Shown here: in pieces, positions 1 to 64,000 of the stretch | Layout: each line of letters opens with the position of its first letter | How positions within the stretch are numbered: the first letter of the stretch is position 1 | Origin: Hyphomonadaceae bacterium | Lineage (GTDB): Bacteria; Pseudomonadota; Alphaproteobacteria; Caulobacterales; Hyphomonadaceae | Length of the DNA stretch: 64,000 nt | Assembly (NCBI GenBank): GCA_027485145.1 | Contig: JAIXRO010000102.1 | Coordinates: forward strand, 1-64,000 | Direction of reading: 5' to 3' | Translations under genes and position numbers: made by a program | The notes under the pieces: generated by a model | The model's database searches: none | Told to the model about the DNA's origin: nothing | Seen by the model: only the letters and a program-made list of their open reading frames with translations

Positions 1-97
1 AGCTAAACGCGCTCGCCCTCCTGCCAGTGAAGCAGGTAGATCATCGACAGCTTGTGGCCCTGATCCAGGATCAGGGCAAAGGCAGCGGTAAGGTTTC

Positions 98-955
98 TCA
101 CAGGGCATCCCACGGGCTTGGCATGTTGTACGGCACGGTAATGAAATTCGCTTCGATCTGACAGATCATGCCATGGTCGATCTTGAACAGTTCCGAAATG
201 TAGAAGCTGTGCGGACGCCGGACAGGAGATTTGACCGTCCGCCCGTCAGTGAGCTGATACTCATCCAGCCGTCCGCTATGGTCGATAAAGCCAAAGGCGA
301 GAACGAGCCCGCGCTCCTCATCCACCATCGGAAAGCGCCGCGCGCGCAGGCGGTCATCATAGCGGTAGTTGCCCATGCGGAACTGCTCTTCACAGCCCAA
401 GGCAGACACAGGAACGATCTTTGCAAATTCGGGGTTATGTGTTGTCTGGACGCCGTTTTCAACACGGTTGCAGTCCGGGTGGAACTTGGTGTGAATTGTC
501 CCGTCGTTCAGCTGAAGCGTATCGAAATAGCCGTCAGACAGCTTGACCATTTCCGCGCGGGAGACGGGGGCCTCTACGCCCGCATTCAGGATCGGCTTGT
601 CCCAATAGCGGCAATTCTCAAATTTGATGCCTGAGTCAGACTGGCGGACGACAACCATCTCAGATTCGCAGACTTGTCCTTGATCATTGACCTTGAGCCG
701 CAACGTGAACGCTGATTCCTCAATGGCCTCATGAACGGTGCCGAAATAGCCGACCTGATTGGTCGCCGTATCGGCGAATTTCAGCTGATAGTCGCCGACG
801 CGAAGAATCGTGCCCCAGAGCCCGTCACCGACCTCCAACATCACATTATTCTCAGAATTCAGAGGGGAAGCGGCCCAATTGACCCGCGAGGCATCTCCGG
901 CATTTAGCGCCTCAAGATAATTGGCCAGCACGGCATAAAGTGCGTCGCGATTCAT
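98..955 (-). CDS. Uncharacterised protein, about 285 aa, possibly NTF2/SnoaL-fold; start trimmed from the 421-aa ORF to MNRDALYAVLANYLEALNAGD
   Basis: The ORF upstream of 955 is antisense to CDS 1031-1420 and crosses the intergenic palindrome; ATG at 953-955 is a sensible start for a divergent gene; TGA at 98-100. Confidence 0.7.
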   Translation of the reverse strand: MNRDALYAVLANYLEALNAGDASRVNWAASPLNSENNVMLEVGDGLWGTILRVGDYQLKFADTATNQVGYFGTVHEAIEESAFTLRLKVNDQGQVCESEMVVVRQSDSGIKFENCRYWDKPILNAGVEAPVSRAEMVKLSDGYFDTLQLNDGTIHTKFHPDCNRVENGVQTTHNPEFAKIVPVSALGCEEQFRMGNYRYDDRLRARRFPMVDEERGLVLAFGFIDHSGRLDEYQLTDGRTVKSPVRRPHSFYISELFKIDHGMICQIEANFITVPYNMPSPWDAL

Positions 956-999
956 TCTATCCTCTGCCTTGTATGTTCTGCCCTGATCGTTACACGTAA

Positions 1000-1011
1000 T
1001 AACAATTGTTA
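1000..1011. promoter_or_regulatory. Candidate MarR-type operator TAACAATTGTTA (perfect palindrome)
   Basis: Identical 12-mer at 9103-9114; lies between divergent genes starting at 955 (-) and 1031 (+). Confidence 0.6.
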
Positions 1012-1030
1012 CAATAGGGGAAGGCTGCAG

Positions 1031-1420
1031 ATGGCCCATACGGACGAAGAATCCGCGAACCTCAAATTGGTACGCGACGTGTATGAGAAAATTCTGATCC
1101 CGATGGACAGCACACGCGTCGATGAATTCATTTCTCCGGATTATATCCAGCACAGCTCGCTGGCCGAACCGGGCGTGGATGCGTTGAAGGCTTGGCTCGA
1201 TATAGTGAGGGTGGAATCGCCCGATGCCCAACAGACAATCCACCGCCTTTTTGCCGATGGCGACCACGTAACAACCCATGTCCACGTCGTCCGTTGGCCC
1301 GGCGATCCCGGCCTCGCGGTCTGCGACATCTTCCGCTGCGAACGCGGCAAGGTCGTCGAGCATTGGGATGTCATTCAGGAGATCCAGGAAAACCCCGTCA
1401 ACCCCAACAGCATGTTCTAA
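1031..1420 (+). CDS. SnoaL-like / NTF2-fold protein (129 aa)
   Basis: MAHTDEESANLKLVRDVYEKIL..PDYIQHSSLAEPG..VVEHWDVIQE, typical of SnoaL-like polyketide cyclase/aldolase-fold proteins. Confidence 0.8.
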   Translation: MAHTDEESANLKLVRDVYEKILIPMDSTRVDEFISPDYIQHSSLAEPGVDALKAWLDIVRVESPDAQQTIHRLFADGDHVTTHVHVVRWPGDPGLAVCDIFRCERGKVVEHWDVIQEIQENPVNPNSMF

Positions 1421-1431
1421 AGGAGACTGTT

Positions 1432-1878
1432 ATGCGTCGTTATGCGTTGATTGCCGCCAGCCTTTTTGCGCTGTCCTCTATGCCTGTAGAGGCAGCGAAA
1501 TGTCGACTGAAGCCCAAAGAGGTTGTGACGAAGTTCATGACCCAGCTTTATATCGATAAGGAACCGCGCGCTGCGTTCGAAAAATGGGTTGTTCCCGGCT
1601 ACATTCAGCACAATCCGATGGCAGCGACCGGGCGGGATGCGGCGATTGCGTTTCTGGAACCCTTCATGAAATCCAATCCGCATATCAGCTATTCTATCAA
1701 GCGGATCATTGCGGATGGCAATCTGGTCGCGGTGCATTCACACGGCAAGTTTGCGCCAGACGACCGGGGTATCGCCGTTGTCGACATCGTGCGCGTCGAA
1801 GGCTGCAAGGTTGTCGAGCATTGGGATGTCGTCCAGCCCGTCCCTGAAAAATCGGCTAATGAAAACGGTATGTTCTGA
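1432..1878 (+). CDS. Exported SnoaL-like protein, paralogue of the preceding gene (148 aa)
   Basis: Signal peptide MRRYALIAASLFALSSMPVEAA; GYIQHNP..VVEHWDVVQPVPEKSANENGMF parallels the 1031-1420 product. Start trimmed from the 228-aa ORF, whose N-terminus overlaps the previous CDS. Confidence 0.8.
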   Translation: MRRYALIAASLFALSSMPVEAAKCRLKPKEVVTKFMTQLYIDKEPRAAFEKWVVPGYIQHNPMAATGRDAAIAFLEPFMKSNPHISYSIKRIIADGNLVAVHSHGKFAPDDRGIAVVDIVRVEGCKVVEHWDVVQPVPEKSANENGMF

Positions 1879-2618
1879 TGCGTCGTTTTGAGGGCAAGGC
1901 CGTGCTGATCCTTGGCGGCAACGCCGGGATTGGTGCGGCCGCCGCGCAGCTTTTTGCGAATGAAGGCGCGCGGCTCGTGATCACCGGTAGGAACGAGACG
2001 ACACTCGGGGACATCGCGGCCCAAACAGGGGCGCATGCAATCCGTGCGGATATGGGCGTGCTGACCGAAAGCCGTGACGCGATTACCGCGGCGGCAGATC
2101 ACCTTGGCGGCATCGATGTGCTGTTCGTCAATGCAGGCGTAGGCGGCTTTGCCATGGTGCCTGATGTCACCGAAGACTTTTGGGATGGCATCCATGATGT
2201 CAATCTAAAGGGCGCCTTCTTTGCGATGCAGGCGGCGGTTCCGCTGATGCGCGATGGCGGCAGCATCGTGGTGACGGGCTCTATAGGCTCTGTCGCAGCG
2301 GTTCCCGGCAATGTTGCTTATGCTGCCGCCAAGGCAGGCTTGAGGGCTGTCGCACGCATCGTCGGCAAGGAGCTTCTGCCGCGCCGCATCCGCGTCAATA
2401 TGGTCAGCCCTGGGCCAACCGACACTGAAATCTTCAAGCGAGATGCGTCACCTGAAGAGATTCAGGGGATGCGTGACATGTTGTCTGGCGTTGTGCCAAT
2501 GGGCCGCATGGGCACCTCAGAAGAGATTGCCCACGCGGCCCTGTTTCTGGCGAGTGACGAAGCAAGCTTCATTAATGGCGTCGACCTTTACGTCGACGGC
2601 GGCTGCGTTGAACTATAG
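1878..2618 (+). CDS. SDR family oxidoreductase (246 aa)
   Basis: Rossmann GGNAGIGAA, NAG, YAAAKAG and C-terminal DGG motifs. Confidence 0.9.
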   Translation: MRRFEGKAVLILGGNAGIGAAAAQLFANEGARLVITGRNETTLGDIAAQTGAHAIRADMGVLTESRDAITAAADHLGGIDVLFVNAGVGGFAMVPDVTEDFWDGIHDVNLKGAFFAMQAAVPLMRDGGSIVVTGSIGSVAAVPGNVAYAAAKAGLRAVARIVGKELLPRRIRVNMVSPGPTDTEIFKRDASPEEIQGMRDMLSGVVPMGRMGTSEEIAHAALFLASDEASFINGVDLYVDGGCVEL

Positions 2619-4082
2619 TGCGGCGGGCTGCCCGTCGAGCAGGATGGTCTTGAGCTCCAGATAGCTCATCATGCCTTCCAGCCCGCCTTCGCGACCGACG
2701 CCGGATTGCTTGAATCCGCCAAACGGCAGGCCAAAGTCCATGCGCAGGCCGTTCTGACCAAAGCCGCCGGTGCGGACGCGGCGGGCGATACGATAGGCCC
2801 GCTCATGGTCATTGGTGAGGACCGAGCCGTTGAGGCCGTAGTTGGAGTCGTTGGCGATCCGGATGGCGTCCTCCTCGTCGTCACAAGGGATGAGGCTGAG
2901 CACTGGGCCAAAGATCTCTTCCTGCGCGATGCGGCTGTCATTCTTCACATTGGCGAAGAGGGTCGGCTCAATAAAGTAACCGCGATTGAGGTGCGCCGGT
3001 CGTCCGCCACCGGTGATAAGGTCAGCCGTCTTCTTGCCTTCCTCAATGTACATTTCGATGCGCTCCAACTGGCGCTTCATGGCGACCGGGCCAAGCTGCG
3101 TTGTCGGATCGTCCGAATAGCCGACAACGACCTTTTTCATTTCCGCAGAAATGGCACTGGCAAGTTCATCATGCCGTTTACGTGGGACGATGACGCGCGA
3201 GAGCATGGCGCAAACCTGTCCGCTCATCATCGTGATCGTGCCGGTGAGCAGGCCAGCTGCCGCCTCGATCGGGAAGTCATCTGCGATGATGGCAGCGGAC
3301 TTGCCGCCCAGTTCCAGCGTGCAGCGGGCGATCCGTTCGCCACAGACGCTGGCGATCCGTTTGCCGGCGACCGTTGAACCTGTGAAGCTGACTTTATCAA
3401 CGCCATGATTGCAGACGAGATGGTCGCTCGCCTCCCGGTGCCCGCAGACAAGATTGACGACGCCGGCGGGCACACCTGCCGCTTCGGCCGCTTCGGCGAT
3501 GATATAGGCCTCCAGCGGCGTTTCAGGGGAGGGCTTCATGATGACGGTGCAGCCCGAGGCGAGCGCATAGGCGACCTTGTTGAGCATGATGCCATAAGGT
3601 CCGTTCCAAGGGGCAATGGCCGCGACCACGCCGACGGGTTCATAGGCGACGAGGCCCACAGCGGCACCGATGGTCGGGCGTTGTTCAACGAACGAGAATT
3701 TTTCGGCCATCGCGATGATGTTGTCGAACGTCATCGTTGATCCGCCCGTCATCGGGCTGGCAAAACTTGCAAGGCCACCCATCTGGGCCGTCCATGCCTT
3801 GGCGATTTCGCCTTCCCGTTCACGCAGATGGTCTGCCATCCGCTTTAGATAGCTGATGCGCTCGGCAGGGCTGAGGGCGACCCATGGGCCATAGTCAAAG
3901 GCGTCGCGCGCAGCGGCAACGGCGGCGTCCATGTCTGCCTCATCCGCTTCCGCGACGACAGCCACGACTTGCTCGGTATTGGGCGAGACAATCTCGATCG
4001 AACGGCCGGAATGGGCCGCGCGCCATTTTCCGTCGATATACACTTTGTCAGGATGGGCCACATTTACGCCGGTCGGGGTCAT
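2613..4082 (-). CDS. Aldehyde dehydrogenase family protein (489 aa)
   Basis: APWNGPYG, LELGGKSAAII, GQVCAMLSRVIVPR and EEIFGPVLS motifs. Confidence 0.93.
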   Translation of the reverse strand: MTPTGVNVAHPDKVYIDGKWRAAHSGRSIEIVSPNTEQVVAVVAEADEADMDAAVAAARDAFDYGPWVALSPAERISYLKRMADHLREREGEIAKAWTAQMGGLASFASPMTGGSTMTFDNIIAMAEKFSFVEQRPTIGAAVGLVAYEPVGVVAAIAPWNGPYGIMLNKVAYALASGCTVIMKPSPETPLEAYIIAEAAEAAGVPAGVVNLVCGHREASDHLVCNHGVDKVSFTGSTVAGKRIASVCGERIARCTLELGGKSAAIIADDFPIEAAAGLLTGTITMMSGQVCAMLSRVIVPRKRHDELASAISAEMKKVVVGYSDDPTTQLGPVAMKRQLERIEMYIEEGKKTADLITGGGRPAHLNRGYFIEPTLFANVKNDSRIAQEEIFGPVLSLIPCDDEEDAIRIANDSNYGLNGSVLTNDHERAYRIARRVRTGGFGQNGLRMDFGLPFGGFKQSGVGREGGLEGMMSYLELKTILLDGQPAAL

Positions 4083-4095
4083 TGCTTCATTCTCC

Positions 4096-4998
4096 TCAGG
4101 TCAGGTCGCCAAGGTTGATCATTTTGCCTTCTGCTGCGGCGCGGTTGGCGTCACGGCGCAGCTTTTCGATATGCAGGCGTCCCTCGGGCACCGGCTCTTC
4201 GGGAAGAGCTTCAAGCGACGTGCGGTAAATCTCTTCAAAGTCCTCGGCAAACTCGGGATGCGTCAGGATGAGGCCGCGGTTCTCCGTCATGCCGGCCAAT
4301 GTTTTGCGGCCGACTTCCAGAGGGTCCATCCCCAGATCGAAGGCCGTCCCGAATTGCACCAGCTCTTCCTTGTCGGCCGGTTTGAAGCCAGAGTCCGCAA
4401 AGTCATCGGGACGCTTCAAGGCTGAATCCCAGGCATTGGTTTTGGTGAGGCCGGGGCACATGAGCGACACACCGATGCCATAAGGCGCGAGGTTGTAACG
4501 CAGCGATTCTGTGAGTCCCCGCACGGCAAACTTGCTCGCCGTGTAGATACCAGCCTGCGGGCCGGAGAGATAGGCCGCCATCGAAGCGACATTGACGACA
4601 TGGCCGCCTTCGCCATGCGCCTTCATGCCGGGAATGAAGGACACAAGGCCGTTGACCACGCCGCCATAATTGACGCCCATGATCCAGTCATGGTCCGCGT
4701 AACTTGCTTCATCGGTCGGTCCAAAGACGCTCACACCGGCATTGTTGACGAGCACATGGACCTTGCCTGCTTCTGCGGCGGCGGCTGCAAAGCCTGCACG
4801 GTCGGTCACGTCTAACTTCACGAAACGGGGGAGGGGGCGCTCATTTTGAACAAACCATGCTTCGGCATCGGCGCGATAGGCTTCATTCCGGTAACTCAGG
4901 ATCAGGTCCATGCCCGCTTCGGCAAACGCGCGGGCGATGCCAAAGCCGATCCCTGATACGCCGCCGGTGATGAAGGCGGTCTTGCCTTGCCAGTTCAT
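4096..4998 (-). CDS. SDR family oxidoreductase (about 300 aa)
   Basis: MNWQGKTAFITGGVSGIGFGIA, NNAGVSVFG, YTASKFAVRG; start chosen at 4998. Confidence 0.9.
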   Translation of the reverse strand: MNWQGKTAFITGGVSGIGFGIARAFAEAGMDLILSYRNEAYRADAEAWFVQNERPLPRFVKLDVTDRAGFAAAAAEAGKVHVLVNNAGVSVFGPTDEASYADHDWIMGVNYGGVVNGLVSFIPGMKAHGEGGHVVNVASMAAYLSGPQAGIYTASKFAVRGLTESLRYNLAPYGIGVSLMCPGLTKTNAWDSALKRPDDFADSGFKPADKEELVQFGTAFDLGMDPLEVGRKTLAGMTENRGLILTHPEFAEDFEEIYRTSLEALPEEPVPEGRLHIEKLRRDANRAAAEGKMINLGDLT

Positions 4999-5062
4999 GC
5001 AAAATCCTCTCGCCTTGCTTCGTAACATTCGTTAGCAAAGCATACAAATCAAAAGAGGAGAG

Positions 5063-5761
5063 ATGAGGATGTCCGACGTCAATTCGAGACTGGCCGCGCT
5101 GGAAAACCGCGTGGGCGAACTGGAAGATATCAATGCGATCCGCCGCCTCCACTGGGCCTATGGCTATTATATCGATTTTAATCGCGCGGATGACGTGGCG
5201 GAGCTTTTTGCAGAGGACGGTGAGGTCATCTTCCTGTCTGGCGTCTATAAGGGCCGCGAAGGCGCCCGCCGCCTTTATGGCACCTGGTTCAAGAGCCTGT
5301 TCCTCGCACCCGGCGAAGAAGGCCCGGCCTATGGCTTCCTGCTCGACCATTTCCAGATGCAGGACATTATCACCGTCGCGCCAGACCGGCAGACCGCCAA
5401 GGGGCGCTTCCGGGGCATGTTGTTTGGCGGGAGCCACGAAAGCCGCGAGTTCAAGCCTGAAGGCCTGCCGCTCCAGTTCATGGAGGCCGGGATTTACGAG
5501 AATGACTATGTCCGCGAAGACGGCGTGTGGAAGATCAAGCGGCTCGATTATATGATGCAGTGGCAGGGCGATTATGAAGCCGGTTGGTCAAAGACGACCG
5601 CCCACCTTCAGCCGCTCACCGAATGCTTCCCCGCCAACCCGATTGGCCCGGACACCATCCGCAGCGATGAAATTCGGCAGACCTGGCCGCACCGCCATGA
5701 TGTGCCGATGCACTTTGCCCATCCACGCTTTGGTGCCGTGATCGCTGGGCAGCAGGGCTAA
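5063..5761 (+). CDS. SnoaL-like / NTF2-fold protein (232 aa)
   Basis: N-terminal coiled segment RLAALENRVGELEDINAIRRLHWAYGYYID..., SnoaL_4-like; similar to the product at 26933-27670. Confidence 0.8.
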   Translation: MRMSDVNSRLAALENRVGELEDINAIRRLHWAYGYYIDFNRADDVAELFAEDGEVIFLSGVYKGREGARRLYGTWFKSLFLAPGEEGPAYGFLLDHFQMQDIITVAPDRQTAKGRFRGMLFGGSHESREFKPEGLPLQFMEAGIYENDYVREDGVWKIKRLDYMMQWQGDYEAGWSKTTAHLQPLTECFPANPIGPDTIRSDEIRQTWPHRHDVPMHFAHPRFGAVIAGQQG

Positions 5762-5789
5762 GAAGTCGCAGAAGGCGCTGCGCGTTGGC

Positions 5790-6254
5790 TTAGTGGCCAG
5801 CGCGGTGGTGCCAGCCCATCACCTGATCATAGAGTTTGTCGAGAACCGCAGACATACCCGCGCGTTCATTGGGTTCCAGCGTGCTGAACAGGAAGGTTGC
5901 GACATCTTCCATGCGCGGACCCATCTCGCGATAGGCGCGCCAGCCTTCTGCGCTGAGCCGATGAGGTTTGCGTCGCCTGTTGGAACTGTCGATTACTTCT
6001 TCGACCCAACCACGTTCAGAAAGAGACGCAAGGGCCCGGCTGACGTTCATGGGGATCATGCCCATGAGTTCAGCAAGCTCGTGGCCGGCACGTTCCCCTT
6101 CGCCGCCAAGGGCGATGATGATCTTCAGTTCATTGGGGGAGACCCCAACCGGCAAAGCCACACCGTCGCGCATCGGGCTGTTAATTAGCGTCGCAAAACG
6201 CAGCATTGATATGAGCAGCGCGACATCACTGTTTTCGGGTTGTTGTGTGGCCAT
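5790..6254 (-). CDS. MarR family transcriptional regulator (154 aa)
   Basis: wHTH region ELAELMGMIPMNVSRALASLSERGWVEEVIDSSNRRRKPHRLSAEG. Confidence 0.88.
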   Translation of the reverse strand: MATQQPENSDVALLISMLRFATLINSPMRDGVALPVGVSPNELKIIIALGGEGERAGHELAELMGMIPMNVSRALASLSERGWVEEVIDSSNRRRKPHRLSAEGWRAYREMGPRMEDVATFLFSTLEPNERAGMSAVLDKLYDQVMGWHHRAGH

Positions 6255-6374
6255 GACCCCTCCGTTGTCGGGCGCCTAGCGGCCTTGATGCCAATTTGCC
6301 ACGGTTAGCAATAAAATTTTCTGCACTAGGTTGGACCCATTTTACCTCTTGCAATGCGAAACTGTATGCATCAC

Positions 6375-6386
6375 TAACAATAGTTA
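6375..6386. promoter_or_regulatory. Candidate operator TAACAATAGTTA (one mismatch to the palindrome)
   Basis: Upstream of the TonB-dependent receptor (6433) and near the divergent MarR gene. Confidence 0.5.
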
Positions 6387-6432
6387 CGGTGACCGGATCC
6401 AGTTCGGCGCCCCTAGCAGGAGAGGACTGAGA

Positions 6433-8988
6433 ATGGCTATGACTTCCCGTAACGATTCCGCGCTGCGCACATTTCTGACGTTATCGACGTCGGTTGCTGC
6501 GCTTCTGGCAACCCCAGCGTTCGCCCAGCAAGCTGAAGAAGCTGCGACAGATGTTGGCGAGATTGTCGTCACAGCTCAGTTCCGCGAACAGAAACTGCAG
6601 GATACACCTCTCGCGATCACGGCAATTGATGCCAAGTTGATTGAATCGCGCAGTGCCAACAACCTTGCTGATGTGACGAAGGCCGCACCGAGTGTCGTGT
6701 TGCGTCCCGCTGCTGTTGCTTTTGGCAACTCCATCTCGGCGAGCATTCGTGGCCTTGGCCAGGGGGACTTCAACCCGGCGCTTGAACCTGGTGTCGGCCT
6801 GTACATTGACGATGTTTATTATCCGCGCCTGACGGGTGCCAACTTCGATCTTCTCGATGTTGAGCGCGTTGAAGTGCTGCGTGGCCCGCAGGGGACGCTG
6901 ACTGGGCGTAACTCTGAAGGTGGCGCCATCAAGTTCATCTCTCGTCCACTGACGGGTGAGGGCGGATATGTGTCGGCGACTTATGGCAGCCGCAACCGAA
7001 TCAACCTGCGTGCGAGTGCCGACTTTAAGCTGACCGACACGCTGCTCGGTCGTCTGTCCGGAACGTTTTCTGATCAGGGCGGATATGTTGATGTCATTGA
7101 TTATGGCTGCGCCGTGCCGACCAGCGGCGTGCCTGCAGTTGCCGGAGCGGCGAACTGCAACCTCTATAAGCAGGGCGATGTCGGTTATAAGGCGCTGAAA
7201 GCGAACTTCCGGTTCAACCCGAATGACGCGCTCGATATCAACGTTGCGGCTGATTACAGCAAGGACAGCCGGAACAACGGTGCTGAAGTCCTTCTGAATG
7301 GCGGCAACGCAAACCCGAACACGTTCACGACCAACGGAACCCCGTTTGACAACCGTTTCCTGTGCGGCCGTTTCTGTAACTACGCATCGCTAACTCAGTC
7401 TGGTGGCGGTTTTGTCGCTGGCCTTATTCCGCCCCTGAACGGTCTGCCGCTCGGAACTGTGACCGGTGACCAGAAGAATGAATATGAAGGGTGGGGCCTG
7501 TCGGGCAACGTCAACTACAAGATCAGTGACGACATTAATGTTCAGTCGATCACAGCCTATCGTGCCTGGAAGAACAGCTTCACAGCCGATGGTGATTTGT
7601 CGCCTGCCCGGACGCAGATCGGCATCAACAAGCTGGATCATTGGTTCTGGAGCCAGGAACTCCGCCTGAACGCGCAGGTTTCTGATCAGCTGCAATTCAC
7701 ACTTGGCGGTTATTATTCCGATGAAAAGACCACGTACTACACGCTGCAGGATATCCGCTATGTCTCGGCTGGTCTGCCGGGTGCCGTTTGTGCGGCAATC
7801 GGTGGCCTGAACACGCCAACCTGCCCGATCTTCCCGCTGCAGTTCATCGGTAACGATCCTGTCCGCACCAAGTCCAAAGCGGTCTTTGGTACCGCAATCT
7901 TTGAAGCGACGGATGCGCTCACCTTCACGGGTGGCTTCCGCTACACGAAGGACTCTAAGGACTACACCTACTTCCGCTACAACCTTGACGGCCGGACGGT
8001 GAACCCGTTCGTCGATGGTGTCGGTGGAGCCTATGGAGCAGGCTATAGCGGTCCGGACACGCTGAACCGCTTTGGTGCACCCGGGACGACAGACATCGTC
8101 ACAGCGCTCACCGGACGGACCGCCAGCTTCCGCGGTAGCCGTTGGGACTATCGTTTGACCGCTGACTACCGCATTTCGCCAGAAGTTCTGGTCTACGCCA
8201 CAACGTCGACCGGTTATAAGGCAGGTGGTGCAAATCCGCGTCCGTTCAACGCTGATCAGGCGCGCTCCTTCGACCCGGAAACGGTGACCACCTACGAATT
8301 GGGCATCAAGACGGATCTGTTTGACCGCAAATTGCGCCTCAATGTGACGGGTTTCTATAACGAGCTGAAAGATGCTCAGCTCACCTTGCTGAGTTGCCCG
8401 CAATTTGGTGGCCCTGGCCCATGCGCTCTGCCGCAGAATGCCGGTGACGCCACGCAAAAGGGTCTCGAATTTGAAGCTTTCTTCAAGCCGACGGCGGGCT
8501 TCACCATCGATGCTTCCGCTTCTTATCTGAAGTACACCTACAAGTGCGTTGACCCACAGGTGGTTGGCTCTGCGCTTCCTGCGGGCATCTGCTCAAGCGA
8601 TCCGACGGTGATCGCGGCTCTGAACGATCCTGCTCAGGGTTGGCAGTGGAACGTCGGCGCGCAGTATGAAGCCGATCTCGGAGATACTGGAACGTTGACA
8701 CCTCGTATCGACGTCAATCGCCAGAACCGTCTACCCGGCAACGTGTTGCGTCCAACCCCGGGAAGCGCATCGGATGTCTTCGGTCAGGTGCCTGGCTACA
8801 CGATCGCCAATGCCCGTCTGACATGGAAGAATGCGGCAAGCGATCTGAACGTGTCGTTGGAAGTCACCAACCTGTTCGACAAGTACTACTTCCCGTCGAA
8901 GTTCGACCTTTCCACGCTGGCTGGCAGCGTGTTGGGTAACCCAGGTCGTCCGCGTGAATGGGCGGTCACGCTCAAGAAGAACTTCTGA
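6433..8988 (+). CDS. TonB-dependent receptor
   Basis: Signal peptide ending LLATPAFAQ; plug VGEIVVTAQFREQKLQDTPLAITA; C-terminal beta strand ending VTLKKNF. Start trimmed to 6433 from the 885-aa ORF. Confidence 0.95.
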   Translation: MAMTSRNDSALRTFLTLSTSVAALLATPAFAQQAEEAATDVGEIVVTAQFREQKLQDTPLAITAIDAKLIESRSANNLADVTKAAPSVVLRPAAVAFGNSISASIRGLGQGDFNPALEPGVGLYIDDVYYPRLTGANFDLLDVERVEVLRGPQGTLTGRNSEGGAIKFISRPLTGEGGYVSATYGSRNRINLRASADFKLTDTLLGRLSGTFSDQGGYVDVIDYGCAVPTSGVPAVAGAANCNLYKQGDVGYKALKANFRFNPNDALDINVAADYSKDSRNNGAEVLLNGGNANPNTFTTNGTPFDNRFLCGRFCNYASLTQSGGGFVAGLIPPLNGLPLGTVTGDQKNEYEGWGLSGNVNYKISDDINVQSITAYRAWKNSFTADGDLSPARTQIGINKLDHWFWSQELRLNAQVSDQLQFTLGGYYSDEKTTYYTLQDIRYVSAGLPGAVCAAIGGLNTPTCPIFPLQFIGNDPVRTKSKAVFGTAIFEATDALTFTGGFRYTKDSKDYTYFRYNLDGRTVNPFVDGVGGAYGAGYSGPDTLNRFGAPGTTDIVTALTGRTASFRGSRWDYRLTADYRISPEVLVYATTSTGYKAGGANPRPFNADQARSFDPETVTTYELGIKTDLFDRKLRLNVTGFYNELKDAQLTLLSCPQFGGPGPCALPQNAGDATQKGLEFEAFFKPTAGFTIDASASYLKYTYKCVDPQVVGSALPAGICSSDPTVIAALNDPAQGWQWNVGAQYEADLGDTGTLTPRIDVNRQNRLPGNVLRPTPGSASDVFGQVPGYTIANARLTWKNAASDLNVSLEVTNLFDKYYFPSKFDLSTLAGSVLGNPGRPREWAVTLKKNF

Positions 8989-9015
8989 GCTTCTAGGCGA
9001 CCAGAAATTGGAAAT

Positions 9016-9051
9016 GGGGGGTGGTCGAAAGACTGCCCCCTTTTTTCTTTT
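9016..9051 (+). terminator. Rho-independent terminator after the TonB-dependent receptor
   Basis: GGGGGTGGTC-GAAA-GACTGCCCCC stem-loop followed by TTTTTTCTTTT. Confidence 0.85.
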
Positions 9052-9102
9052 CCAGCCTCTGATAGCCTTGACCGAAGGGGTCTGACCCGTCAGAAGCATA
9101 AC

Positions 9103-9114
9103 TAACAATTGTTA
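9103..9114. promoter_or_regulatory. Candidate MarR-type operator TAACAATTGTTA (perfect palindrome)
   Basis: Identical to 1000-1011; 22 nt upstream of the flavoprotein start at 9136. Confidence 0.6.
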
Positions 9115-9135
9115 TAAAATGAGAGGAGCCCGGCG

Positions 9136-10713
9136 TTGAAACTCACGCTACCCCCACGCGTATCGCCGATGCAGTTTGATGCCGCGCTAAAGGCGTTTGC
9201 AAGCGTTGTCGGCAAGGGATGGGTTCTTTCCTCAGACGAAGACCGCGACGCCTATGCAGACATCTATGCGCCCGGCCCGGAAACATTGTGGCCAGCTTCC
9301 GCTGCCGTCGCGCCGGGGTCAGCCGAAGAGGTGCAGGCCATCGTCCGGCTCGCCAACCAGTTTAAGACACCGCTTTGGCCCGTCAGCCGCGGCAAAAACT
9401 TGGGCTATGGGCAAGCTGCCCCCCGCATGGCGGGCTCAATTGTGCTCGATCTCGGGCGCATGAACAAGGTTCTCGAGGTTGATCCGGAGCTTGGCTATTG
9501 TGTGATTGAGCCCGGCGTCGGTTTCTTTGATCTTTATGAGCATTTGGCCCGTGAAAAGGCGCCCTTGTGGATGTCGGTTCCGGGCAATGGCTGGGGCTCT
9601 GTTCTCGGCAATGCGCTCGACCACGGTATTGGCTACACGCCTTATGGCCTGCATGCGCGCAACCTGTGCGGGCTTGAGGTGGTCATGCCTGATGGCGACA
9701 TGATGCGCACCGGCATGGCAGGAATGGCGAACAACAAGGCGTCACACCTTTTCCCGATGAGCTACGGCCCGGATTGGACGCACATGTTTACCCAGTCCAA
9801 CATGGGCGTCGTGACGAAGGCCGGCGTGTTCTTGCAGCCAGAGCCGGAAACCTCGCTCGAACTCTCTTTCGACATTCCCAATGAAGAGGATATCGGCTGG
9901 GTCATGGACATCATCGCGCCGATGAAGATCGCGGGCTTGATCGACCAAAACGTGTTTATTCCCTCGTGGCTCGGCAAGATCGTACTGCTCGGGCAGCGCA
10001 AGGATTTCTGGGATAAGCCGTCCGCCATTCCAGACTGGCGGGTGAAGGAGCTCCTTAAGGAGCACAAGCTAGGTTATTGGAAGGTCCAAATCCGGCTTTA
10101 CGGCGATGAAAACGTCAACAAGGCCAAGGCCGAAGTCGTGAAGGCTGCCTTCAAAAAGCATCTCGATACGCCCCCACAGGAAGTTTGGTGGCGGCAGGGC
10201 GAAGAACGCAACATTTATGATCTGACGGTCGGCGTTCCGACTGCGGTGCCATTGCAGATGGGGGATTGGGTTGGAGGGCGCAGCGCACACCTTGGCTTCT
10301 CACCGGTTGTTCCGGCAAATTCGAAGCATGTGATGGATCAGCTGAAGCGCAGCCGCAAAATCATCGCCGACCATGATGTTGATTTTTATGCCAGCTTCAC
10401 GATCGGCGGAAGATTTGCGAACAACATCAACATGTTGATGTATGATCGTGACAAGCCGGAGCAGGTTGAAAGCATGAAGAAACTGTTCAGTGCGCTCGTC
10501 ACAGAAAGCGCCAAAGCGGGTTATGCGGAATATCGCACGCACCTCGGTTGGATGGACGCGGTGGCCGACACGTTTGATTTCAACAATCACGCGCAGCGCC
10601 GCATGAATGAAAAGGTAAAGGACGCGCTCGACCCCAATGGCATCATTGCGCCGGGTAAACAGGGCGTTTGGCCCAGCGTCTACCGGGATCAGTCAAAGGA
10701 GGGCCGGGCATGA
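9136..10713 (+). CDS. FAD-binding VAO/4-cresol-dehydrogenase-type oxidoreductase, flavoprotein subunit (525 aa)
   Basis: PP-loop-type FAD domain (WPVSRGKNLGYG), C-terminal YRTHLGWMDAVADTFDFNNHAQRRMNEKVKDALDPNGIIAPGKQGVWP as in VAO/PCMH proteins; overlaps a cytochrome c gene. Confidence 0.9.
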   Translation: MKLTLPPRVSPMQFDAALKAFASVVGKGWVLSSDEDRDAYADIYAPGPETLWPASAAVAPGSAEEVQAIVRLANQFKTPLWPVSRGKNLGYGQAAPRMAGSIVLDLGRMNKVLEVDPELGYCVIEPGVGFFDLYEHLAREKAPLWMSVPGNGWGSVLGNALDHGIGYTPYGLHARNLCGLEVVMPDGDMMRTGMAGMANNKASHLFPMSYGPDWTHMFTQSNMGVVTKAGVFLQPEPETSLELSFDIPNEEDIGWVMDIIAPMKIAGLIDQNVFIPSWLGKIVLLGQRKDFWDKPSAIPDWRVKELLKEHKLGYWKVQIRLYGDENVNKAKAEVVKAAFKKHLDTPPQEVWWRQGEERNIYDLTVGVPTAVPLQMGDWVGGRSAHLGFSPVVPANSKHVMDQLKRSRKIIADHDVDFYASFTIGGRFANNINMLMYDRDKPEQVESMKKLFSALVTESAKAGYAEYRTHLGWMDAVADTFDFNNHAQRRMNEKVKDALDPNGIIAPGKQGVWPSVYRDQSKEGRA

Positions 10714-11129
10714 AGCGCTTCGTTCTTTTGGGCGCGCTGCTCCTCGCCGCCTGTAACAAGACATCCGCTCCGGCACCTGAGGCTGCGAAGGGCGGTCCAC
10801 CGCCATTGCCGCCCTATCAGATGCGTGCCGAGGCGCCGACGGGAGACAGGCTGGCAGCCGGCGGAGATGGAGAGAAGCTCTATTCCAATCACTGCGGCTA
10901 TTGCCATTTGCCCGCCGGCATGGGGACAAACCTGCTCACCAAACAGCGTATGATGATGGGAGAGCCCCCGGAAAATGGGCTGTTGACCAATCGCAAAGAC
11001 CTGACGGCGGATTACATCAAGTCCGTGGTGCGCATGGGGAAGGTGGCCATGCCGCGCCAGACCCGCGTCGACATTACCGATGCGGAACTGGATGCCGTCG
11101 CCGCCTATCTTGCAAAGGCTGACAAATGA
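10710..11129 (+). CDS. Cytochrome c lipoprotein, likely electron-accepting subunit of the preceding flavoprotein (139 aa)
   Basis: Lipobox LLLAAC; heme motif CGYCH; ATGA overlap with the flavoprotein stop. Confidence 0.9.
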   Translation: MKRFVLLGALLLAACNKTSAPAPEAAKGGPPPLPPYQMRAEAPTGDRLAAGGDGEKLYSNHCGYCHLPAGMGTNLLTKQRMMMGEPPENGLLTNRKDLTADYIKSVVRMGKVAMPRQTRVDITDAELDAVAAYLAKADK

Positions 11130-11476
11130 ACCTCAATCGCCGAACTTTGATCAAGACGGGCGTGATCACTGCGGCCTCGGCTGCAACGTTGACGTCCGCT
11201 GCCGCGCAGGGGCCTGCGCTCGTCGTGTTTGACAGTCGTCTGCCAGAGAGCGTCGCCTTTGCGCAGGGCTTGAGTGGCGCCAAACTCGATGTGGCACATG
11301 AAGACCGGACCTTTTGGGCGACGCTGCGCGCTGGGGCACCAAAGGGCCGTGTCGTCGGTTTGACCCGCTGGAGCGACCTCGTCGTCGTCCGCGGCGAACT
11401 GGAAGCCCAGGGCAAGCGCCTTAAGGCCGAACGTCAGAGAGATCCACACGCGCCCTTCCATTGGGAAATGGCCTGA
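11126..11476 (+). CDS. Small Tat-signal protein of unknown function (116 aa)
   Basis: MNLNRRTLIKTGVITAASAATLTSAAAQ (twin-arginine plus AxA-type site); ATGA overlap with the cytochrome gene. Confidence 0.78.
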   Translation: MNLNRRTLIKTGVITAASAATLTSAAAQGPALVVFDSRLPESVAFAQGLSGAKLDVAHEDRTFWATLRAGAPKGRVVGLTRWSDLVVVRGELEAQGKRLKAERQRDPHAPFHWEMA

Positions 11477-11498
11477 CCACTTTCAAAGGTATGTCCAC

Positions 11499-12311
11499 AT
11501 GGCAGAAGTGACCCTTTATCATTGGGAACCGAATGCAAATTCGGGCAAGCCCATGCTTGCGTTGATGGAAAAGGGCGTCGCCTTCGATAGCCACTACATC
11601 GACATGCTGAATTTCGATCAGCACAAGCCCGAATATCTTGCAATCAACCCTCAAGGGACGATCCCGGCAATGACCCATGGGAGCCTTGTTCTCGTCGAGA
11701 GCACGGCGATAATGGAATATGTGAACGACGCGTTTGACGGCCCAAATTTGATGCCGGAAAGTGTGCGTGATCGTCTGCGCATCCGCTGGTGGATGAAGTT
11801 CATGGACCAGTGGCTGGCGCCCAGCTTTTCGATGTTCGGTTGGAAGTTTTTCGTCGGCCCCAACGCCCTGAAGGCGCACGGGCAGGAAAAGATTGAGGAA
11901 CAGATCAGCCGCATTCCGCTGCCCGAACGCCAAACGGCCTGGCGCAAGGCAGTGTTCGGCTTGTTCAGCGAAGCGGAAATGGCGGAAAGCGGACGCCGTA
12001 TTTCGGTCGGCATTCGGATGCTTGAGGAAGAACTCGGCAAGCGGGAATGGCTCGCGAGCGACACGTACAGCTTGGCTGATGTGAATGGCTTCAACCTCGC
12101 ATACGCCATGCCGTTGTCGCAGCCCCATCTCGCCAATGATGATCTCACGCCCAATATCATGCGGTGGCTGCGGGCAATTTATCGCCGCCCGGCAACGCGT
12201 GAGTGTTGGAAACTGGGTCGCACACCGATGGCAAGCCGCGTTGAAATTCTGGAGCAGGATTACATTCCGCCCCGGGATGAGTCCGAAGGCATTTCGAGCG
12301 GAGTGCGTTGA
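11499..12311 (+). CDS. Glutathione S-transferase family protein, beta-etherase-like (270 aa)
   Basis: TLYHWEPNANSGKPMLALMEKGVAFDSHYIDMLNFDQHKPEYLAINPQGTIPAMTHG: GST N-domain related to LigF/BaeA-type proteins. Confidence 0.85.
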   Translation: MAEVTLYHWEPNANSGKPMLALMEKGVAFDSHYIDMLNFDQHKPEYLAINPQGTIPAMTHGSLVLVESTAIMEYVNDAFDGPNLMPESVRDRLRIRWWMKFMDQWLAPSFSMFGWKFFVGPNALKAHGQEKIEEQISRIPLPERQTAWRKAVFGLFSEAEMAESGRRISVGIRMLEEELGKREWLASDTYSLADVNGFNLAYAMPLSQPHLANDDLTPNIMRWLRAIYRRPATRECWKLGRTPMASRVEILEQDYIPPRDESEGISSGVR

Positions 12312-12312
12312 G

Positions 12313-13089
12313 ATGAGCACCATTCTTTATCATGGCGAACCCGCAGGTCCGTCGCTGACTGTCCTCGCCGCGCTTGCTGAAAGCGGTGTCGAGGTCGAAT
12401 GTCGGCCGATCAATCTGCTTGCCGGAGAACGCCACACGCTGCCTGACATCACAGACAGTGTCGCGCTCGACATGGGCGTGGAGGGTGAAGGCCCTGTGCT
12501 TGTCGTCGATGGCGAGGCAATGACCGAGTCTGTTTTCATCGCGCAATATTTTGATGAACTGGGGCAGGGGACCCTGCAACCCAAAGACGCGTATAAGCAT
12601 TGGGAAATGCTGATGTGGTGCCGCAGGGTGACGGAGCGCGGTGCGCCTGCTGCGGCGTTTCTGAATTGCCAAAGCTATGCGCGTCCAAGCCTTGCCGCGA
12701 TGGACGATGCGGGTTTTGCTTCCCTCACTTCCGCGATCAAGAGTGACGATTTGCGCACGCGGTGGGCAGACGTCCGCCAAGGCAATTTCCCTGACGAACA
12801 AGTCGCAGACAGCCGTTCAAAAGTTATGGCTCTTGCGGAAATGACGGACACAGCCTTGGCGGATGGGCGAGATTGGCTGATGGGCGATTTCTCTATCGCT
12901 GATCTGGTCACTTACCCGTGGCTGTGTTCAGAACTCGTGCCGGAAGCGTTCACCGGGAAACTGGCGTTACAAGGCTGGATGGCCCGCATGGCAGCTAGAC
13001 CGGGAATGACAGCGGCGCTAAAACGAGCGACTGAATCGAACCCGGAGGAGTGCTGGGCGCCGGGGCCAGAAATCAATCGCTGGGGTTAA
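12313..13089 (+). CDS. Glutathione S-transferase family protein, second member of an adjacent pair (258 aa)
   Basis: STILYHGEPAGPSLTVLAALAESGVEVECRPINLLAGERH..., GST C-domain LADGRDWLMGDFSIADL; start 2 nt after the stop of the preceding GST. Confidence 0.82.
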   Translation: MSTILYHGEPAGPSLTVLAALAESGVEVECRPINLLAGERHTLPDITDSVALDMGVEGEGPVLVVDGEAMTESVFIAQYFDELGQGTLQPKDAYKHWEMLMWCRRVTERGAPAAAFLNCQSYARPSLAAMDDAGFASLTSAIKSDDLRTRWADVRQGNFPDEQVADSRSKVMALAEMTDTALADGRDWLMGDFSIADLVTYPWLCSELVPEAFTGKLALQGWMARMAARPGMTAALKRATESNPEECWAPGPEINRWG

Positions 13090-13113
13090 GCGGAACGTAT
13101 CAGGAGGGCGTGG

Positions 13114-15219
13114 ATGAAAAAGAAGTTCATTTGTGCTGTTGTCATTGGTGCTTTGGTTGTCGGGTGCAAGCCTGCGATGGACCTCGACAAGCCGGGGGCC
13201 GTCAACGCTGAAAAGTTGGTCAGCGCAGCGTCGAACGACGCGGAATGGTTGTCCTATGGCCGCACCTATGACGAACAACGCTTCAGCCCTTTGAATGCCA
13301 TCAATGCTGAAAACGTCTCCGGCCTGAACCTCGCCTGGTTTGCCGACTTGGATACGTCGCGCGGGCAGGAAGCCACGCCGCTGGTCATCGATGGCAACAT
13401 CTACATCTCGACGGCCTGGTCGAAGGTAAAAGCCTATGACGCCGTTTCAGGCAAGCTGCTTTGGGAGTACGATCCCAAGGTTCCCGGCGAAACAGCGGTC
13501 AAGGCGTGCTGCGATGTCGTGAACCGCGGTGTCGCTGCTTGGGGTGATCGGCTCTATCTGGGGACGCTGGATGGTCGCCTCGTCGCACTCGACCGGGCGA
13601 CAGGCAAGGAAATCTGGTCCAAGGTCACCGTCGATCAGTCGAAGCCGTATACCATTACGGGCGCTCCGCGTGTCGTTGATGGCAAAGTCATCATCGGCAA
13701 TGGCGGCGCGGAAATGGGCGTGCGTGGCTATGTAACGGCCTATGACGCGGCCTCAGGCGATGAGGTCTGGCGTTTCTACACGGTTCCCGGAAAGCCCGGT
13801 GAAAATGAAGATCAGCCGCACCTGAAAAAGGCCGAAGCCACCTGGAAAGGTGAGTATTGGAAGATCGGCGGTGGCGGCACCGTGTGGGATGCGATGGCCT
13901 ATGATCCTGATCTGGGGCTTCTGTACATCGGCGTCGGCAATGGGTCGCCCTGGAATCAGGCCTATCGCTCTCCGGGTGGTGGCGACAATCTGTACCTGTC
14001 GTCGATCGTTGCGATCGATGTGAAGACGGGCGAGTATCGCTGGCATTTCCAGGAAACGCCGGGCGAAACTTGGGACTTCACGGCGACGCAGCACATCATG
14101 TTGGCGGATCTGGAAATTGGCGGAAAAACGCGCAAAGTTCTGATGCATGCGCCGAAGAACGGCTATTTCTACGTTATCGACCGCACCAACGGCGCGTTCA
14201 TCTCTGGCAAAAACTATGTGCCGGTGAACTGGGCGAAGGGCCTTGATCCGAAAACAGGCCGTCCCATCGAGAACCCGGAAGCGCGGTACGACAAGACGGG
14301 CAAGCCGTTCATCGGGATGCCGGGTGCAGTTGGCGCGCACAGCTGGCATCCCATGGCGTTTGATCCCAAGCAGAAGTTGGTGTTCATCCCCGCGCAGATT
14401 GCAGCTTTCCCTTATTTTCCGGAAAAAGACTGGAAGCCGAAGGCGCAGGGTTTCAACATCGGGCTTGATCAAGGCGCAGGCGCCATGCCTGCCATCAAGG
14501 CGGCGCGCGATGCTGCCAAGGCCGCGACCAAGGGTGCGCTCATCGCTTGGGATCCGATCACGCAGACGGAACGCTGGCGGGTTCCCTATAACGGACCCTG
14601 GAATGGCGGCGTGTTGGCAACGGGCGGCAATCTTGTGTTCCAAGGGAATGCGACTGGCAGTTTTGCCGCCTATGCGTCGGACAGTGGTAAACAGCTCTGG
14701 TCCTTCCCTGCGCAGACGGGCGTCGTCGCGGCGCCCATCACGTACAAGATCGGCAACGATCAGTATGTCGCTGTGCTTGCGGGGTGGGGTGGCATTTGGG
14801 CACTCGCGCCGGGTGTGCTTTCGGACGTGTCTGGGCCAGTGCGCAACATTAGTCGTTTGCTCGTCTTCAAACTGGGAGGAAAAGCAAAGCTGCCGGCCCC
14901 ACCTCCGCTCAACAAGATGCCGCTTGATCCGCCGCCGCAGACGGCCAAGGCTGATGTGATTGCCCGTGGCGGTTATCTCTACGGTAGATATTGTGGCGCT
15001 TGTCACGGTGATGCGGCCATTGGCGGGGCGATCATTCCTGACCTTCGGCATAGTGGCATGTTGGCGTCTGCTGACGGGTGGCAGAAGATTGTGCACGATG
15101 GAGCATTGAAGGCCAACGGCATGGTCGGATGGAGCAATGTGATGTCGGCAAGTGAGATCGATGCAATCCGTCACTATGTCATAAAGCGTGCGCATGAGGA
15201 TAAGGACTTGGAAGAGTGA
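13114..15219 (+). CDS. PQQ-dependent quinohemoprotein alcohol dehydrogenase with fused C-terminal cytochrome c (701 aa), lipoprotein-like signal
   Basis: Vicinal CC (VKACCDVVNRG), PQQ beta-propeller repeats (LVALDRATGKEIW, VTAYDAASGDEVW), C-terminal CGACH, lipobox-like LVVGC. Confidence 0.92.
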   Translation: MKKKFICAVVIGALVVGCKPAMDLDKPGAVNAEKLVSAASNDAEWLSYGRTYDEQRFSPLNAINAENVSGLNLAWFADLDTSRGQEATPLVIDGNIYISTAWSKVKAYDAVSGKLLWEYDPKVPGETAVKACCDVVNRGVAAWGDRLYLGTLDGRLVALDRATGKEIWSKVTVDQSKPYTITGAPRVVDGKVIIGNGGAEMGVRGYVTAYDAASGDEVWRFYTVPGKPGENEDQPHLKKAEATWKGEYWKIGGGGTVWDAMAYDPDLGLLYIGVGNGSPWNQAYRSPGGGDNLYLSSIVAIDVKTGEYRWHFQETPGETWDFTATQHIMLADLEIGGKTRKVLMHAPKNGYFYVIDRTNGAFISGKNYVPVNWAKGLDPKTGRPIENPEARYDKTGKPFIGMPGAVGAHSWHPMAFDPKQKLVFIPAQIAAFPYFPEKDWKPKAQGFNIGLDQGAGAMPAIKAARDAAKAATKGALIAWDPITQTERWRVPYNGPWNGGVLATGGNLVFQGNATGSFAAYASDSGKQLWSFPAQTGVVAAPITYKIGNDQYVAVLAGWGGIWALAPGVLSDVSGPVRNISRLLVFKLGGKAKLPAPPPLNKMPLDPPPQTAKADVIARGGYLYGRYCGACHGDAAIGGAIIPDLRHSGMLASADGWQKIVHDGALKANGMVGWSNVMSASEIDAIRHYVIKRAHEDKDLEE

Positions 15220-15310
15220 TTGTTTCTTTTTAGTATGCAACACACACTAACTGACGTAAGTTTGGATTCATGAAGGGCCTCTGACGGCTCGCAGGACGAG
15301 GAGAGTTTCG

Positions 15311-16822
15311 ATGAACGAGATGACCACAATTTCGCGCGAGCAGCGCCCTTATTCCGAAGCCGCCAAGAAAGCGCTTTCCCGCAAGCCTGCCCTTTTCATT
15401 AATAATGAATGGGTTGCGTCTTCTCACGACGCAACAATTCCTGTTGAGGATCCGTCCTGCGGGAAGGAAGTCAGCCGCATCGTCGATGCGTCGGACAAGG
15501 ATGTGGATCGCGCTGTTGCTGCTGCCCGTGCGGCGTTTGATGACGGTCGCTGGTCGAATCTCCCGCCGATGGTTCGTGACCGCACGATGCACCGCTTGGC
15601 CGATCTTCTGGAGGCCCATGCGGACGAGTTCGCCGAACTTGAAGCGATCGACAACGGCAAGCCCAAGGGTATGGCCGGTGCAGTCGACATCCCCGGTGCG
15701 ATCAGCCAGATCCGTTTCATGGCAGGCTGGGCCTCCAAGGTTGGGGGTGAAACGACCGCGCCATATACGATGCCCGCAGGCACCGTGTTCAGCTACACAG
15801 TCAAGGAACCGGTGGGCGTTTGCGCGCAGATCGTTCCCTGGAACTTCCCGCTCTTGATGGCCTGCCTGAAGATTGCGCCTGCTCTGGCTGCGGGCTGCAC
15901 GATTGTGCTGAAGCCGGCCGAGCAAACGTCGTTGACGGCGCTGCGCTTGGCTGATCTGGTCGCTGAAGCCGGCTTCCCCGCTGGCGTCCTGAACATCATC
16001 ACCGGCAATGGCCACACGGCGGGTGATCGCATGGTCAAGCATCCTGATGTCGACAAGGTGGCCTTCACCGGTTCGACCGAAATCGGCAAGCTCATCAATA
16101 AGAATGCCACCGACACAATGAAGCGCGTCACGCTCGAACTGGGCGGCAAGTCGCCGGTCGTCGTGATGCCAGACGTTGATGTCGCCGCGACTGCGCCGGG
16201 TGTCGCAGGTGCCATCTTCTTCAACGCAGGTCAGGTCTGCGTCGCCGGTTCACGCCTCTATGCGCACCGTTCTGTGTTCGACAAGGTCGTCGAAGGCATG
16301 GCGGAAACCGCACCTTTTTGGGCGCCGCGCGCCTCTCTCGATCCGGAAGCGCACATGGGCGCGATCATCAGCAAGGAACAGCATGACAAGGTCATGGGCT
16401 ACATCGAAGCTGGCAAGCGCGATGGCGCGTCGGTTGCGATGGGTGGCGATGCGCCCTCGGGCAACGGCTACTTCGTGAACCCGACCATCCTCGTCGATGT
16501 GAACCCGCAGATGAGCGTTGTGCGTGAAGAAATCTTCGGTCCCGTCGTTGTCGCCCAGCGCTTCGATGATCTGGATGAAGTCGCCAAGTCGGCCAATGAT
16601 ACGGCCTTCGGTTTGGGTGCAGGCATCTGGACCAAGGATGTGGCCACGATGCACAAGCTGGCTGCCAAGATTAAATCCGGCACTGTCTGGGGCAACTGCC
16701 ACGCGATGATCGACACCGCGCTGCCCTTCGGCGGCTACAAGGAATCGGGCATCGGCCGCGAACAGGGTAAGGCGGGTATTGACGCCTATCTTGAAACCAA
16801 GACGGTCATCATCCAGCTGTAA
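15311..16822 (+). CDS. Aldehyde dehydrogenase family protein (503 aa)
   Basis: VPWNFPLLMA, FTGSTEIGK, LELGGKSPVVV, FNAGQVCVAGSR, EEIFGPVVV. Confidence 0.94.
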   Translation: MNEMTTISREQRPYSEAAKKALSRKPALFINNEWVASSHDATIPVEDPSCGKEVSRIVDASDKDVDRAVAAARAAFDDGRWSNLPPMVRDRTMHRLADLLEAHADEFAELEAIDNGKPKGMAGAVDIPGAISQIRFMAGWASKVGGETTAPYTMPAGTVFSYTVKEPVGVCAQIVPWNFPLLMACLKIAPALAAGCTIVLKPAEQTSLTALRLADLVAEAGFPAGVLNIITGNGHTAGDRMVKHPDVDKVAFTGSTEIGKLINKNATDTMKRVTLELGGKSPVVVMPDVDVAATAPGVAGAIFFNAGQVCVAGSRLYAHRSVFDKVVEGMAETAPFWAPRASLDPEAHMGAIISKEQHDKVMGYIEAGKRDGASVAMGGDAPSGNGYFVNPTILVDVNPQMSVVREEIFGPVVVAQRFDDLDEVAKSANDTAFGLGAGIWTKDVATMHKLAAKIKSGTVWGNCHAMIDTALPFGGYKESGIGREQGKAGIDAYLETKTVIIQL

Positions 16823-16830
16823 TTTCATTG

Positions 16831-16985
16831 TTTCCCTCCCCCCTGTGAGGGGGAGGGCGCGCGACTTGGCGACCTGTTGCCAAGTCACAGCGGGAGAGGG
16901 GGCAAATCCGCACTCTCTCCCTCTCTAAGACTTGCTGCGCGGCAACGCCGCAAAACCAAGTTTATTCTCTCCCTCAAGGGGCGTG
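16831..16985. repeat. Stem-loop-rich intergenic element, putative repetitive extragenic/MITE-like sequence
   Basis: CCCTCCCCC-N6-GGGGGAGGG (16834-16857), GACTTGGC-N8-GCCAAGTC (16863-16886), GCGGC-AAC-GCCGC and complementary CTCTCCC/GGGAGAG runs, all between CDS 15311-16822 and 17004-17876. Confidence 0.55.
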
Positions 16986-17003
16986 AAAAAAGGAAGCAAA
17001 AGC

Positions 17004-17876
17004 ATGCCCATCGACCTGTCTAAGATCAAAGCCATTGACGTTCACGTCCATGCCGAGGTGTCCTGTCATGATCCTGAAGATCCGGTCATGGGCAAGTTTT
17101 TTGATGCCGCGAGCGCCTATTTCAAGGCCCCGCGCGAGCGCCCGAAAATGCCGGAAATCATTGAGATCTATCGTGAACAGCAGATCGCTTTCTGCATGTT
17201 TACGGTCGATTGTGAAAGCGGCATCGGCGCCAAGCGCGTCAGCAATTACGAGATTGCCGAGATCGCCAACAAGAATGACGACATCTGCATTCCGTTCGCC
17301 TCCATCGATCCGCACAAGGGCAAAATGGGCGCACGCGAGGCGCGCGATCTGATCGAAAACCACGGTGTGAAGGGCTTCAAGTTCCACCACATCATGCAGA
17401 ACCTCGATCCGGCAGCGCAGGTCGGTTACCCGATCTACGAAGTCATCAACGAGTATAAGCTGCCTGCCATCTTCCACACCGGCCATTCCGGCATGGGGAC
17501 GGGCATGCGCGGCGGCGGCGGCGTGCATCTGAAATATGGTCAGCCCATGCTGGTGGATGATGTCGCGGTCGACTTCCCCGACATGAAGATCATCCTTGCT
17601 CACCCGTCATGGCCGTGGGTGGATGAGAGCCTGTCGATGGCGCTGCACAAGGACAATGTGTTCATCGATCTCAGCGGCTGGAGCCCCAAATACTTCCAAC
17701 CGCAGATCATCCAATACGCCAACACCCAGCTGCGCAAGAAGATGCTGTTCGGGTCTGACTTCCCGCTGATCCACCCGCAAAAGTGGCTGGATGCCGCACG
17801 CGAAGTTGGCTTCAAGGAAGAAGTTCTGCCGGGCATCATGAAGGACAATGCGGCAAAGCTTCTCGGCCTTTCATGA
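17004..17876 (+). CDS. Amidohydrolase family 2 (TIM-barrel metal-dependent hydrolase; 290 aa)
   Basis: IKAIDVHVHAE, KGFKFHHIMQN, IFHTGHSG, IILAHPSWPWVDE, LFGSDFPLIHPQKW. Confidence 0.87.
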   Translation: MPIDLSKIKAIDVHVHAEVSCHDPEDPVMGKFFDAASAYFKAPRERPKMPEIIEIYREQQIAFCMFTVDCESGIGAKRVSNYEIAEIANKNDDICIPFASIDPHKGKMGAREARDLIENHGVKGFKFHHIMQNLDPAAQVGYPIYEVINEYKLPAIFHTGHSGMGTGMRGGGGVHLKYGQPMLVDDVAVDFPDMKIILAHPSWPWVDESLSMALHKDNVFIDLSGWSPKYFQPQIIQYANTQLRKKMLFGSDFPLIHPQKWLDAAREVGFKEEVLPGIMKDNAAKLLGLS

Positions 17877-18646
17877 CCGAGTTTAAGGGCCGCCACATTC
17901 TTGTGACCGGCGCGTCAACGGGGATTGGTCGGGCAACCGCACGGATGCTCGCCCGACGCGGCGCGCGCGTCTCGCTCATCGCGCGGAGCGAAGCCACGCT
18001 TCAGGAGGCGGTTGCCGAGATCCGGTCTGAAGGCGGTGCGGCGGCCTATGGCGTGGCAGATGTGGCTGACAAGTCCGCTCTCTTGTCTGTGTTTGATACA
18101 GCAGAAGGCGCATTCGGGCCAATTGAAGGCTTGTTTGCCAATGCCGGTATGGGCGGCAGCTTTGCGCCCTTTTCTGACTATGATGATGATATGTTCGACA
18201 CTGTGATCCGCACGAACATGACAAGCGTGTTCTGGGCGATGAAGCGTGTTTTGCCCGGCATGGTCGCGCGTAGGCGTGGGTCCATTGTCATTACGGGCAG
18301 CCTTGCGAGCGAACGCGGCATGGCGAACAACCCCGGTTATGTCGCGTCAAAGCATGCAGCGCTCGGTTTGGCGCGGGCGGCGGCGCTTGAAGTCGCTCCG
18401 TCCAATGTGCGGGTGAATTGCATCTTGCCTGGCCTCATTGAGACACCTCTGCTGCACAATATCGGCGGCGATGACATTCCTGCGGCCATGGCGTTTATGG
18501 GACGGAATGTTCCGCAAGGTCGGGTTGGCACCGCAGATGAAACGGCGGAAGTCGCGACGTTCCTGCTCTCTGATGCGGCCAGCCATGTGACGGGTCAGGG
18601 TTGGGCCGTCGACGGCGGCATTCTCGGCACATTGTCCGTACGATAA
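17873..18646 (+). CDS. SDR family oxidoreductase (257 aa)
   Basis: HILVTGASTGIGRATA, NAGMGG, YVASKHAALG; ATGA overlap with the upstream amidohydrolase. Confidence 0.9.
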   Translation: MTEFKGRHILVTGASTGIGRATARMLARRGARVSLIARSEATLQEAVAEIRSEGGAAAYGVADVADKSALLSVFDTAEGAFGPIEGLFANAGMGGSFAPFSDYDDDMFDTVIRTNMTSVFWAMKRVLPGMVARRRGSIVITGSLASERGMANNPGYVASKHAALGLARAAALEVAPSNVRVNCILPGLIETPLLHNIGGDDIPAAMAFMGRNVPQGRVGTADETAEVATFLLSDAASHVTGQGWAVDGGILGTLSVR

Positions 18647-18684
18647 GCGTGACCAACCGAATGGTTGGCGATGGGAGGAAGCAT

Positions 18685-19461
18685 ATGGGCCTGAAATACT
18701 ACCATGCCGAGCCGCTGGCCAATTCGCTCAAATCGATGATCCCTTTGAAGGAAAAGGGGCTCGCTTATGAGAGCGTCTACGTGGACCTTCATAAGTTTGA
18801 ACAACATTCGGAATGGTTCACCGCCATCAATCCGGAAGGGCAGGTGCCTGTTCTCGATCATGACGGCGTCATCATCACCCACACGACCGTCATCAATGAA
18901 TATCTGGAAGATGCCTTTCCGGACGATCAGCCAGAAGATGCGCCGTTGCGCCCCCGGGATCCGGTTGGAGCTGCGCGGATGCGCTATTGGAATAAGTTCG
19001 TCGACGAACACGTGATGAACCATGTGTCGATGCATGGTTGGCACCGGATGATCCGGATCGTGACCCAGAATATTGAAGACGGGACGTTCGATGAGCTGAT
19101 GGCGCGCATTCCGCTGCCGGATCAGCGCAAGAAGTGGATGACGGCGCGGTCTGGCTTCTCGGAGGCCGATCTGGCGAATGCGACGAGCAAGATCGAATAT
19201 GCGCTCGACAAGATTGAAAAGCAGCTGGGCGAAACGGCCTGGCTAGCGGGCGAAACCTACACGCTCGCTGATATCAATTTCTATTCCCACTGTGGGGCGA
19301 TGGTGGAGCGTATGTTCCCGGATCTTGAGGTCGCATCCCGTTGCCCCAAGCTCGTTGAGTGGCGGGATCGGGTCGCCGCGCGTCCTGCGGTAGCTGAAGC
19401 TTTGAAGAGCGAAGACCGCACAATGCCGGGTCTGCGGACTTGGTCCGGGCACGTACGCTGA
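18685..19461 (+). CDS. Glutathione S-transferase, LigF-like beta-etherase family (258 aa)
   Basis: LKYYHAEPLANSLKSMIPLKEKGLAYESVYVDLHKFEQHSEWFTAINPEGQVPVLDHDGVIITHTTVINEYLEDAFPDD closely resembles remembered LigF N-terminal sequence (ANSLKPL..KFEQHSDWF..INPRGQVPAL..EYLEDVFPE). Confidence 0.85.
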   Translation: MGLKYYHAEPLANSLKSMIPLKEKGLAYESVYVDLHKFEQHSEWFTAINPEGQVPVLDHDGVIITHTTVINEYLEDAFPDDQPEDAPLRPRDPVGAARMRYWNKFVDEHVMNHVSMHGWHRMIRIVTQNIEDGTFDELMARIPLPDQRKKWMTARSGFSEADLANATSKIEYALDKIEKQLGETAWLAGETYTLADINFYSHCGAMVERMFPDLEVASRCPKLVEWRDRVAARPAVAEALKSEDRTMPGLRTWSGHVR

Positions 19462-19468
19462 AAAAGCG

Positions 19469-19490
19469 GGGAGGGGCTTTATCCCCTCCC
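19469..19490. terminator. Bidirectional terminator between convergent genes
   Basis: GGGAGGGG-CTTTAT-CCCCTCCC perfect 8-bp stem between CDS 18685-19461 (+) and 19499-20359 (-). Confidence 0.65.
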
Positions 19491-19498
19491 AACTCAGC

Positions 19499-20359
19499 TT
19501 AGTCCTTGAACACCACTGTCTTCGTGCCGTTCACGAAAACGCGGTCTTGCAAATGCCAGTGCACGGCCTGAGCCAGCACGCGACGTTCGATGTCGCGGCC
19601 CTTGCGGACGAGGTCTTCGGGCGTATCTGCGTGGCTGATGGCCTCCACATCCTGATGGATGATCGGGCCTTCATCGAGATCTTCCGTCACATAATGCGCG
19701 GTCGCCCCAATCATCTTCACGCCGCGGGCATGGGCCTGATGATAAGGTTTGGCGCCTTTGAATCCGGGCAGGAAGCTGTGGTGGATGTTGATGCAACGGC
19801 CGCTGAGGAAAGCGGATAGATCATCCGACAGAATCTGCATGTAGCGGGCCAGTACGACAAGCTCGGCACCTGTGGCCGTCACGATCTCCTTGATCTGCGC
19901 TTCTTGCTGCGGCTTGGTATCCTTGGTCACGGGCAAATGATGGAAGGGGATGTCGCCGAGCAGCGAGATCTTGAGTGCATCGCGCGGGTGGTTACAAATG
20001 ATGCCGACGACCTCCATCGGGATTTCGCCGATACGCACGCGGTAGAGCAGATCGCCAAGGCAATGGTCGAATTTGGAGACCATCAAAAGAACCTTGCGTG
20101 ATTCTCCCACGGGGCGGAGCCGCCAGTCCATTTCACAGTCTAAGGCATAGACTGAAATGGCCGTGCGGAAACCATCGATGCTCGTTCCTTCGCCCATTTC
20201 AAAGACGACGCGCATGAAAAATCGGTCGCTCTCTTTGTCATTAAATTGCTGAGATTCCATTATGTTGCCGCCATTGTCGGCGAGCAAACGGGCCATCCCG
20301 GCGACCAGGCCTGGGCGGTCCGGGCAGGAAAGTGTCAGAACATGGCGATGGTCGAGCAT
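19499..20359 (-). CDS. purU: Formyltetrahydrofolate deformylase (286 aa)
   Basis: N-terminal ACT domain ([26 protein letters not shown]), [56 protein letters not shown]. Confidence 0.93.
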
Positions 20360-20386
20360 TTGTTTCTCTCCGGGAATTTATTGTTT

Positions 20387-20400
20387 GTGTTGCATACAAA
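20387..20400 (+). promoter_or_regulatory. Shared promoter motif GTGTTGCATACAAA
   Basis: Identical 14-mer at 40760-40773; between divergent purU and ligM. Confidence 0.5.
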
Positions 20401-20431
20401 AAATGATATGCCCTGCCTATCGTTTTTTTGA

Positions 20432-21847
<1,416 letters not shown>

Positions 21848-21863
21848 GTCGATTGTAGACGTG

Positions 21864-21907
21864 CACCCGCGACGTCAAAACTGACGCGCGGGTGACATGC
21901 TTTTTTT
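21864..21907 (+). terminator. Strong stem-loop with U-tract between ligM-like and metF-like genes
   Basis: CACCCGCG-A-CGTC-AAAACT-GACG-CGCGGGTG followed after 6 nt by TTTTTTT; sits 17 nt before the metF-like ATG. Confidence 0.75.
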
Positions 21908-21923
21908 CTTGAGAGGCGCACCC

Positions 21924-22793
21924 ATGGCCAGTTCCGCATTGCTCCATCCCAATTGGGACCTGCCGCCGGCGGGCGTAACGGACGGCTTCTCTCTAGAAAT
22001 GACGGCCAAGGATGAGGCGTCGTTGCGGGACGCAGCGCCGCTCATTCCTGCTGAAACACCCATTGCGGTGACCTATCTTCCCGGTGAAGAGGTGGATGCC
22101 CGTGTGGCTGCGACCATCGCTGTACGGGAATTGGGCTTTGAACCGATGCCGCATTTCTCCGCGCGCCGGATCACCTCGGAAGATGATTTCGAAGCTTATT
22201 TGAAGGCCGTCGTTGAAAAGGCTGGTGTGCGCCGCTGCTTTATCGTGGCGGGTGACCCGCCGGAGCCGCAGGGGCCGTATTTTGACACCATGGCGTTGAT
22301 AGCAACAGGCGCGTTCGAGCGCGCTGGCATTCAAGCCATCGGCATTGGCGGGCATCCCGAAGGCCATCCAAACATGTCAGAGGCGGAATGTTGGGCCGTC
22401 CTTGAAACCAAGGTGCGTGAGATCGAAAGCCGTGGCATGGCGCCGCTCGTGGTGACGCAATTCGGCTTTGACCCGGACGCGTTTCTGGTCTGGCTGAAGG
22501 AGCTCCGCGCGCGGGGCATCATGTGCCCAGTCCGCATTGGAATTCCCGGGCCTGCCGGTATCAAGCGCTTGCTGGCCTTCGCGGCGCGCTGCGGGGTAGG
22601 GGCCTCTGCCTCGGTCATGAAGAAATATGGCGTCAGCATCACCAATCTACTCGGCACCGCTGGCCCTGATAAGCTGGTCGATGCGTTCGCCAAAGGATTA
22701 GGCGATGAGCACGGCCGCGTGCGCCTGCATTTCTATCCGTTTGGCGGGCTCAGAAAGACCGTGGAGTGGATTGCGGATTACTCTCAGCGATAG
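21924..22793 (+). CDS. metF: Methylenetetrahydrofolate reductase-like protein (289 aa)
   Basis: FSLEMTAKDEASL, VTYLPGEEVDAR, PHFSARRI, FIVAGDPPEPQGPY, GIGGHPEGHP, VRIGIPGPAGIKRLLAFAARCGVG. Confidence 0.82.
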   Translation: MASSALLHPNWDLPPAGVTDGFSLEMTAKDEASLRDAAPLIPAETPIAVTYLPGEEVDARVAATIAVRELGFEPMPHFSARRITSEDDFEAYLKAVVEKAGVRRCFIVAGDPPEPQGPYFDTMALIATGAFERAGIQAIGIGGHPEGHPNMSEAECWAVLETKVREIESRGMAPLVVTQFGFDPDAFLVWLKELRARGIMCPVRIGIPGPAGIKRLLAFAARCGVGASASVMKKYGVSITNLLGTAGPDKLVDAFAKGLGDEHGRVRLHFYPFGGLRKTVEWIADYSQR

Positions 22794-22865
22794 GGCTGGG
22801 CAGTGTTCACCTGCTGTTCAGCAGGCTGAGGCATTATGAGGGCTTCATATTTCGGGGGTCGATCC

Positions 22866-23081
22866 ATGATGAAGCCTGTCCTTTTCATTGCCCTTCTGGC
22901 GCTCAGCGGCTGCGCGGATACCCGCCAATATTCTCTGAATGAGCAGTGCTTGCATGAGCCGGGCTGCGTCTCGACCTTTTCAGAGCATGGCGGCGCCCCT
23001 CATGCGGCAGCCATCGCCCCGGTCAATGCCGGACAGTGGGAACCTATCGTCAAAGTCCGGAAGGAGCCCAAAAAGCCCTGA
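22866..23081 (+). CDS. Small putative lipoprotein of unknown function (71 aa)
   Basis: MMKPVLFIALLALSGCADTRQ with lipobox ALSGC. Confidence 0.6.
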   Translation: MMKPVLFIALLALSGCADTRQYSLNEQCLHEPGCVSTFSEHGGAPHAAAIAPVNAGQWEPIVKVRKEPKKP

Positions 23082-23099
23082 TCCCGCGCGACGTTGCGT

Positions 23100-23498
23100 T
23101 CAATCCCCGAAGAAGTTCAGTTCCAGCAGAACCCCATTAGGGTCCTGCGTGAAGACCTGACGCAGGCCAATGGCCTCAATGAGGTTGACCTGATGGTCCA
23201 TGTCACGCGCATTGAGCCGCGCCATGACGTCATCATAGCCCGAACAGTTGAGCGCAACATGGTGGATGGAACCGGTTGGCCCTGTGGCGACGTCGCGCTC
23301 ATAAGTGCGGATGCAATCCAGGCTGTTGATGTGCAGGATCGGGCGGCCCGAGACATCATACATCCATTGCGCTGTCTGCGGCGTCAGTGGAGGCGGGGCG
23401 TCGCGGCGTTCCAGGTCCAGTAGCTCCGCATAAAAGTCGCACGTCCCGTCCAGATCGGCCGTGATGATGTTGACGTGGTCGAGTGCGTTGACCTTCAT
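23100..23498 (-). CDS. VOC/glyoxalase-fold protein (132 aa)
   Basis: MKVNALDHVNIITADLDGTCDFYAELLDLERR..GSIHHVALNCSGYDDVMARL..RQVFTQDPNGVLLELNF. Start trimmed from the 242-aa ORF, whose N-terminus is antisense to the neighbouring SDR. Confidence 0.85.
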   Translation of the reverse strand: MKVNALDHVNIITADLDGTCDFYAELLDLERRDAPPPLTPQTAQWMYDVSGRPILHINSLDCIRTYERDVATGPTGSIHHVALNCSGYDDVMARLNARDMDHQVNLIEAIGLRQVFTQDPNGVLLELNFFGD

Positions 23499-23511
23499 GC
23501 GCCTGTTCCTT

Positions 23512-24414
23512 CTAAGTCGCCTTGCGCGCCGCAGCGCGGGCTTCCGAGTAGCGATCCCGACGGAATTTTTCGAAGCCGGTCCGCTTTTCGAAGCCCGGAT
23601 CTTCAGGCAAGTCTCGGAAATCTGCAAGATATTCCTGAAACAGCTCCGCGACCTCATCCTTGAACTCTGGATGCGAGAAGATATAGGTCCGATTTTCGCG
23701 CATGCCGTCAAGAACGCGGGCCGCAATGACGTCTGGCTCCATGCCGAATTCATGGAATTCGGCAAGGCGTTGTACGTTGGCGGTATCGACGGGCTTGGCA
23801 CCGTCGAGCAATTCCTTGGGGCGGACATCGTCGCTGGCGTAGATATACGACTTCACAAGGCCGGGGCAGAGGATCGACACGCCGATACCATGCGGGGCGA
23901 GGCTGTAGCGCAGCGATTCAGACATGCCGCGCACCGCAAATTTGGTCGTGTTATAAATGCCCGGCGCACCCGATGCGAGCCATCCGGCCATCGACGCTGT
24001 GTTGACGATATACCCGCCATTGCCCGCCGCAATCATCCGCGGGACGAAGGTCATCACGCCATTGATCGGTCCTTGCAGGTTGACACCCATCACCCAGTCC
24101 CAATCAGAATAGCTTGAGTCTTCAATGGTTTGGAAAAGATTGATGCCAGCGTTATTGAACAACAGGCTGACCGGGCCGAACTTGGCTTCCACCTCATCTG
24201 CGGCCTTTTCCATCGCATCGCGTGAGGACACATCGACCTGCACACCCATGACGCTCTGGTTGTCGAGCGTTTTCAGGGCTTTTTCGATGGCATCTTGCCG
24301 GATGTCGGCAATGGCGACCTTGCAGCCTTCTGCGAGCAGCGCGCGGACAAGGCCGATGCCGATCCCGTTGGCGCCCCCGGTGACGAAGGCGGTGCGTCCT
24401 GCGAAGTCGATCAT
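23512..24414 (-). CDS. SDR family oxidoreductase (300 aa)
   Basis: TAFVTGGANGIGIGLVRA, NNAGIN, YNTTKFAVRGMSES. Confidence 0.9.
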   Translation of the reverse strand: MIDFAGRTAFVTGGANGIGIGLVRALLAEGCKVAIADIRQDAIEKALKTLDNQSVMGVQVDVSSRDAMEKAADEVEAKFGPVSLLFNNAGINLFQTIEDSSYSDWDWVMGVNLQGPINGVMTFVPRMIAAGNGGYIVNTASMAGWLASGAPGIYNTTKFAVRGMSESLRYSLAPHGIGVSILCPGLVKSYIYASDDVRPKELLDGAKPVDTANVQRLAEFHEFGMEPDVIAARVLDGMRENRTYIFSHPEFKDEVAELFQEYLADFRDLPEDPGFEKRTGFEKFRRDRYSEARAAARKAT

Positions 24415-25319
24415 GCCTTCAACGCCTTCTGCCGCTTGATTTCGTCAGCCCAGATGGGGCTGTTGAACAGCATCGCGAAAGTCTGCTTATACTCTTCATT
24501 CTGCGGCAGCTTGGCTGGAACCGAAGCGATCATTGCGTTCGCCCGATCCGTCACGCCGTCAAGAAATTCGGCATGGGTCAGGATATAGAGCTCATCGTTG
24601 AGGATGCCCTCCAGCACGCGTTCGCCGACCTGTTCCTTGGTGTGATACAGGTGGAAGAAGTTGCCGCCATTCTGCCGACGCTTGTCGGCTTCGGCATAGC
24701 CGGTTTCGGCGAGTTCGGCAGGGCGGGTCTTGCTCGCTTCGGCAATGTTCGATTGCACAGCGCCAGGGCAGAAAGCGGAGCAAATCACGCCTTTCGCTTC
24801 AAGTTCCGGGCGCATGCATTCCATCATCGTGACGACAGCGGCCTTGCCAGCGGAATAGATCGTCGTGCCACCCACAGGGACGATACCCGACATGGAGGCG
24901 GTGTTGACGATGTGTCCGCCTTCGCCGTGCGAAAGGATGCGCGGCAGCATGGTCGTGACGCCGTTGATGGTGCCACCGACGTTGACGCCCATCACCCAGT
25001 CCCAATCCGCGAAGTTCGCGAGTTCGGTGGGGCCGACGACCGCAACCCCCGCGTTGTTGCACAGGATATGGATCTTGCCGAAACGGGCTTCGGTTGCGTC
25101 GGCCGCCGCCGCGAAATCGGCGCGGTTGGTGACGTCGAGTTTCAGGGCAAGCACCCGCTCCGGCGTGCCAAGTTCGGCCTGCGCTTCCTCCAGATGGTCG
25201 TCACGGATATCAGCGACCACGACATTCATGCCTGCGCCCAAAAGCGCTTTTGCGATGCCAAGGCCGATGCCGGAGGCACCGCCTGTGATGAACGCTGTTT
25301 TGCCGGGTAGGTTCTGCAC
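24411..25319 (-). CDS. SDR family oxidoreductase (about 302 aa, GTG start at 25319)
   Basis: KTAFITGGASGIGLGIAKALLGAG, NNAGVAVVG, YSAGKAAVV; tandem paralogue of the 23512-24414 product. Confidence 0.88.
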   Translation of the reverse strand: MQNLPGKTAFITGGASGIGLGIAKALLGAGMNVVVADIRDDHLEEAQAELGTPERVLALKLDVTNRADFAAAADATEARFGKIHILCNNAGVAVVGPTELANFADWDWVMGVNVGGTINGVTTMLPRILSHGEGGHIVNTASMSGIVPVGGTTIYSAGKAAVVTMMECMRPELEAKGVICSAFCPGAVQSNIAEASKTRPAELAETGYAEADKRRQNGGNFFHLYHTKEQVGERVLEGILNDELYILTHAEFLDGVTDRANAMIASVPAKLPQNEEYKQTFAMLFNSPIWADEIKRQKALKA

Positions 25320-25423
25320 GTGACTATCCTCTTCCGCGTCTGGGTCCATGTATCGGACCGGTGTTTTTCTTGCGCCAGATGCAGTTGCACCACAAAAGGG
25401 CTGGACAGCACCGACTAAACAAT

Positions 25424-25444
25424 ATTGTATCTAATACATACAAT
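25424..25444. promoter_or_regulatory. Putative operator: ATTGTAT-N7-ATACAAT inverted repeat between divergent SDR and MFS genes
   Basis: Perfect 7-bp arms in the divergent intergenic region. Confidence 0.5.
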
Positions 25445-25509
25445 CTTGCGGTAGGGAAGCGCGAACGTCAATCGTCGCTCGCCGATAGTGGTTGCAGAGG
25501 AGAGCGTGT

Positions 25510-26910
25510 ATGGCGGGACCGATCGGCGCGACGGGCGACCTGAAGACTGATACGGTTGTTGAGGCGCGCGTCTGGCCATCCGCCGGTGCCGCCTATTGGG
25601 CGCTGGCCGTCATCATTCTGGCCACTTTCATGTCGTTTCTCGATCAGGTCGTGTTCGGGATGCTCGCGGAAAGCATCAAGCGCGACTTTCAGCTGACGGA
25701 TACGCAATTGGGCTTTCTGGCCGGGCCGGCGACGATTATCTGCTATTTTTTCGTTGGCATTCCGCTTGGTCGGCTTGCCGATATTTATCCGCGCAAATTG
25801 GTCCTTTCCGCGAGCGCCGCATTTGTGGGCGTGCTCGTTGCTCTCAGCGGGATTGCGCAGAATTTCGCGCAGTTCGTCGGGTCGCGGGTTTTTCTGGCTG
25901 CGGGCGGATCGGCCCATGCACCGTCCTCCTACTCGCTGCTGACCGATGCTTTTCCGCCGCGCATTCTCACGCGTGCCTTTGCCCTGCTGCAATTGGGCTT
26001 CATCGGCGGGACGACGCTCGGGCCGATCATCGGCGGGCAGCTGGTGACGGCTTCGGCGGGTTGGGATGGGACAACCTTCATGGGTCTGTCCATCTATAAT
26101 TGGCAGTTAGCGCTCATTTATCTGTCGGTGCCAACGCTGATCGCGTCGCTCCTGTTCCTGACCGTGAAGGAACCGCTGCGGCTTGCGCCGAACCAGTCCG
26201 CTGTCCAGATTCCAACGGACGTTGGCTTGGGCCGCAAGATGATCACCTTCATGGGTTTCGACGCGGCAAAAGCGATCCATGCCGGTGGCCGTGTCTATTA
26301 TCCCATGTTCGGTGCGCTCGCGCTCAGCGCCATTGAATCCTTTGGGATCATGTTCTGGCGGACGCCTTATCTGATGCGCGAATTTGGGTGGGACGCCAGC
26401 CAGATCGGGAATCTCATCGGCAGTGTGGCCCTCGTGGCATCGCTGGCGGGCATGCTGGTTGGCGGGATATTTGTAGAATGGCTTGCGAAGCGACATCGCG
26501 ACGCGAATGTCCGCGCGGCGTTCGTCTGTTACTGCGGATCGACAGTCGTTATCATCACGGCATTGCTCATCCCCGATCCCTATTGGTCGACGATTGCGTT
26601 CGGCTGCGGCGCGTTCTTTGCGATTGCCGGGGCCGTGCCGCAAAATGCCGCCATTCAGCGGGTGGCCCCCAATGATATGCGCGGGCAGGTGACGGCCTTC
26701 TATCTGTTTATGTTCACCTTCTTCGGCGCGATGGGCAGCTGGTTCATCGGTATCGTCTCTGACTTTGTGACGCAGGATCTCGGGCAGGCCATCCTGCTGA
26801 CCGCGATCACACTCATGCCGTTAGGCGCCTATCTGATGTTCCGCGCCATCAAACCCTATCGCGAGGAAGTCGAACGCCTCGAAGCACTTGAAAAGCAGGC
26901 TGCGGCCTGA
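25510..26910 (+). CDS. MFS transporter
   Basis: FMSFLDQVVFGMLAESIKRDFQLTDTQLGFLAGPA..GIPLGRLADIYPRK; multiple TM segments. Confidence 0.9.
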   Translation: MAGPIGATGDLKTDTVVEARVWPSAGAAYWALAVIILATFMSFLDQVVFGMLAESIKRDFQLTDTQLGFLAGPATIICYFFVGIPLGRLADIYPRKLVLSASAAFVGVLVALSGIAQNFAQFVGSRVFLAAGGSAHAPSSYSLLTDAFPPRILTRAFALLQLGFIGGTTLGPIIGGQLVTASAGWDGTTFMGLSIYNWQLALIYLSVPTLIASLLFLTVKEPLRLAPNQSAVQIPTDVGLGRKMITFMGFDAAKAIHAGGRVYYPMFGALALSAIESFGIMFWRTPYLMREFGWDASQIGNLIGSVALVASLAGMLVGGIFVEWLAKRHRDANVRAAFVCYCGSTVVIITALLIPDPYWSTIAFGCGAFFAIAGAVPQNAAIQRVAPNDMRGQVTAFYLFMFTFFGAMGSWFIGIVSDFVTQDLGQAILLTAITLMPLGAYLMFRAIKPYREEVERLEALEKQAAA

Positions 26911-26932
26911 GACGTATTCCAAGGAGAAACCT

Positions 26933-27670
26933 GTGACTGAAGACCGTATTGCAGCGCTCGAAGCGCAACTGGCTGCGCTCACCAAGCGCGTGACCATTTG
27001 CGAGGACGAACAGTCTGTCCGCAAACTGCATCACCTTTACGGCTATCTGATCGACAAATGCCTGTACCGCGAGGTTGTCGACCTGTTCACGGAGGATTGC
27101 GAAGTCCACTTTTTCGGTGGCATTTATAAGGGTAAGGCGGGCGCTGCGCGCCTTTATATCGAGCGGTTCCAGAAGAACTTTACGCACGGCAACAACGGTC
27201 CAATCGACGGCTTCCTGCTTGATCACCCGCAGCATCAGGATGTGGTGGATATCCAGCCTGACGGCGTGACAGCACTCGCGCGTTTCCGCTGCACGATGCA
27301 GGCGGGCCGCCATAAAGATTACACCGGCGACAACCCCATGCAGGGTGTCCGCCAGTGGTGGGAAGGCGGCATTTACGAGAACACCTACAAAAAGGTGGAC
27401 GGCGTGTGGCGCATTCATATTCTCGATTACGCGCCGCAATGGCATGCCGATTATGAAACCGGCTGGGCGCACACGCGGCCCAACTATGTGCCGTTCCTCG
27501 ACAAGACCATCCCGGAAGATCCGACCGGCCCCGATGTGCTGAAGGACGGCGTCTGGCTGTGGCCGACGCACAAGGTCGTGCCATTCCACAATGCGCATCC
27601 CGTGACCGGCGCGCCAATCGTGCCGGAACGCTGGCAGGGTGACATTGACCGCGAAAAGGCCGCAAAGTGA
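26933..27670 (+). CDS. SnoaL-like / NTF2-fold protein (GTG start, about 245 aa)
   Basis: VTEDRIAALEAQLAALTKRVTICEDEQSVRKLHHLYGYLIDKCLYREVVDLFTEDCEVHFFGGIYKG; RBS AAGGAG at 26921-26926; similar to CDS 5063-5761. Confidence 0.82.
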   Translation: MTEDRIAALEAQLAALTKRVTICEDEQSVRKLHHLYGYLIDKCLYREVVDLFTEDCEVHFFGGIYKGKAGAARLYIERFQKNFTHGNNGPIDGFLLDHPQHQDVVDIQPDGVTALARFRCTMQAGRHKDYTGDNPMQGVRQWWEGGIYENTYKKVDGVWRIHILDYAPQWHADYETGWAHTRPNYVPFLDKTIPEDPTGPDVLKDGVWLWPTHKVVPFHNAHPVTGAPIVPERWQGDIDREKAAK

Positions 27671-29097
27671 GCAGCTATCCCGAACTTTATATGATCATTG
27701 ATGGCGAGCGGGTGTCCGCTGGTCATCGGGCAACACACAAGGTCGTCAATCCGGCAACCGGCGAGACGCTGGGTGAGTTGCCGCTGGCCGACGCGGCAGA
27801 CCTCGACCGTGCGCTGGAAACGGCGCAGCGCGGTTTCCAGATTTGGCGGGAGTCCACGCCGCAACAGCGCGCCGCCGTCCTGCAAGGTGCTGCCCGCTTG
27901 ATGCTGGAGCGTCAAGAAGGCCTGGCCCGCACAGCGACGCTCGAAGAGGGCAAGACCCTCGGCGAGGCGCGCATCGAAGTGATGATGAACGTTGGCCTGT
28001 TCAACTTCTATGCCGGGGAAACACAGCGCATCTATGGGCGGCAGCTCGTCCGCCCGGCGGGGATGCGTTCGACTGTGATCTATGAACCGGTCGGTCCCGT
28101 CGCAGCCTTCAGTCCCTGGAACTTCCCGCTCGGAAATCCGGGCCGCAAGCTTGGCGCGCCAATTGCGGCGGGCTGTTCGGTCATCATGAAGTCGGCAGAA
28201 GAGACGCCTGCATCCGCGCTCGGCGTCTTGCAGTGCTTGCTGGACGCGGGCCTGCCGAAGGAAGTGGCGCAGGCGGTGTTCGGCGTGCCCGATCAGGTGT
28301 CGCGCCATCTGCTGGCATCCCCCATCATCCGTAAGCTGAGCTTCACTGGTTCGACTGTTGTCGGCAAGCATCTGGCAAAGCTGGCGGCCGAAGACATGAA
28401 GAGGACGACGATGGAGCTGGGCGGTCATGGGCCTGTGCTGGTGTTTGATGACGTCGATGTAGACACGGTTCTCAACACCATGGCCCCCGGCAAGTATCGA
28501 AACGCGGGCCAAGTCTGTGTTTCGCCGACGCGCTTCATTGTGAAGGAAGATGTGTTCGACCGGTTCCGCGATGGTTTCATTGAACGTGCAAAGACCGTCA
28601 AGGTTGGCAACGGGCTTGATCCTGAAAGCCAGATGGGGCCGATGGCCAACCCGCGCCGTCCGGATGCGATGGAGCGCTTGATCGGGGATGCTGTGTCGCG
28701 TGGCGGCAAGCTCGGCACCGGCGGGGAGCGCATCGGTAATCAGGGCTTCTTCTATGCGCCGACGGTGCTGTCGGAAGTGCCGCTGGACGCCGACATCATG
28801 AACGAGGAGCCGTTTGGCCCGGTCGCCATTCTCAACCCCTTTGGCAGCGATGATGACATGATCGCCGAAGCCAACCGCCTGCCTTATGGTCTTGCGGCTT
28901 ATGCCTGGACCAACGATCCCAAGCGCCGGATGCGTCTGGCGCGTGACATTGAAACCGGCATGCTGGGCATCAATACCAACATGATCGGCGGCGCGGATGC
29001 GCCCTTTGGCGGCGTTAAATGGTCCGGCCACGGCCATGAGGATGGCCCGGAAGGCCTGCATGCTTGCCTTGTAACCAAGGCGGTTCACGAGGCCTGA
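27667..29097 (+). CDS. Aldehyde dehydrogenase family protein (476 aa)
   Basis: SPWNFPLGNP, LSFTGSTVVGKHL, MELGGHGPVLVFDDVD, GQVCVSPTRF, EEPFGPVAI. Confidence 0.93.
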   Translation: MSSYPELYMIIDGERVSAGHRATHKVVNPATGETLGELPLADAADLDRALETAQRGFQIWRESTPQQRAAVLQGAARLMLERQEGLARTATLEEGKTLGEARIEVMMNVGLFNFYAGETQRIYGRQLVRPAGMRSTVIYEPVGPVAAFSPWNFPLGNPGRKLGAPIAAGCSVIMKSAEETPASALGVLQCLLDAGLPKEVAQAVFGVPDQVSRHLLASPIIRKLSFTGSTVVGKHLAKLAAEDMKRTTMELGGHGPVLVFDDVDVDTVLNTMAPGKYRNAGQVCVSPTRFIVKEDVFDRFRDGFIERAKTVKVGNGLDPESQMGPMANPRRPDAMERLIGDAVSRGGKLGTGGERIGNQGFFYAPTVLSEVPLDADIMNEEPFGPVAILNPFGSDDDMIAEANRLPYGLAAYAWTNDPKRRMRLARDIETGMLGINTNMIGGADAPFGGVKWSGHGHEDGPEGLHACLVTKAVHEA

Positions 29098-29134
29098 GGA
29101 CGTTCACGACAGAACGAGAAAGGACGGAGCGACT

Positions 29135-30682
29135 ATGACGATCATCGGTGGAATGGACGTTGCTATCAAGGCCATGCGGTCCGTTCTTGGCGAAGACAAT
29201 GTTCTCACGGGTCCGGCTGCAATGGCGGCTTACGGAGATCCTTATGCCCCGCCCGGCGACTGGTATCAGCCGGGGGCTGTCCTTTTGCCGTCGACCGTAG
29301 AGGAAGTGCAGGCCGTCCTTCGTGTGGCGAACGAACACCGCACGCACGTTTGGACGAGCAGCCAAGGCCGGAACAAGGGATATGGCGGCGGAGCGCCGCG
29401 TGTGTCGGGAAGTTTTGCCCTTTCGCTCCGGCGAATGAACCGCGTTCTCGAAGTTGATGAAGACAACTGCTTTGCCGTGGTTGAGCCCGGTGTGCGCTTC
29501 TTCGATCTTTACGATCACCTTCGGGCGACGGGATCGAGACTCTGGATGTCCGTGCCGGATTTGGGCGGCGGTAGCGTCATTGGTAACGCATTAGATCACG
29601 GCGCAGGATATACGCCGCTGGGGGATCATTTCGGCAATCATTGCGGCTTGGAGATCGTGCTCGCAAATGGGGATATCCTGCGCACAGGCATGGGCGGCAT
29701 GACCAACACGCGTGCGTGGCATGTCTATCCGCATGGCTGTGGACCGACCTTTGACGGACTGTTCAGCCAGTCCAATTATGGCATTGTGACCAAGATGGGC
29801 GTCTCTCTCATGCCTGCGCCGGAAGTCTATATGCCGGGCTGGTTGACGCTCGACAGCGAAGATCAGTTTGGACCGTTTTTGGATGCGCTGCGCCCATTGA
29901 TGATTGATGGGACGATTTCAAACCAACCCATGATCATCAATGCTGTATGCGCGGCGAGTGCGTTTTGGCAGCGCGATCATTGGTATACGGGGACCGACGC
30001 CATTCCCGATACCGTCATTGATAAGATCGCTGCGACGCCCGGCTTCGGCCGTTGGGTGATGCGCTTTGCCCTTTATGGCGACGACCCGGTGGTCGAGCAT
30101 AACCGCAAGAAGGTCGACGCCGCCTTCGCGCACATACCGGGATGCGCGATCAGCTACGAAAAATATGATGGCCGTAACCTGCCGGTGATGGAAAACCCCC
30201 ACCACGTGGTGCAGGCAGGCATTCCGTCCATGGCACTTGACCAGATGACGTGCTGGTATGGCGGAGAGAAGGGCGGGCATATCGGCTTTTCCTGCGCTGT
30301 GCCGATTTCAGCGAAAGATGGGACCGCCATTCGGGATCTGTCGCGCGCGCAGCTGAGCAAGGATGGATTGGATTATTCGGCCGCCATCATCGTGACCAAG
30401 CGCGCAATGATCCACGTTGCGCTTGTCGTCTTCGACACCGAGGATGAAGCGCAGGCACGAGGTGCCTATCAGTCGGTGAAGGACATGATTCCTGTTGCTG
30501 CTGCCCAAGGCTATGGCGAATATCGCAGCCACATCGATTTCATGGATCTGGTTGCCGACCAATATGATTTTAACAACCACGCCCAGCGCCGCTTTGCCGA
30601 GCTGATCAAGGATGCCGTTGATCCTGCGGGCATCCTCTCACCGGGCAAGCAAGGCATCTGGCCAAAGGAAATGCGCAAATGA
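29135..30682 (+). CDS. FAD-binding VAO-type oxidoreductase (515 aa)
   Basis: VWTSSQGRNKGYGGGAPR, VEPGVRFFDLYDHL, VIGNALDHGAGYTPLGDHFGNHCGLE, YRSHIDFMDLVADQYDFNNHAQRRFAELIKDAVDPAGILSPGKQGIWP; no adjacent cytochrome gene. Confidence 0.9.
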   Translation: MTIIGGMDVAIKAMRSVLGEDNVLTGPAAMAAYGDPYAPPGDWYQPGAVLLPSTVEEVQAVLRVANEHRTHVWTSSQGRNKGYGGGAPRVSGSFALSLRRMNRVLEVDEDNCFAVVEPGVRFFDLYDHLRATGSRLWMSVPDLGGGSVIGNALDHGAGYTPLGDHFGNHCGLEIVLANGDILRTGMGGMTNTRAWHVYPHGCGPTFDGLFSQSNYGIVTKMGVSLMPAPEVYMPGWLTLDSEDQFGPFLDALRPLMIDGTISNQPMIINAVCAASAFWQRDHWYTGTDAIPDTVIDKIAATPGFGRWVMRFALYGDDPVVEHNRKKVDAAFAHIPGCAISYEKYDGRNLPVMENPHHVVQAGIPSMALDQMTCWYGGEKGGHIGFSCAVPISAKDGTAIRDLSRAQLSKDGLDYSAAIIVTKRAMIHVALVVFDTEDEAQARGAYQSVKDMIPVAAAQGYGEYRSHIDFMDLVADQYDFNNHAQRRFAELIKDAVDPAGILSPGKQGIWPKEMRK

Positions 30683-31734
30683 CCCACGAACTGAAAACCG
30701 GCGGCGACCGCGGCTATTTGCGGATCGCGACGGAGGAGGCCTTTGCCACGCGAGAGCAGATTGATGTCTTCCTGCGGATGGTGAAGGACGGGACAGCGGA
30801 CAAGGGCATGGTCTCGCTCTGGGGCTTTTACGCCCAAAGTCCGTCTGAACGCGCGACCCAGATTATTGACCGGCTGCTCAATCTTGGGGAGCAGCGCATC
30901 CGCCACATGGATGAAACGGGGATCGACAAAGCCATCCTCGCGCTGACGTCGCCCGGGGTTCAGCCGATGCTCGACGTGAATGAGGCTAAGGGCATCGCCA
31001 CGCGCGCCAACGACTATCTGGCCGATGCCGTCCAAAAATATCCGGATCGCTACATCGGCCTGACGGCCGTTGCCCCGCAGGACCCGGAATGGTCCGCAGC
31101 CGAAATTCGGCGCGGTGCGCATGAGCTTGGCTTTAAAGGCGTCCAGATCAACAGTCACACGCAGGGCCATTACCTCGACGAAGCGCAGTTTGACCCGATC
31201 TTCCGGGCGTTGGTTGAGACGGGTCAGCCGCTTTACATCCATCCGGCGACGCTGCCCGACGACATGATGGGGGGCATGATTGATGCCGGGCTGGACGGTG
31301 CCATCTTCGGCTTCGGGGTGGAGACCGCGTACCACCTGCTGCGGCTGGTCACGACCGGCCTTTTTGACCGGTATCCCAATCTCCAGATCATGGCCGGCCA
31401 TGGCTGTGAAGCGCTGCCCTATTGGCTGTTCCGGACCAACTATATGCATCAGGCGGGTGTCCGATCGAACCGCTATGAGCGTTTGAAGCCGCTCAAGCAC
31501 GACCTGTTCCATTATATGCGCAACAACTTCCTCGGCACCTGTTCGGGCCTACCGTTTGAGCCTGCGGTCAAGCTGATGATTGAGGTTATGGGGGAAGATC
31601 GCGTGATGTATGCGATGGATTACCCCTATGAATATGTCGCCGATGAAGTGCGGGCGATGGACAACCTCGATATTTCGGCAGACCAGAAGAAGAAGTTTTT
31701 CCAGACTAACGCGGAACGCTGGTTCAAACTTTAA
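30679..31734 (+). CDS. ligW: 5-carboxyvanillate decarboxylase-like amidohydrolase (LigW family, 351 aa)
   Basis: GYLRIATEEAFATREQIDVFLRMVKDGTADKGMVSLWGFYAQSPSERATQIIDRLL..TGIDKAILALTSPGVQP..VQINSHTQG..AMDYPYEYVADEVRAMD..KKKFFQTNAERWFKL is strikingly like remembered LigW sequences. Confidence 0.9.
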   Translation: MTHELKTGGDRGYLRIATEEAFATREQIDVFLRMVKDGTADKGMVSLWGFYAQSPSERATQIIDRLLNLGEQRIRHMDETGIDKAILALTSPGVQPMLDVNEAKGIATRANDYLADAVQKYPDRYIGLTAVAPQDPEWSAAEIRRGAHELGFKGVQINSHTQGHYLDEAQFDPIFRALVETGQPLYIHPATLPDDMMGGMIDAGLDGAIFGFGVETAYHLLRLVTTGLFDRYPNLQIMAGHGCEALPYWLFRTNYMHQAGVRSNRYERLKPLKHDLFHYMRNNFLGTCSGLPFEPAVKLMIEVMGEDRVMYAMDYPYEYVADEVRAMDNLDISADQKKKFFQTNAERWFKL

Positions 31735-31749
31735 GATAAGGACAAGAGG

Positions 31750-33357
31750 ATGGGGAAGGGGATGTCGGCTCCGGCCAAAGGGGCCTGGTACGCGCTGCTG
31801 ATCATTGCGCTGACCAACGCGATGAGCCTGCTCGATCGCAATATCCTTGCCATCCTCGCCCCGCGCATCAAGGCGGACCTTGGCGTCGGCGATGCGGAGA
31901 TGGGGCTGCTCTATGGCACGGTCTTTGCGCTGTTTTATGCTCTCTTTTCCCTCCCGCTCGGTCGTTTGGCCGATGGCTGGGTGCGCACCCGGCTGCTGTC
32001 TTTGTGCATCGCTTTCTGGTCGTCGGCGACGGCATTGGCGGCTTTCGCCAGTAGCTTCGGCGTCCTTGCCCTTTCGCGCCTCGGCGTCGGCATCGGGGAG
32101 GGGGCGACCCAACCCGCTGGCACATCGCTGATTTATGACTATTGGCCGAAGGAGCGGCGCGGCTTCGTCATGGCGGTGTTGGCATCGTCCATTGCCATCG
32201 GTCTTGGTGGATCGCTGGTTCTGGGTGGCGTGGCGTCCGACTGGTGGGACCACGCCTATAGCAATGGTGCAGCGCCATTAGGTTTGTCCGGATGGCAGTT
32301 CGCCTTCCTCGCAGCGGCAGCCCCCGGCTTTGTGCTTTCGTTTTTCCTCTGGCGCCTGCGGGAGCCCGAACGCGGCGCCATGGACGGCATCATCAGCCCC
32401 CCTGATCCGGCACCATTTGCTGCATCGGCTGCCGTCCTTGGCTCGGTAACACCGGGTTTCAACTGGTTGAGCCTGAAGCAGCGCGGCGCGACGCGCGGCC
32501 AGTGGGTGCTCAATTTGAGCGTGCTTGCGGGCCTTATCGTCCTGATGGTCATCTTGGCTAAGGTTTGCGCCCATCTTTCGCCGCGTCCAGACCTTGTTTT
32601 CGGGTCGTTCAGCATCAGTCCGCACACCCTCCAGTGGAGCGTGATCGGCTTTGGCGCGTTCGTGATTATCAACTTGCTTCAGGGGCTCTCGCTCTCTGAC
32701 AAGCCGACTTTTGCAGTCATTAGCAAGTCGCCCACGCTCATCATGGTGATGGCCGTCGGTGCGCTTCAGTCTGTGATCAACTATGGCATTATGGGCTTCA
32801 CGCCGAGCTTCCTGATGAAGACCTATGATCTGTCGATGAAGGATACCGCGCTTGCTTTCGGGCTGCTGTCGGCAGCGCTGGGCATTGTGGGGCCGATGAT
32901 CTCCGGCCCGGTTTCGGACATGCTGAATAAGCGCTTTCCGGGGCGTGGGCGGTCTTACGTAACGCTCTTTGCGCTCGGCGTTTCGCCCTTCCTTGCGATG
33001 TGGGTCTACACCGCGCCGACTTCGGGCGATTTTTTCCTTCGCTTCTCTGTGTACAGCATCATCCTAACGGGATGGCTGCCGCCGCTTTATGCCATCATGT
33101 ATGATCAGGTGTTGCCGCGCATGCGGGGCGTGACCACGAGCGTATATCTGCTCGTTTTGACGATCCTCGGCCTTGGTATTGGGCCCTATCTGGTCGGTCT
33201 CATTTCCGATGCGACGGGTGATCTTGGGACCGCGATCCTGTCGATTAATCTGGTTTCGCCGGTGATCATCGTCTTGCTGCTGATCATTGCGACGCGCGCG
33301 CAGCGGGATGAACATAGGCTCATTGAGAATGCGCGGGCCGCCGGCGAGCCAATCTAG
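31750..33357 (+). CDS. MFS transporter (about 535 aa)
   Basis: LTNAMSLLDRNILAILAPRIKADLGVGDAEMGLLYG..SLPLGRLADGWVRTR; multiple TM segments. Confidence 0.9.
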   Translation: MGKGMSAPAKGAWYALLIIALTNAMSLLDRNILAILAPRIKADLGVGDAEMGLLYGTVFALFYALFSLPLGRLADGWVRTRLLSLCIAFWSSATALAAFASSFGVLALSRLGVGIGEGATQPAGTSLIYDYWPKERRGFVMAVLASSIAIGLGGSLVLGGVASDWWDHAYSNGAAPLGLSGWQFAFLAAAAPGFVLSFFLWRLREPERGAMDGIISPPDPAPFAASAAVLGSVTPGFNWLSLKQRGATRGQWVLNLSVLAGLIVLMVILAKVCAHLSPRPDLVFGSFSISPHTLQWSVIGFGAFVIINLLQGLSLSDKPTFAVISKSPTLIMVMAVGALQSVINYGIMGFTPSFLMKTYDLSMKDTALAFGLLSAALGIVGPMISGPVSDMLNKRFPGRGRSYVTLFALGVSPFLAMWVYTAPTSGDFFLRFSVYSIILTGWLPPLYAIMYDQVLPRMRGVTTSVYLLVLTILGLGIGPYLVGLISDATGDLGTAILSINLVSPVIIVLLLIIATRAQRDEHRLIENARAAGEPI

Positions 33358-33428
33358 TCGCGAGACGTTTCTCTTGATCCCTGTGGCAGCGCGTGAGAGC
33401 ATTGTGGAAGGAAGATGGGAGCACCGAC

Positions 33429-33815
33429 ATGCCTCTTGCAAACCGAACGCCAGTCACATTCCTGTTCACCCGCGCACGGGAAAAGGCGCTGCCTTTTTAC
33501 CGTGATGTTCTGGGCCTGACTTTTGTGGGGTCTGATCAATTCGCTGACCGCTTCGACCTAAATGGTGTCAGCCTGCGCATTGTGCCGATACCGGACCACA
33601 GTCCAAGCCCGCACACCGTGCTGGGGTGGGATGTCCCCGATATCGCCGCAACCTGTGCCGCGTTGCGGGCCAAAGGCGTCACCTTTGAGATGTATGAGGG
33701 CTTCGGTCAGGATGCGCATGGCATCTGGACCGCCCCGGATGGTCACGCAAAAATTGCCTGGTTCTTAGACCCTGATGGCAATAATTTGAGCATCACCGAA
33801 GGCCCGGCGGACTAG
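33429..33815 (+). CDS. VOC/glyoxalase-fold protein (128 aa)
   Basis: VTFLFTRAREKALPFYRDVLGLTFVGSDQF..IAWFLDPDGNNLSITE. Confidence 0.85.
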   Translation: MPLANRTPVTFLFTRAREKALPFYRDVLGLTFVGSDQFADRFDLNGVSLRIVPIPDHSPSPHTVLGWDVPDIAATCAALRAKGVTFEMYEGFGQDAHGIWTAPDGHAKIAWFLDPDGNNLSITEGPAD

Positions 33816-34372
33816 AGAACCCGCCAGACCCAAAGCTTTATGCCCGCCGGATAGCGCGCGCCGGAACAGATGAAGATGCTCTTATTCATCCATTCATATT
33901 TGCCCTTGGGCGCAATGAACTCCGGCACTGTGCGGAAATAATATTCCGCCGGATCAACCTCTTCACCGGCGGCGAGACGTTTCATGACGTCTGGCGGGCC
34001 GTGACGCAGGCCTTTGTTGTGGATCTGGATGACGACGCCATCATCGGTCTTCAAAGCATAGATGGCATCCGCGACGGTCACGCCATCGGGGCGCGTAAGT
34101 TGCCAGTCGGCCGCATTGCCCATCAGTTGGCCTTTGATCAGCGGGCCTTCCACGCGGCCACCTTCAAAGATCGGGATGATGCGTCGCGTCCCGTCGGTGA
34201 CGTCGCCGATGGGGATTGGTGCGCCAAGATCACCGCTGGCTTCATACACAAATTCGAGTTCGGGTTTGATCATGCTGGAAGGTCCTTTTGACAGTTTGGG
34301 AATGGCGAACGCGGCCGAGGGCAGGGCGGTGGCGCCCAGCCCGATGACCGCCGTCCTTCTGTCGATTTTCAC
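33812..34372 (-). CDS. DUF3237-like protein with Tat-like N-terminal signal (186 aa)
   Basis: MKIDRRTAVIGLGATALPSAAFA signal; LEFVYEASGDLGAPIPIGDVTDGTRRIIPIFEGGRVEGPLIKGQLMGNAADWQLTRPDGVTVADAIYALKTDDGVVIQIHNKGLR, DUF3237 pattern. Confidence 0.8.
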   Translation of the reverse strand: MKIDRRTAVIGLGATALPSAAFAIPKLSKGPSSMIKPELEFVYEASGDLGAPIPIGDVTDGTRRIIPIFEGGRVEGPLIKGQLMGNAADWQLTRPDGVTVADAIYALKTDDGVVIQIHNKGLRHGPPDVMKRLAAGEEVDPAEYYFRTVPEFIAPKGKYEWMNKSIFICSGARYPAGIKLWVWRVL

Positions 34373-35856
34373 TAAGCCGCCAACCCAATTTCGTCGGCGT
34401 TTGCCCAGTTGCCGTGAAGGCCAAAGCGCATCCGGATGGGGATGTTGATTGTCGCAATGGGGCCCTTTTCAATGTCCAGCGCGTCGAACAGCAGGAGGTC
34501 GCTCCGGTGCTCTTCCAAGCGGTTGCAAATCTGGACGATCCAACCATCGCCCTCCGGGGCATCCTTGCTGCGCGGAATGAAGCAGGGTTCCTGTAATGAG
34601 GAGACAGGGCCGCACCACCAATGCTGCTCCTGCTTGGTCTGATGGTCGATCAGGCACAGGCAGTTCATCAGCAAACCGCCGGCACTTCCGCCCTTGAGCT
34701 CTACAGGACGGCGGTAGTCCATCTCCAGCATCCAACCATAGCGATAGGGTAGGCCGGCAAAGCGGTCATCCATGCGGGGGAACTCGCCCGCTGTCTGCGT
34801 GAGTTGGATTTCGCTTTCAAAGGCGTCGCTGTTGCTTGCCATGTCAACGGTCCAGCGGGTGAGATAGCTCATGGCTTCCTGCCCGTTGAACGGCGCGCCG
34901 TTCACATCGGGGAAGAAGGGGAACATGTTGTTTTTTGCGACCGGGATGTCGAAGTGGACCTTCGTCCCTTCCTGAAAGGCGTTCATGACATGGCTGTTGA
35001 AGCTATTGCCCGTTTTGAACCATCGGATGTCATCACCGGTCGCTCCAGCCTTGCGCGGTAAGACGCCGAGATAGACGGGCATGGACGTATCGAACCCGAA
35101 ATGGGGCATGCCCTTTTCCAGCCGTTCCCAGCTGCCGATGCTCGGCATTACGTTGAACACGGCGTAATCCTCTGTAATCCCGAAGTCGTGCATCATGCAG
35201 TAATAGGGGGCTTTGAACCAGATTTCGTGGACGAGCTCCCCCTCCGGCGTCACTTCGTAAAAGGTGCAGTCATCGGTACATAGACCGGACGCGGCATAGC
35301 CAAAGGCAATCATATTGCCGGTTTTAGGGTCGATCTTCGGGTGGGCGGTGAAGGTTTGACCCGTCATTTTCTGACCGGTTTTGTCGTTGAAGAAATGGGT
35401 GAAGCCTTCGGTCTCCATGGTGGCCGGGTCCATAACCAGCGCGGGACTGTCTTCCTTCAACGCGTAAAGCTTGCCGCCGTGAATCCAGGCATTGGTATTT
35501 GCCGTGCCCCGGATTTCACCCTTCACGCTCTCATCATCGGTCAGAGGGTTGCGGTAGGATCCAAATAGGGCCTTACCCGCTTCATTTTCCAGCTTCCACT
35601 TATCGGTCTTTGCCCAACGCTGACGGAAGTCGCATTGTCCGTCGTGGATGTGAAACCGCGTGATCATGCCATCGCCGTTGAAAGAGATGTCATCGTCGGA
35701 GCGTGGCGGGAATTGCGGATCAGGCTGAACGCGGTAGAAGGCTCCGTTGAGTTCGGGGGGGATAGTGCCTTCATAGGCCAAGTCCGCAATATCGGCTTCG
35801 ATGCGTGATGGCGCATTGAAGCCCGTGAAGGACGGGGTCTGTGGGAACTGTGCCAT
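34372..35856 (-). CDS. Carotenoid oxygenase family, lignostilbene-alpha,beta-dioxygenase-like (about 494 aa)
   Basis: FYRVQPDPQFPPRSDDDISFNGDGMITRF, KWKLENEAGKALFGSYRNPLTDD, FTAHPKIDP, CMMHDFGITEDYAVF, IPIRMRFGLHGNW. Confidence 0.88.
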   Translation of the reverse strand: MAQFPQTPSFTGFNAPSRIEADIADLAYEGTIPPELNGAFYRVQPDPQFPPRSDDDISFNGDGMITRFHIHDGQCDFRQRWAKTDKWKLENEAGKALFGSYRNPLTDDESVKGEIRGTANTNAWIHGGKLYALKEDSPALVMDPATMETEGFTHFFNDKTGQKMTGQTFTAHPKIDPKTGNMIAFGYAASGLCTDDCTFYEVTPEGELVHEIWFKAPYYCMMHDFGITEDYAVFNVMPSIGSWERLEKGMPHFGFDTSMPVYLGVLPRKAGATGDDIRWFKTGNSFNSHVMNAFQEGTKVHFDIPVAKNNMFPFFPDVNGAPFNGQEAMSYLTRWTVDMASNSDAFESEIQLTQTAGEFPRMDDRFAGLPYRYGWMLEMDYRRPVELKGGSAGGLLMNCLCLIDHQTKQEQHWWCGPVSSLQEPCFIPRSKDAPEGDGWIVQICNRLEEHRSDLLLFDALDIEKGPIATINIPIRMRFGLHGNWANADEIGLAA

Positions 35857-35913
35857 GGGCAACCTCTCGACTCTGTTTGTAAGTTACACTAACAATTGCC
35901 CCGAGGGATGTTG

Positions 35914-36387
35914 ATGGCAAGAACAAAAGAAACGTTGGTGATGACAACGCCGCCAATTGAGGGCGATGACGATATCGGCGAAATCCGCAACATTGTCGGC
36001 TTTCATATCCGGCTGGCGCATGGCGCTGTGTACCGGCATTTCACAGAAACCTTCACTGATCTTGATCTGACACAAAAGCAGGTCTCCGTTCTCTGGCTCG
36101 TGGATGACCACCCAGACATTGCTCAAACCGATCTGGCCCACCGCATGCGCATGGATCGCGCGACGACGATGGCCATCATCAACCGGCTTGAAGCGCGCGA
36201 CCTGCTGATCCGGGGCAAGTCCGAAACAGATGGTCGCAAACAGACGCTCAACCTGACGGATGTCGGGCAGGAAATGCTGCGTGTAGCGAAGCAGGCCATT
36301 CTGGATCACGAAAACTGGTTGAAGTCGCGCTTTTCGGACAAGGAAGTGACGAAGCTTATTGAACTGCTGACGCGCATCCACGAATAA
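35914..36387 (+). CDS. MarR family transcriptional regulator (about 157 aa)
   Basis: LTQKQVSVLWLVDDHPDIAQTDLAHRMRMDRATTMAIINRLEARDLLIRGKSETDGRKQTLNLTDVG. Confidence 0.9.
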   Translation: MARTKETLVMTTPPIEGDDDIGEIRNIVGFHIRLAHGAVYRHFTETFTDLDLTQKQVSVLWLVDDHPDIAQTDLAHRMRMDRATTMAIINRLEARDLLIRGKSETDGRKQTLNLTDVGQEMLRVAKQAILDHENWLKSRFSDKEVTKLIELLTRIHE

Positions 36388-36443
36388 GAAGCCGCCAACC
36401 AAATGCCATTAGCACCTCATGTTTTCCAATTGGGAGAGAGACC

Positions 36444-37778
36444 GTGAACGACCCAAGAACGATCATAGACACCACAGCTATGAGCGCCCGCCAATGGATC
36501 GTGGTCGCTCTCATGGTAATCCTCAATGCGCTCGATGGCTTTGACGTTCTCTCTAGCGCCTTTGCAGCGCCGGGGATTACCAAGGAATGGGGTATTGAAC
36601 GTTCTGCGCTGGGTGTTGTCCTTTCGGCGGAATTGGTCGGCATGGGGTTCGGCTCCATCTTGCTGGGCGGCATGGCCGATCGTTATGGGCGGAAAGGCGC
36701 AATGCTGACCTGTCTCCTCTTCATGGCAGGCGGAATGTACATGGCCAGCACAGCGGGCGGCGTGACGTCCATGGTGGTTTTCCGCTTCATCACCGGCACC
36801 GGCATTGGAGGTATGCTCGCCGCCACGAACGCCGTGACAGCGGAGAGCAGCAACTCAGTTTTCCGCCGCGCCGCGATTGCAGCTTATGTGGCGGGGTATC
36901 CCTTGGGCGCGATCATCGGTGGTATCGCGGCGTCGCAGTGGCTGTTGCCGGATCATGGCTGGCGCGCGATCTTTCTGTTTGGCGCTGTGGTCACGGCGGT
37001 GGTTATTCCCGTCATTGCCTGGCTTGTGCCTGAGACCGCTGCCTATCATGCGACGACGCGTAACCTGAAAGGCGTTAATCAGACGCTCTCTGCCTTTGGT
37101 AAGGCTCCCATCGAAACCTTGCCAATTCTGGATGAGGCAGCGCCCAAGCCGCGCCTGACGGATATTCTGTCCAATCCGAAGCTGCGTCCGATCACCTTGT
37201 TGCTGGCGTTCGCCTACACGTTCCACAGCATCACTTTCTATTACATCCTGAAGTTTGCGGTCCAAATCGTGGCTGATTATCCGCCCGGCTATCCGGCGTC
37301 AGAGGCAGCCACGGTGCTGACATGGGCCAATGTCGGCGGCTTTATGGGCAGCCTGTCCTTCGGCTTTGTTATGGCAAAGCTGGGCATCCGCTGGCCGACG
37401 GCGTTCACGTTGCTGATCGGATCAGTCGCCGTGGCTTCATTCGGGTTGGGTCGCGAAAGCCTGTCCGCTTGGCAATGGGCGACAATCATCACCGGGTTCT
37501 TCACCAACGCCGCGATCAGCGGTTTCTATGCCGCTTTTGCCAGAGGTTTCCCCACCCATGCGCGCGGCACCGGTACCGGCTTTGCACTGGGCGTTGGTCG
37601 TCTGGGCGCGGCCGGAAGCCCCTTGCTCGCCGGGGCACTGTTTACCTGGCTCGGCAATGATCAGCTGCTGACTGTCTCAGCGATCATGGCTTCGGGCTCT
37701 GTACTGGCGTTGGTCCTGTTCCTGATGTTGCCCGAAAAGGATGGGGATGACATTTTGGCTGAGTCTGACAAAGCGTAA
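36444..37778 (+). CDS. MFS transporter, aromatic acid:H+ symporter-like (444 aa)
   Basis: MVILNALDGFDVLSSAFAAPGITKEWGI..LGGMADRYGRKGAML resembles the DGYD signature of AAHS/PcaK-type transporters. Confidence 0.88.
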   Translation: MNDPRTIIDTTAMSARQWIVVALMVILNALDGFDVLSSAFAAPGITKEWGIERSALGVVLSAELVGMGFGSILLGGMADRYGRKGAMLTCLLFMAGGMYMASTAGGVTSMVVFRFITGTGIGGMLAATNAVTAESSNSVFRRAAIAAYVAGYPLGAIIGGIAASQWLLPDHGWRAIFLFGAVVTAVVIPVIAWLVPETAAYHATTRNLKGVNQTLSAFGKAPIETLPILDEAAPKPRLTDILSNPKLRPITLLLAFAYTFHSITFYYILKFAVQIVADYPPGYPASEAATVLTWANVGGFMGSLSFGFVMAKLGIRWPTAFTLLIGSVAVASFGLGRESLSAWQWATIITGFFTNAAISGFYAAFARGFPTHARGTGTGFALGVGRLGAAGSPLLAGALFTWLGNDQLLTVSAIMASGSVLALVLFLMLPEKDGDDILAESDKA

Positions 37779-37781
37779 GGA

Positions 37782-39284
37782 TTACGCCAGACCCAGTTCC
37801 TCTAAGGCGCGGGCGCGCAACAGGTGCTTCTGCACCTTGCCCGATGCCGTGCGGGGGATGCCATCAGTGACGATGGCGGTCTTTGGCACCTTGAATTTGG
37901 CAAGCCGTTCCGCGCAATGGGCAATCACCTCATCAGGGGTGATGGTATATCCGGGCACGGGGATCACGTAGGCGCGGCCGACTTCGCCCCAGCGTTCGTC
38001 CGGCACACCGACCACGGCGCATTCGCCGATGGCCGTCAGCTCGGCGAGTACCGCCTCAACTTCTGCCGGATAGACGTTTTCGCCGCCGGAGATGTACATA
38101 TCCTTCTTGCGGTCGACGATGTAGAAGAACCCATCCTCATCGCGCATCGCGGCGTCACCGGTCACGAACCAGCCATCGACAAAGGCCTTGGCCGTCAGGT
38201 CCGGCTGCTTCCAATAGCCGTGCGCCACGCAAGGACCGCGCACCCAGAGCTCACCGCGTTCGCCGGTTGGGACTTCATTGCTATCATCATCGACGATCTT
38301 GGTTTCAACCGTCATCAGCGGCAGGCCGCAACTGCCGGCCTTGCGAAGCAGTGTCGGCAGATCATGCGCCGGCATAGCAAAGTTGGAGCCGGTTTCCGAC
38401 ATGCCGAAGCCTTCTGAAATGCGGACACCTGCATTCACGAAGCGCTCGGATTGCGCCTTTGGATTGGGCGCGCCGCCAATCGCCCAGCTGACGATATTCT
38501 TCAGCTTCTCCGGCGCAAATGTTGGCTGGTTCCAAAGGGTGGCAGCCATCTGCGGAACCGAGAAATAATGAGTCACGCCAAGCGCAGGGTCAGTCATCCG
38601 CTCCAGCGTGTGCACGGGGTCAAAGCCTTTGGAGATGAGCAGCGTAGCCCCGGCCTGGATGGGGGAGCGGGCGGCCGCATAAAGGCCAGCTGTGTGGAAT
38701 AAAGGCATGTCGCACAGAAACACGCTGCGCATCGTGACGTCGTTGCCATAGATGAAATTGGCGCAGCCCCAAAAGGCATTCTCTTCGGAGAGCATGACGC
38801 CCTTGGGCCGTCCGCTGGTGCCGGAGGTGTAGAGGAAAGTCGCGACGTCGCCAAAAGGGCGGCGTGCATCGGGGGAGGGCTTGTCCCCATCTTGTCCAAG
38901 CGACAACATGTCGGCGACCGCCATTGCACGACGCGCGGCTGACGGCGGAGCGAACTCGGGATCATGAAACACGATTTCCGGCTCAGCATCTGCTGCCAGC
39001 GCATCAATTTCTGCACTGGCGAGGCGCCAGTTGAACGGCACGAAGATGGAGCCCGCCCGTGCGCCTGCGTGCTGGAGGATCACCATTTCCGCGCAATTTT
39101 TGGAGAGGGTCGCAAGGCGAACGCCGCTGTTCGGACCAAACTCGCCTTCAATCCAAGCGGCCAAGCGATCAACCGCTTGGTTGAGCGTCCCATATGTCCA
39201 GCGTCGATCGCTCTCAAGATCTACAATCGCCAGCGCATTAGGGTTTGCGCGGGCGTAGGAGTGAATGGGGTCGCAAAAGGTCAT
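37782..39284 (-). CDS. AMP-forming acyl-CoA synthetase (500 aa)
   Basis: FLYTSGTSGRPKGVMLSEEN, GFGMSETGS, GELWVRGPCVAHGYW, GWFVTGDAAMRDEDGFFYIVDRKKDMYISGGENVYPAEVE, PRTASGKVQK. Confidence 0.93.
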   Translation of the reverse strand: MTFCDPIHSYARANPNALAIVDLESDRRWTYGTLNQAVDRLAAWIEGEFGPNSGVRLATLSKNCAEMVILQHAGARAGSIFVPFNWRLASAEIDALAADAEPEIVFHDPEFAPPSAARRAMAVADMLSLGQDGDKPSPDARRPFGDVATFLYTSGTSGRPKGVMLSEENAFWGCANFIYGNDVTMRSVFLCDMPLFHTAGLYAAARSPIQAGATLLISKGFDPVHTLERMTDPALGVTHYFSVPQMAATLWNQPTFAPEKLKNIVSWAIGGAPNPKAQSERFVNAGVRISEGFGMSETGSNFAMPAHDLPTLLRKAGSCGLPLMTVETKIVDDDSNEVPTGERGELWVRGPCVAHGYWKQPDLTAKAFVDGWFVTGDAAMRDEDGFFYIVDRKKDMYISGGENVYPAEVEAVLAELTAIGECAVVGVPDERWGEVGRAYVIPVPGYTITPDEVIAHCAERLAKFKVPKTAIVTDGIPRTASGKVQKHLLRARALEELGLA

Positions 39285-39326
39285 GGCAGGATCGCGCTTT
39301 GCAAGTTGGGGAGGAGAAGAGATAGA

Positions 39327-39353
39327 TGGGGTTCCGCCAAAGACGAAACCCCA
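39327..39353 (-). terminator. Weak hairpin between the ferB-like and CoA-ligase genes
   Basis: TGGGGTT-N13-AACCCCA just downstream of the 39362 stop; no clear U-tract. Confidence 0.35.
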
Positions 39354-39361
39354 AGTTCATC

Positions 39362-40201
39362 TTATGACTTCACCTTATTCACGTCGAACGTACCGAGACC
39401 CGGCTTGAACGACTTTTCATCGAGGAACTGGCGCGTCGCTTCCTTGCGTGCGGCGGCACCACCAAAGCTGTGCAGCGCTTCCTGCGCACGGATCTGATAA
39501 TCCAGACCATTGTCGTAAGTCATGTCGACCATGCGACGCATCGTCCATTTGGTGGCGCGCAGCGCGTGGCCGTCCTTCTTCTTCAGAACGTCGGCAATTT
39601 GAAGGACGCGCTCCTTGAGCTTGTCCGCAGGAACGGCTTCGGTGATGAGGCCCTGCTCCTCGGCCTGCTTGCCGGTGAGGTTTTCGCCCATCATGGCATG
39701 GTACATGGCCTTGCGGAACGGCATGAGTTCTTGCGCGACCTTGGACGCACCGCCACCGGGCAGAATGCCCCAGTTGATTTCGGACAGGCCAAACTGCGCA
39801 TCTTCGCTCGCAATGGCGATGTCGCAGCCGAAGAGCGGGCCATAGCCGCCGCCGAAGCACCAGCCGTTGATCATAGCGATCGTGGGCTTTTCATACCAGC
39901 GCAGTCGCTCGAACCAACCATAGCTTTCGCGCTGCGCCTTGCGGACGGCACCAAGGCCCAGCGCCTCATTCTCGCGGAAATACTCCTGAAGATCCATGCC
40001 GGCGGTCCAGGCTTCGCCTTCGCCTGTAAGCACCAGAACCTTCACGTCGTCGCGGAATTCCAGCTCTTCCAGAACCTTCTTCATCTGCCGGTTGAGCTTG
40101 GGGCTCATGCAGTTGCGCTTTTCGGGGCGGTTGAACTTCACCCAGGCGATGTCGTTCTCAACGGTATAGGCAACGGTATCTTCTTCGGCACGATCTGACA
40201 T
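39362..40201 (-). CDS. ferB: Feruloyl-CoA hydratase/lyase-like crotonase (279 aa)
   Basis: AWVKFNRPEKRNCMSPKLNRQM..VLVLTGEGEAWTAGMDLQEYFRE..YEKPTIAMINGWCFGGGYGPLFGCDIAIASEDAQFGLSEINWGILPGG..RQFLDEKSFKPGL, characteristic of HCHL/Ech/FerB. Confidence 0.9.
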   Translation of the reverse strand: MSDRAEEDTVAYTVENDIAWVKFNRPEKRNCMSPKLNRQMKKVLEELEFRDDVKVLVLTGEGEAWTAGMDLQEYFRENEALGLGAVRKAQRESYGWFERLRWYEKPTIAMINGWCFGGGYGPLFGCDIAIASEDAQFGLSEINWGILPGGGASKVAQELMPFRKAMYHAMMGENLTGKQAEEQGLITEAVPADKLKERVLQIADVLKKKDGHALRATKWTMRRMVDMTYDNGLDYQIRAQEALHSFGGAAARKEATRQFLDEKSFKPGLGTFDVNKVKS

Positions 40202-40222
40202 AGCTCACCTCTTTGCAAATTA

Positions 40223-40239
40223 TGTTATGGCCCATAACA
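40223..40239. promoter_or_regulatory. Putative MarR-type operator TGTTATGG-C-CCATAACA
   Basis: Perfect 8-bp inverted repeat with 1-nt spacer between divergent ferB-like (-) and MarR (+) genes. Confidence 0.65.
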
Positions 40240-40281
40240 GTCGACATTGCAGAGGACAAGCGCCATTGATAACGGGTCATC

Positions 40282-40704
40282 ATGCGAGATCCGCTTCTTC
40301 ATTATCCCGGCTATGTTTTGCGCCGCGCTTCAACTGCGGCGATGGCGGAGCTTGCGACGCGGATTGTGGTGCTCGGCTTGCGCACGACAGAAGCCACGAT
40401 CCTGCAAATTGTGGCAGAAAATCCAGGTATTTCGCAAAGTGCGCTTGGGCGGATGTTGGATATTCAGCGCGCCAATATGACGCCGATCGCGGCACGGCTT
40501 GAAGCGCGCGGGCTCATGCGCCGGTTGCCCAGTGATGGTCGCTCTCTGGGGTTGGAGTTGACGCCGGAAGGTCAACAGCTTGCAGAGAAGGCGCAGGCTG
40601 TCGTCGACGCGTTTGAAACGGAATTGACCAACCGAATCCCCCCTGAACATCGGGACCATCTGATGCCGGCCTTGCTGGCATTATGGCCTTCAACTGACGG
40701 CTGA
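40282..40704 (+). CDS. MarR family regulator (140 aa), FerC-like by context
   Basis: TEATILQIVAENPGISQSALGRMLDIQRANMTPIAARLEARGLMRRLPSDGRSLGLELTPEG; divergent from the ferB-like gene. Confidence 0.88.
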   Translation: MRDPLLHYPGYVLRRASTAAMAELATRIVVLGLRTTEATILQIVAENPGISQSALGRMLDIQRANMTPIAARLEARGLMRRLPSDGRSLGLELTPEGQQLAEKAQAVVDAFETELTNRIPPEHRDHLMPALLALWPSTDG

Positions 40705-40759
40705 AATCCAGCAGCGTTTCACTGCCGCCCCGTTGACGTTTGGCGCTCCTCAGCCGTAA

Positions 40760-40773
40760 GTGTTGCATACAAA
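40760..40773 (+). promoter_or_regulatory. Shared promoter motif GTGTTGCATACAAA
   Basis: Identical to 20387-20400; 23 nt upstream of the CoA-ligase start at 40797. Confidence 0.5.
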
Positions 40774-40796
40774 TCATCAGGAGCAGGGTGCCGACA

Positions 40797-42374
40797 ATGC
40801 GCGCTATTGACTATTTTGACCGCGGGCATGACCGCAAGCCGAGCCGGACGGCGATTGTTGACACGGTCACGGGCCAGCAATGGACCTTTGCCGAAGTCAA
40901 AGCGCTTTCTGAGCAAATCGCTGCCGCGATGCAGAAGCATGGCTTCAAGAGCCAGGATCTACTCGCACTTTATGGGCCGAATAGCGGCATGCTGCTCGTG
41001 GCGCTGCTCGCCATGTGGCGCGCCAACGGCAAATGGATCCCAGTCAACACGCGCAATGCGATTGACGCCAACGCCGGCTACATCAACTACGTCCGCTGTA
41101 ACTGGATGTTCTATCACTCGAGCCTTGTCGATGAGGTCACCGAGCTCCGCCGTCTTTGCCCGACGCTCAACACGTTCGTCTGTATCGACAAGCCGATGGA
41201 CAATGAATGGGGCGGAGATCCTTCGCTCGACCAGTTCATCGGCGGCGTGACTGCGGCTGACTTTGTCGAACCTGAAATCGACGCGTTCGGCAACATGCAC
41301 GAACTCGTCGGCATCTTCCCGACAGGCGGAACCACCGGCCCGTCAAAGGGCGCCAACGTGACCAACCTCGGTTGGGGCACGATGATCGAGACGGCAGCTG
41401 ATGGCATGGGCGGGCGCACCGATAATCCGGTAGCACTTGTCTCCGCACCGATCACGCACGCGGCGGGACCCATTGCGCTATCGACGATGAGCCTTGGAGC
41501 GACGCAAGTCATTCTCCCCGGCTTTGACGCGGAAAAGGTGCTGCAGGCGATCGACGAGTACAAGATCAGCCACATGTATCTGCCGCCGACGGCGCTTTAC
41601 CAGCTGCTCGCCTCGCCGGAGATCGGAAGCCACGACTATACGTCGCTGCGCATCTTCATCCTCGTCGGATCACCGTGCAGCCCGGAGAAGCTGCGTCAGG
41701 CCGTCGAGGTGTTCGGTCCGTGCATGTGCCAATCCTATGGTCAGGTGGAATGCCCGATGATCGTCGCCTGGTTCCCGCCGGAAGACGTGGCGCGTTTCGC
41801 GAAGGAAGCGCCGGAAAAGCTGGCGTCGTGCGGCAAGGTGACGCGCTCGCTCAAGGTGGCGCTGCTCGACGATGACGGCAAGCAGGTCCCGCTGGGCGAG
41901 GCTGGCGAAATCTGCGCGCGCGGCGTCCTTGTCTCGCACAGCTATTTCGAAAAGCCCGAGGAAACCGCCGAAGTCCGCAAGTTCGGCTGGCACCACACGG
42001 GTGACGTCGGCAAGTTTGATGAAGACGGGTATCTCTATATTGTGGACCGCAAGAAGGACATGGTCGTCTCCGGCGGCTTCAACGTCTTTACGTCGGAAGT
42101 CGAAGCGGCTGTCACCGAAATCGCCGAAGTGCGCGAATGTGCGGTCATCGGCATTCCGCATGAGAAGTGGGGCGAACAGGTCCACGCGATTGTCGTTGCC
42201 GATGGCATCGACGAAGCGACCGTCATTGCCCATTGCAAAGCCCGTCTGGGCGGTGTGAAGGCACCGAAGTCAGTCGCCTTTGTCGACGCTATCCCGCGGA
42301 CTGCCGCCGGTAAGATGGACAAGAAGGCGCTGCGCATTCCCTATTGGGGCGAAAACGCCCGCATGGTGAACTAG
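40797..42374 (+). CDS. AMP-forming acyl-CoA synthetase (525 aa)
   Basis: GIFPTGGTTGPSKGANVTN, SYGQVECPM, GEICARGVLVSHSYF, GWHHTGDVGKFDEDGYLYIVDRKKDMVVSGGFNVFTSEVE, PRTAAGKMDKKALR; start set to ATG 40797. Confidence 0.92.
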   Translation: MRAIDYFDRGHDRKPSRTAIVDTVTGQQWTFAEVKALSEQIAAAMQKHGFKSQDLLALYGPNSGMLLVALLAMWRANGKWIPVNTRNAIDANAGYINYVRCNWMFYHSSLVDEVTELRRLCPTLNTFVCIDKPMDNEWGGDPSLDQFIGGVTAADFVEPEIDAFGNMHELVGIFPTGGTTGPSKGANVTNLGWGTMIETAADGMGGRTDNPVALVSAPITHAAGPIALSTMSLGATQVILPGFDAEKVLQAIDEYKISHMYLPPTALYQLLASPEIGSHDYTSLRIFILVGSPCSPEKLRQAVEVFGPCMCQSYGQVECPMIVAWFPPEDVARFAKEAPEKLASCGKVTRSLKVALLDDDGKQVPLGEAGEICARGVLVSHSYFEKPEETAEVRKFGWHHTGDVGKFDEDGYLYIVDRKKDMVVSGGFNVFTSEVEAAVTEIAEVRECAVIGIPHEKWGEQVHAIVVADGIDEATVIAHCKARLGGVKAPKSVAFVDAIPRTAAGKMDKKALRIPYWGENARMVN

Positions 42375-42380
42375 CCGGGG

Positions 42381-43049
42381 TTAGGCCGCTGCCTCCAATA
42401 GGATGGCAGCGGTCTCTTCGGGTTTTTCAACCATGACGCCGTGGCCGGTGGGAAGCGAATAGACCTTCCAGTCTGGGTCAACCTTCACACGCTCATGAAA
42501 CTTCGTGAACACTGTGGGCGCATCTTTTGTTGCATAGATATAGGTGCGCCGCGTGATGGCCTGTTCGGCGCCCGTCATCTTCACCGGCTCAATCAGCGTC
42601 AGCAGCGGTTGGCGCGTCAGGAACGACGGAGATCCGGGGAAGGGGGCGACCAGCCCCGGCATATCCCGCTGTGCATCGATATAGTGCTTGCGCGAAGGTT
42701 CGTCGGCAATGTCCCAAAGTGCTTCGCCATCGCGTGGCAGGAACGCGTCGACATAGACGAGCGACCGGATCGCCTTGCCGAGGCGATTGGCGACTTCGGT
42801 GATGATCATCCCGCCATAGCTGTGGCCCGCCAGAACGAAATCGGTCAGCCCTTCGGCCGCAATCATGTTGGTGACATCGGTAACGTGCGTTTCGAGCGTG
42901 ATCGCGGGCGAGATCAGGTGCTTTTTCTCGCCGAGCCCGGTTAAGGTTGCGATGTGGACGTCATGCCCCTTGGCACGCAGCAACTTTGCGGTCGCGTGCC
43001 AGCCTTGGCCACCACCCCACGCACCGTGAACCAGAACGAACGTCGCCAT
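42381..43049 (-). CDS. Alpha/beta-fold hydrolase (222 aa)
   Basis: MATFVLVHGAWGGGQGW, FVLAGHSYGGMI, LPTGHGVMVEKPEE. Confidence 0.9.
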   Translation of the reverse strand: MATFVLVHGAWGGGQGWHATAKLLRAKGHDVHIATLTGLGEKKHLISPAITLETHVTDVTNMIAAEGLTDFVLAGHSYGGMIITEVANRLGKAIRSLVYVDAFLPRDGEALWDIADEPSRKHYIDAQRDMPGLVAPFPGSPSFLTRQPLLTLIEPVKMTGAEQAITRRTYIYATKDAPTVFTKFHERVKVDPDWKVYSLPTGHGVMVEKPEETAAILLEAAA

Positions 43050-43057
43050 GTCTTTTC

Positions 43058-43942
43058 CTATTCTTGCCAGGCGGGCTGCTCGCCCTTGGCCACGCGAGAG
43101 CTGTTTCCAAGCAGAAAGTCGCCCAGCACGTCAATTGCGTCGGGGTAGGCGGCCTTGACCTTGGCCTGAAGCTCGCCCGAGTTTTTGGACGCAGCAACCA
43201 TCTTCGGCCAGTCCGCAATATAGCTTTGGCTGAAGGTGATGCCTGAAATGTCATTCGGCAGGCCGTCTTTTGCATGGCCTGCAACAACAATTTCAGGCTT
43301 TAACGCGGCCAACTGGTCAAGCGCCTTGCCCCAGGCGGCAATCGCCTTCGGGTCATGTTCCCCGAACCAGAGGAACATCTGGTTGTAGACGAGGTCACCC
43401 GGGAAGAGCGCCTTGATGCCCGGCGCCCAAAGCGCGGTGGCATGCGCGTGATCGCCCTGCATCGGCCCGATGACCTTGAGCGGCTGGCCTTCCAGCATGA
43501 TCGTGTCGCCATCAAGCGGCATCGGTGCTGTTGGCGTCTTCGGCGCGTTTGTACCGAGCACGGGATACCAGCGCTTCACTTTGAACGGCAGAGACTTCCA
43601 AATGTCCGACACAACGGTGGGATGGGCCACAATCTTCACATTGGGGAAGGCTTGCTGGATGGTCTCCATCGCAAAGAAATGGTCGGGGTGGTCATGGCCT
43701 ATGAAGACGGTTTCCAACTCTTTGCCACTGTCCAAAACCATGGCAACGACGCGGTGGGCATCAGCAATCGTGAACGGTGCGTCGACGAGGACAGCTTTCT
43801 TTTCGCCCTTGATTAGCGCGATGTTGGCATAAAGAGATCCTGCACTTGTGCGGAGGACTTCAACCTCAAGCGGCTTTGGCTGGGCAAGGGCAGGGGCAGG
43901 GGACGCGATAAGGGCTAGGATGCTCAAAACTGTCTTACGCAT
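43058..43942 (-). CDS. Exported MBL-fold metallohydrolase (294 aa)
   Basis: Signal MRKTVLSILALIASPAPALAQ; VFIGHDHPDHFFAME (HxHxDH-type motif); start trimmed from the 354-aa ORF. Confidence 0.85.
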   Translation of the reverse strand: MRKTVLSILALIASPAPALAQPKPLEVEVLRTSAGSLYANIALIKGEKKAVLVDAPFTIADAHRVVAMVLDSGKELETVFIGHDHPDHFFAMETIQQAFPNVKIVAHPTVVSDIWKSLPFKVKRWYPVLGTNAPKTPTAPMPLDGDTIMLEGQPLKVIGPMQGDHAHATALWAPGIKALFPGDLVYNQMFLWFGEHDPKAIAAWGKALDQLAALKPEIVVAGHAKDGLPNDISGITFSQSYIADWPKMVAASKNSGELQAKVKAAYPDAIDVLGDFLLGNSSRVAKGEQPAWQE

Positions 43943-43953
43943 GACTTGTCTCC

Positions 43954-44709
43954 TCAATGGGCGGTCTGGCCGCCGTCGATGGTGAATAGCGCACCGTTGA
44001 TGAAGCTGGCCGAAGGCGAACAGAGGTGCAGCACAGTGCCTGCGATCTCTTCCGGCTGTGCGGCACGACCGCTGATGTTCTGGGCAAAGAAGGCCGCACG
44101 GAAATCTGCGCTGTCGGCCCAATGTTGGGTCATAGGTGTGACGACAAAACCCGGGGCGATGGCATTCACCCGTATGCCCAATTGCGCGTACTCAATTGCA
44201 GCTGCCTTGGTCAGGCCCACAACGGCATGCTTGCAGGCGACATAGGCTGACATGTTGGGGTCTGCGATAACACCTCCGACCGACGCCGTGTTGACGATGG
44301 CGCCACCACCGACCTTCAGGAAATGCCGGATCTCAGCCTGCATGGCGAAGAAGACGCCCTTCAGATCGACATCAATGGCGAGGTCGAGTTCGACTTCGGT
44401 GACCTCATGGAGCGGACGCTGCGGCGGCAGGACACCCGCATTGTTGAACGCACAGTCCATCGATCCAAAGCGGCTCACGCACTCTTCGACTAGAGCCGTC
44501 ATGGCCGCTGCGCTGGTCACATCGGCTTTGACGTAAGCGGCCTTGCCACCTGATGCGGTGATGGCGGCGACCGTTTCAGCCGCACGGTCGTCGACATCGC
44601 CAATCAGGACGGCTGCGCCGGCATTGGCAAATGCAACGCACGTTGCCCTGCCAATGCCGGTCGCCCCCCCCGTAACCAAAACTGTCTTGCCTGAAAAAAC
44701 CGCTGACAT
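43954..44709 (-). CDS. SDR family oxidoreductase (251 aa)
   Basis: MSAVFSGKTVLVTGGATGIGRATC, NNAGVLPP, YVACKHAVVGLTK; start trimmed to 44709. Confidence 0.9.
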   Translation of the reverse strand: MSAVFSGKTVLVTGGATGIGRATCVAFANAGAAVLIGDVDDRAAETVAAITASGGKAAYVKADVTSAAAMTALVEECVSRFGSMDCAFNNAGVLPPQRPLHEVTEVELDLAIDVDLKGVFFAMQAEIRHFLKVGGGAIVNTASVGGVIADPNMSAYVACKHAVVGLTKAAAIEYAQLGIRVNAIAPGFVVTPMTQHWADSADFRAAFFAQNISGRAAQPEEIAGTVLHLCSPSASFINGALFTIDGGQTAH

Positions 44710-44729
44710 CTGATCTCTCCCTAAAACCC

Positions 44730-45737
44730 TTATCGATCGGGTGCGATCAGCACTTTGCACTCATGTGTGCGCTTGCGCAGCGCCTCAAATCGGACTGGCG
44801 TGTCAGCAAGTGAAATGGTGTCGGTTACCAGCGCGCGCGGTTCGGCTGCGCCAGCGTCGAGCGCGTCGAGTGCTTCTTCATATTCCTGCCGCGTGAAGAA
44901 GGCGGAGGTGATGAGACGCACCTCCTTGGACAGCATGGCAAAGCTGTTGAATGTGTCTGGCCGGGTACACAGGCCGAGTAGGCAGATCGTGCCGCGCTTA
45001 CGGACTTGCTCTACGGCTTGGGCGATCAGGCCGGGCACACCCACGCACTCAAAGACGATGTCGGGCTTGGCGCCGAGCATCTGCTCCGGACCGCCGACGG
45101 GATCGTCGGGGCTGACGCAGAAGCCAGTTGCGCCCATCTCCATTGCACGCGCTTCCTGGAAGGTTGCAAGATCTTGGATGATGACGTCGCTCGCGCCCTT
45201 GCGCCGTGCCCAGAAGGCAACGGCAAGACCGATTGGACCAGCGCCGAGGATCAACACTTTGTCGCCCGGCTTCATGTCCGACATGTTCACGCCATGGAGG
45301 GCGACAGCCAGCGGTTCGATGATGGCACCATCTGCAAGGCTGGCCGATTGGGGCAGGCGAATGCACTGGTTCGGTTTAGTGACTGCATATTCGGCATAGC
45401 CGCCGCCCTGCAGGCCAAAATGATCGCACCAGGCCACTTCTCCGGACATGCAGGACGCACAATGTCCGCAGCTTTTTAGAGGGATGACGGAAACAAGATC
45501 GCCAAGCTTCAGCCCTTCTGCACCCTTGCCAAGGGCCACGACTTCGCCCGCAAATTCATGGCCGAGAACGTCGCCCTTATTGATGCCGTAGGCCGGGTCT
45601 TCGGTCATGTGCAGATCAGACCCGCAAATGCCGCAGCGCCCAACCTTGACGACGACTTCATCCGCCTGCGGTGTCGGGTCGTCGAGGGTCTCCAGCGCTA
45701 GCGGCTGGTGGAGTCCTTGCATGACCACAGCGCGCAT
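44730..45737 (-). CDS. Zinc-dependent medium-chain alcohol dehydrogenase (335 aa)
   Basis: GRCGICGSDLHMTED, GHEFAGEVVALG, structural-zinc CGHCASCMSGEVAWC, VLILGAGPIGLAVA. Confidence 0.92.
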   Translation of the reverse strand: MRAVVMQGLHQPLALETLDDPTPQADEVVVKVGRCGICGSDLHMTEDPAYGINKGDVLGHEFAGEVVALGKGAEGLKLGDLVSVIPLKSCGHCASCMSGEVAWCDHFGLQGGGYAEYAVTKPNQCIRLPQSASLADGAIIEPLAVALHGVNMSDMKPGDKVLILGAGPIGLAVAFWARRKGASDVIIQDLATFQEARAMEMGATGFCVSPDDPVGGPEQMLGAKPDIVFECVGVPGLIAQAVEQVRKRGTICLLGLCTRPDTFNSFAMLSKEVRLITSAFFTRQEYEEALDALDAGAAEPRALVTDTISLADTPVRFEALRKRTHECKVLIAPDR

Positions 45738-47356
45738 CAGGCGATCCCGGACTTGCCCGGCGCGATGACGCCATTGGGATCAATCGCGTTCTTTAGAAGC
45801 TTGTTGAAGTCACGGTTGGTCTGGCCATATTGCTGGGCAACCAGTTCCATCGAGTTCACGCCAGTCCGATAACTGGCCCAGCCCTTTTTGCCGAATGTCG
45901 TGACGAGATCCTGATAGCAGGCGTCGGCCTTCTTTTCCTGCTCAGGGTCGCTCTTGTCATAGAGGAGGGCGATGATGTGGTGAAGATCACGCCAGCCAAT
46001 GGCATAGGCTGCGGTATAGTCGAAGCCATGTTTATCGAGGATTTCGCGGGCAAGTTTTGTCTGGCCCTCGGCCTCAGCGCCCTTAGCGGCCGCAACCGGT
46101 GCGAACCAGGCCAGACCTCCACCAGCCCCACGCCAGCGCAGCAGGCCGATCTCATCGAGGTTCAGGCCGCCTTCCATCAGTGTTGCATGGTGGTGGAACC
46201 ATGGGTTCTCGCCCATTTCCGCGGCTGTCAGCACTTCACCACCGCTCGCCGTCAATTGCGCGCGGATGATGGGTTCAATGGCAGCCACAGTCTGTTCCGT
46301 GCCATAGAGGGCGAAATATGTGTTCCACATGCCGAGGCCATTCGCCTTGGCCGCTTTCTTGACCGACGCATCATCCAATGGCTGGCCATCGGGCACAATC
46401 TCATTCCGGCGCTTGAACATGGCGAGCTGATAAGATGCGCTCATCATCAAGTTGCAGTTGGCGACAAGGCTGGAGACGCGGAGTGGTCGCATCGCTTCGA
46501 TGATCTTGGGCACGTCGGCCATATTGTCATGGCGGATCATGAACGGCTTGTAGACCGGCGGCCGCGGCATCAGCCACATGCCCATTTTCGTCACGATGCC
46601 GAAATTGGACTGGGTGAACAGGCCGTCGACATAAGGGCCGTAACCCCATTTGAATGCCTGCCACGCTGTTGAGCCTTCAATGCTGCCCATGCCGGTGCGA
46701 AGGATTTCCGCGTTAGGCAGGACAACTTCCATGCCGCACTGGAAGGTGAAGTGCTCGCCATAAGGCGTGTAGCCGACACCGCGGTCGAGTGTGTTGCCGA
46801 CGGGCGAGGCAATCGGGCCTACGGTCGGAACGTCAATCCAAAGCGGGATGTTATTGTCGTCCAGATAGTCCTTGAGCTGCTGGTAGGTCACGCCTGGCTC
46901 AATGAGACAGGTGCCCAGATCTGCGTCCACTTCAAGGATGCGGTTCATACGCTTGAGGTCGAGGACGATCTGCCCCGGCGTCGCGGGGGCCGCCATGCCA
47001 TAGCCCATGTTCTTGCCAGTAGAGATCGGCCAGATGGGCTGCTTGTACTTGTTCGCGATACGGACAATTTCCTGCACCTCTTCCACCGTGCGCGGGCAGA
47101 CGGCGCCGAGCGGAACGTGCCGGCCATTTGGATCAGGAACGTAGACCTTTCCCCAAGGCATCACGGCTTCGGGATCGCCGAAGACCCATTCATCCCCAAC
47201 GACACTGCGCATCGCCTTAATGGCGCCCGCAAAGTCCGCCTTGGTAACGCCGGGGGCAAGGGTGCCCTTATTGTCGCAAGAGGCGAGGCCGACCATGGCG
47301 GCGCCAAGAACGCTCGCGCCGATCAGGCCACGACGGTTGAGTTCAAATTCGCTCAT
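45737..47356 (-). CDS. FAD-binding VAO/4-cresol-dehydrogenase-type oxidoreductase with predicted Tat/lipoprotein signal (539 aa)
   Basis: MSEFELNRRGLIGASVLGAAMVGLASCDNK; WPISTGKNMGYGMAAPATPG; VGNTLDRGVGYTPYGEHFTFQCGMEVVLP; IDPNGVIAPGKSGIA. Confidence 0.9.
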   Translation of the reverse strand: MSEFELNRRGLIGASVLGAAMVGLASCDNKGTLAPGVTKADFAGAIKAMRSVVGDEWVFGDPEAVMPWGKVYVPDPNGRHVPLGAVCPRTVEEVQEIVRIANKYKQPIWPISTGKNMGYGMAAPATPGQIVLDLKRMNRILEVDADLGTCLIEPGVTYQQLKDYLDDNNIPLWIDVPTVGPIASPVGNTLDRGVGYTPYGEHFTFQCGMEVVLPNAEILRTGMGSIEGSTAWQAFKWGYGPYVDGLFTQSNFGIVTKMGMWLMPRPPVYKPFMIRHDNMADVPKIIEAMRPLRVSSLVANCNLMMSASYQLAMFKRRNEIVPDGQPLDDASVKKAAKANGLGMWNTYFALYGTEQTVAAIEPIIRAQLTASGGEVLTAAEMGENPWFHHHATLMEGGLNLDEIGLLRWRGAGGGLAWFAPVAAAKGAEAEGQTKLAREILDKHGFDYTAAYAIGWRDLHHIIALLYDKSDPEQEKKADACYQDLVTTFGKKGWASYRTGVNSMELVAQQYGQTNRDFNKLLKNAIDPNGVIAPGKSGIA

Positions 47357-47670
47357 TTGCCGTGCTCCTCAGTGCGGGCGGGGCCTTTGGAAATCCAGAC
47401 AGCGAGCGCATCGAGCTCTGCATTGGTCACTTCGGTCGGGCGGAAGGCTGGCATGCCGTTGCGACCATGCCGGGTCACCGCCTTGATCATATCGGTGTCC
47501 AGTTTTCTGCCAAGAATGATCGGGCCGACATTCTTGCCATGGCAATATCCGCACACCTTTGCGTAGGTGACTTCAGGTGGTCGTTCGGGTTGATATTCGC
47601 CCAGCTTTTGGGCGGCATATGCTGCTGAGGCGAGGCCAAGGCCTGCCGCGATACCGATGATCACTTTCAT
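47353..47670 (-). CDS. Small exported cytochrome c, likely partner of the downstream flavoprotein (105 aa)
   Basis: Signal MKVIIGIAAGLGLASAAYAA; heme motif CGYCH; overlap with 45737-47356. Confidence 0.88.
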   Translation of the reverse strand: MKVIIGIAAGLGLASAAYAAQKLGEYQPERPPEVTYAKVCGYCHGKNVGPIILGRKLDTDMIKAVTRHGRNGMPAFRPTEVTNAELDALAVWISKGPARTEEHGK

Positions 47671-48491
47671 TTGAAGTTCCCCAGTTGAACGCCGCCATCA
47701 ATGACGACATGAGCGCCTGTCATGAAGCTGGAAGCGTCGGATGCGAGAAGAAGCGCAAGGGGCTTCATTTCCTGCGTATCCGCCATCCGGCCAATCGGAA
47801 TGGTTTTTTCAAAGGATGTCCGGGCATCCGGGTTTTTCTTTACCCAGCCATCGCCGATATTTGTGACGAACGGGCCAGGTGCGATGGCATTCACGCGGAT
47901 GCCGAATTCGGCAAGCTCAAGCGCGGCGTGGCGAACGAGGTGGAGAACACCCGCCTTGGCCGGCATATACGGTATACCAACGATGGGTTCATTGATGATC
48001 CCGGCGTTGGAGGCTGTCGCGATGATGGAGCCCTTACGATTGCCGGCGCGCATGCAACGGACGGCCTCGCGGATGGTGTAATAGGCACCGCTCAGATTGA
48101 TATCGATTGAGCGTTTCCACTTTTCGGGATCATATTGATCGATGCGGCCCAATGGGTTGCGCTCGCCAGAAGGCGCCCAGAAGCCGTCGCCTGCATCCCA
48201 GCCTGCATTCGCAAAGCAGATGTCTAGCCCGCCATAGGCTGCCACATGGGCGTCGAACGCCGCCGTCACTTGGGCAAGGTCGGAGATGTCGCAGGCAACA
48301 GCCTGAACTTCAGCCCCTTCTCCGCGCAGGCGGGCGGCTTCCCGTTCTGCGCCGTCTCTATCCAAGTCCGCGATGGTGACCTTGGCGCCTGCTTCGGCCA
48401 TGGCCTCTGCATAGGCCAGTCCGATGCCCGATGCACCACCTGTCACCAATGCACTGCGGCCTGTGATATTGAACTGGTTGAGTGTCTTCAT
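47667..48491 (-). CDS. SDR family oxidoreductase (274 aa)
   Basis: SALVTGGASGIGLAYAEA, FANAGWDAGDG, YMPAKAGVLHLV. Confidence 0.9.
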   Translation of the reverse strand: MKTLNQFNITGRSALVTGGASGIGLAYAEAMAEAGAKVTIADLDRDGAEREAARLRGEGAEVQAVACDISDLAQVTAAFDAHVAAYGGLDICFANAGWDAGDGFWAPSGERNPLGRIDQYDPEKWKRSIDINLSGAYYTIREAVRCMRAGNRKGSIIATASNAGIINEPIVGIPYMPAKAGVLHLVRHAALELAEFGIRVNAIAPGPFVTNIGDGWVKKNPDARTSFEKTIPIGRMADTQEMKPLALLLASDASSFMTGAHVVIDGGVQLGNFK

Positions 48492-49549
48492 GCGTTACTT
48501 GCCTCAAACTTTATCATCTTATTGAGGAGCCGACGGGCGCGGATGCCGCCGCCGTCACCGTTCAGAACGAGCGGCTCCAAGTCCCAGAAATCCTGCCCCG
48601 CCATCAGACGATGGGCATCGCGGATGACGGGTAGGTCTTCATGTTCAAAAGCGAAGGACAGGGCGGCATGAAGGCCTTCGCTGAACTCTGTGTCGCCAAG
48701 CTTGTAATCGCGGGAGGTGGCCCAGACATAATGGGTGGTGTCGGGCGTTTCGGGCGTGAAGGCGTGGAGCGATAGAAGCGCTTTCATATCCTCGACAGAT
48801 GTCCCCGGTTCTCCGGCGCGATAATCGAAGAAGAGGGTGGCGGGCGCATGCCAAGTCACTTCCCCGAAAAAGTCCTGCTTGCGCCCCTCAACGCCAAGCA
48901 CGCCGGCGAGGGCAGGTGAGATGTAATCGTTCTTTTGGGCGTAGCGCGAATAAGCATGCGTCTCATCCTGCCAGAATTTGCGCTCTCCTTGCGTGAAGGC
49001 ACTGGCAACCAGGGCAGGGTGCACGAAGTTGGCGTGGCTCAGGTCGAGAATGTTGTCGCTATAGAGTTCATAATGCCCTTCAGCGAGGGTCACACCGCGC
49101 ACGGCTTCCCAAGCGGGGTCATCCAGCCAGGCAAAGTTGGGGATGAGTGCGGTGTCCGCCTTGTCGGCATCCCCCATCCAGATCCACAGCAGGCGATACC
49201 GCTCGACTAACGGATAGGCAGGCACCGAGGCCTTCGGTGGCGGATCGCCCAGATGTGGGTTGTGGATGCATACGCCCGATCCGTCGAAGCGGAGTCCGTG
49301 ATAAGGGCAGGCGAGGGCGCCATCAATGACCGACCCGTCGCCAAGTGCTGCGAAGCGGTGCGGGCATCTCCCGCCAATGGCCATTGCGACGCCGTCCCCA
49401 TCGCGGAACAGGGCCACGGGTTCTTCAAGAAAGACTTTGGCTTGGGGTGTGTCGGTCAGGTCATCCGACCACCCGGCCACATACCAGCAGTTGCGCAGAT
49501 ATGTGCCCCGCTTGGACGGGAGCTTTGGAATGGCCCCGTTAACGCCCAT
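48488..49549 (-). CDS. Rieske non-heme iron aromatic oxygenase, VanA/O-demethylase-like oxygenase component (353 aa)
   Basis: Rieske CPHRFAALGDGSVIDGALACPYHGLRF; mononuclear iron region DNILDLSHANFVHP. Confidence 0.9.
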   Translation of the reverse strand: MGVNGAIPKLPSKRGTYLRNCWYVAGWSDDLTDTPQAKVFLEEPVALFRDGDGVAMAIGGRCPHRFAALGDGSVIDGALACPYHGLRFDGSGVCIHNPHLGDPPPKASVPAYPLVERYRLLWIWMGDADKADTALIPNFAWLDDPAWEAVRGVTLAEGHYELYSDNILDLSHANFVHPALVASAFTQGERKFWQDETHAYSRYAQKNDYISPALAGVLGVEGRKQDFFGEVTWHAPATLFFDYRAGEPGTSVEDMKALLSLHAFTPETPDTTHYVWATSRDYKLGDTEFSEGLHAALSFAFEHEDLPVIRDAHRLMAGQDFWDLEPLVLNGDGGGIRARRLLNKMIKFEASNA

Positions 49550-49557
49550 CGGTGCGC

Positions 49558-50088
49558 CTAGAGATAGAGAGCGGGGTTGATCTTAATCCCGTGCTCTTTG
49601 CAGTAGCTTTCATAGTGGTTGATGAACCACCACACGTCGAGCGTTTCAACGTGGTTGCCGTTTTCGTCGTAAAACTCGTTGGCACCCTGCATATGGAACA
49701 GAGCCTTCATCCCGTTGGGGTCATCGGTGACGAGCGTGTGGGCAGTGCCGGGCGTTTCGGTGATGAAATCCCCAGCTTTGCAGACCCAATCATATTCCAG
49801 ATAGCGGAAGGAGCCTTCGAGACCGATCGCCCAAACTTTGCCCCGATGCTTGTGCGTGCCGATGACCCCCGGTCCTTTGATCCAGAGGATGTTGGCGTAG
49901 ATGTTTTCTTTGGTGTCGAACGCGACATGACGGATCGCCGCATTGTCGCCGAAGGGAACCCATGGGCTCTCTTCTTCCGAGCTGCCGACATAGGTGCCTT
50001 CGGAGCCACGCGCCTTGATGATATCGCCGTAAAGCTCAGGCACATTGACGATTTTATAGGCGCCGGAAGGGGGGGCTTTCATGGACAT
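49558..50088 (-). CDS. Cupin protein, 2,4'-dihydroxyacetophenone dioxygenase-like (copy 1, 176 aa)
   Basis: WVPFGDNAAIRHVAFD..GVIGTHKHRGKVWAIGLEGSFRYLEYDW..ETPGTAHTL. Confidence 0.8.
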   Translation of the reverse strand: MSMKAPPSGAYKIVNVPELYGDIIKARGSEGTYVGSSEEESPWVPFGDNAAIRHVAFDTKENIYANILWIKGPGVIGTHKHRGKVWAIGLEGSFRYLEYDWVCKAGDFITETPGTAHTLVTDDPNGMKALFHMQGANEFYDENGNHVETLDVWWFINHYESYCKEHGIKINPALYL

Positions 50089-50100
50089 GGAAGGGGGTTC

Positions 50101-50637
50101 CTAGAGGTAGAGCTTAGGATTGATGGGGATGTTATTTTCACGGCAATAGGTCTCATAATGGTGGATGAACCACCACACGTCAGACGTGTCGACCAAGGTG
50201 CCTGTGTCGTCGTAAAACTCAATCGGGCCCTGCATCCAGCCGAAGAGCTTGCAGCCTTCGGGATGGTCGGTGACGAGGGTGTGGCTCTCACCCGGTGTTT
50301 CGAGGATGAGCCCGCCCGGTGAGGCGACCCAATCATATTCCAGATAGCGCACGCTGCCTTCAAGGCAGACCATGGTGATCGTGCCGCGATGCAGATGGGT
50401 CCCAATCACGCCGGGGCTTTTGACCCATAGAATGTTGGAAAACAGGTTCTGGCGGACATCAAAAGCAAGATGCTTGATCGCCGCGTTGTCGCCGAAAGGA
50501 ACCCAGGGAGAGTCCACATCGGACTGCGCATCAATATAGCGGCCGCCTGGGCTGAGACGGTCGACAAGTGCCTTGTGCGGGAACTTGACGTCGACGATCT
50601 CGGCCTTGTTTGATGGCGGTGCGGTCATCACGGACAT
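50101..50637 (-). CDS. Cupin protein, 2,4'-dihydroxyacetophenone dioxygenase-like (copy 2, 178 aa)
   Basis: WVPFGDNAAIKHLAFD..GVIGTHLHRGTITMVCLEGSVRYLEYDW..ETPGESHTL. Confidence 0.8.
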   Translation of the reverse strand: MSVMTAPPSNKAEIVDVKFPHKALVDRLSPGGRYIDAQSDVDSPWVPFGDNAAIKHLAFDVRQNLFSNILWVKSPGVIGTHLHRGTITMVCLEGSVRYLEYDWVASPGGLILETPGESHTLVTDHPEGCKLFGWMQGPIEFYDDTGTLVDTSDVWWFIHHYETYCRENNIPINPKLYL

Positions 50638-50650
50638 GAACTTGCGCCTT

Positions 50651-51184
50651 TTAACGAATGAGGGTGTCGACATAGTCGGCACCAATGCCAACTGCGTCAT
50701 AATGCTCGCGGGCGGCCTTCATGTAATCGAAGACATCATAGTGACCGACGGTGTTGCCCTCATCGTCCAGCCACATGAGAGGTCCGGAGACGACGAAAAA
50801 AACCTTCATGGGGTCCTCATGCTCGTAGCAAACGAGCGTATGGCTCTCGCCGGGCGTTTCGTACACAAAATCACCCGCTGTGGCGGTCCAGTCATGCTCA
50901 AGATACGCCCATTTGCCGCTGATCGTGTAGGCCCAGATGGGGTGGGGGTGGTAATGCCGGTTCACGAGACCCGCCGACTTGGACATGAGGACATCGGCCC
51001 ACATGTTCTTTGACGGGCTGATCCAGACTGGCTTTGACGAGACGGTTTCGCTGATGGGAACCCAATAGCGTTCATCCCCTTCGGCAATTTTTGACAGATA
51101 AACTTCGGGCAGGCCGCCCTCGCGGAAGACCTTGTCGACCGGCTTGATGTCCTTCCAAAATTCGGAATGGGCGGTCTCGGGCAT
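50651..51184 (-). CDS. Cupin protein, divergent third paralogue (177 aa)
   Basis: YWVPISETVSSKPVWISPSKNMWADVLMSKSAGLVNRHYHPHPIWAYTISGKWAYLEHDW..ETPGESHTL. Confidence 0.78.
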   Translation of the reverse strand: MPETAHSEFWKDIKPVDKVFREGGLPEVYLSKIAEGDERYWVPISETVSSKPVWISPSKNMWADVLMSKSAGLVNRHYHPHPIWAYTISGKWAYLEHDWTATAGDFVYETPGESHTLVCYEHEDPMKVFFVVSGPLMWLDDEGNTVGHYDVFDYMKAAREHYDAVGIGADYVDTLIR

Positions 51185-51212
51185 AATACTCTCCAGAAAG
51201 TCAGCAATGCTA

Positions 51213-51252
51213 AAATGAAAATGGGCGGAGCCGCGTTTGCGACCCCGCCCAT
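51213..51252 (-). terminator. Terminator downstream of the second TonB-dependent receptor
   Basis: Minus strand ATGGGCGG-N16-CCGCCCAT followed by TTTTCATTTT. Confidence 0.7.
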
Positions 51253-51265
51253 TGTTTGCGGCTTC

Positions 51266-53782
51266 TTAGAAGTCCAAGCCGAGCTTGAGGTACCATTCAC
51301 GTGGACGGCTGTACGTGCCGTAGAACTGGCCACCGGCAATCTGTGCCTGACCCGTCACAAGATAACGCTCATCCGTGATGTTGGTCATGCCCGCTGTCAC
51401 GTCCCAGCTATTACCCGACTTGTAGGTAATGGAACCATTGAGCATGTCCGTGGATGGACGCTGAAGCAGAAACGCCCGTTCAGTGTCGTTCCAGAGGCTG
51501 GACGTACGGGTATAGTCTGCAAGCAGAACAACCTTACCTTCACCAACCGCGAGTTCGTAACGTGGGCTGATGTTAAACTTCCACTTTGGTGTCTTGGGCA
51601 AGTCTGCACCCGGGAACACGCCAGCCTGGAAGGGGTTCGCAGCGACCTGTGCACCGGGGAGGACGGACGTATACTTGGAGTCCGTAAACCCGACGGAGGC
51701 GTTGATGAGGAACCCATCGGCAGGCGCCGCTGTCAGTTCCACTTCAAAGCCCTTGATCCGAGCGTCACCGGCATTTTGAATGGTTGGTGATACGCCCTGC
51801 TGGAAGTTCAACTGAATTCCAGCATACTTCGTTGTGAAGACGGCGGCATTCAATTGCAGCTTGCGGTCGATGAGAGTCGATTTGACGCCCACTTCCCACG
51901 TAGTTGCCTTTTCCTCGTCAAAATCAGGTGCCGTTGGCAGAGGGTTGGAAAGGCGGGTGGTCCAGCCACCCGTCTTATAGCCCTTTGACCAGCTGGCATA
52001 GGTCATCACGTCGTCGCTTGGATGGTATTGCAGACCAACCTTTGGCGAGAAGTTGTTGAACGACTTCTTCTGAGTGCCAGCGATGTAATAGCGAAGTGGC
52101 TGGCCAGCATTTGGGAAGCCTGCGGCGATGCGGCACGCGTCCGAGATCGTTGGGTTGATGGACGCGCAAGGCGGCACACCAACCTGATTGAGGATCTTGT
52201 ACGTCAGGCCGTTTGCGTCGGACTGAAAGCCTTCAAAGAGCTTGTTTTCATGCGTGTAGCGACCGCCGACGGAGATGCCGATCTGTTCGGTCGGCCGATA
52301 GTCGACCTGACCAAAGAAGGCGTAGTTTTTGGTCGAAAGGTCATTCGGACCATCCACCTGCAACAGACCTTCGGCGAACGTCACATAATCATGAAGGTCG
52401 CCTGCTTCCTTGAAGTAATAGGCACCAAGGACGTAGTTCAGCTTCTTGTCCATCGCGGAACCGTTCAGCTGGAGTTCCTGGCTGAACTGATACTGGTTCA
52501 TGGTGAAGCTGGTGTGCAGGAAGTTGAGCGGCGAGCCGTCAATATCCATGCCGACGTTCCAGTGGAGTTCCCGATAGGCCGTAATCGACTTGAGGAGTAC
52601 GTCGTCGCTCAGGTCGACTTCGATGGTGCCAGCACCGCCATAAGACTTCAGCTTGGAATAGTTGTTTCCATTGGCATAGCTGGTGTCGATGTCGCTCGTG
52701 ACAAAACGATTGTCATAAGGCAGCCGATTGTTGGAAGGATTTGCATCGGTATTGACGCCAAACACCGTCGGATTGTCGAAAATGGTGTTCAGACCGCCGA
52801 TACCGCCAAGATATGCGAAGGAAGGTGGGCCGCCACCGCAGGTTGTGGTGTCACCCGGAGCCGCAATCGTGCCCTGAATGGCGCAGTTATAGGTGCCGGC
52901 AAAGACCGCCGGGGTCGTCGCAATCAAGCGGTTGGCGAGCTGGGACTGGTCAATGTTGGAATAGTCGCCGGTCAACGTCACACGGATGGAGCCGCCATTG
53001 TCGTACTTCACCTTGCCACGCAGGTTCCAGCTGTTGTCGCCGCCTTCGCTGCCGAGGCCGATATTGTCGTAACCAGCGGCTTTGTAGTTTGTGATCGGGG
53101 TAGAGGCGAAGTTTGAGGCACCCGGGAATGCGATGCGCTTAAGGTAGCCGTTGCGGTTCTTTGTTGAGAAAGCAACCGATGAGCTAAGCGATTCACTCAA
53201 AGGCAAATCAACCGTGCCACGCGTCTGGATCAGGCCGAACTTGCCGACAGTCAGATCCCCCTTGAAGCGGAACTCTTTACCGGGATCGTGCGTGACGATC
53301 GAGATGGCGCCACCAATGGTGTTGCGGCCAAAGAGAGTGCCTTGCGGACCCTTCAAGACTTCGATGCGCTCTACGTCTGGCAAATCCTGGTTCGCGCCGA
53401 CGGAACGGGCGAGGTAAACGCCATCAAGATAGATGCCGACGCCGGGATCGATGTTGAACGCAAAGTCATTGGCGCCGATGCCGCGGATATAGGCGGAAAG
53501 AACGGCGGACGATCCAGAAAACGGCGTGCCAGCGTCCAAAGTCACATTTGGCGAGATGTTAGACAGCGAAGCCACGCTGGTGACAGCACGCTCCGACAGG
53601 GCTTCGGCAGTGAAGGCCGAAATGGCGATTGGAACATCCTGAACGTTTTCAGCGCGCTTCTGAGCGGTGACAACGATTTCGGCGATACCGCCCTCGTCTG
53701 ACTGAGCTTCTTGCGCAAAAGCCGGCAACGCAACTGTAGAGCACAGAGCGGTGGCGGCGAGGGCTGTGAACTTAAGCTTCAT
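51266..53782 (-). CDS. TonB-dependent receptor (about 838 aa)
   Basis: Signal MKLKFTALAATALCSTVALPAFAQ; plug GGIAEIVVTAQKRAENVQDVPIAISAFTAEAL; RIEVLKGPQGTLFGRNTIGGAI; C-terminal YLKLGLDF. Start trimmed to 53782. Confidence 0.95.
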   Translation of the reverse strand: MKLKFTALAATALCSTVALPAFAQEAQSDEGGIAEIVVTAQKRAENVQDVPIAISAFTAEALSERAVTSVASLSNISPNVTLDAGTPFSGSSAVLSAYIRGIGANDFAFNIDPGVGIYLDGVYLARSVGANQDLPDVERIEVLKGPQGTLFGRNTIGGAISIVTHDPGKEFRFKGDLTVGKFGLIQTRGTVDLPLSESLSSSVAFSTKNRNGYLKRIAFPGASNFASTPITNYKAAGYDNIGLGSEGGDNSWNLRGKVKYDNGGSIRVTLTGDYSNIDQSQLANRLIATTPAVFAGTYNCAIQGTIAAPGDTTTCGGGPPSFAYLGGIGGLNTIFDNPTVFGVNTDANPSNNRLPYDNRFVTSDIDTSYANGNNYSKLKSYGGAGTIEVDLSDDVLLKSITAYRELHWNVGMDIDGSPLNFLHTSFTMNQYQFSQELQLNGSAMDKKLNYVLGAYYFKEAGDLHDYVTFAEGLLQVDGPNDLSTKNYAFFGQVDYRPTEQIGISVGGRYTHENKLFEGFQSDANGLTYKILNQVGVPPCASINPTISDACRIAAGFPNAGQPLRYYIAGTQKKSFNNFSPKVGLQYHPSDDVMTYASWSKGYKTGGWTTRLSNPLPTAPDFDEEKATTWEVGVKSTLIDRKLQLNAAVFTTKYAGIQLNFQQGVSPTIQNAGDARIKGFEVELTAAPADGFLINASVGFTDSKYTSVLPGAQVAANPFQAGVFPGADLPKTPKWKFNISPRYELAVGEGKVVLLADYTRTSSLWNDTERAFLLQRPSTDMLNGSITYKSGNSWDVTAGMTNITDERYLVTGQAQIAGGQFYGTYSRPREWYLKLGLDF

Positions 53783-53907
53783 GGCAAATCCCCTTCCTGA
53801 ATAACCTGCCGATATAATTCCGACAGTTTCGAAGACCGGAGTATGCGACGATTGCCTAAACCGGTCTTGCACTCACGCGCATCCAGTTAGGACTCACGCG
53901 AAGCAAA

Positions 53908-54840
53908 TTAGTTATGCTCTCTCCAATGCCGCGGTGTCGTGCCGAATCTTTGGCGAAAACACCTAGTGAAATATGCACTGTCATTAAAACCAGTGGCATA
54001 GGCGACATCAGTGATGCTGTGGCTTCGGTCCAATCCCAGTTTTTCGGCAGCCTTTTGAAGCCTGCGGTCGAGAATATAGGCGCTTGGGGTTGTGCCCATT
54101 GCCGCAAAAACATTTTGCACGGTGCGCAATGAAACGCCCAGTTCTGAAGCGATCATACCCGTTTTGAGTTCCGGGTCGCTCAATGACGCCTCGATCAGGG
54201 ACATCACTCTATCGCGCGTCCCTTTTGGGGTGACCAAGGATGAGCCTGAGCCTTTTACCGCAATAGCAAGAAGATCGAGGAAGACATTGGCGATGCCCTC
54301 CTGCCAATCCGGGTCGGCGTTGCTCTGGTCCCCTTGTTCCCACAACGACAGGAGGAAATCATGGACGAGCCGCGTTCCCGGCGCCGAGCCTGCAATCGTT
54401 CGACACAGATGATCTTCAATATTGGGGAGCCGCGAAGAAAGGGCCGCGCGCGACATCTCCACAACCAGCATTTCATTGCGATCCGACAGGTCGGTGAAAT
54501 AGGCGTCTGCCGCATAGCACAATGTGAGATCACCTGACGCCAGTTCCGCCTCACGCTGCCACTGGCCGTTGAGGGAATGGCCCCTGTGCTGCAGGTGGAA
54601 GATGATCCGATCTGGGCGTTCGATCACGCCGTCTTTCCAGCGTTGAACCCGGGCCTGCTGAGAAACAGGGCGGATCATGGTGAGATCACCCAATTGCCAA
54701 CGCGACATATTGGCGGAAAAGTTATCTGAGGTTGAATCAATGGCAAGGCCGGAAAAGGTTTCGCTTGTCACGCGATTCCAGAAATCCAGTCTTTCGGGAG
54801 GAGAAACGCTGTCTGTGGCAAATCGCTCAATCAGGCTCAT
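53908..54840 (-). CDS. AraC family transcriptional regulator (310 aa)
   Basis: C-terminal double HTH IASELGVSLRTVQNVFAAMGTTPSAYILDRRLQKAAEKLG..ITDVAYATGFNDSAYFTRCFRQRFGTTPRHWR. Confidence 0.93.
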   Translation of the reverse strand: MSLIERFATDSVSPPERLDFWNRVTSETFSGLAIDSTSDNFSANMSRWQLGDLTMIRPVSQQARVQRWKDGVIERPDRIIFHLQHRGHSLNGQWQREAELASGDLTLCYAADAYFTDLSDRNEMLVVEMSRAALSSRLPNIEDHLCRTIAGSAPGTRLVHDFLLSLWEQGDQSNADPDWQEGIANVFLDLLAIAVKGSGSSLVTPKGTRDRVMSLIEASLSDPELKTGMIASELGVSLRTVQNVFAAMGTTPSAYILDRRLQKAAEKLGLDRSHSITDVAYATGFNDSAYFTRCFRQRFGTTPRHWREHN

Positions 54841-54876
54841 GTGATCCTCCTAGAAGGGTTCAAGACTTTGCGGAGA

Positions 54877-56118
54877 TCATGCAATTGCGGGCGACCCAGC
54901 TTGTTTCCGGCGCGCAAGCACCCGGGGCGCTGTTTCCCGAAGGCCAAGGCCAACGATGGCGGCAAGGATTGTTAGGCCAAGCATCAACCACATGACGGCG
55001 GAACGGCCATACACGTCGGACAACATGCCTGCTGCGAAGGGGCTCAGCACGCCGCCCAAAACCTCGCCAATGCCCATGACGATGCCGGTCAGAGATGCCG
55101 TAAGGCGCGGATCGACCGACTCGGACGGGATGGTCGCCATAAAGATAGGGAACACGCCATTGAGCGCCCAGCCAAAGAAGAAGATCGCGGCCAGCACCCA
55201 TGTGCTCCCTGTGAAGAACATCGCGCCGAGCGGGAGAATGACACCCAGCAATGAGAAGCCGACAATCGACGCTTTGCGCCCGATATGATCGGAGAGTGCC
55301 GCCACCGCAAAGCTTCCGATACCCGCTGAAATGCCGAGCGTGGCCATTAGCCACTTCGTCGTGTCTGGATCAAAGCCGCGGTCATTGGTCAGGTAGAGCG
55401 GCATGAACGCCCAGCAGCAGACCAGATAAGACACCAGCAGCACGGAGATGACCGAGCAGAGCTGCACGTTTCGATCTGCAAAGGCTTCCTTCATCGTTGC
55501 TTTGGGGGCGTCGCCTGCCTGAAAGGTTTCCCGCGCCGGCTCTTTAACGAAGAACCAGATAATGGCGGCGCTGATCAGGCCAGGCGCTGCTGCCAGAAAG
55601 AATGCATCGCGCCAGCCATAAGCCAGGGCGACCGGAATAAGGATGAGGGGCGCGGCTGCAGAGCCAAGAACATTTGATCCAAGGTTCTGGCCGACACCCA
55701 TCGCAAGTCCGCGTTTGTCTTCGTCGACTTCGGCCGCAATGATTGAATGGCTGACGGGCATCACGCCGCCTTCAGCAGCGCCCATCAGGAGGCGCGCACC
55801 AAGCAGCATGAAGAAGGACGTCGCGAGCCCGGAAACGAAGGAGCAAAGGCAAAATGCGATCGTTGCGACAACGATGACTGGTTTGCGCGATCCAAGCTTA
55901 TCGGAAATGCGGCCGACCAGAAATCCGGCGATGGCCCATGTCAAAGAAAGCCCGGACGACAACATGCCCACCTGCGTGTCACTGAGTTGCAGGTCCGGCT
56001 GGACGAAAGGCATCAGGAAGTTGAGCGCGTTCCTATCAAAAAACAGGATGCCGAAATTGAGACTTAGAATGCCAACTAAGAAGGCCTGATAGGCGCCGGA
56101 CCGGCGGGTTCGTGTCAT
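54877..56118 (-). CDS. MFS transporter (about 413 aa)
   Basis: LNFGILFFDRNALNFLMPFVQPDLQLSDTQVGMLSS..GRISDKLGSRKPVI; multiple TM segments; start set to 56118 by RBS. Confidence 0.9.
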   Translation of the reverse strand: MTRTRRSGAYQAFLVGILSLNFGILFFDRNALNFLMPFVQPDLQLSDTQVGMLSSGLSLTWAIAGFLVGRISDKLGSRKPVIVVATIAFCLCSFVSGLATSFFMLLGARLLMGAAEGGVMPVSHSIIAAEVDEDKRGLAMGVGQNLGSNVLGSAAAPLILIPVALAYGWRDAFFLAAAPGLISAAIIWFFVKEPARETFQAGDAPKATMKEAFADRNVQLCSVISVLLVSYLVCCWAFMPLYLTNDRGFDPDTTKWLMATLGISAGIGSFAVAALSDHIGRKASIVGFSLLGVILPLGAMFFTGSTWVLAAIFFFGWALNGVFPIFMATIPSESVDPRLTASLTGIVMGIGEVLGGVLSPFAAGMLSDVYGRSAVMWLMLGLTILAAIVGLGLRETAPRVLARRKQAGSPAIA

Positions 56119-56206
56119 TCGGATCTCTCCTGTCATGCCTCCTGTTTTTGGACGGAGGTCATTTGTATGTAAAGCAAACAGATTACTTCAAGAATTGCAA
56201 TGGCTT

Positions 56207-56746
56207 TTAGCCGAACGGACGAACGGGATCGCTGCCGTCCCAGTTTTGCGATGCGGCCCAAAAGCGTGTGAAGACTTCGTCCATGCCTTGTGTTGCGGGA
56301 ATAAGTTCCAGAAAACCGGGGTCATTCTCGCCATTGTCGAGATAGGCAACGGCGCCGCCCGTCGGCACGCCGGCGCGGAAGGCAATTTCATAGCCCTTGG
56401 CCCGATAGGCGGCGATCTCCGCGTCAACGTCGGTGACGGCGAGTCCAAGATGGTGAAATCCATAGCCGCGCTGATCAACTGTTTCCTTGTACACTGATGG
56501 GTGGTCATCGAGCGGCTGGATCAGTTCGATGCACATGGAGCCTACAAAGCCCATCGCAATCGCGACGTCCGCCGTTGATTTCTGGCCGCGATAGACATGG
56601 TCGTCCGACAGAAAATGATCGAGCAGGAACCAAGGGCCCGTCTGCGCCGACTTTACCCACCAGTCGATGGCAGCGTGAATATCCTTCACCACATAAGCGG
56701 TTTGGATGATGCGGCCGATATCCTGTCCGAAACCTAATTTGGTCAT
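56207..56746 (-). CDS. VOC/glyoxalase-fold protein (179 aa)
   Basis: RIIQTAYVVKDIHAAIDWWVKSAQTGPWFLLDH..YGFHHLGLAVTDVDAEIAAY. Confidence 0.87.
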   Translation of the reverse strand: MTKLGFGQDIGRIIQTAYVVKDIHAAIDWWVKSAQTGPWFLLDHFLSDDHVYRGQKSTADVAIAMGFVGSMCIELIQPLDDHPSVYKETVDQRGYGFHHLGLAVTDVDAEIAAYRAKGYEIAFRAGVPTGGAVAYLDNGENDPGFLELIPATQGMDEVFTRFWAASQNWDGSDPVRPFG

Positions 56747-57477
56747 GCTTCAATCTCCGCTGCGATTTTCAAAAGTGCGTCCGCCAATTCACGCGGGCGG
56801 GACAGGAAAGGGCTATGGTCCGCATCAAGCGATGTGACGGAGAGGCAGGGCTGTAGGCTCTGCATCATGCGTTGATCGCTGATGGGAATGGTCTTGTCGT
56901 GCACGCACTCAATGTAATGCCGCGGAACAGAGCCATAGCGCGCCTGAGACAAGTTTAGCTCTGTCAACCGGGGTTGGTCTGGCTCGGCAATGAGGCGGTC
57001 AAAAGCCTTCTCAACCAGATCGGGCGGAGAAATCTGCGCGAACACAGGTGCCGCGTGGCTGCGATCAATGATTGTGGCAATCCCTGATGGATGGGGTTGG
57101 ACGAGTGCCCGAAAGGCGGGATTGGGTTCTGCGCGGTCCCGCCATTGCTCCCGCGACATACCGGATGGCAGCATCATGGCGCAAATATAGACGAGAGCGG
57201 CGATGTCTTTGGGGATGCGCTCCGCCGTTTCGCTCAGCACCAGTCCGCCGCGGCTATGTCCGCATAGGATGACGGGCTTCACGGCTGAAATGCAAAGATC
57301 CGAGACATAATCCGCCCAGTTGGCGAGGGTGGCCGCGGCGAGTTCCTCGTCGGTCCCGCCCATACCCGGCAGGTCCGGTGCGATGACAGTGTGGCCTTCA
57401 GCCTCAAGCATGGGCTGAATCAGTTCAAAGCTCCAACCGCCATGCCAAGCTCCGTGGATGAGAATGAACGTCGCCAT
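56743..57477 (-). CDS. Alpha/beta-fold hydrolase (244 aa)
   Basis: MATFILIHGAWHGGWSFE, VILCGHSRGGLVLSE, DADHSPFLSRP. Confidence 0.92.
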   Translation of the reverse strand: MATFILIHGAWHGGWSFELIQPMLEAEGHTVIAPDLPGMGGTDEELAAATLANWADYVSDLCISAVKPVILCGHSRGGLVLSETAERIPKDIAALVYICAMMLPSGMSREQWRDRAEPNPAFRALVQPHPSGIATIIDRSHAAPVFAQISPPDLVEKAFDRLIAEPDQPRLTELNLSQARYGSVPRHYIECVHDKTIPISDQRMMQSLQPCLSVTSLDADHSPFLSRPRELADALLKIAAEIEA

Positions 57478-58493
57478 CAGAGCGTGATCACCGTCTTTCC
57501 AAACAGTTCGGGTGAAGACTGATAGGAGAAGGCGGCCTTGGCATCTTCCATAGCAAACGTCCGATCCACCACCGGCTTGATCTTGTGCGCATCAATGAAC
57601 GCATTCAGCCGCTCGGCCATGCCACGCGAGCCCACGAAAATTCCGCGCATGCTGGCCCATTTGAACATGAGGGCGCGAGGGGAGGTGTCGCCCTCACGCG
57701 TCAGAACGCCGATGAGAGACACTTCGCCACCAACGGCAACCGCCTGTATTGATTGCGCGAGCGTGCCCGCGCCACCGACTTCGACGACATGGTCGATGCC
57801 CTTGCCGCCGTTGAGCCGAACTGCCTCCGCACCCCAATTGGCTGTGGTGCGGTAGTTGATGGTGTGATCTGCGCCGAGCGCCGATGCGCGGGCCATTTTG
57901 TCATCAGACGATGACGTTGCGACAACTGTCGCCCCAGCCGCCTTTGCAATTTGAAGCGCGAGTAGAGAGACGCCGCCCGTCCCAAGAACAAGAACGCTAT
58001 CGCCAGCCTTGGTTGGCTGGGGGCCTTCCATCAGCGCGTTCCAAGCGGTGACGCCCGCACAGGGAAGGGTGGCGGCTTCCTCAAAGCTCAGCGTCTTTGC
58101 GATATGCACCACGCCGGCCTCTGGAAGTACGACATATTCCGCCAGCATCCCGTCGATGGGCGCCGCGCCTAAGGCCTGACCGACCGCCGCGGTTGGCGGG
58201 CCATCATCCCAATTCTGAAAGAATGTTCCGGCGACACGGTCGCCGGCTTTAAAGCGGGTTACGCCAGCGCCAACGCTTACAACTTCGCCGGCACCGTCGG
58301 ACAGCAAAATGACATCCTGAGAGGCCTTGCCCCCCGCATAAAGGCCCTGTGGGATCAATTGATCTCGGAAATTGATGGAGCAGGCACGGACGCGAATGAG
58401 GACTTGGCCTGCGCCGGGCGTCGGCGTCTCCCGCTCAACCAAATGCAAATCACCCAGTGAGGATGCGCCCGCACTCAAAACCCACGCCTTCAT
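57477..58493 (-). CDS. Zinc-binding alcohol dehydrogenase/quinone-reductase family MDR protein (338 aa)
   Basis: MKAWVLSAGASSLGDLHLVERETPTPGAGQVLIRVRACSINFRDQLIPQG; VLVLGTGGVSLLALQIAKAAGATVVATSSSDDK. Confidence 0.9.
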   Translation of the reverse strand: MKAWVLSAGASSLGDLHLVERETPTPGAGQVLIRVRACSINFRDQLIPQGLYAGGKASQDVILLSDGAGEVVSVGAGVTRFKAGDRVAGTFFQNWDDGPPTAAVGQALGAAPIDGMLAEYVVLPEAGVVHIAKTLSFEEAATLPCAGVTAWNALMEGPQPTKAGDSVLVLGTGGVSLLALQIAKAAGATVVATSSSDDKMARASALGADHTINYRTTANWGAEAVRLNGGKGIDHVVEVGGAGTLAQSIQAVAVGGEVSLIGVLTREGDTSPRALMFKWASMRGIFVGSRGMAERLNAFIDAHKIKPVVDRTFAMEDAKAAFSYQSSPELFGKTVITL

Positions 58494-58589
58494 TTCGATC
58501 TCCTCATTCGACAAAAATTGCTCGGCGCAATCGGTGCGAGTTCGCTCCGTTCAAAGCAAGAGAATTTGATTTCGTTTGATGAAATCTGG

Positions 58590-59384
58590 CTAGTTGGCCT
58601 CTACGGCTTGGCCAATGCGATCAGCGATCCCCTTAAGCGTTTCCAGATGACGGGAGACCACGTCTTCGACACGGACGCGTTTGCTCGGCCAAGTGACATT
58701 GAGCGCGGCTATTGCGTGGCCGTTGGCCATAATGGCGACGGCAATGGACGTCTTGCCATCGCGTAGCACCATTTGTTTGCCGCGATCCTGCCAGGGATGA
58801 TGTGGTTCCCGCATCGAATAGCCGCGCGTGCGGGTCTCTGCGATGATGTTGTCGAGTAACTCGCGCTCGTCTGGCGTCGCCGTTTCCGGCTGCAGGCGAA
58901 CGATAATCGCCTCGCGCTCCCGGGCGTCGCAGGCGGACAGATATGCCCGTCCGGTTGCGGTGTGCAAATAGCTTAGTTTGACCCCGACAGGCCCCAGAAT
59001 AGCGGCATCAAAGCGGGCAAGTGGGCTATTTGTTTCAATGATTTCGACATGGTCCATACGGGGGACAGCAAGGATAGACGGCCAGACGACACGCTCACTC
59101 AACTCGACCATAAAGGGTGAGGCGATCTCAGCCAGCCGATCGGTCACATCTGATCGGGAACTCGGTGCAGCCAGCGCCGTCGACAGATAGGCGCCATCGG
59201 CAAGGCGCTGCCAGACGAGACCGCGCGATGAGAGCGTGACAAGCAAACGCAAAAGCGTGGCCTTCGCCAACCCAAGGCGCAAATGGAGCTCATGCAGGCT
59301 GATGCCGCCACTCTTTTGCACTTCAAGCAAGACGTCGATCCCGCGTTCCAAGGCGCGGATTGATTTGACCTTCCGATCGATCAT
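58590..59384 (-). CDS. IclR family transcriptional regulator
   Basis: VKSIRALERGIDVLLEVQKSGGISLHELHLRLGLAKATLLRLLVTLSSRGLVWQ; effector domain DRGKQMVLRDGKTSIAVAIMANGHAIAALNVTWP. The start could be 59444. Confidence 0.9.
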   Translation of the reverse strand: MIDRKVKSIRALERGIDVLLEVQKSGGISLHELHLRLGLAKATLLRLLVTLSSRGLVWQRLADGAYLSTALAAPSSRSDVTDRLAEIASPFMVELSERVVWPSILAVPRMDHVEIIETNSPLARFDAAILGPVGVKLSYLHTATGRAYLSACDAREREAIIVRLQPETATPDERELLDNIIAETRTRGYSMREPHHPWQDRGKQMVLRDGKTSIAVAIMANGHAIAALNVTWPSKRVRVEDVVSRHLETLKGIADRIGQAVEAN

Positions 59385-59436
59385 GGCAAAACCTGTTTCA
59401 CGCGGTGCAATTAGCCGCTCGAATTTGATTAGGCAA

Positions 59437-59446
59437 TCGTGCACGA
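59437..59446. promoter_or_regulatory. Putative operator core TCGTGCACGA between divergent IclR and Tm-1-like genes
   Basis: Perfect 10-bp palindrome in the divergent intergenic region. Confidence 0.35.
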
Positions 59447-59488
59447 ATGTGAAACATCGCGGCCCATAACGGAGAGGAAAGCGGAACC

Positions 59489-60700
59489 ATGTCAGGTCCT
59501 AATGTCTTGTTGATCATCACGCAGGATACGAAGGAGCAGGAGGCGCATTATGTGCGTCAGATTCTGGAAGGGGCAGGCTGCTCGGTCATCCACCTTGACC
59601 CGAGCATCCGGCGCACCGTTGGCGGGGCTGAGATTTCACCTGAAGACGTGGCGGGTGCTGCTGGCCATACCATTGAAGATGTCCGCGCACTGGGTCATGA
59701 GGGCAAGTGTCAGGCTGTGATGACCGAAGGCGCCGTTAAATGTGCGCTTGCGGCGCATGAGGCGCGGGGATTGTCGGGTGTTTTGTCGATCGGCGGCTCC
59801 ATGGGCACAGGGCTCGCGGGCTCCGTCATGCAAGCGCTGCCTTATGGTCTGCCTAAATTGATCGTCTCCACCATGGCCTCCGGCTTCACCAAGCCGTATC
59901 TTGGGGTGAAAGACATCGCGATCATGAACGCCGTCACCGATGTGTCCGGCATTAACTCGATCAGCGGTGAGGTTTATCGGAATGCGGCTCTGGCAGTGGC
60001 CGGTATGGCAAAGGGTTATACGCCCGTTGCCGCTTCGACGCGCCCGCTGGTCCTCATCACGACGCTAGGCACGACGGAAAAGAGCGTGAAGCCGATCCGC
60101 GAGGCTCTGGAATCAGATGGCTGTGAAGTCATGGTGTTCCACTCCTCGGGCGCTGGCGGCCCGACGTTAGACGGCATTGCGGCAGAGCGTGACGTGGCGC
60201 TTGTTCTCGATCTTTCGCTGACGGAAATCCTCGACCACATCCATGGCGGGCTTGCGGATTCTGGGCCTGATCGCGGCAAGGCGGCGATTGGTCGAGGTAT
60301 TCCAGTCGTTTTCGCGCCAGGCAACTCGGACTTCATCATCTCCGGCCCGATTGAGGTCGCGCAAGTCCAGTTTCCGGGCAAGAAATATCATATTCACAAC
60401 CCGGCGCTGACCGCTGTCCGTACAGACCTTGCGGACCTCACGCCGCTCGCGGATCATCTGGCGGCGATGTTTGCGGATGCAAAGGGACCGGTCAGCTTCT
60501 TCGTTCCGCTGAAGGGCTTCTCGAATCATGACAGCCCTTATGGCCACATTCATGACCCCAGCATCCCGGGGCCCTTTGCTGACTATGCTAAATCAGTGAT
60601 GCCAGCCAATGTCGAATTCCGCACGATTGACGCGCATTTCAATGACGATGCCTTTGCGGAAGTTATCATCGCCAAGGCGCGGGAGTTGCTCGCGAAATGA
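59489..60700 (+). CDS. Tm-1-like ATP-binding / UPF0261 family protein (403 aa)
   Basis: VLLIITQDTKEQEAHYVRQILEGAGCSVIHLDPSIRR..LSIGGSMGTGLAGSVMQALPYGLPKLIVSTMASG..YVGVKDIAIMNAVTDVSGIN-type motifs. Confidence 0.88.
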   Translation: MSGPNVLLIITQDTKEQEAHYVRQILEGAGCSVIHLDPSIRRTVGGAEISPEDVAGAAGHTIEDVRALGHEGKCQAVMTEGAVKCALAAHEARGLSGVLSIGGSMGTGLAGSVMQALPYGLPKLIVSTMASGFTKPYLGVKDIAIMNAVTDVSGINSISGEVYRNAALAVAGMAKGYTPVAASTRPLVLITTLGTTEKSVKPIREALESDGCEVMVFHSSGAGGPTLDGIAAERDVALVLDLSLTEILDHIHGGLADSGPDRGKAAIGRGIPVVFAPGNSDFIISGPIEVAQVQFPGKKYHIHNPALTAVRTDLADLTPLADHLAAMFADAKGPVSFFVPLKGFSNHDSPYGHIHDPSIPGPFADYAKSVMPANVEFRTIDAHFNDDAFAEVIIAKARELLAK

Positions 60701-61158
60701 GAGTTGAACTGCCGCTTTCCCCAGAAGATGTGAACGAGATTGCGACGATCCTTGATGGGTCCAGCTATGACCGGCTTGATATCCGGACAAGCCGCTTCCG
60801 GTTGCGTGTTGAACGGTCAGGCGAAGGCTGGTCGCAGGAGTGGTCGTTGGACGAAGGGGCGGAAGTTGCTGTCGCGGCTACTGTCAGTGTCAGCACTGTG
60901 GCTGTTGTCCCCGAAGGACTGGAAGGCGTTGCAGCGCCTTTGCCGGGTACATTCTATCACGCGCCGCAGCCTGGTGCTCCGCCCTTTGTGGCGGTTGGGG
61001 ATGTCGTCGGTCCCGATAGCGTGATTGGCATCATCGAAACCATGAAATTGATGAACCCCGTTCATGCGGGTTGTGAGGGTCGTGTCGTCGATGTCTGTGT
61101 TGATAATGCGACTATGGTCGATAGCGGTGCGATCCTGATGCACATTCAGCCGGCCTGA
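60697..61158 (+). CDS. Biotin carboxyl carrier protein-like (153 aa)
   Basis: C-terminal biotinyl domain FVAVGDVVGPDSVIGIIETMKLMNPVHAGCEGRVVDVCVDNATMVDSGAILMHI. Confidence 0.9.
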   Translation: MRVELPLSPEDVNEIATILDGSSYDRLDIRTSRFRLRVERSGEGWSQEWSLDEGAEVAVAATVSVSTVAVVPEGLEGVAAPLPGTFYHAPQPGAPPFVAVGDVVGPDSVIGIIETMKLMNPVHAGCEGRVVDVCVDNATMVDSGAILMHIQPA

Positions 61159-61160
61159 AA

Positions 61161-62498
61161 ATGATCCGAAGACTGTTCATCGCCAATCGCGGAGAGATTG
61201 CCTTCCGCGTCATCCGGACCGCGCGTCGGCTCGGCATGACGAGCATCTTGGGCGCGTCTGAGGCAGACCTTTCCAGCTGGCCCGCACGCGACGCGGATGA
61301 GGTTGTGTGTGTTGGGCCAAGCCCGTCCCCGCAATCCTATCTTTCGGTCGATGCTGTGATAGCGGCAGCGAAGGCGGCACGTGCTGACGCCATCCATCCC
61401 GGCTATGGGTTCCTCTCCGAAAATGCTGCTTTTGCGCGGGCAGCGGCGGCGGCTGGTATCATCTTCGTCGGGCCTGAGGTTTCGAGCCTTGAGGCCATGG
61501 GTGACAAGCTGATGGCCCGCAAGGTTGGGATTGAGGCCGGTTTGCCGGTCGTTCCCGGAGGTGAAGCGGCAGACAAGGCACAGGCGCTGGAGCGCGCCAA
61601 CGCGACCGGCTTTCCCGTTCTACTGAAGGCCGTCTCTGGCGGCGGCGGTAAGGGCATGAAGCGCGTTGATCGCGTGGAAGATCTGGAAGCCTCCATCGAT
61701 ATGGCAATGGCAGAGGCGCAGGCCTCCTTCGGGGATCCGCGCATCTATGTGGAGCGGTTCATCGCCTCGGGCCGCCATGTTGAGGTTCAGGTGCTGGGGG
61801 ATGGCGAAACGGCTATTCATCTCGGGACGCGCGACTGCTCCATCCAGCGCCGCTTTCAAAAGCTGGTGGAGGAAGCCCCGGCGCCGATGATCCCCGATGA
61901 CAAGCGCACGGCGATTGAGACGGCGGCGGTCAATCTAGCACGCCATCTCAATTATCGCGGGGCAGGGACCGTCGAGTTCCTCGTTGATGCCAAGACCTTT
62001 GATTTCTTCTTCCTAGAAATGAATGCGCGCATCCAGGTTGAACATCCGGTGACGGAAGAAATCACCGGGGTTGATCTGGTGGAACAGCAATTGCTTATTG
62101 CTGGCGGCAATCGGCTCACGCTCACGCAGGACATGGTGCAGGCGGACGGTCACGCCATTGAGGTGCGCATCAATGCGGAAAGTTGGGCGAATGATTTCCG
62201 TCCGTCTCCGGGAACAGCCACGCACGCGGCTTGGCCCACAGGTGCCGGTGTTCGGGTCGACACGCATATGCCGCGCGGGGGCGTGGTTCCGCCATTTTAT
62301 GACTCTCTGTTGGGCAAACTAATTGTGCGCGGCGCGACGCGTGAACAGGCCGTGGCACGTCTGACGGCCGCCCTCGATGTGCTGAATATTGAAGGCATTT
62401 CGACCACAGCTGACCTCCACCGCGCCATCGTTCGCGATGCACGCTTTCAGGCCGGTGGTGTTGATACACGCTTCTTTGAAGGGCTGACCCATGGCTGA
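61161..62498 (+). CDS. Biotin carboxylase (445 aa)
   Basis: MIRRLFIANRGEIAFRVIRTARRLGM, KAVSGGGGKGMKRV, ERFIASGRHVEVQVLGDG, FLEMNARIQVEHPVTEEITGVDLV. Confidence 0.95.
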   Translation: MIRRLFIANRGEIAFRVIRTARRLGMTSILGASEADLSSWPARDADEVVCVGPSPSPQSYLSVDAVIAAAKAARADAIHPGYGFLSENAAFARAAAAAGIIFVGPEVSSLEAMGDKLMARKVGIEAGLPVVPGGEAADKAQALERANATGFPVLLKAVSGGGGKGMKRVDRVEDLEASIDMAMAEAQASFGDPRIYVERFIASGRHVEVQVLGDGETAIHLGTRDCSIQRRFQKLVEEAPAPMIPDDKRTAIETAAVNLARHLNYRGAGTVEFLVDAKTFDFFFLEMNARIQVEHPVTEEITGVDLVEQQLLIAGGNRLTLTQDMVQADGHAIEVRINAESWANDFRPSPGTATHAAWPTGAGVRVDTHMPRGGVVPPFYDSLLGKLIVRGATREQAVARLTAALDVLNIEGISTTADLHRAIVRDARFQAGGVDTRFFEGLTHG

Positions 62499-63969
62499 GA
62501 TTTCTCTTGTCGATGTGTCGATGCGCGACGGCAATCAAAGCCTTTGGGGGGCGACGGGGCTCAACACAGCTCAAATGTTGCAGATTGCAGGTCAGACCGA
62601 CCGCGTCGGTTTCCGCGCGATTGATTTCACCTCGTCGAGCCACATGGCGGTCGCCGTCCGCTATTTCCAGAACAATCCTTGGGAACGCATCCGCCGCGTG
62701 GCGTCGGCCATGCCGCGTACGCCGCTGCAGTTCATCACGACCGGCCTAAGGTTCATTGCCTGGCAGCAGGCCGATCCCGAATTTATGCGGCTTGTGTACC
62801 GGCGTCTGCAGCTGAACGGCATCCGTCGCTTTGTCATGCTAGACCCGATGCATGATGCCGATGCCGTCATTGAGGCGGCGCGGATCGTGCGGGAAGAGGG
62901 CGACGCCGAGATCATGGGTGCGCTCACCTTCACGCTGTCTGAGGTTCACACAGACCAGTTTTATGCTGATTTTGCGCGCAAGATATGTTCGGGTGGCAAC
63001 ATCGATCTTGTCTACATCAAGGATCCCGGCGGTCTCATGTCGCCTGAACGGGTGCGTACGTTGGCGCCCGCGGTCAAAGCAGCCATCGGCAATCGTCAGC
63101 TGGAAATCCATGCCCATTGCACCATCGGTTATGGCCCCTTGTCGAGCCTCGCTGCGGCTGATCTTGGGTTTGTAGATGCAATCCACGTAGGCATTGGGCC
63201 ACTGGGGGAGGGGAGTTCGCTCCCTGAAGCTGGCCGTATGGTCGCGAACCTTCGTAACGCGGGCCACTCCGTCAATGTGGATGAGGAGGCGTTGTCCAAG
63301 GTCTCGGACTATTGGTGGCGGCTGGCGCGGGCGGAAAGCCTCCCAGCCGGGACGCCGCAGCCGTTCGATTCCAGCTTCCTTCGGCACCAGATTGCGGGCG
63401 GCGTGATGACGACCACTCGACGCCAGCTTGAAGAGCTGAAAATGGGCGATCGCTTTGACGCCGTTGTGGCCGAGACGGAGCGCGTGCGCGCGGAACTGGG
63501 CTATCCCATCATGGTGACGCCGTTCCCGCAAATGGTCATGAGCCAAGCGCTCTTCAACGTTATCGGGGAACGCCGCTATGCCCAGGTTTCTGATCAGGTC
63601 TTGCGTTATGTGATGGGCAAATTCGGACATCCGACAAGCCCGATCCATCCCGCAGTGGAAGCCGCCATCCTTGATCGCCCCCGGGCGCGGGAGATTGAAG
63701 TTGAGCCGATGTTCCCTGAATATGCGGATCTTCGCCGAAAGTTTGGGGCGTCAATGCCGGATGAAGAATTCCTGCTGCGTGCCGTGATGCCCGTGGATCA
63801 GGTCGATGCGATGCTGTCTGCGGGCAGGTCCCGCGCAACCTATTCACCCGAAGCTGCCCCGCTGCTGCAACTGCTGCGGCAACTGGCCGCCAAGCCTGCG
63901 GCCCGGAATATCGTTCTTGAGCGTCCCGGCCTGCGGATCGCCTTACATGGAGGCGCGCATGTCGTCTGA
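62491..63969 (+). CDS. HMGL-like carboxyltransferase, pyruvate carboxylase subunit B / OadA-like (492 aa)
   Basis: EISLVDVSMRDGNQSLWG, LVYIKDPGGLMSPERV, LEIHAHCTIGYGPLSSLAA, RVRAELGYPIMVTPFPQMVMSQALFNVIGERRYAQVSDQVLRYVMGKFG. Confidence 0.9.
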   Translation: MAEISLVDVSMRDGNQSLWGATGLNTAQMLQIAGQTDRVGFRAIDFTSSSHMAVAVRYFQNNPWERIRRVASAMPRTPLQFITTGLRFIAWQQADPEFMRLVYRRLQLNGIRRFVMLDPMHDADAVIEAARIVREEGDAEIMGALTFTLSEVHTDQFYADFARKICSGGNIDLVYIKDPGGLMSPERVRTLAPAVKAAIGNRQLEIHAHCTIGYGPLSSLAAADLGFVDAIHVGIGPLGEGSSLPEAGRMVANLRNAGHSVNVDEEALSKVSDYWWRLARAESLPAGTPQPFDSSFLRHQIAGGVMTTTRRQLEELKMGDRFDAVVAETERVRAELGYPIMVTPFPQMVMSQALFNVIGERRYAQVSDQVLRYVMGKFGHPTSPIHPAVEAAILDRPRAREIEVEPMFPEYADLRRKFGASMPDEEFLLRAVMPVDQVDAMLSAGRSRATYSPEAAPLLQLLRQLAAKPAARNIVLERPGLRIALHGGAHVV

Positions 63970-64000
63970 AATTGATGCGCGGATCAAATCCGCACGCGGC
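63959..64000 (+). CDS. Truncated start of the next operon gene (MSSEIDARIKSARG...)
   Basis: ATG at 63959 overlaps the carboxyltransferase stop; the reading frame runs off the window. Confidence 0.5.
   Translation, partial: MSSEIDARIKSARG

Follow-up and report, generated by a model that had tools for sequence, protein, structure and literature searches.

A small twin-arginine signal protein as the probable export partner of a VAO/PCMH-type flavoprotein

In bisphenol F hydroxylase, the cytochrome subunit BpfB has a Sec/SPII signal and the flavoprotein BpfA has none, a pattern shared by PchCF, which is periplasmic, and by PcmIG (PMC12724174). The authors suggested that the cytochrome signal guides export, and the question of how the flavoprotein is exported was still open in 2025 (PMC12724174). 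In direct-electron-transfer FAD glucose dehydrogenase, the gamma or hitchhiker subunit is required for secretion of the FAD subunit (PMC6719666). E. coli served as host for recombinant production of the VAO-family enzymes VAD and nsVAO, which were then studied with FAD, no partner being mentioned in the accessible portion of the source (PMC7617285). Here, we analyzed an operon whose third gene, named X, offers a candidate answer to how a signal-less flavoprotein arrives in the periplasm in p-cresol methylhydroxylase (PCMH) and its relatives.

The window, i.e., the whole 64-kb stretch of Hyphomonadaceae DNA under analysis, contains three overlapping reading frames that the first-pass annotation had read as a signal-less flavoprotein, a cytochrome c with LLLAAC and CGYCH motifs, and a small Tat-signal protein, joined by ATGA junctions. 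All of these elements were confirmed, and a terminator-like hairpin was noted ahead of them:

9016-9041 (+): terminator-like hairpin plus T run, with an 11-bp stem and T-rich tail (consensus scan only)
9136-10713 (+): VAO/PCMH-family flavoprotein, 525 aa, TTG start, N5-site motif SVPGNG
10710-11129 (+): lipoprotein cytochrome c, 139 aa, LLLAAC lipobox, CGYCH
11126-11476 (+): X, Tat-signal protein, 116 aa, NRRTLIK, cleavage site between SAAA and QG

The ATGA overlaps lie at 10710-10713 and 11126-11129, and the flavoprotein, cytochrome c, and X genes are one unit. The hairpin stands between an upstream TonB receptor gene and this operon, and derives from a consensus scan in which the total number of terminator sites was not above chance level. 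GAGGAG precedes the TTG start of the flavoprotein, in which neither a signal peptide nor a hydrophobic N-terminus was found by sequence reading. Domain searches retrieved FAD_binding_4 (6.5e-30) and FAD-oxidase_C (7e-9) in the flavoprotein and Cytochrome_CBB3 (1.3e-13) in the cytochrome, and the top PDB matches of the flavoprotein were 8s7n-8s7w (vanillyl-alcohol dehydrogenase) together with eugenol and vanillyl-alcohol oxidases. With these two domains and full-length similarity to VAO, PCMH, and EUGO, the flavoprotein belongs to the 4-phenol-oxidizing VAO/PCMH enzymes, and it falls in their dehydrogenase branch, having an adjacent cytochrome c partner and lacking the oxidase pair at the flavin N5 site, given as Leu plus Asp/Glu in the accessible portion of the published work (PMC7617285). 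Its own N5 site, SVPGNG, presents Asn, neither the usual Pro nor Ile. TatC is present in the genome from which the window comes.

The N-terminus of X, MNLNRRTLIKTGVITAASAATLTSAAA followed by QG (MNLNRRTLIK at the start, SAAA and QG at the predicted cleavage site), combines an RR motif, an uncharged h-region, and an AxA site according to both sequence reading and a motif script. It remained below the cutoff of the curated Pfam model TAT_signal PF10518 (13.5 vs. 22.7 bits), so that the Tat call on X relies on these three elements, and Tat calls in this study are motif-based only; of 40 X proteins, 19 reached E<=1 with TAT_signal. Apart from this sub-threshold signal, searches of domain libraries and the PDB gave no Pfam, NCBIfam, or PDB family match for the X of the window. 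The designation of this protein as an orphan held for domain libraries and the PDB, but not for genomes, in which homologues were found. Given that intact, close homologues sit at the same place (L030-L035, 49-100% identity), and that dN/dS is 0.12-0.22 for X (vs. 0.03-0.05 for the flavoprotein), we conclude that X is a real gene.

AlphaFold2 gave a confident model of the mature domain of this X, with pLDDT above 90 over most of the domain and a predicted small alpha/beta fold of order E-H-E-H-E-H-E-E. The X of L116, modeled with lower confidence, has the same order plus one extra helix, and fold searches with these two models returned no significant PDB match. Across 40 X sequences, the mature domain has no invariant residues, a pattern more in line with an adaptor than with an enzyme or a redox carrier. 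Given that conserved redox ligands and catalytic residues are likewise absent, X most likely acts as a binding and export adaptor only. Iterated mature-only profile searches connected 38 of 42 X proteins, the four divergent ones (L131, L134, L072, and L078) having no HMM link to the family.

With a profile built on the mature domain of X, signal peptide left out, we scanned 398 genomes of the order, in which VAO-type genes were located independently of X. Only 10 of these genomes contain a VAO-type flavoprotein gene, and all 11 X-profile matches at E<1e-3 adjoin one. Co-occurrence with VAO flavoproteins was the genomic test proposed by the first-pass annotation, and its hitchhiker idea survives this test, while export itself is what we still infer. 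Weak X matches from an earlier search (E about 0.001-0.01) were dropped, most of them not being recovered by the mature-domain model. Direct tblastn found no X homologues on plasmids; such homologues were reached through the flavoprotein instead. With further loci from plasmid records and from phylum- and class-level searches, about 42 X genes were found to adjoin VAO-type genes, in Alphaproteobacteria, Betaproteobacteria, and Campylobacterota. Since an RR-based scan supplied many of the X genes that the HMM had not detected, the invariant RR in X is partly due to ascertainment. Under a strict filter, the density of Tat-like small ORFs per kb was 27-fold lower at distances above 1.2 kb from the flavoprotein gene, the background being the distal parts of the loci.

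Seven gene arrangements were observed (F, flavoprotein; C, cytochrome): F-C-X (19), X-F-C (8), C-X-F (4), divergent X'-F-C (3), F-X (3), X-F (3), and X-C-F (2). Reshuffled order with kept linkage is what functional coupling would predict. Three loci (L112, L113, and L129) keep X with a flavoprotein and have no adjacent cytochrome gene; thus, X follows the flavoprotein. Individual loci showed further variation. L107 has a second, apparently broken X copy, and in L117 and L118 two flavoprotein-cytochrome pairs flank a single X gene, as though both flavoproteins could share one escort. On plasmid pBN3 of Paraburkholderia aromaticivorans (L132, 3977-5344), IS5 has cut off the 5' end of the flavoprotein gene and the X gene is gone; pBN2 of the same organism (L072) has an intact flavoprotein copy with X.

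Classified by hand from gene order, signals, and N5 motifs, 55 flavoprotein rows fell into three export states; these counts exclude GlcD-like matches (L120-L122 and L133) and the IS5-truncated L132. State A, a flavoprotein without signal and with X nearby, usually also with a cytochrome, comprised 43 rows, three of which have no adjacent cytochrome gene. State B, a flavoprotein with its own N-terminal Tat signal and a cytochrome and without X, comprised four (45737-47356 in the window, L115, L128, and L130). The remaining eight rows, state C, have neither signal, X, nor cytochrome, and are exactly those with an oxidase-type signature at the flavin N5 site, Asp and then Leu, Ile, or Val. X-less cytochrome-linked flavoproteins with their own Tat signal, and oxidase-type members with neither, had not been foreseen by the first-pass annotation. 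All three states occur within the window, state A in the operon above and the others in the following comparators:

29135-30682 (+): second VAO-family flavoprotein, state C, oxidase signature SVPDLG; no cytochrome, X, or signal
45737-47356 (-): third VAO-family flavoprotein, state B, with a Tat signal of its own, MSEFELNRRGLIGASVLGAAMVGLASC; orthologous to PDB 9ffk/9fge
47353-47670 (-): cytochrome c partner of the state-B flavoprotein, CGYCH, Sec-type signal, ATGA overlap

The state-B protein matched PDB 9ffk/9fge with 1015 bits. Judged from its features, this PDB entry is probably the nsVAO of PMC7617285, and the pair at 45737-47670 suggests that this nsVAO-like "oxidase" may be a periplasmic dehydrogenase. 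The signal of the state-B protein is possibly of the Tat-lipoprotein type.

In the flavoprotein tree, state B forms one clade and arose once, and state C forms two groups and arose twice, so that there were few independent switches despite the large row counts. A Fisher test on the states gave 8e-10, a value that ignores shared descent and is not independent evidence, and phylogenetically independent-pair tests were not significant, with too few events. OxD-like flavoprotein-cytochrome pairs in L060, L069, and L070 lack a signal, have no X beside them, and show no evident export route of their own; in L069 and L070, the pair lies in the same operon as an X-flavoprotein pair. The flavoprotein in these pairs (9745-11211 in L069) is a second FAD oxidoreductase, more distantly related, with cytochrome c coming after it.

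Given that X co-occurs family-wide in several orders, that Tat signals alternate between cis and trans, that oxidase-type members are without X, and that TatC is present in the genome, X is probably a dedicated Tat hitchhiker that brings the flavoprotein, already folded and loaded with FAD, to the periplasm. An untagged flavoprotein co-encoded with a Tat-tagged X is the configuration of a Tat hitchhiker pair. The products of the three genes would be a VAO/PCMH-type phenol dehydrogenase located in the periplasm and its export partner. In the proposed sequence, the flavoprotein would fold and bind FAD in the cytoplasm, where X would bind it and provide the twin-arginine signal, and Tat would carry the two across the membrane together, as a hitchhiker complex, with release following. 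The cytochrome would be exported separately via Sec as a lipoprotein, receive heme in the periplasm, and then join the delivered flavoprotein there. In PCMH, FAD is covalently linked only upon binding of the cytochrome subunit; therefore, the covalent step would fall after export.

As an assembly factor or third subunit, exported unaccompanied through Tat and aiding flavoprotein folding or cytochrome docking in the periplasm, X would have its operon and compartment in common with the enzyme, and its presence with flavoproteins in every arrangement would fit as well; the cytoplasmic binding of X assumed by the hitchhiker reading is something we infer. However, such a role is unlikely, as it leaves unexplained both how the flavoprotein, exported otherwise, would get out and why the flavoproteins of X-less pairs have their own Tat signal. 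Moreover, PCMH as purified and crystallized consists of flavoprotein and cytochrome subunits only. The third subunit, which the first-pass annotation had offered as an alternative, is thus less favored than the hitchhiker. Redox-enzyme chaperones frequently accompany Tat substrates, and X could be imagined as a chaperone for FAD loading or flavinylation in the cytoplasm, with the Tat signal as a secondary feature. We consider this very doubtful, given the accessible account of recombinant VAD and nsVAO from E. coli with FAD and no partner (PMC7617285). In addition, the signal sits on X itself, state-B flavoproteins do without X, and X has no conserved catalytic residues.

Because Sec transports polypeptides in the unfolded state, and heme attachment is periplasmic, the cytochrome could not tow a folded flavoprotein. 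While the cytochrome is the obvious candidate, being exported and encoded alongside the flavoprotein, and guidance of the flavoprotein to the periplasm by its Sec/lipoprotein signal is what the BpfAB authors propose (PMC12724174), we regard this explanation as highly improbable: X is kept without an adjacent cytochrome in the three loci named above, and the bpf cluster has an X of its own. Finally, pathway operons do gather unrelated genes, and a DUF3237-like gene is also near several loci, but a reading of X as an exported yet unrelated product of this catabolic pathway, linked by shared regulation only, is scarcely credible given its strict retention through seven arrangements, across classes and different pathways, and with no significant X match away from a flavoprotein in the 398 genomes of the order.

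Extending the hitchhiker reading to the whole family, we lean toward a general rule whereby every cytochrome-linked VAO/PCMH dehydrogenase would be Tat-exported, either via its own signal or via a fast-evolving alpha/beta hitchhiker of the X/PchX type, and oxygen-using oxidases would have neither; X would then be a new export-only family of Tat adaptors with a fold unlike that of the known hitchhiker. Hitchhiker export as such is already known, and neither X as a partner family nor its connection with VAO/PCMH enzymes seems to have been described in the papers searched, a literature search for pchX or for a Tat link to these enzymes having found nothing relevant. Bacteria that oxidize lignin-type phenols outside the inner membrane appear to export the flavin subunit by a small signal-bearing escort. 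This predicts a gene missing from recombinant work on lignin- and bisphenol-oxidizing enzymes. X or an own Tat signal could serve as a genomic marker separating periplasmic dehydrogenases from cytoplasmic oxidases, and the swap of X for a flavoprotein signal would represent a natural experiment in Tat targeting.

The region downstream of the operon (11499-36000) looks like a lignin-aromatic catabolic cluster, with two GSTs, a PQQ alcohol dehydrogenase, aldehyde dehydrogenases, and aminomethyltransferase-like, MetF-like, PurU-like, and carotenoid-oxygenase-like genes. Within it, one DUF3237-like protein (33812-34372, minus strand) bears a Tat-like signal, MKIDRRTAVIGLGATALPSAAFA; DUF3237-like genes without such a signal are directly downstream of X in three relatives, L096, L097, and L099.

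Among known systems, the pchACXF cluster of Pseudomonas putida, which the first-pass annotation had cited for its small gene of unclear role, became a stronger parallel. Locus L116 has the order ALDH-cyt c-X-flavoprotein, which is the pchA-C-X-F arrangement, its flavoprotein shares 76% identity with P. putida PchF (1wve), and its X, placed like PchX between cytochrome and flavoprotein, carries a Tat signal, MMQTDRRSLLKGLAAAGLAVSGMGLAQA. This comparison uses the L116 X as a stand-in for P. putida PchX, with ~25% identity to the X of the window; homology of the two is possible, with a window-group HMM match of 4e-4 and a group-level hhalign probability of 47%, and their predicted strand-helix order is the same. 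BpfAB of Sphingobium yanoikuyae has a signal-less VAO-type flavoprotein, a lipoprotein cytochrome, and then a Tat-signal gene, as in the window, but with bisphenol pathway genes around it in place of the GST, PQQ-ADH, and ALDH genes. In the SJTF8 cluster, identical in BpfA, this is a 189-aa Tat-signal gene between the cytochrome and a hydrolase, and it goes without mention in the text of PMC12724174. VAD of Marinicaulis flavus (PDB 8s7n, PMC7617285) is the top PDB match of the window flavoprotein, from which it differs by Pro instead of Asn at the N5 site and in having been studied as a single protein; the gene matching VAD (L104) has X directly upstream and cytochrome c downstream.

The gamma subunit of the FAD glucose dehydrogenase of Burkholderia cepacia is likewise a small Tat protein, encoded together with an FAD subunit that has no signal and with a c-type cytochrome. 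However, its partner is of the GMC family with a 3Fe-4S cluster, gamma consists of five helices in contrast to the predicted alpha/beta fold of X, and none of the 40 X members had a Pfam or NCBIfam match to the FAD-GDH gamma/gluconate 2-dehydrogenase subunit 3 family. The role proposed for X would be that of gamma, while sequence and predicted fold are different. In [NiFe]-hydrogenases and formate dehydrogenases, too, the signal of one partner exports an untagged partner (PMC10924467), but there both partners are catalytic or transfer electrons, whereas X is seemingly dedicated to export.
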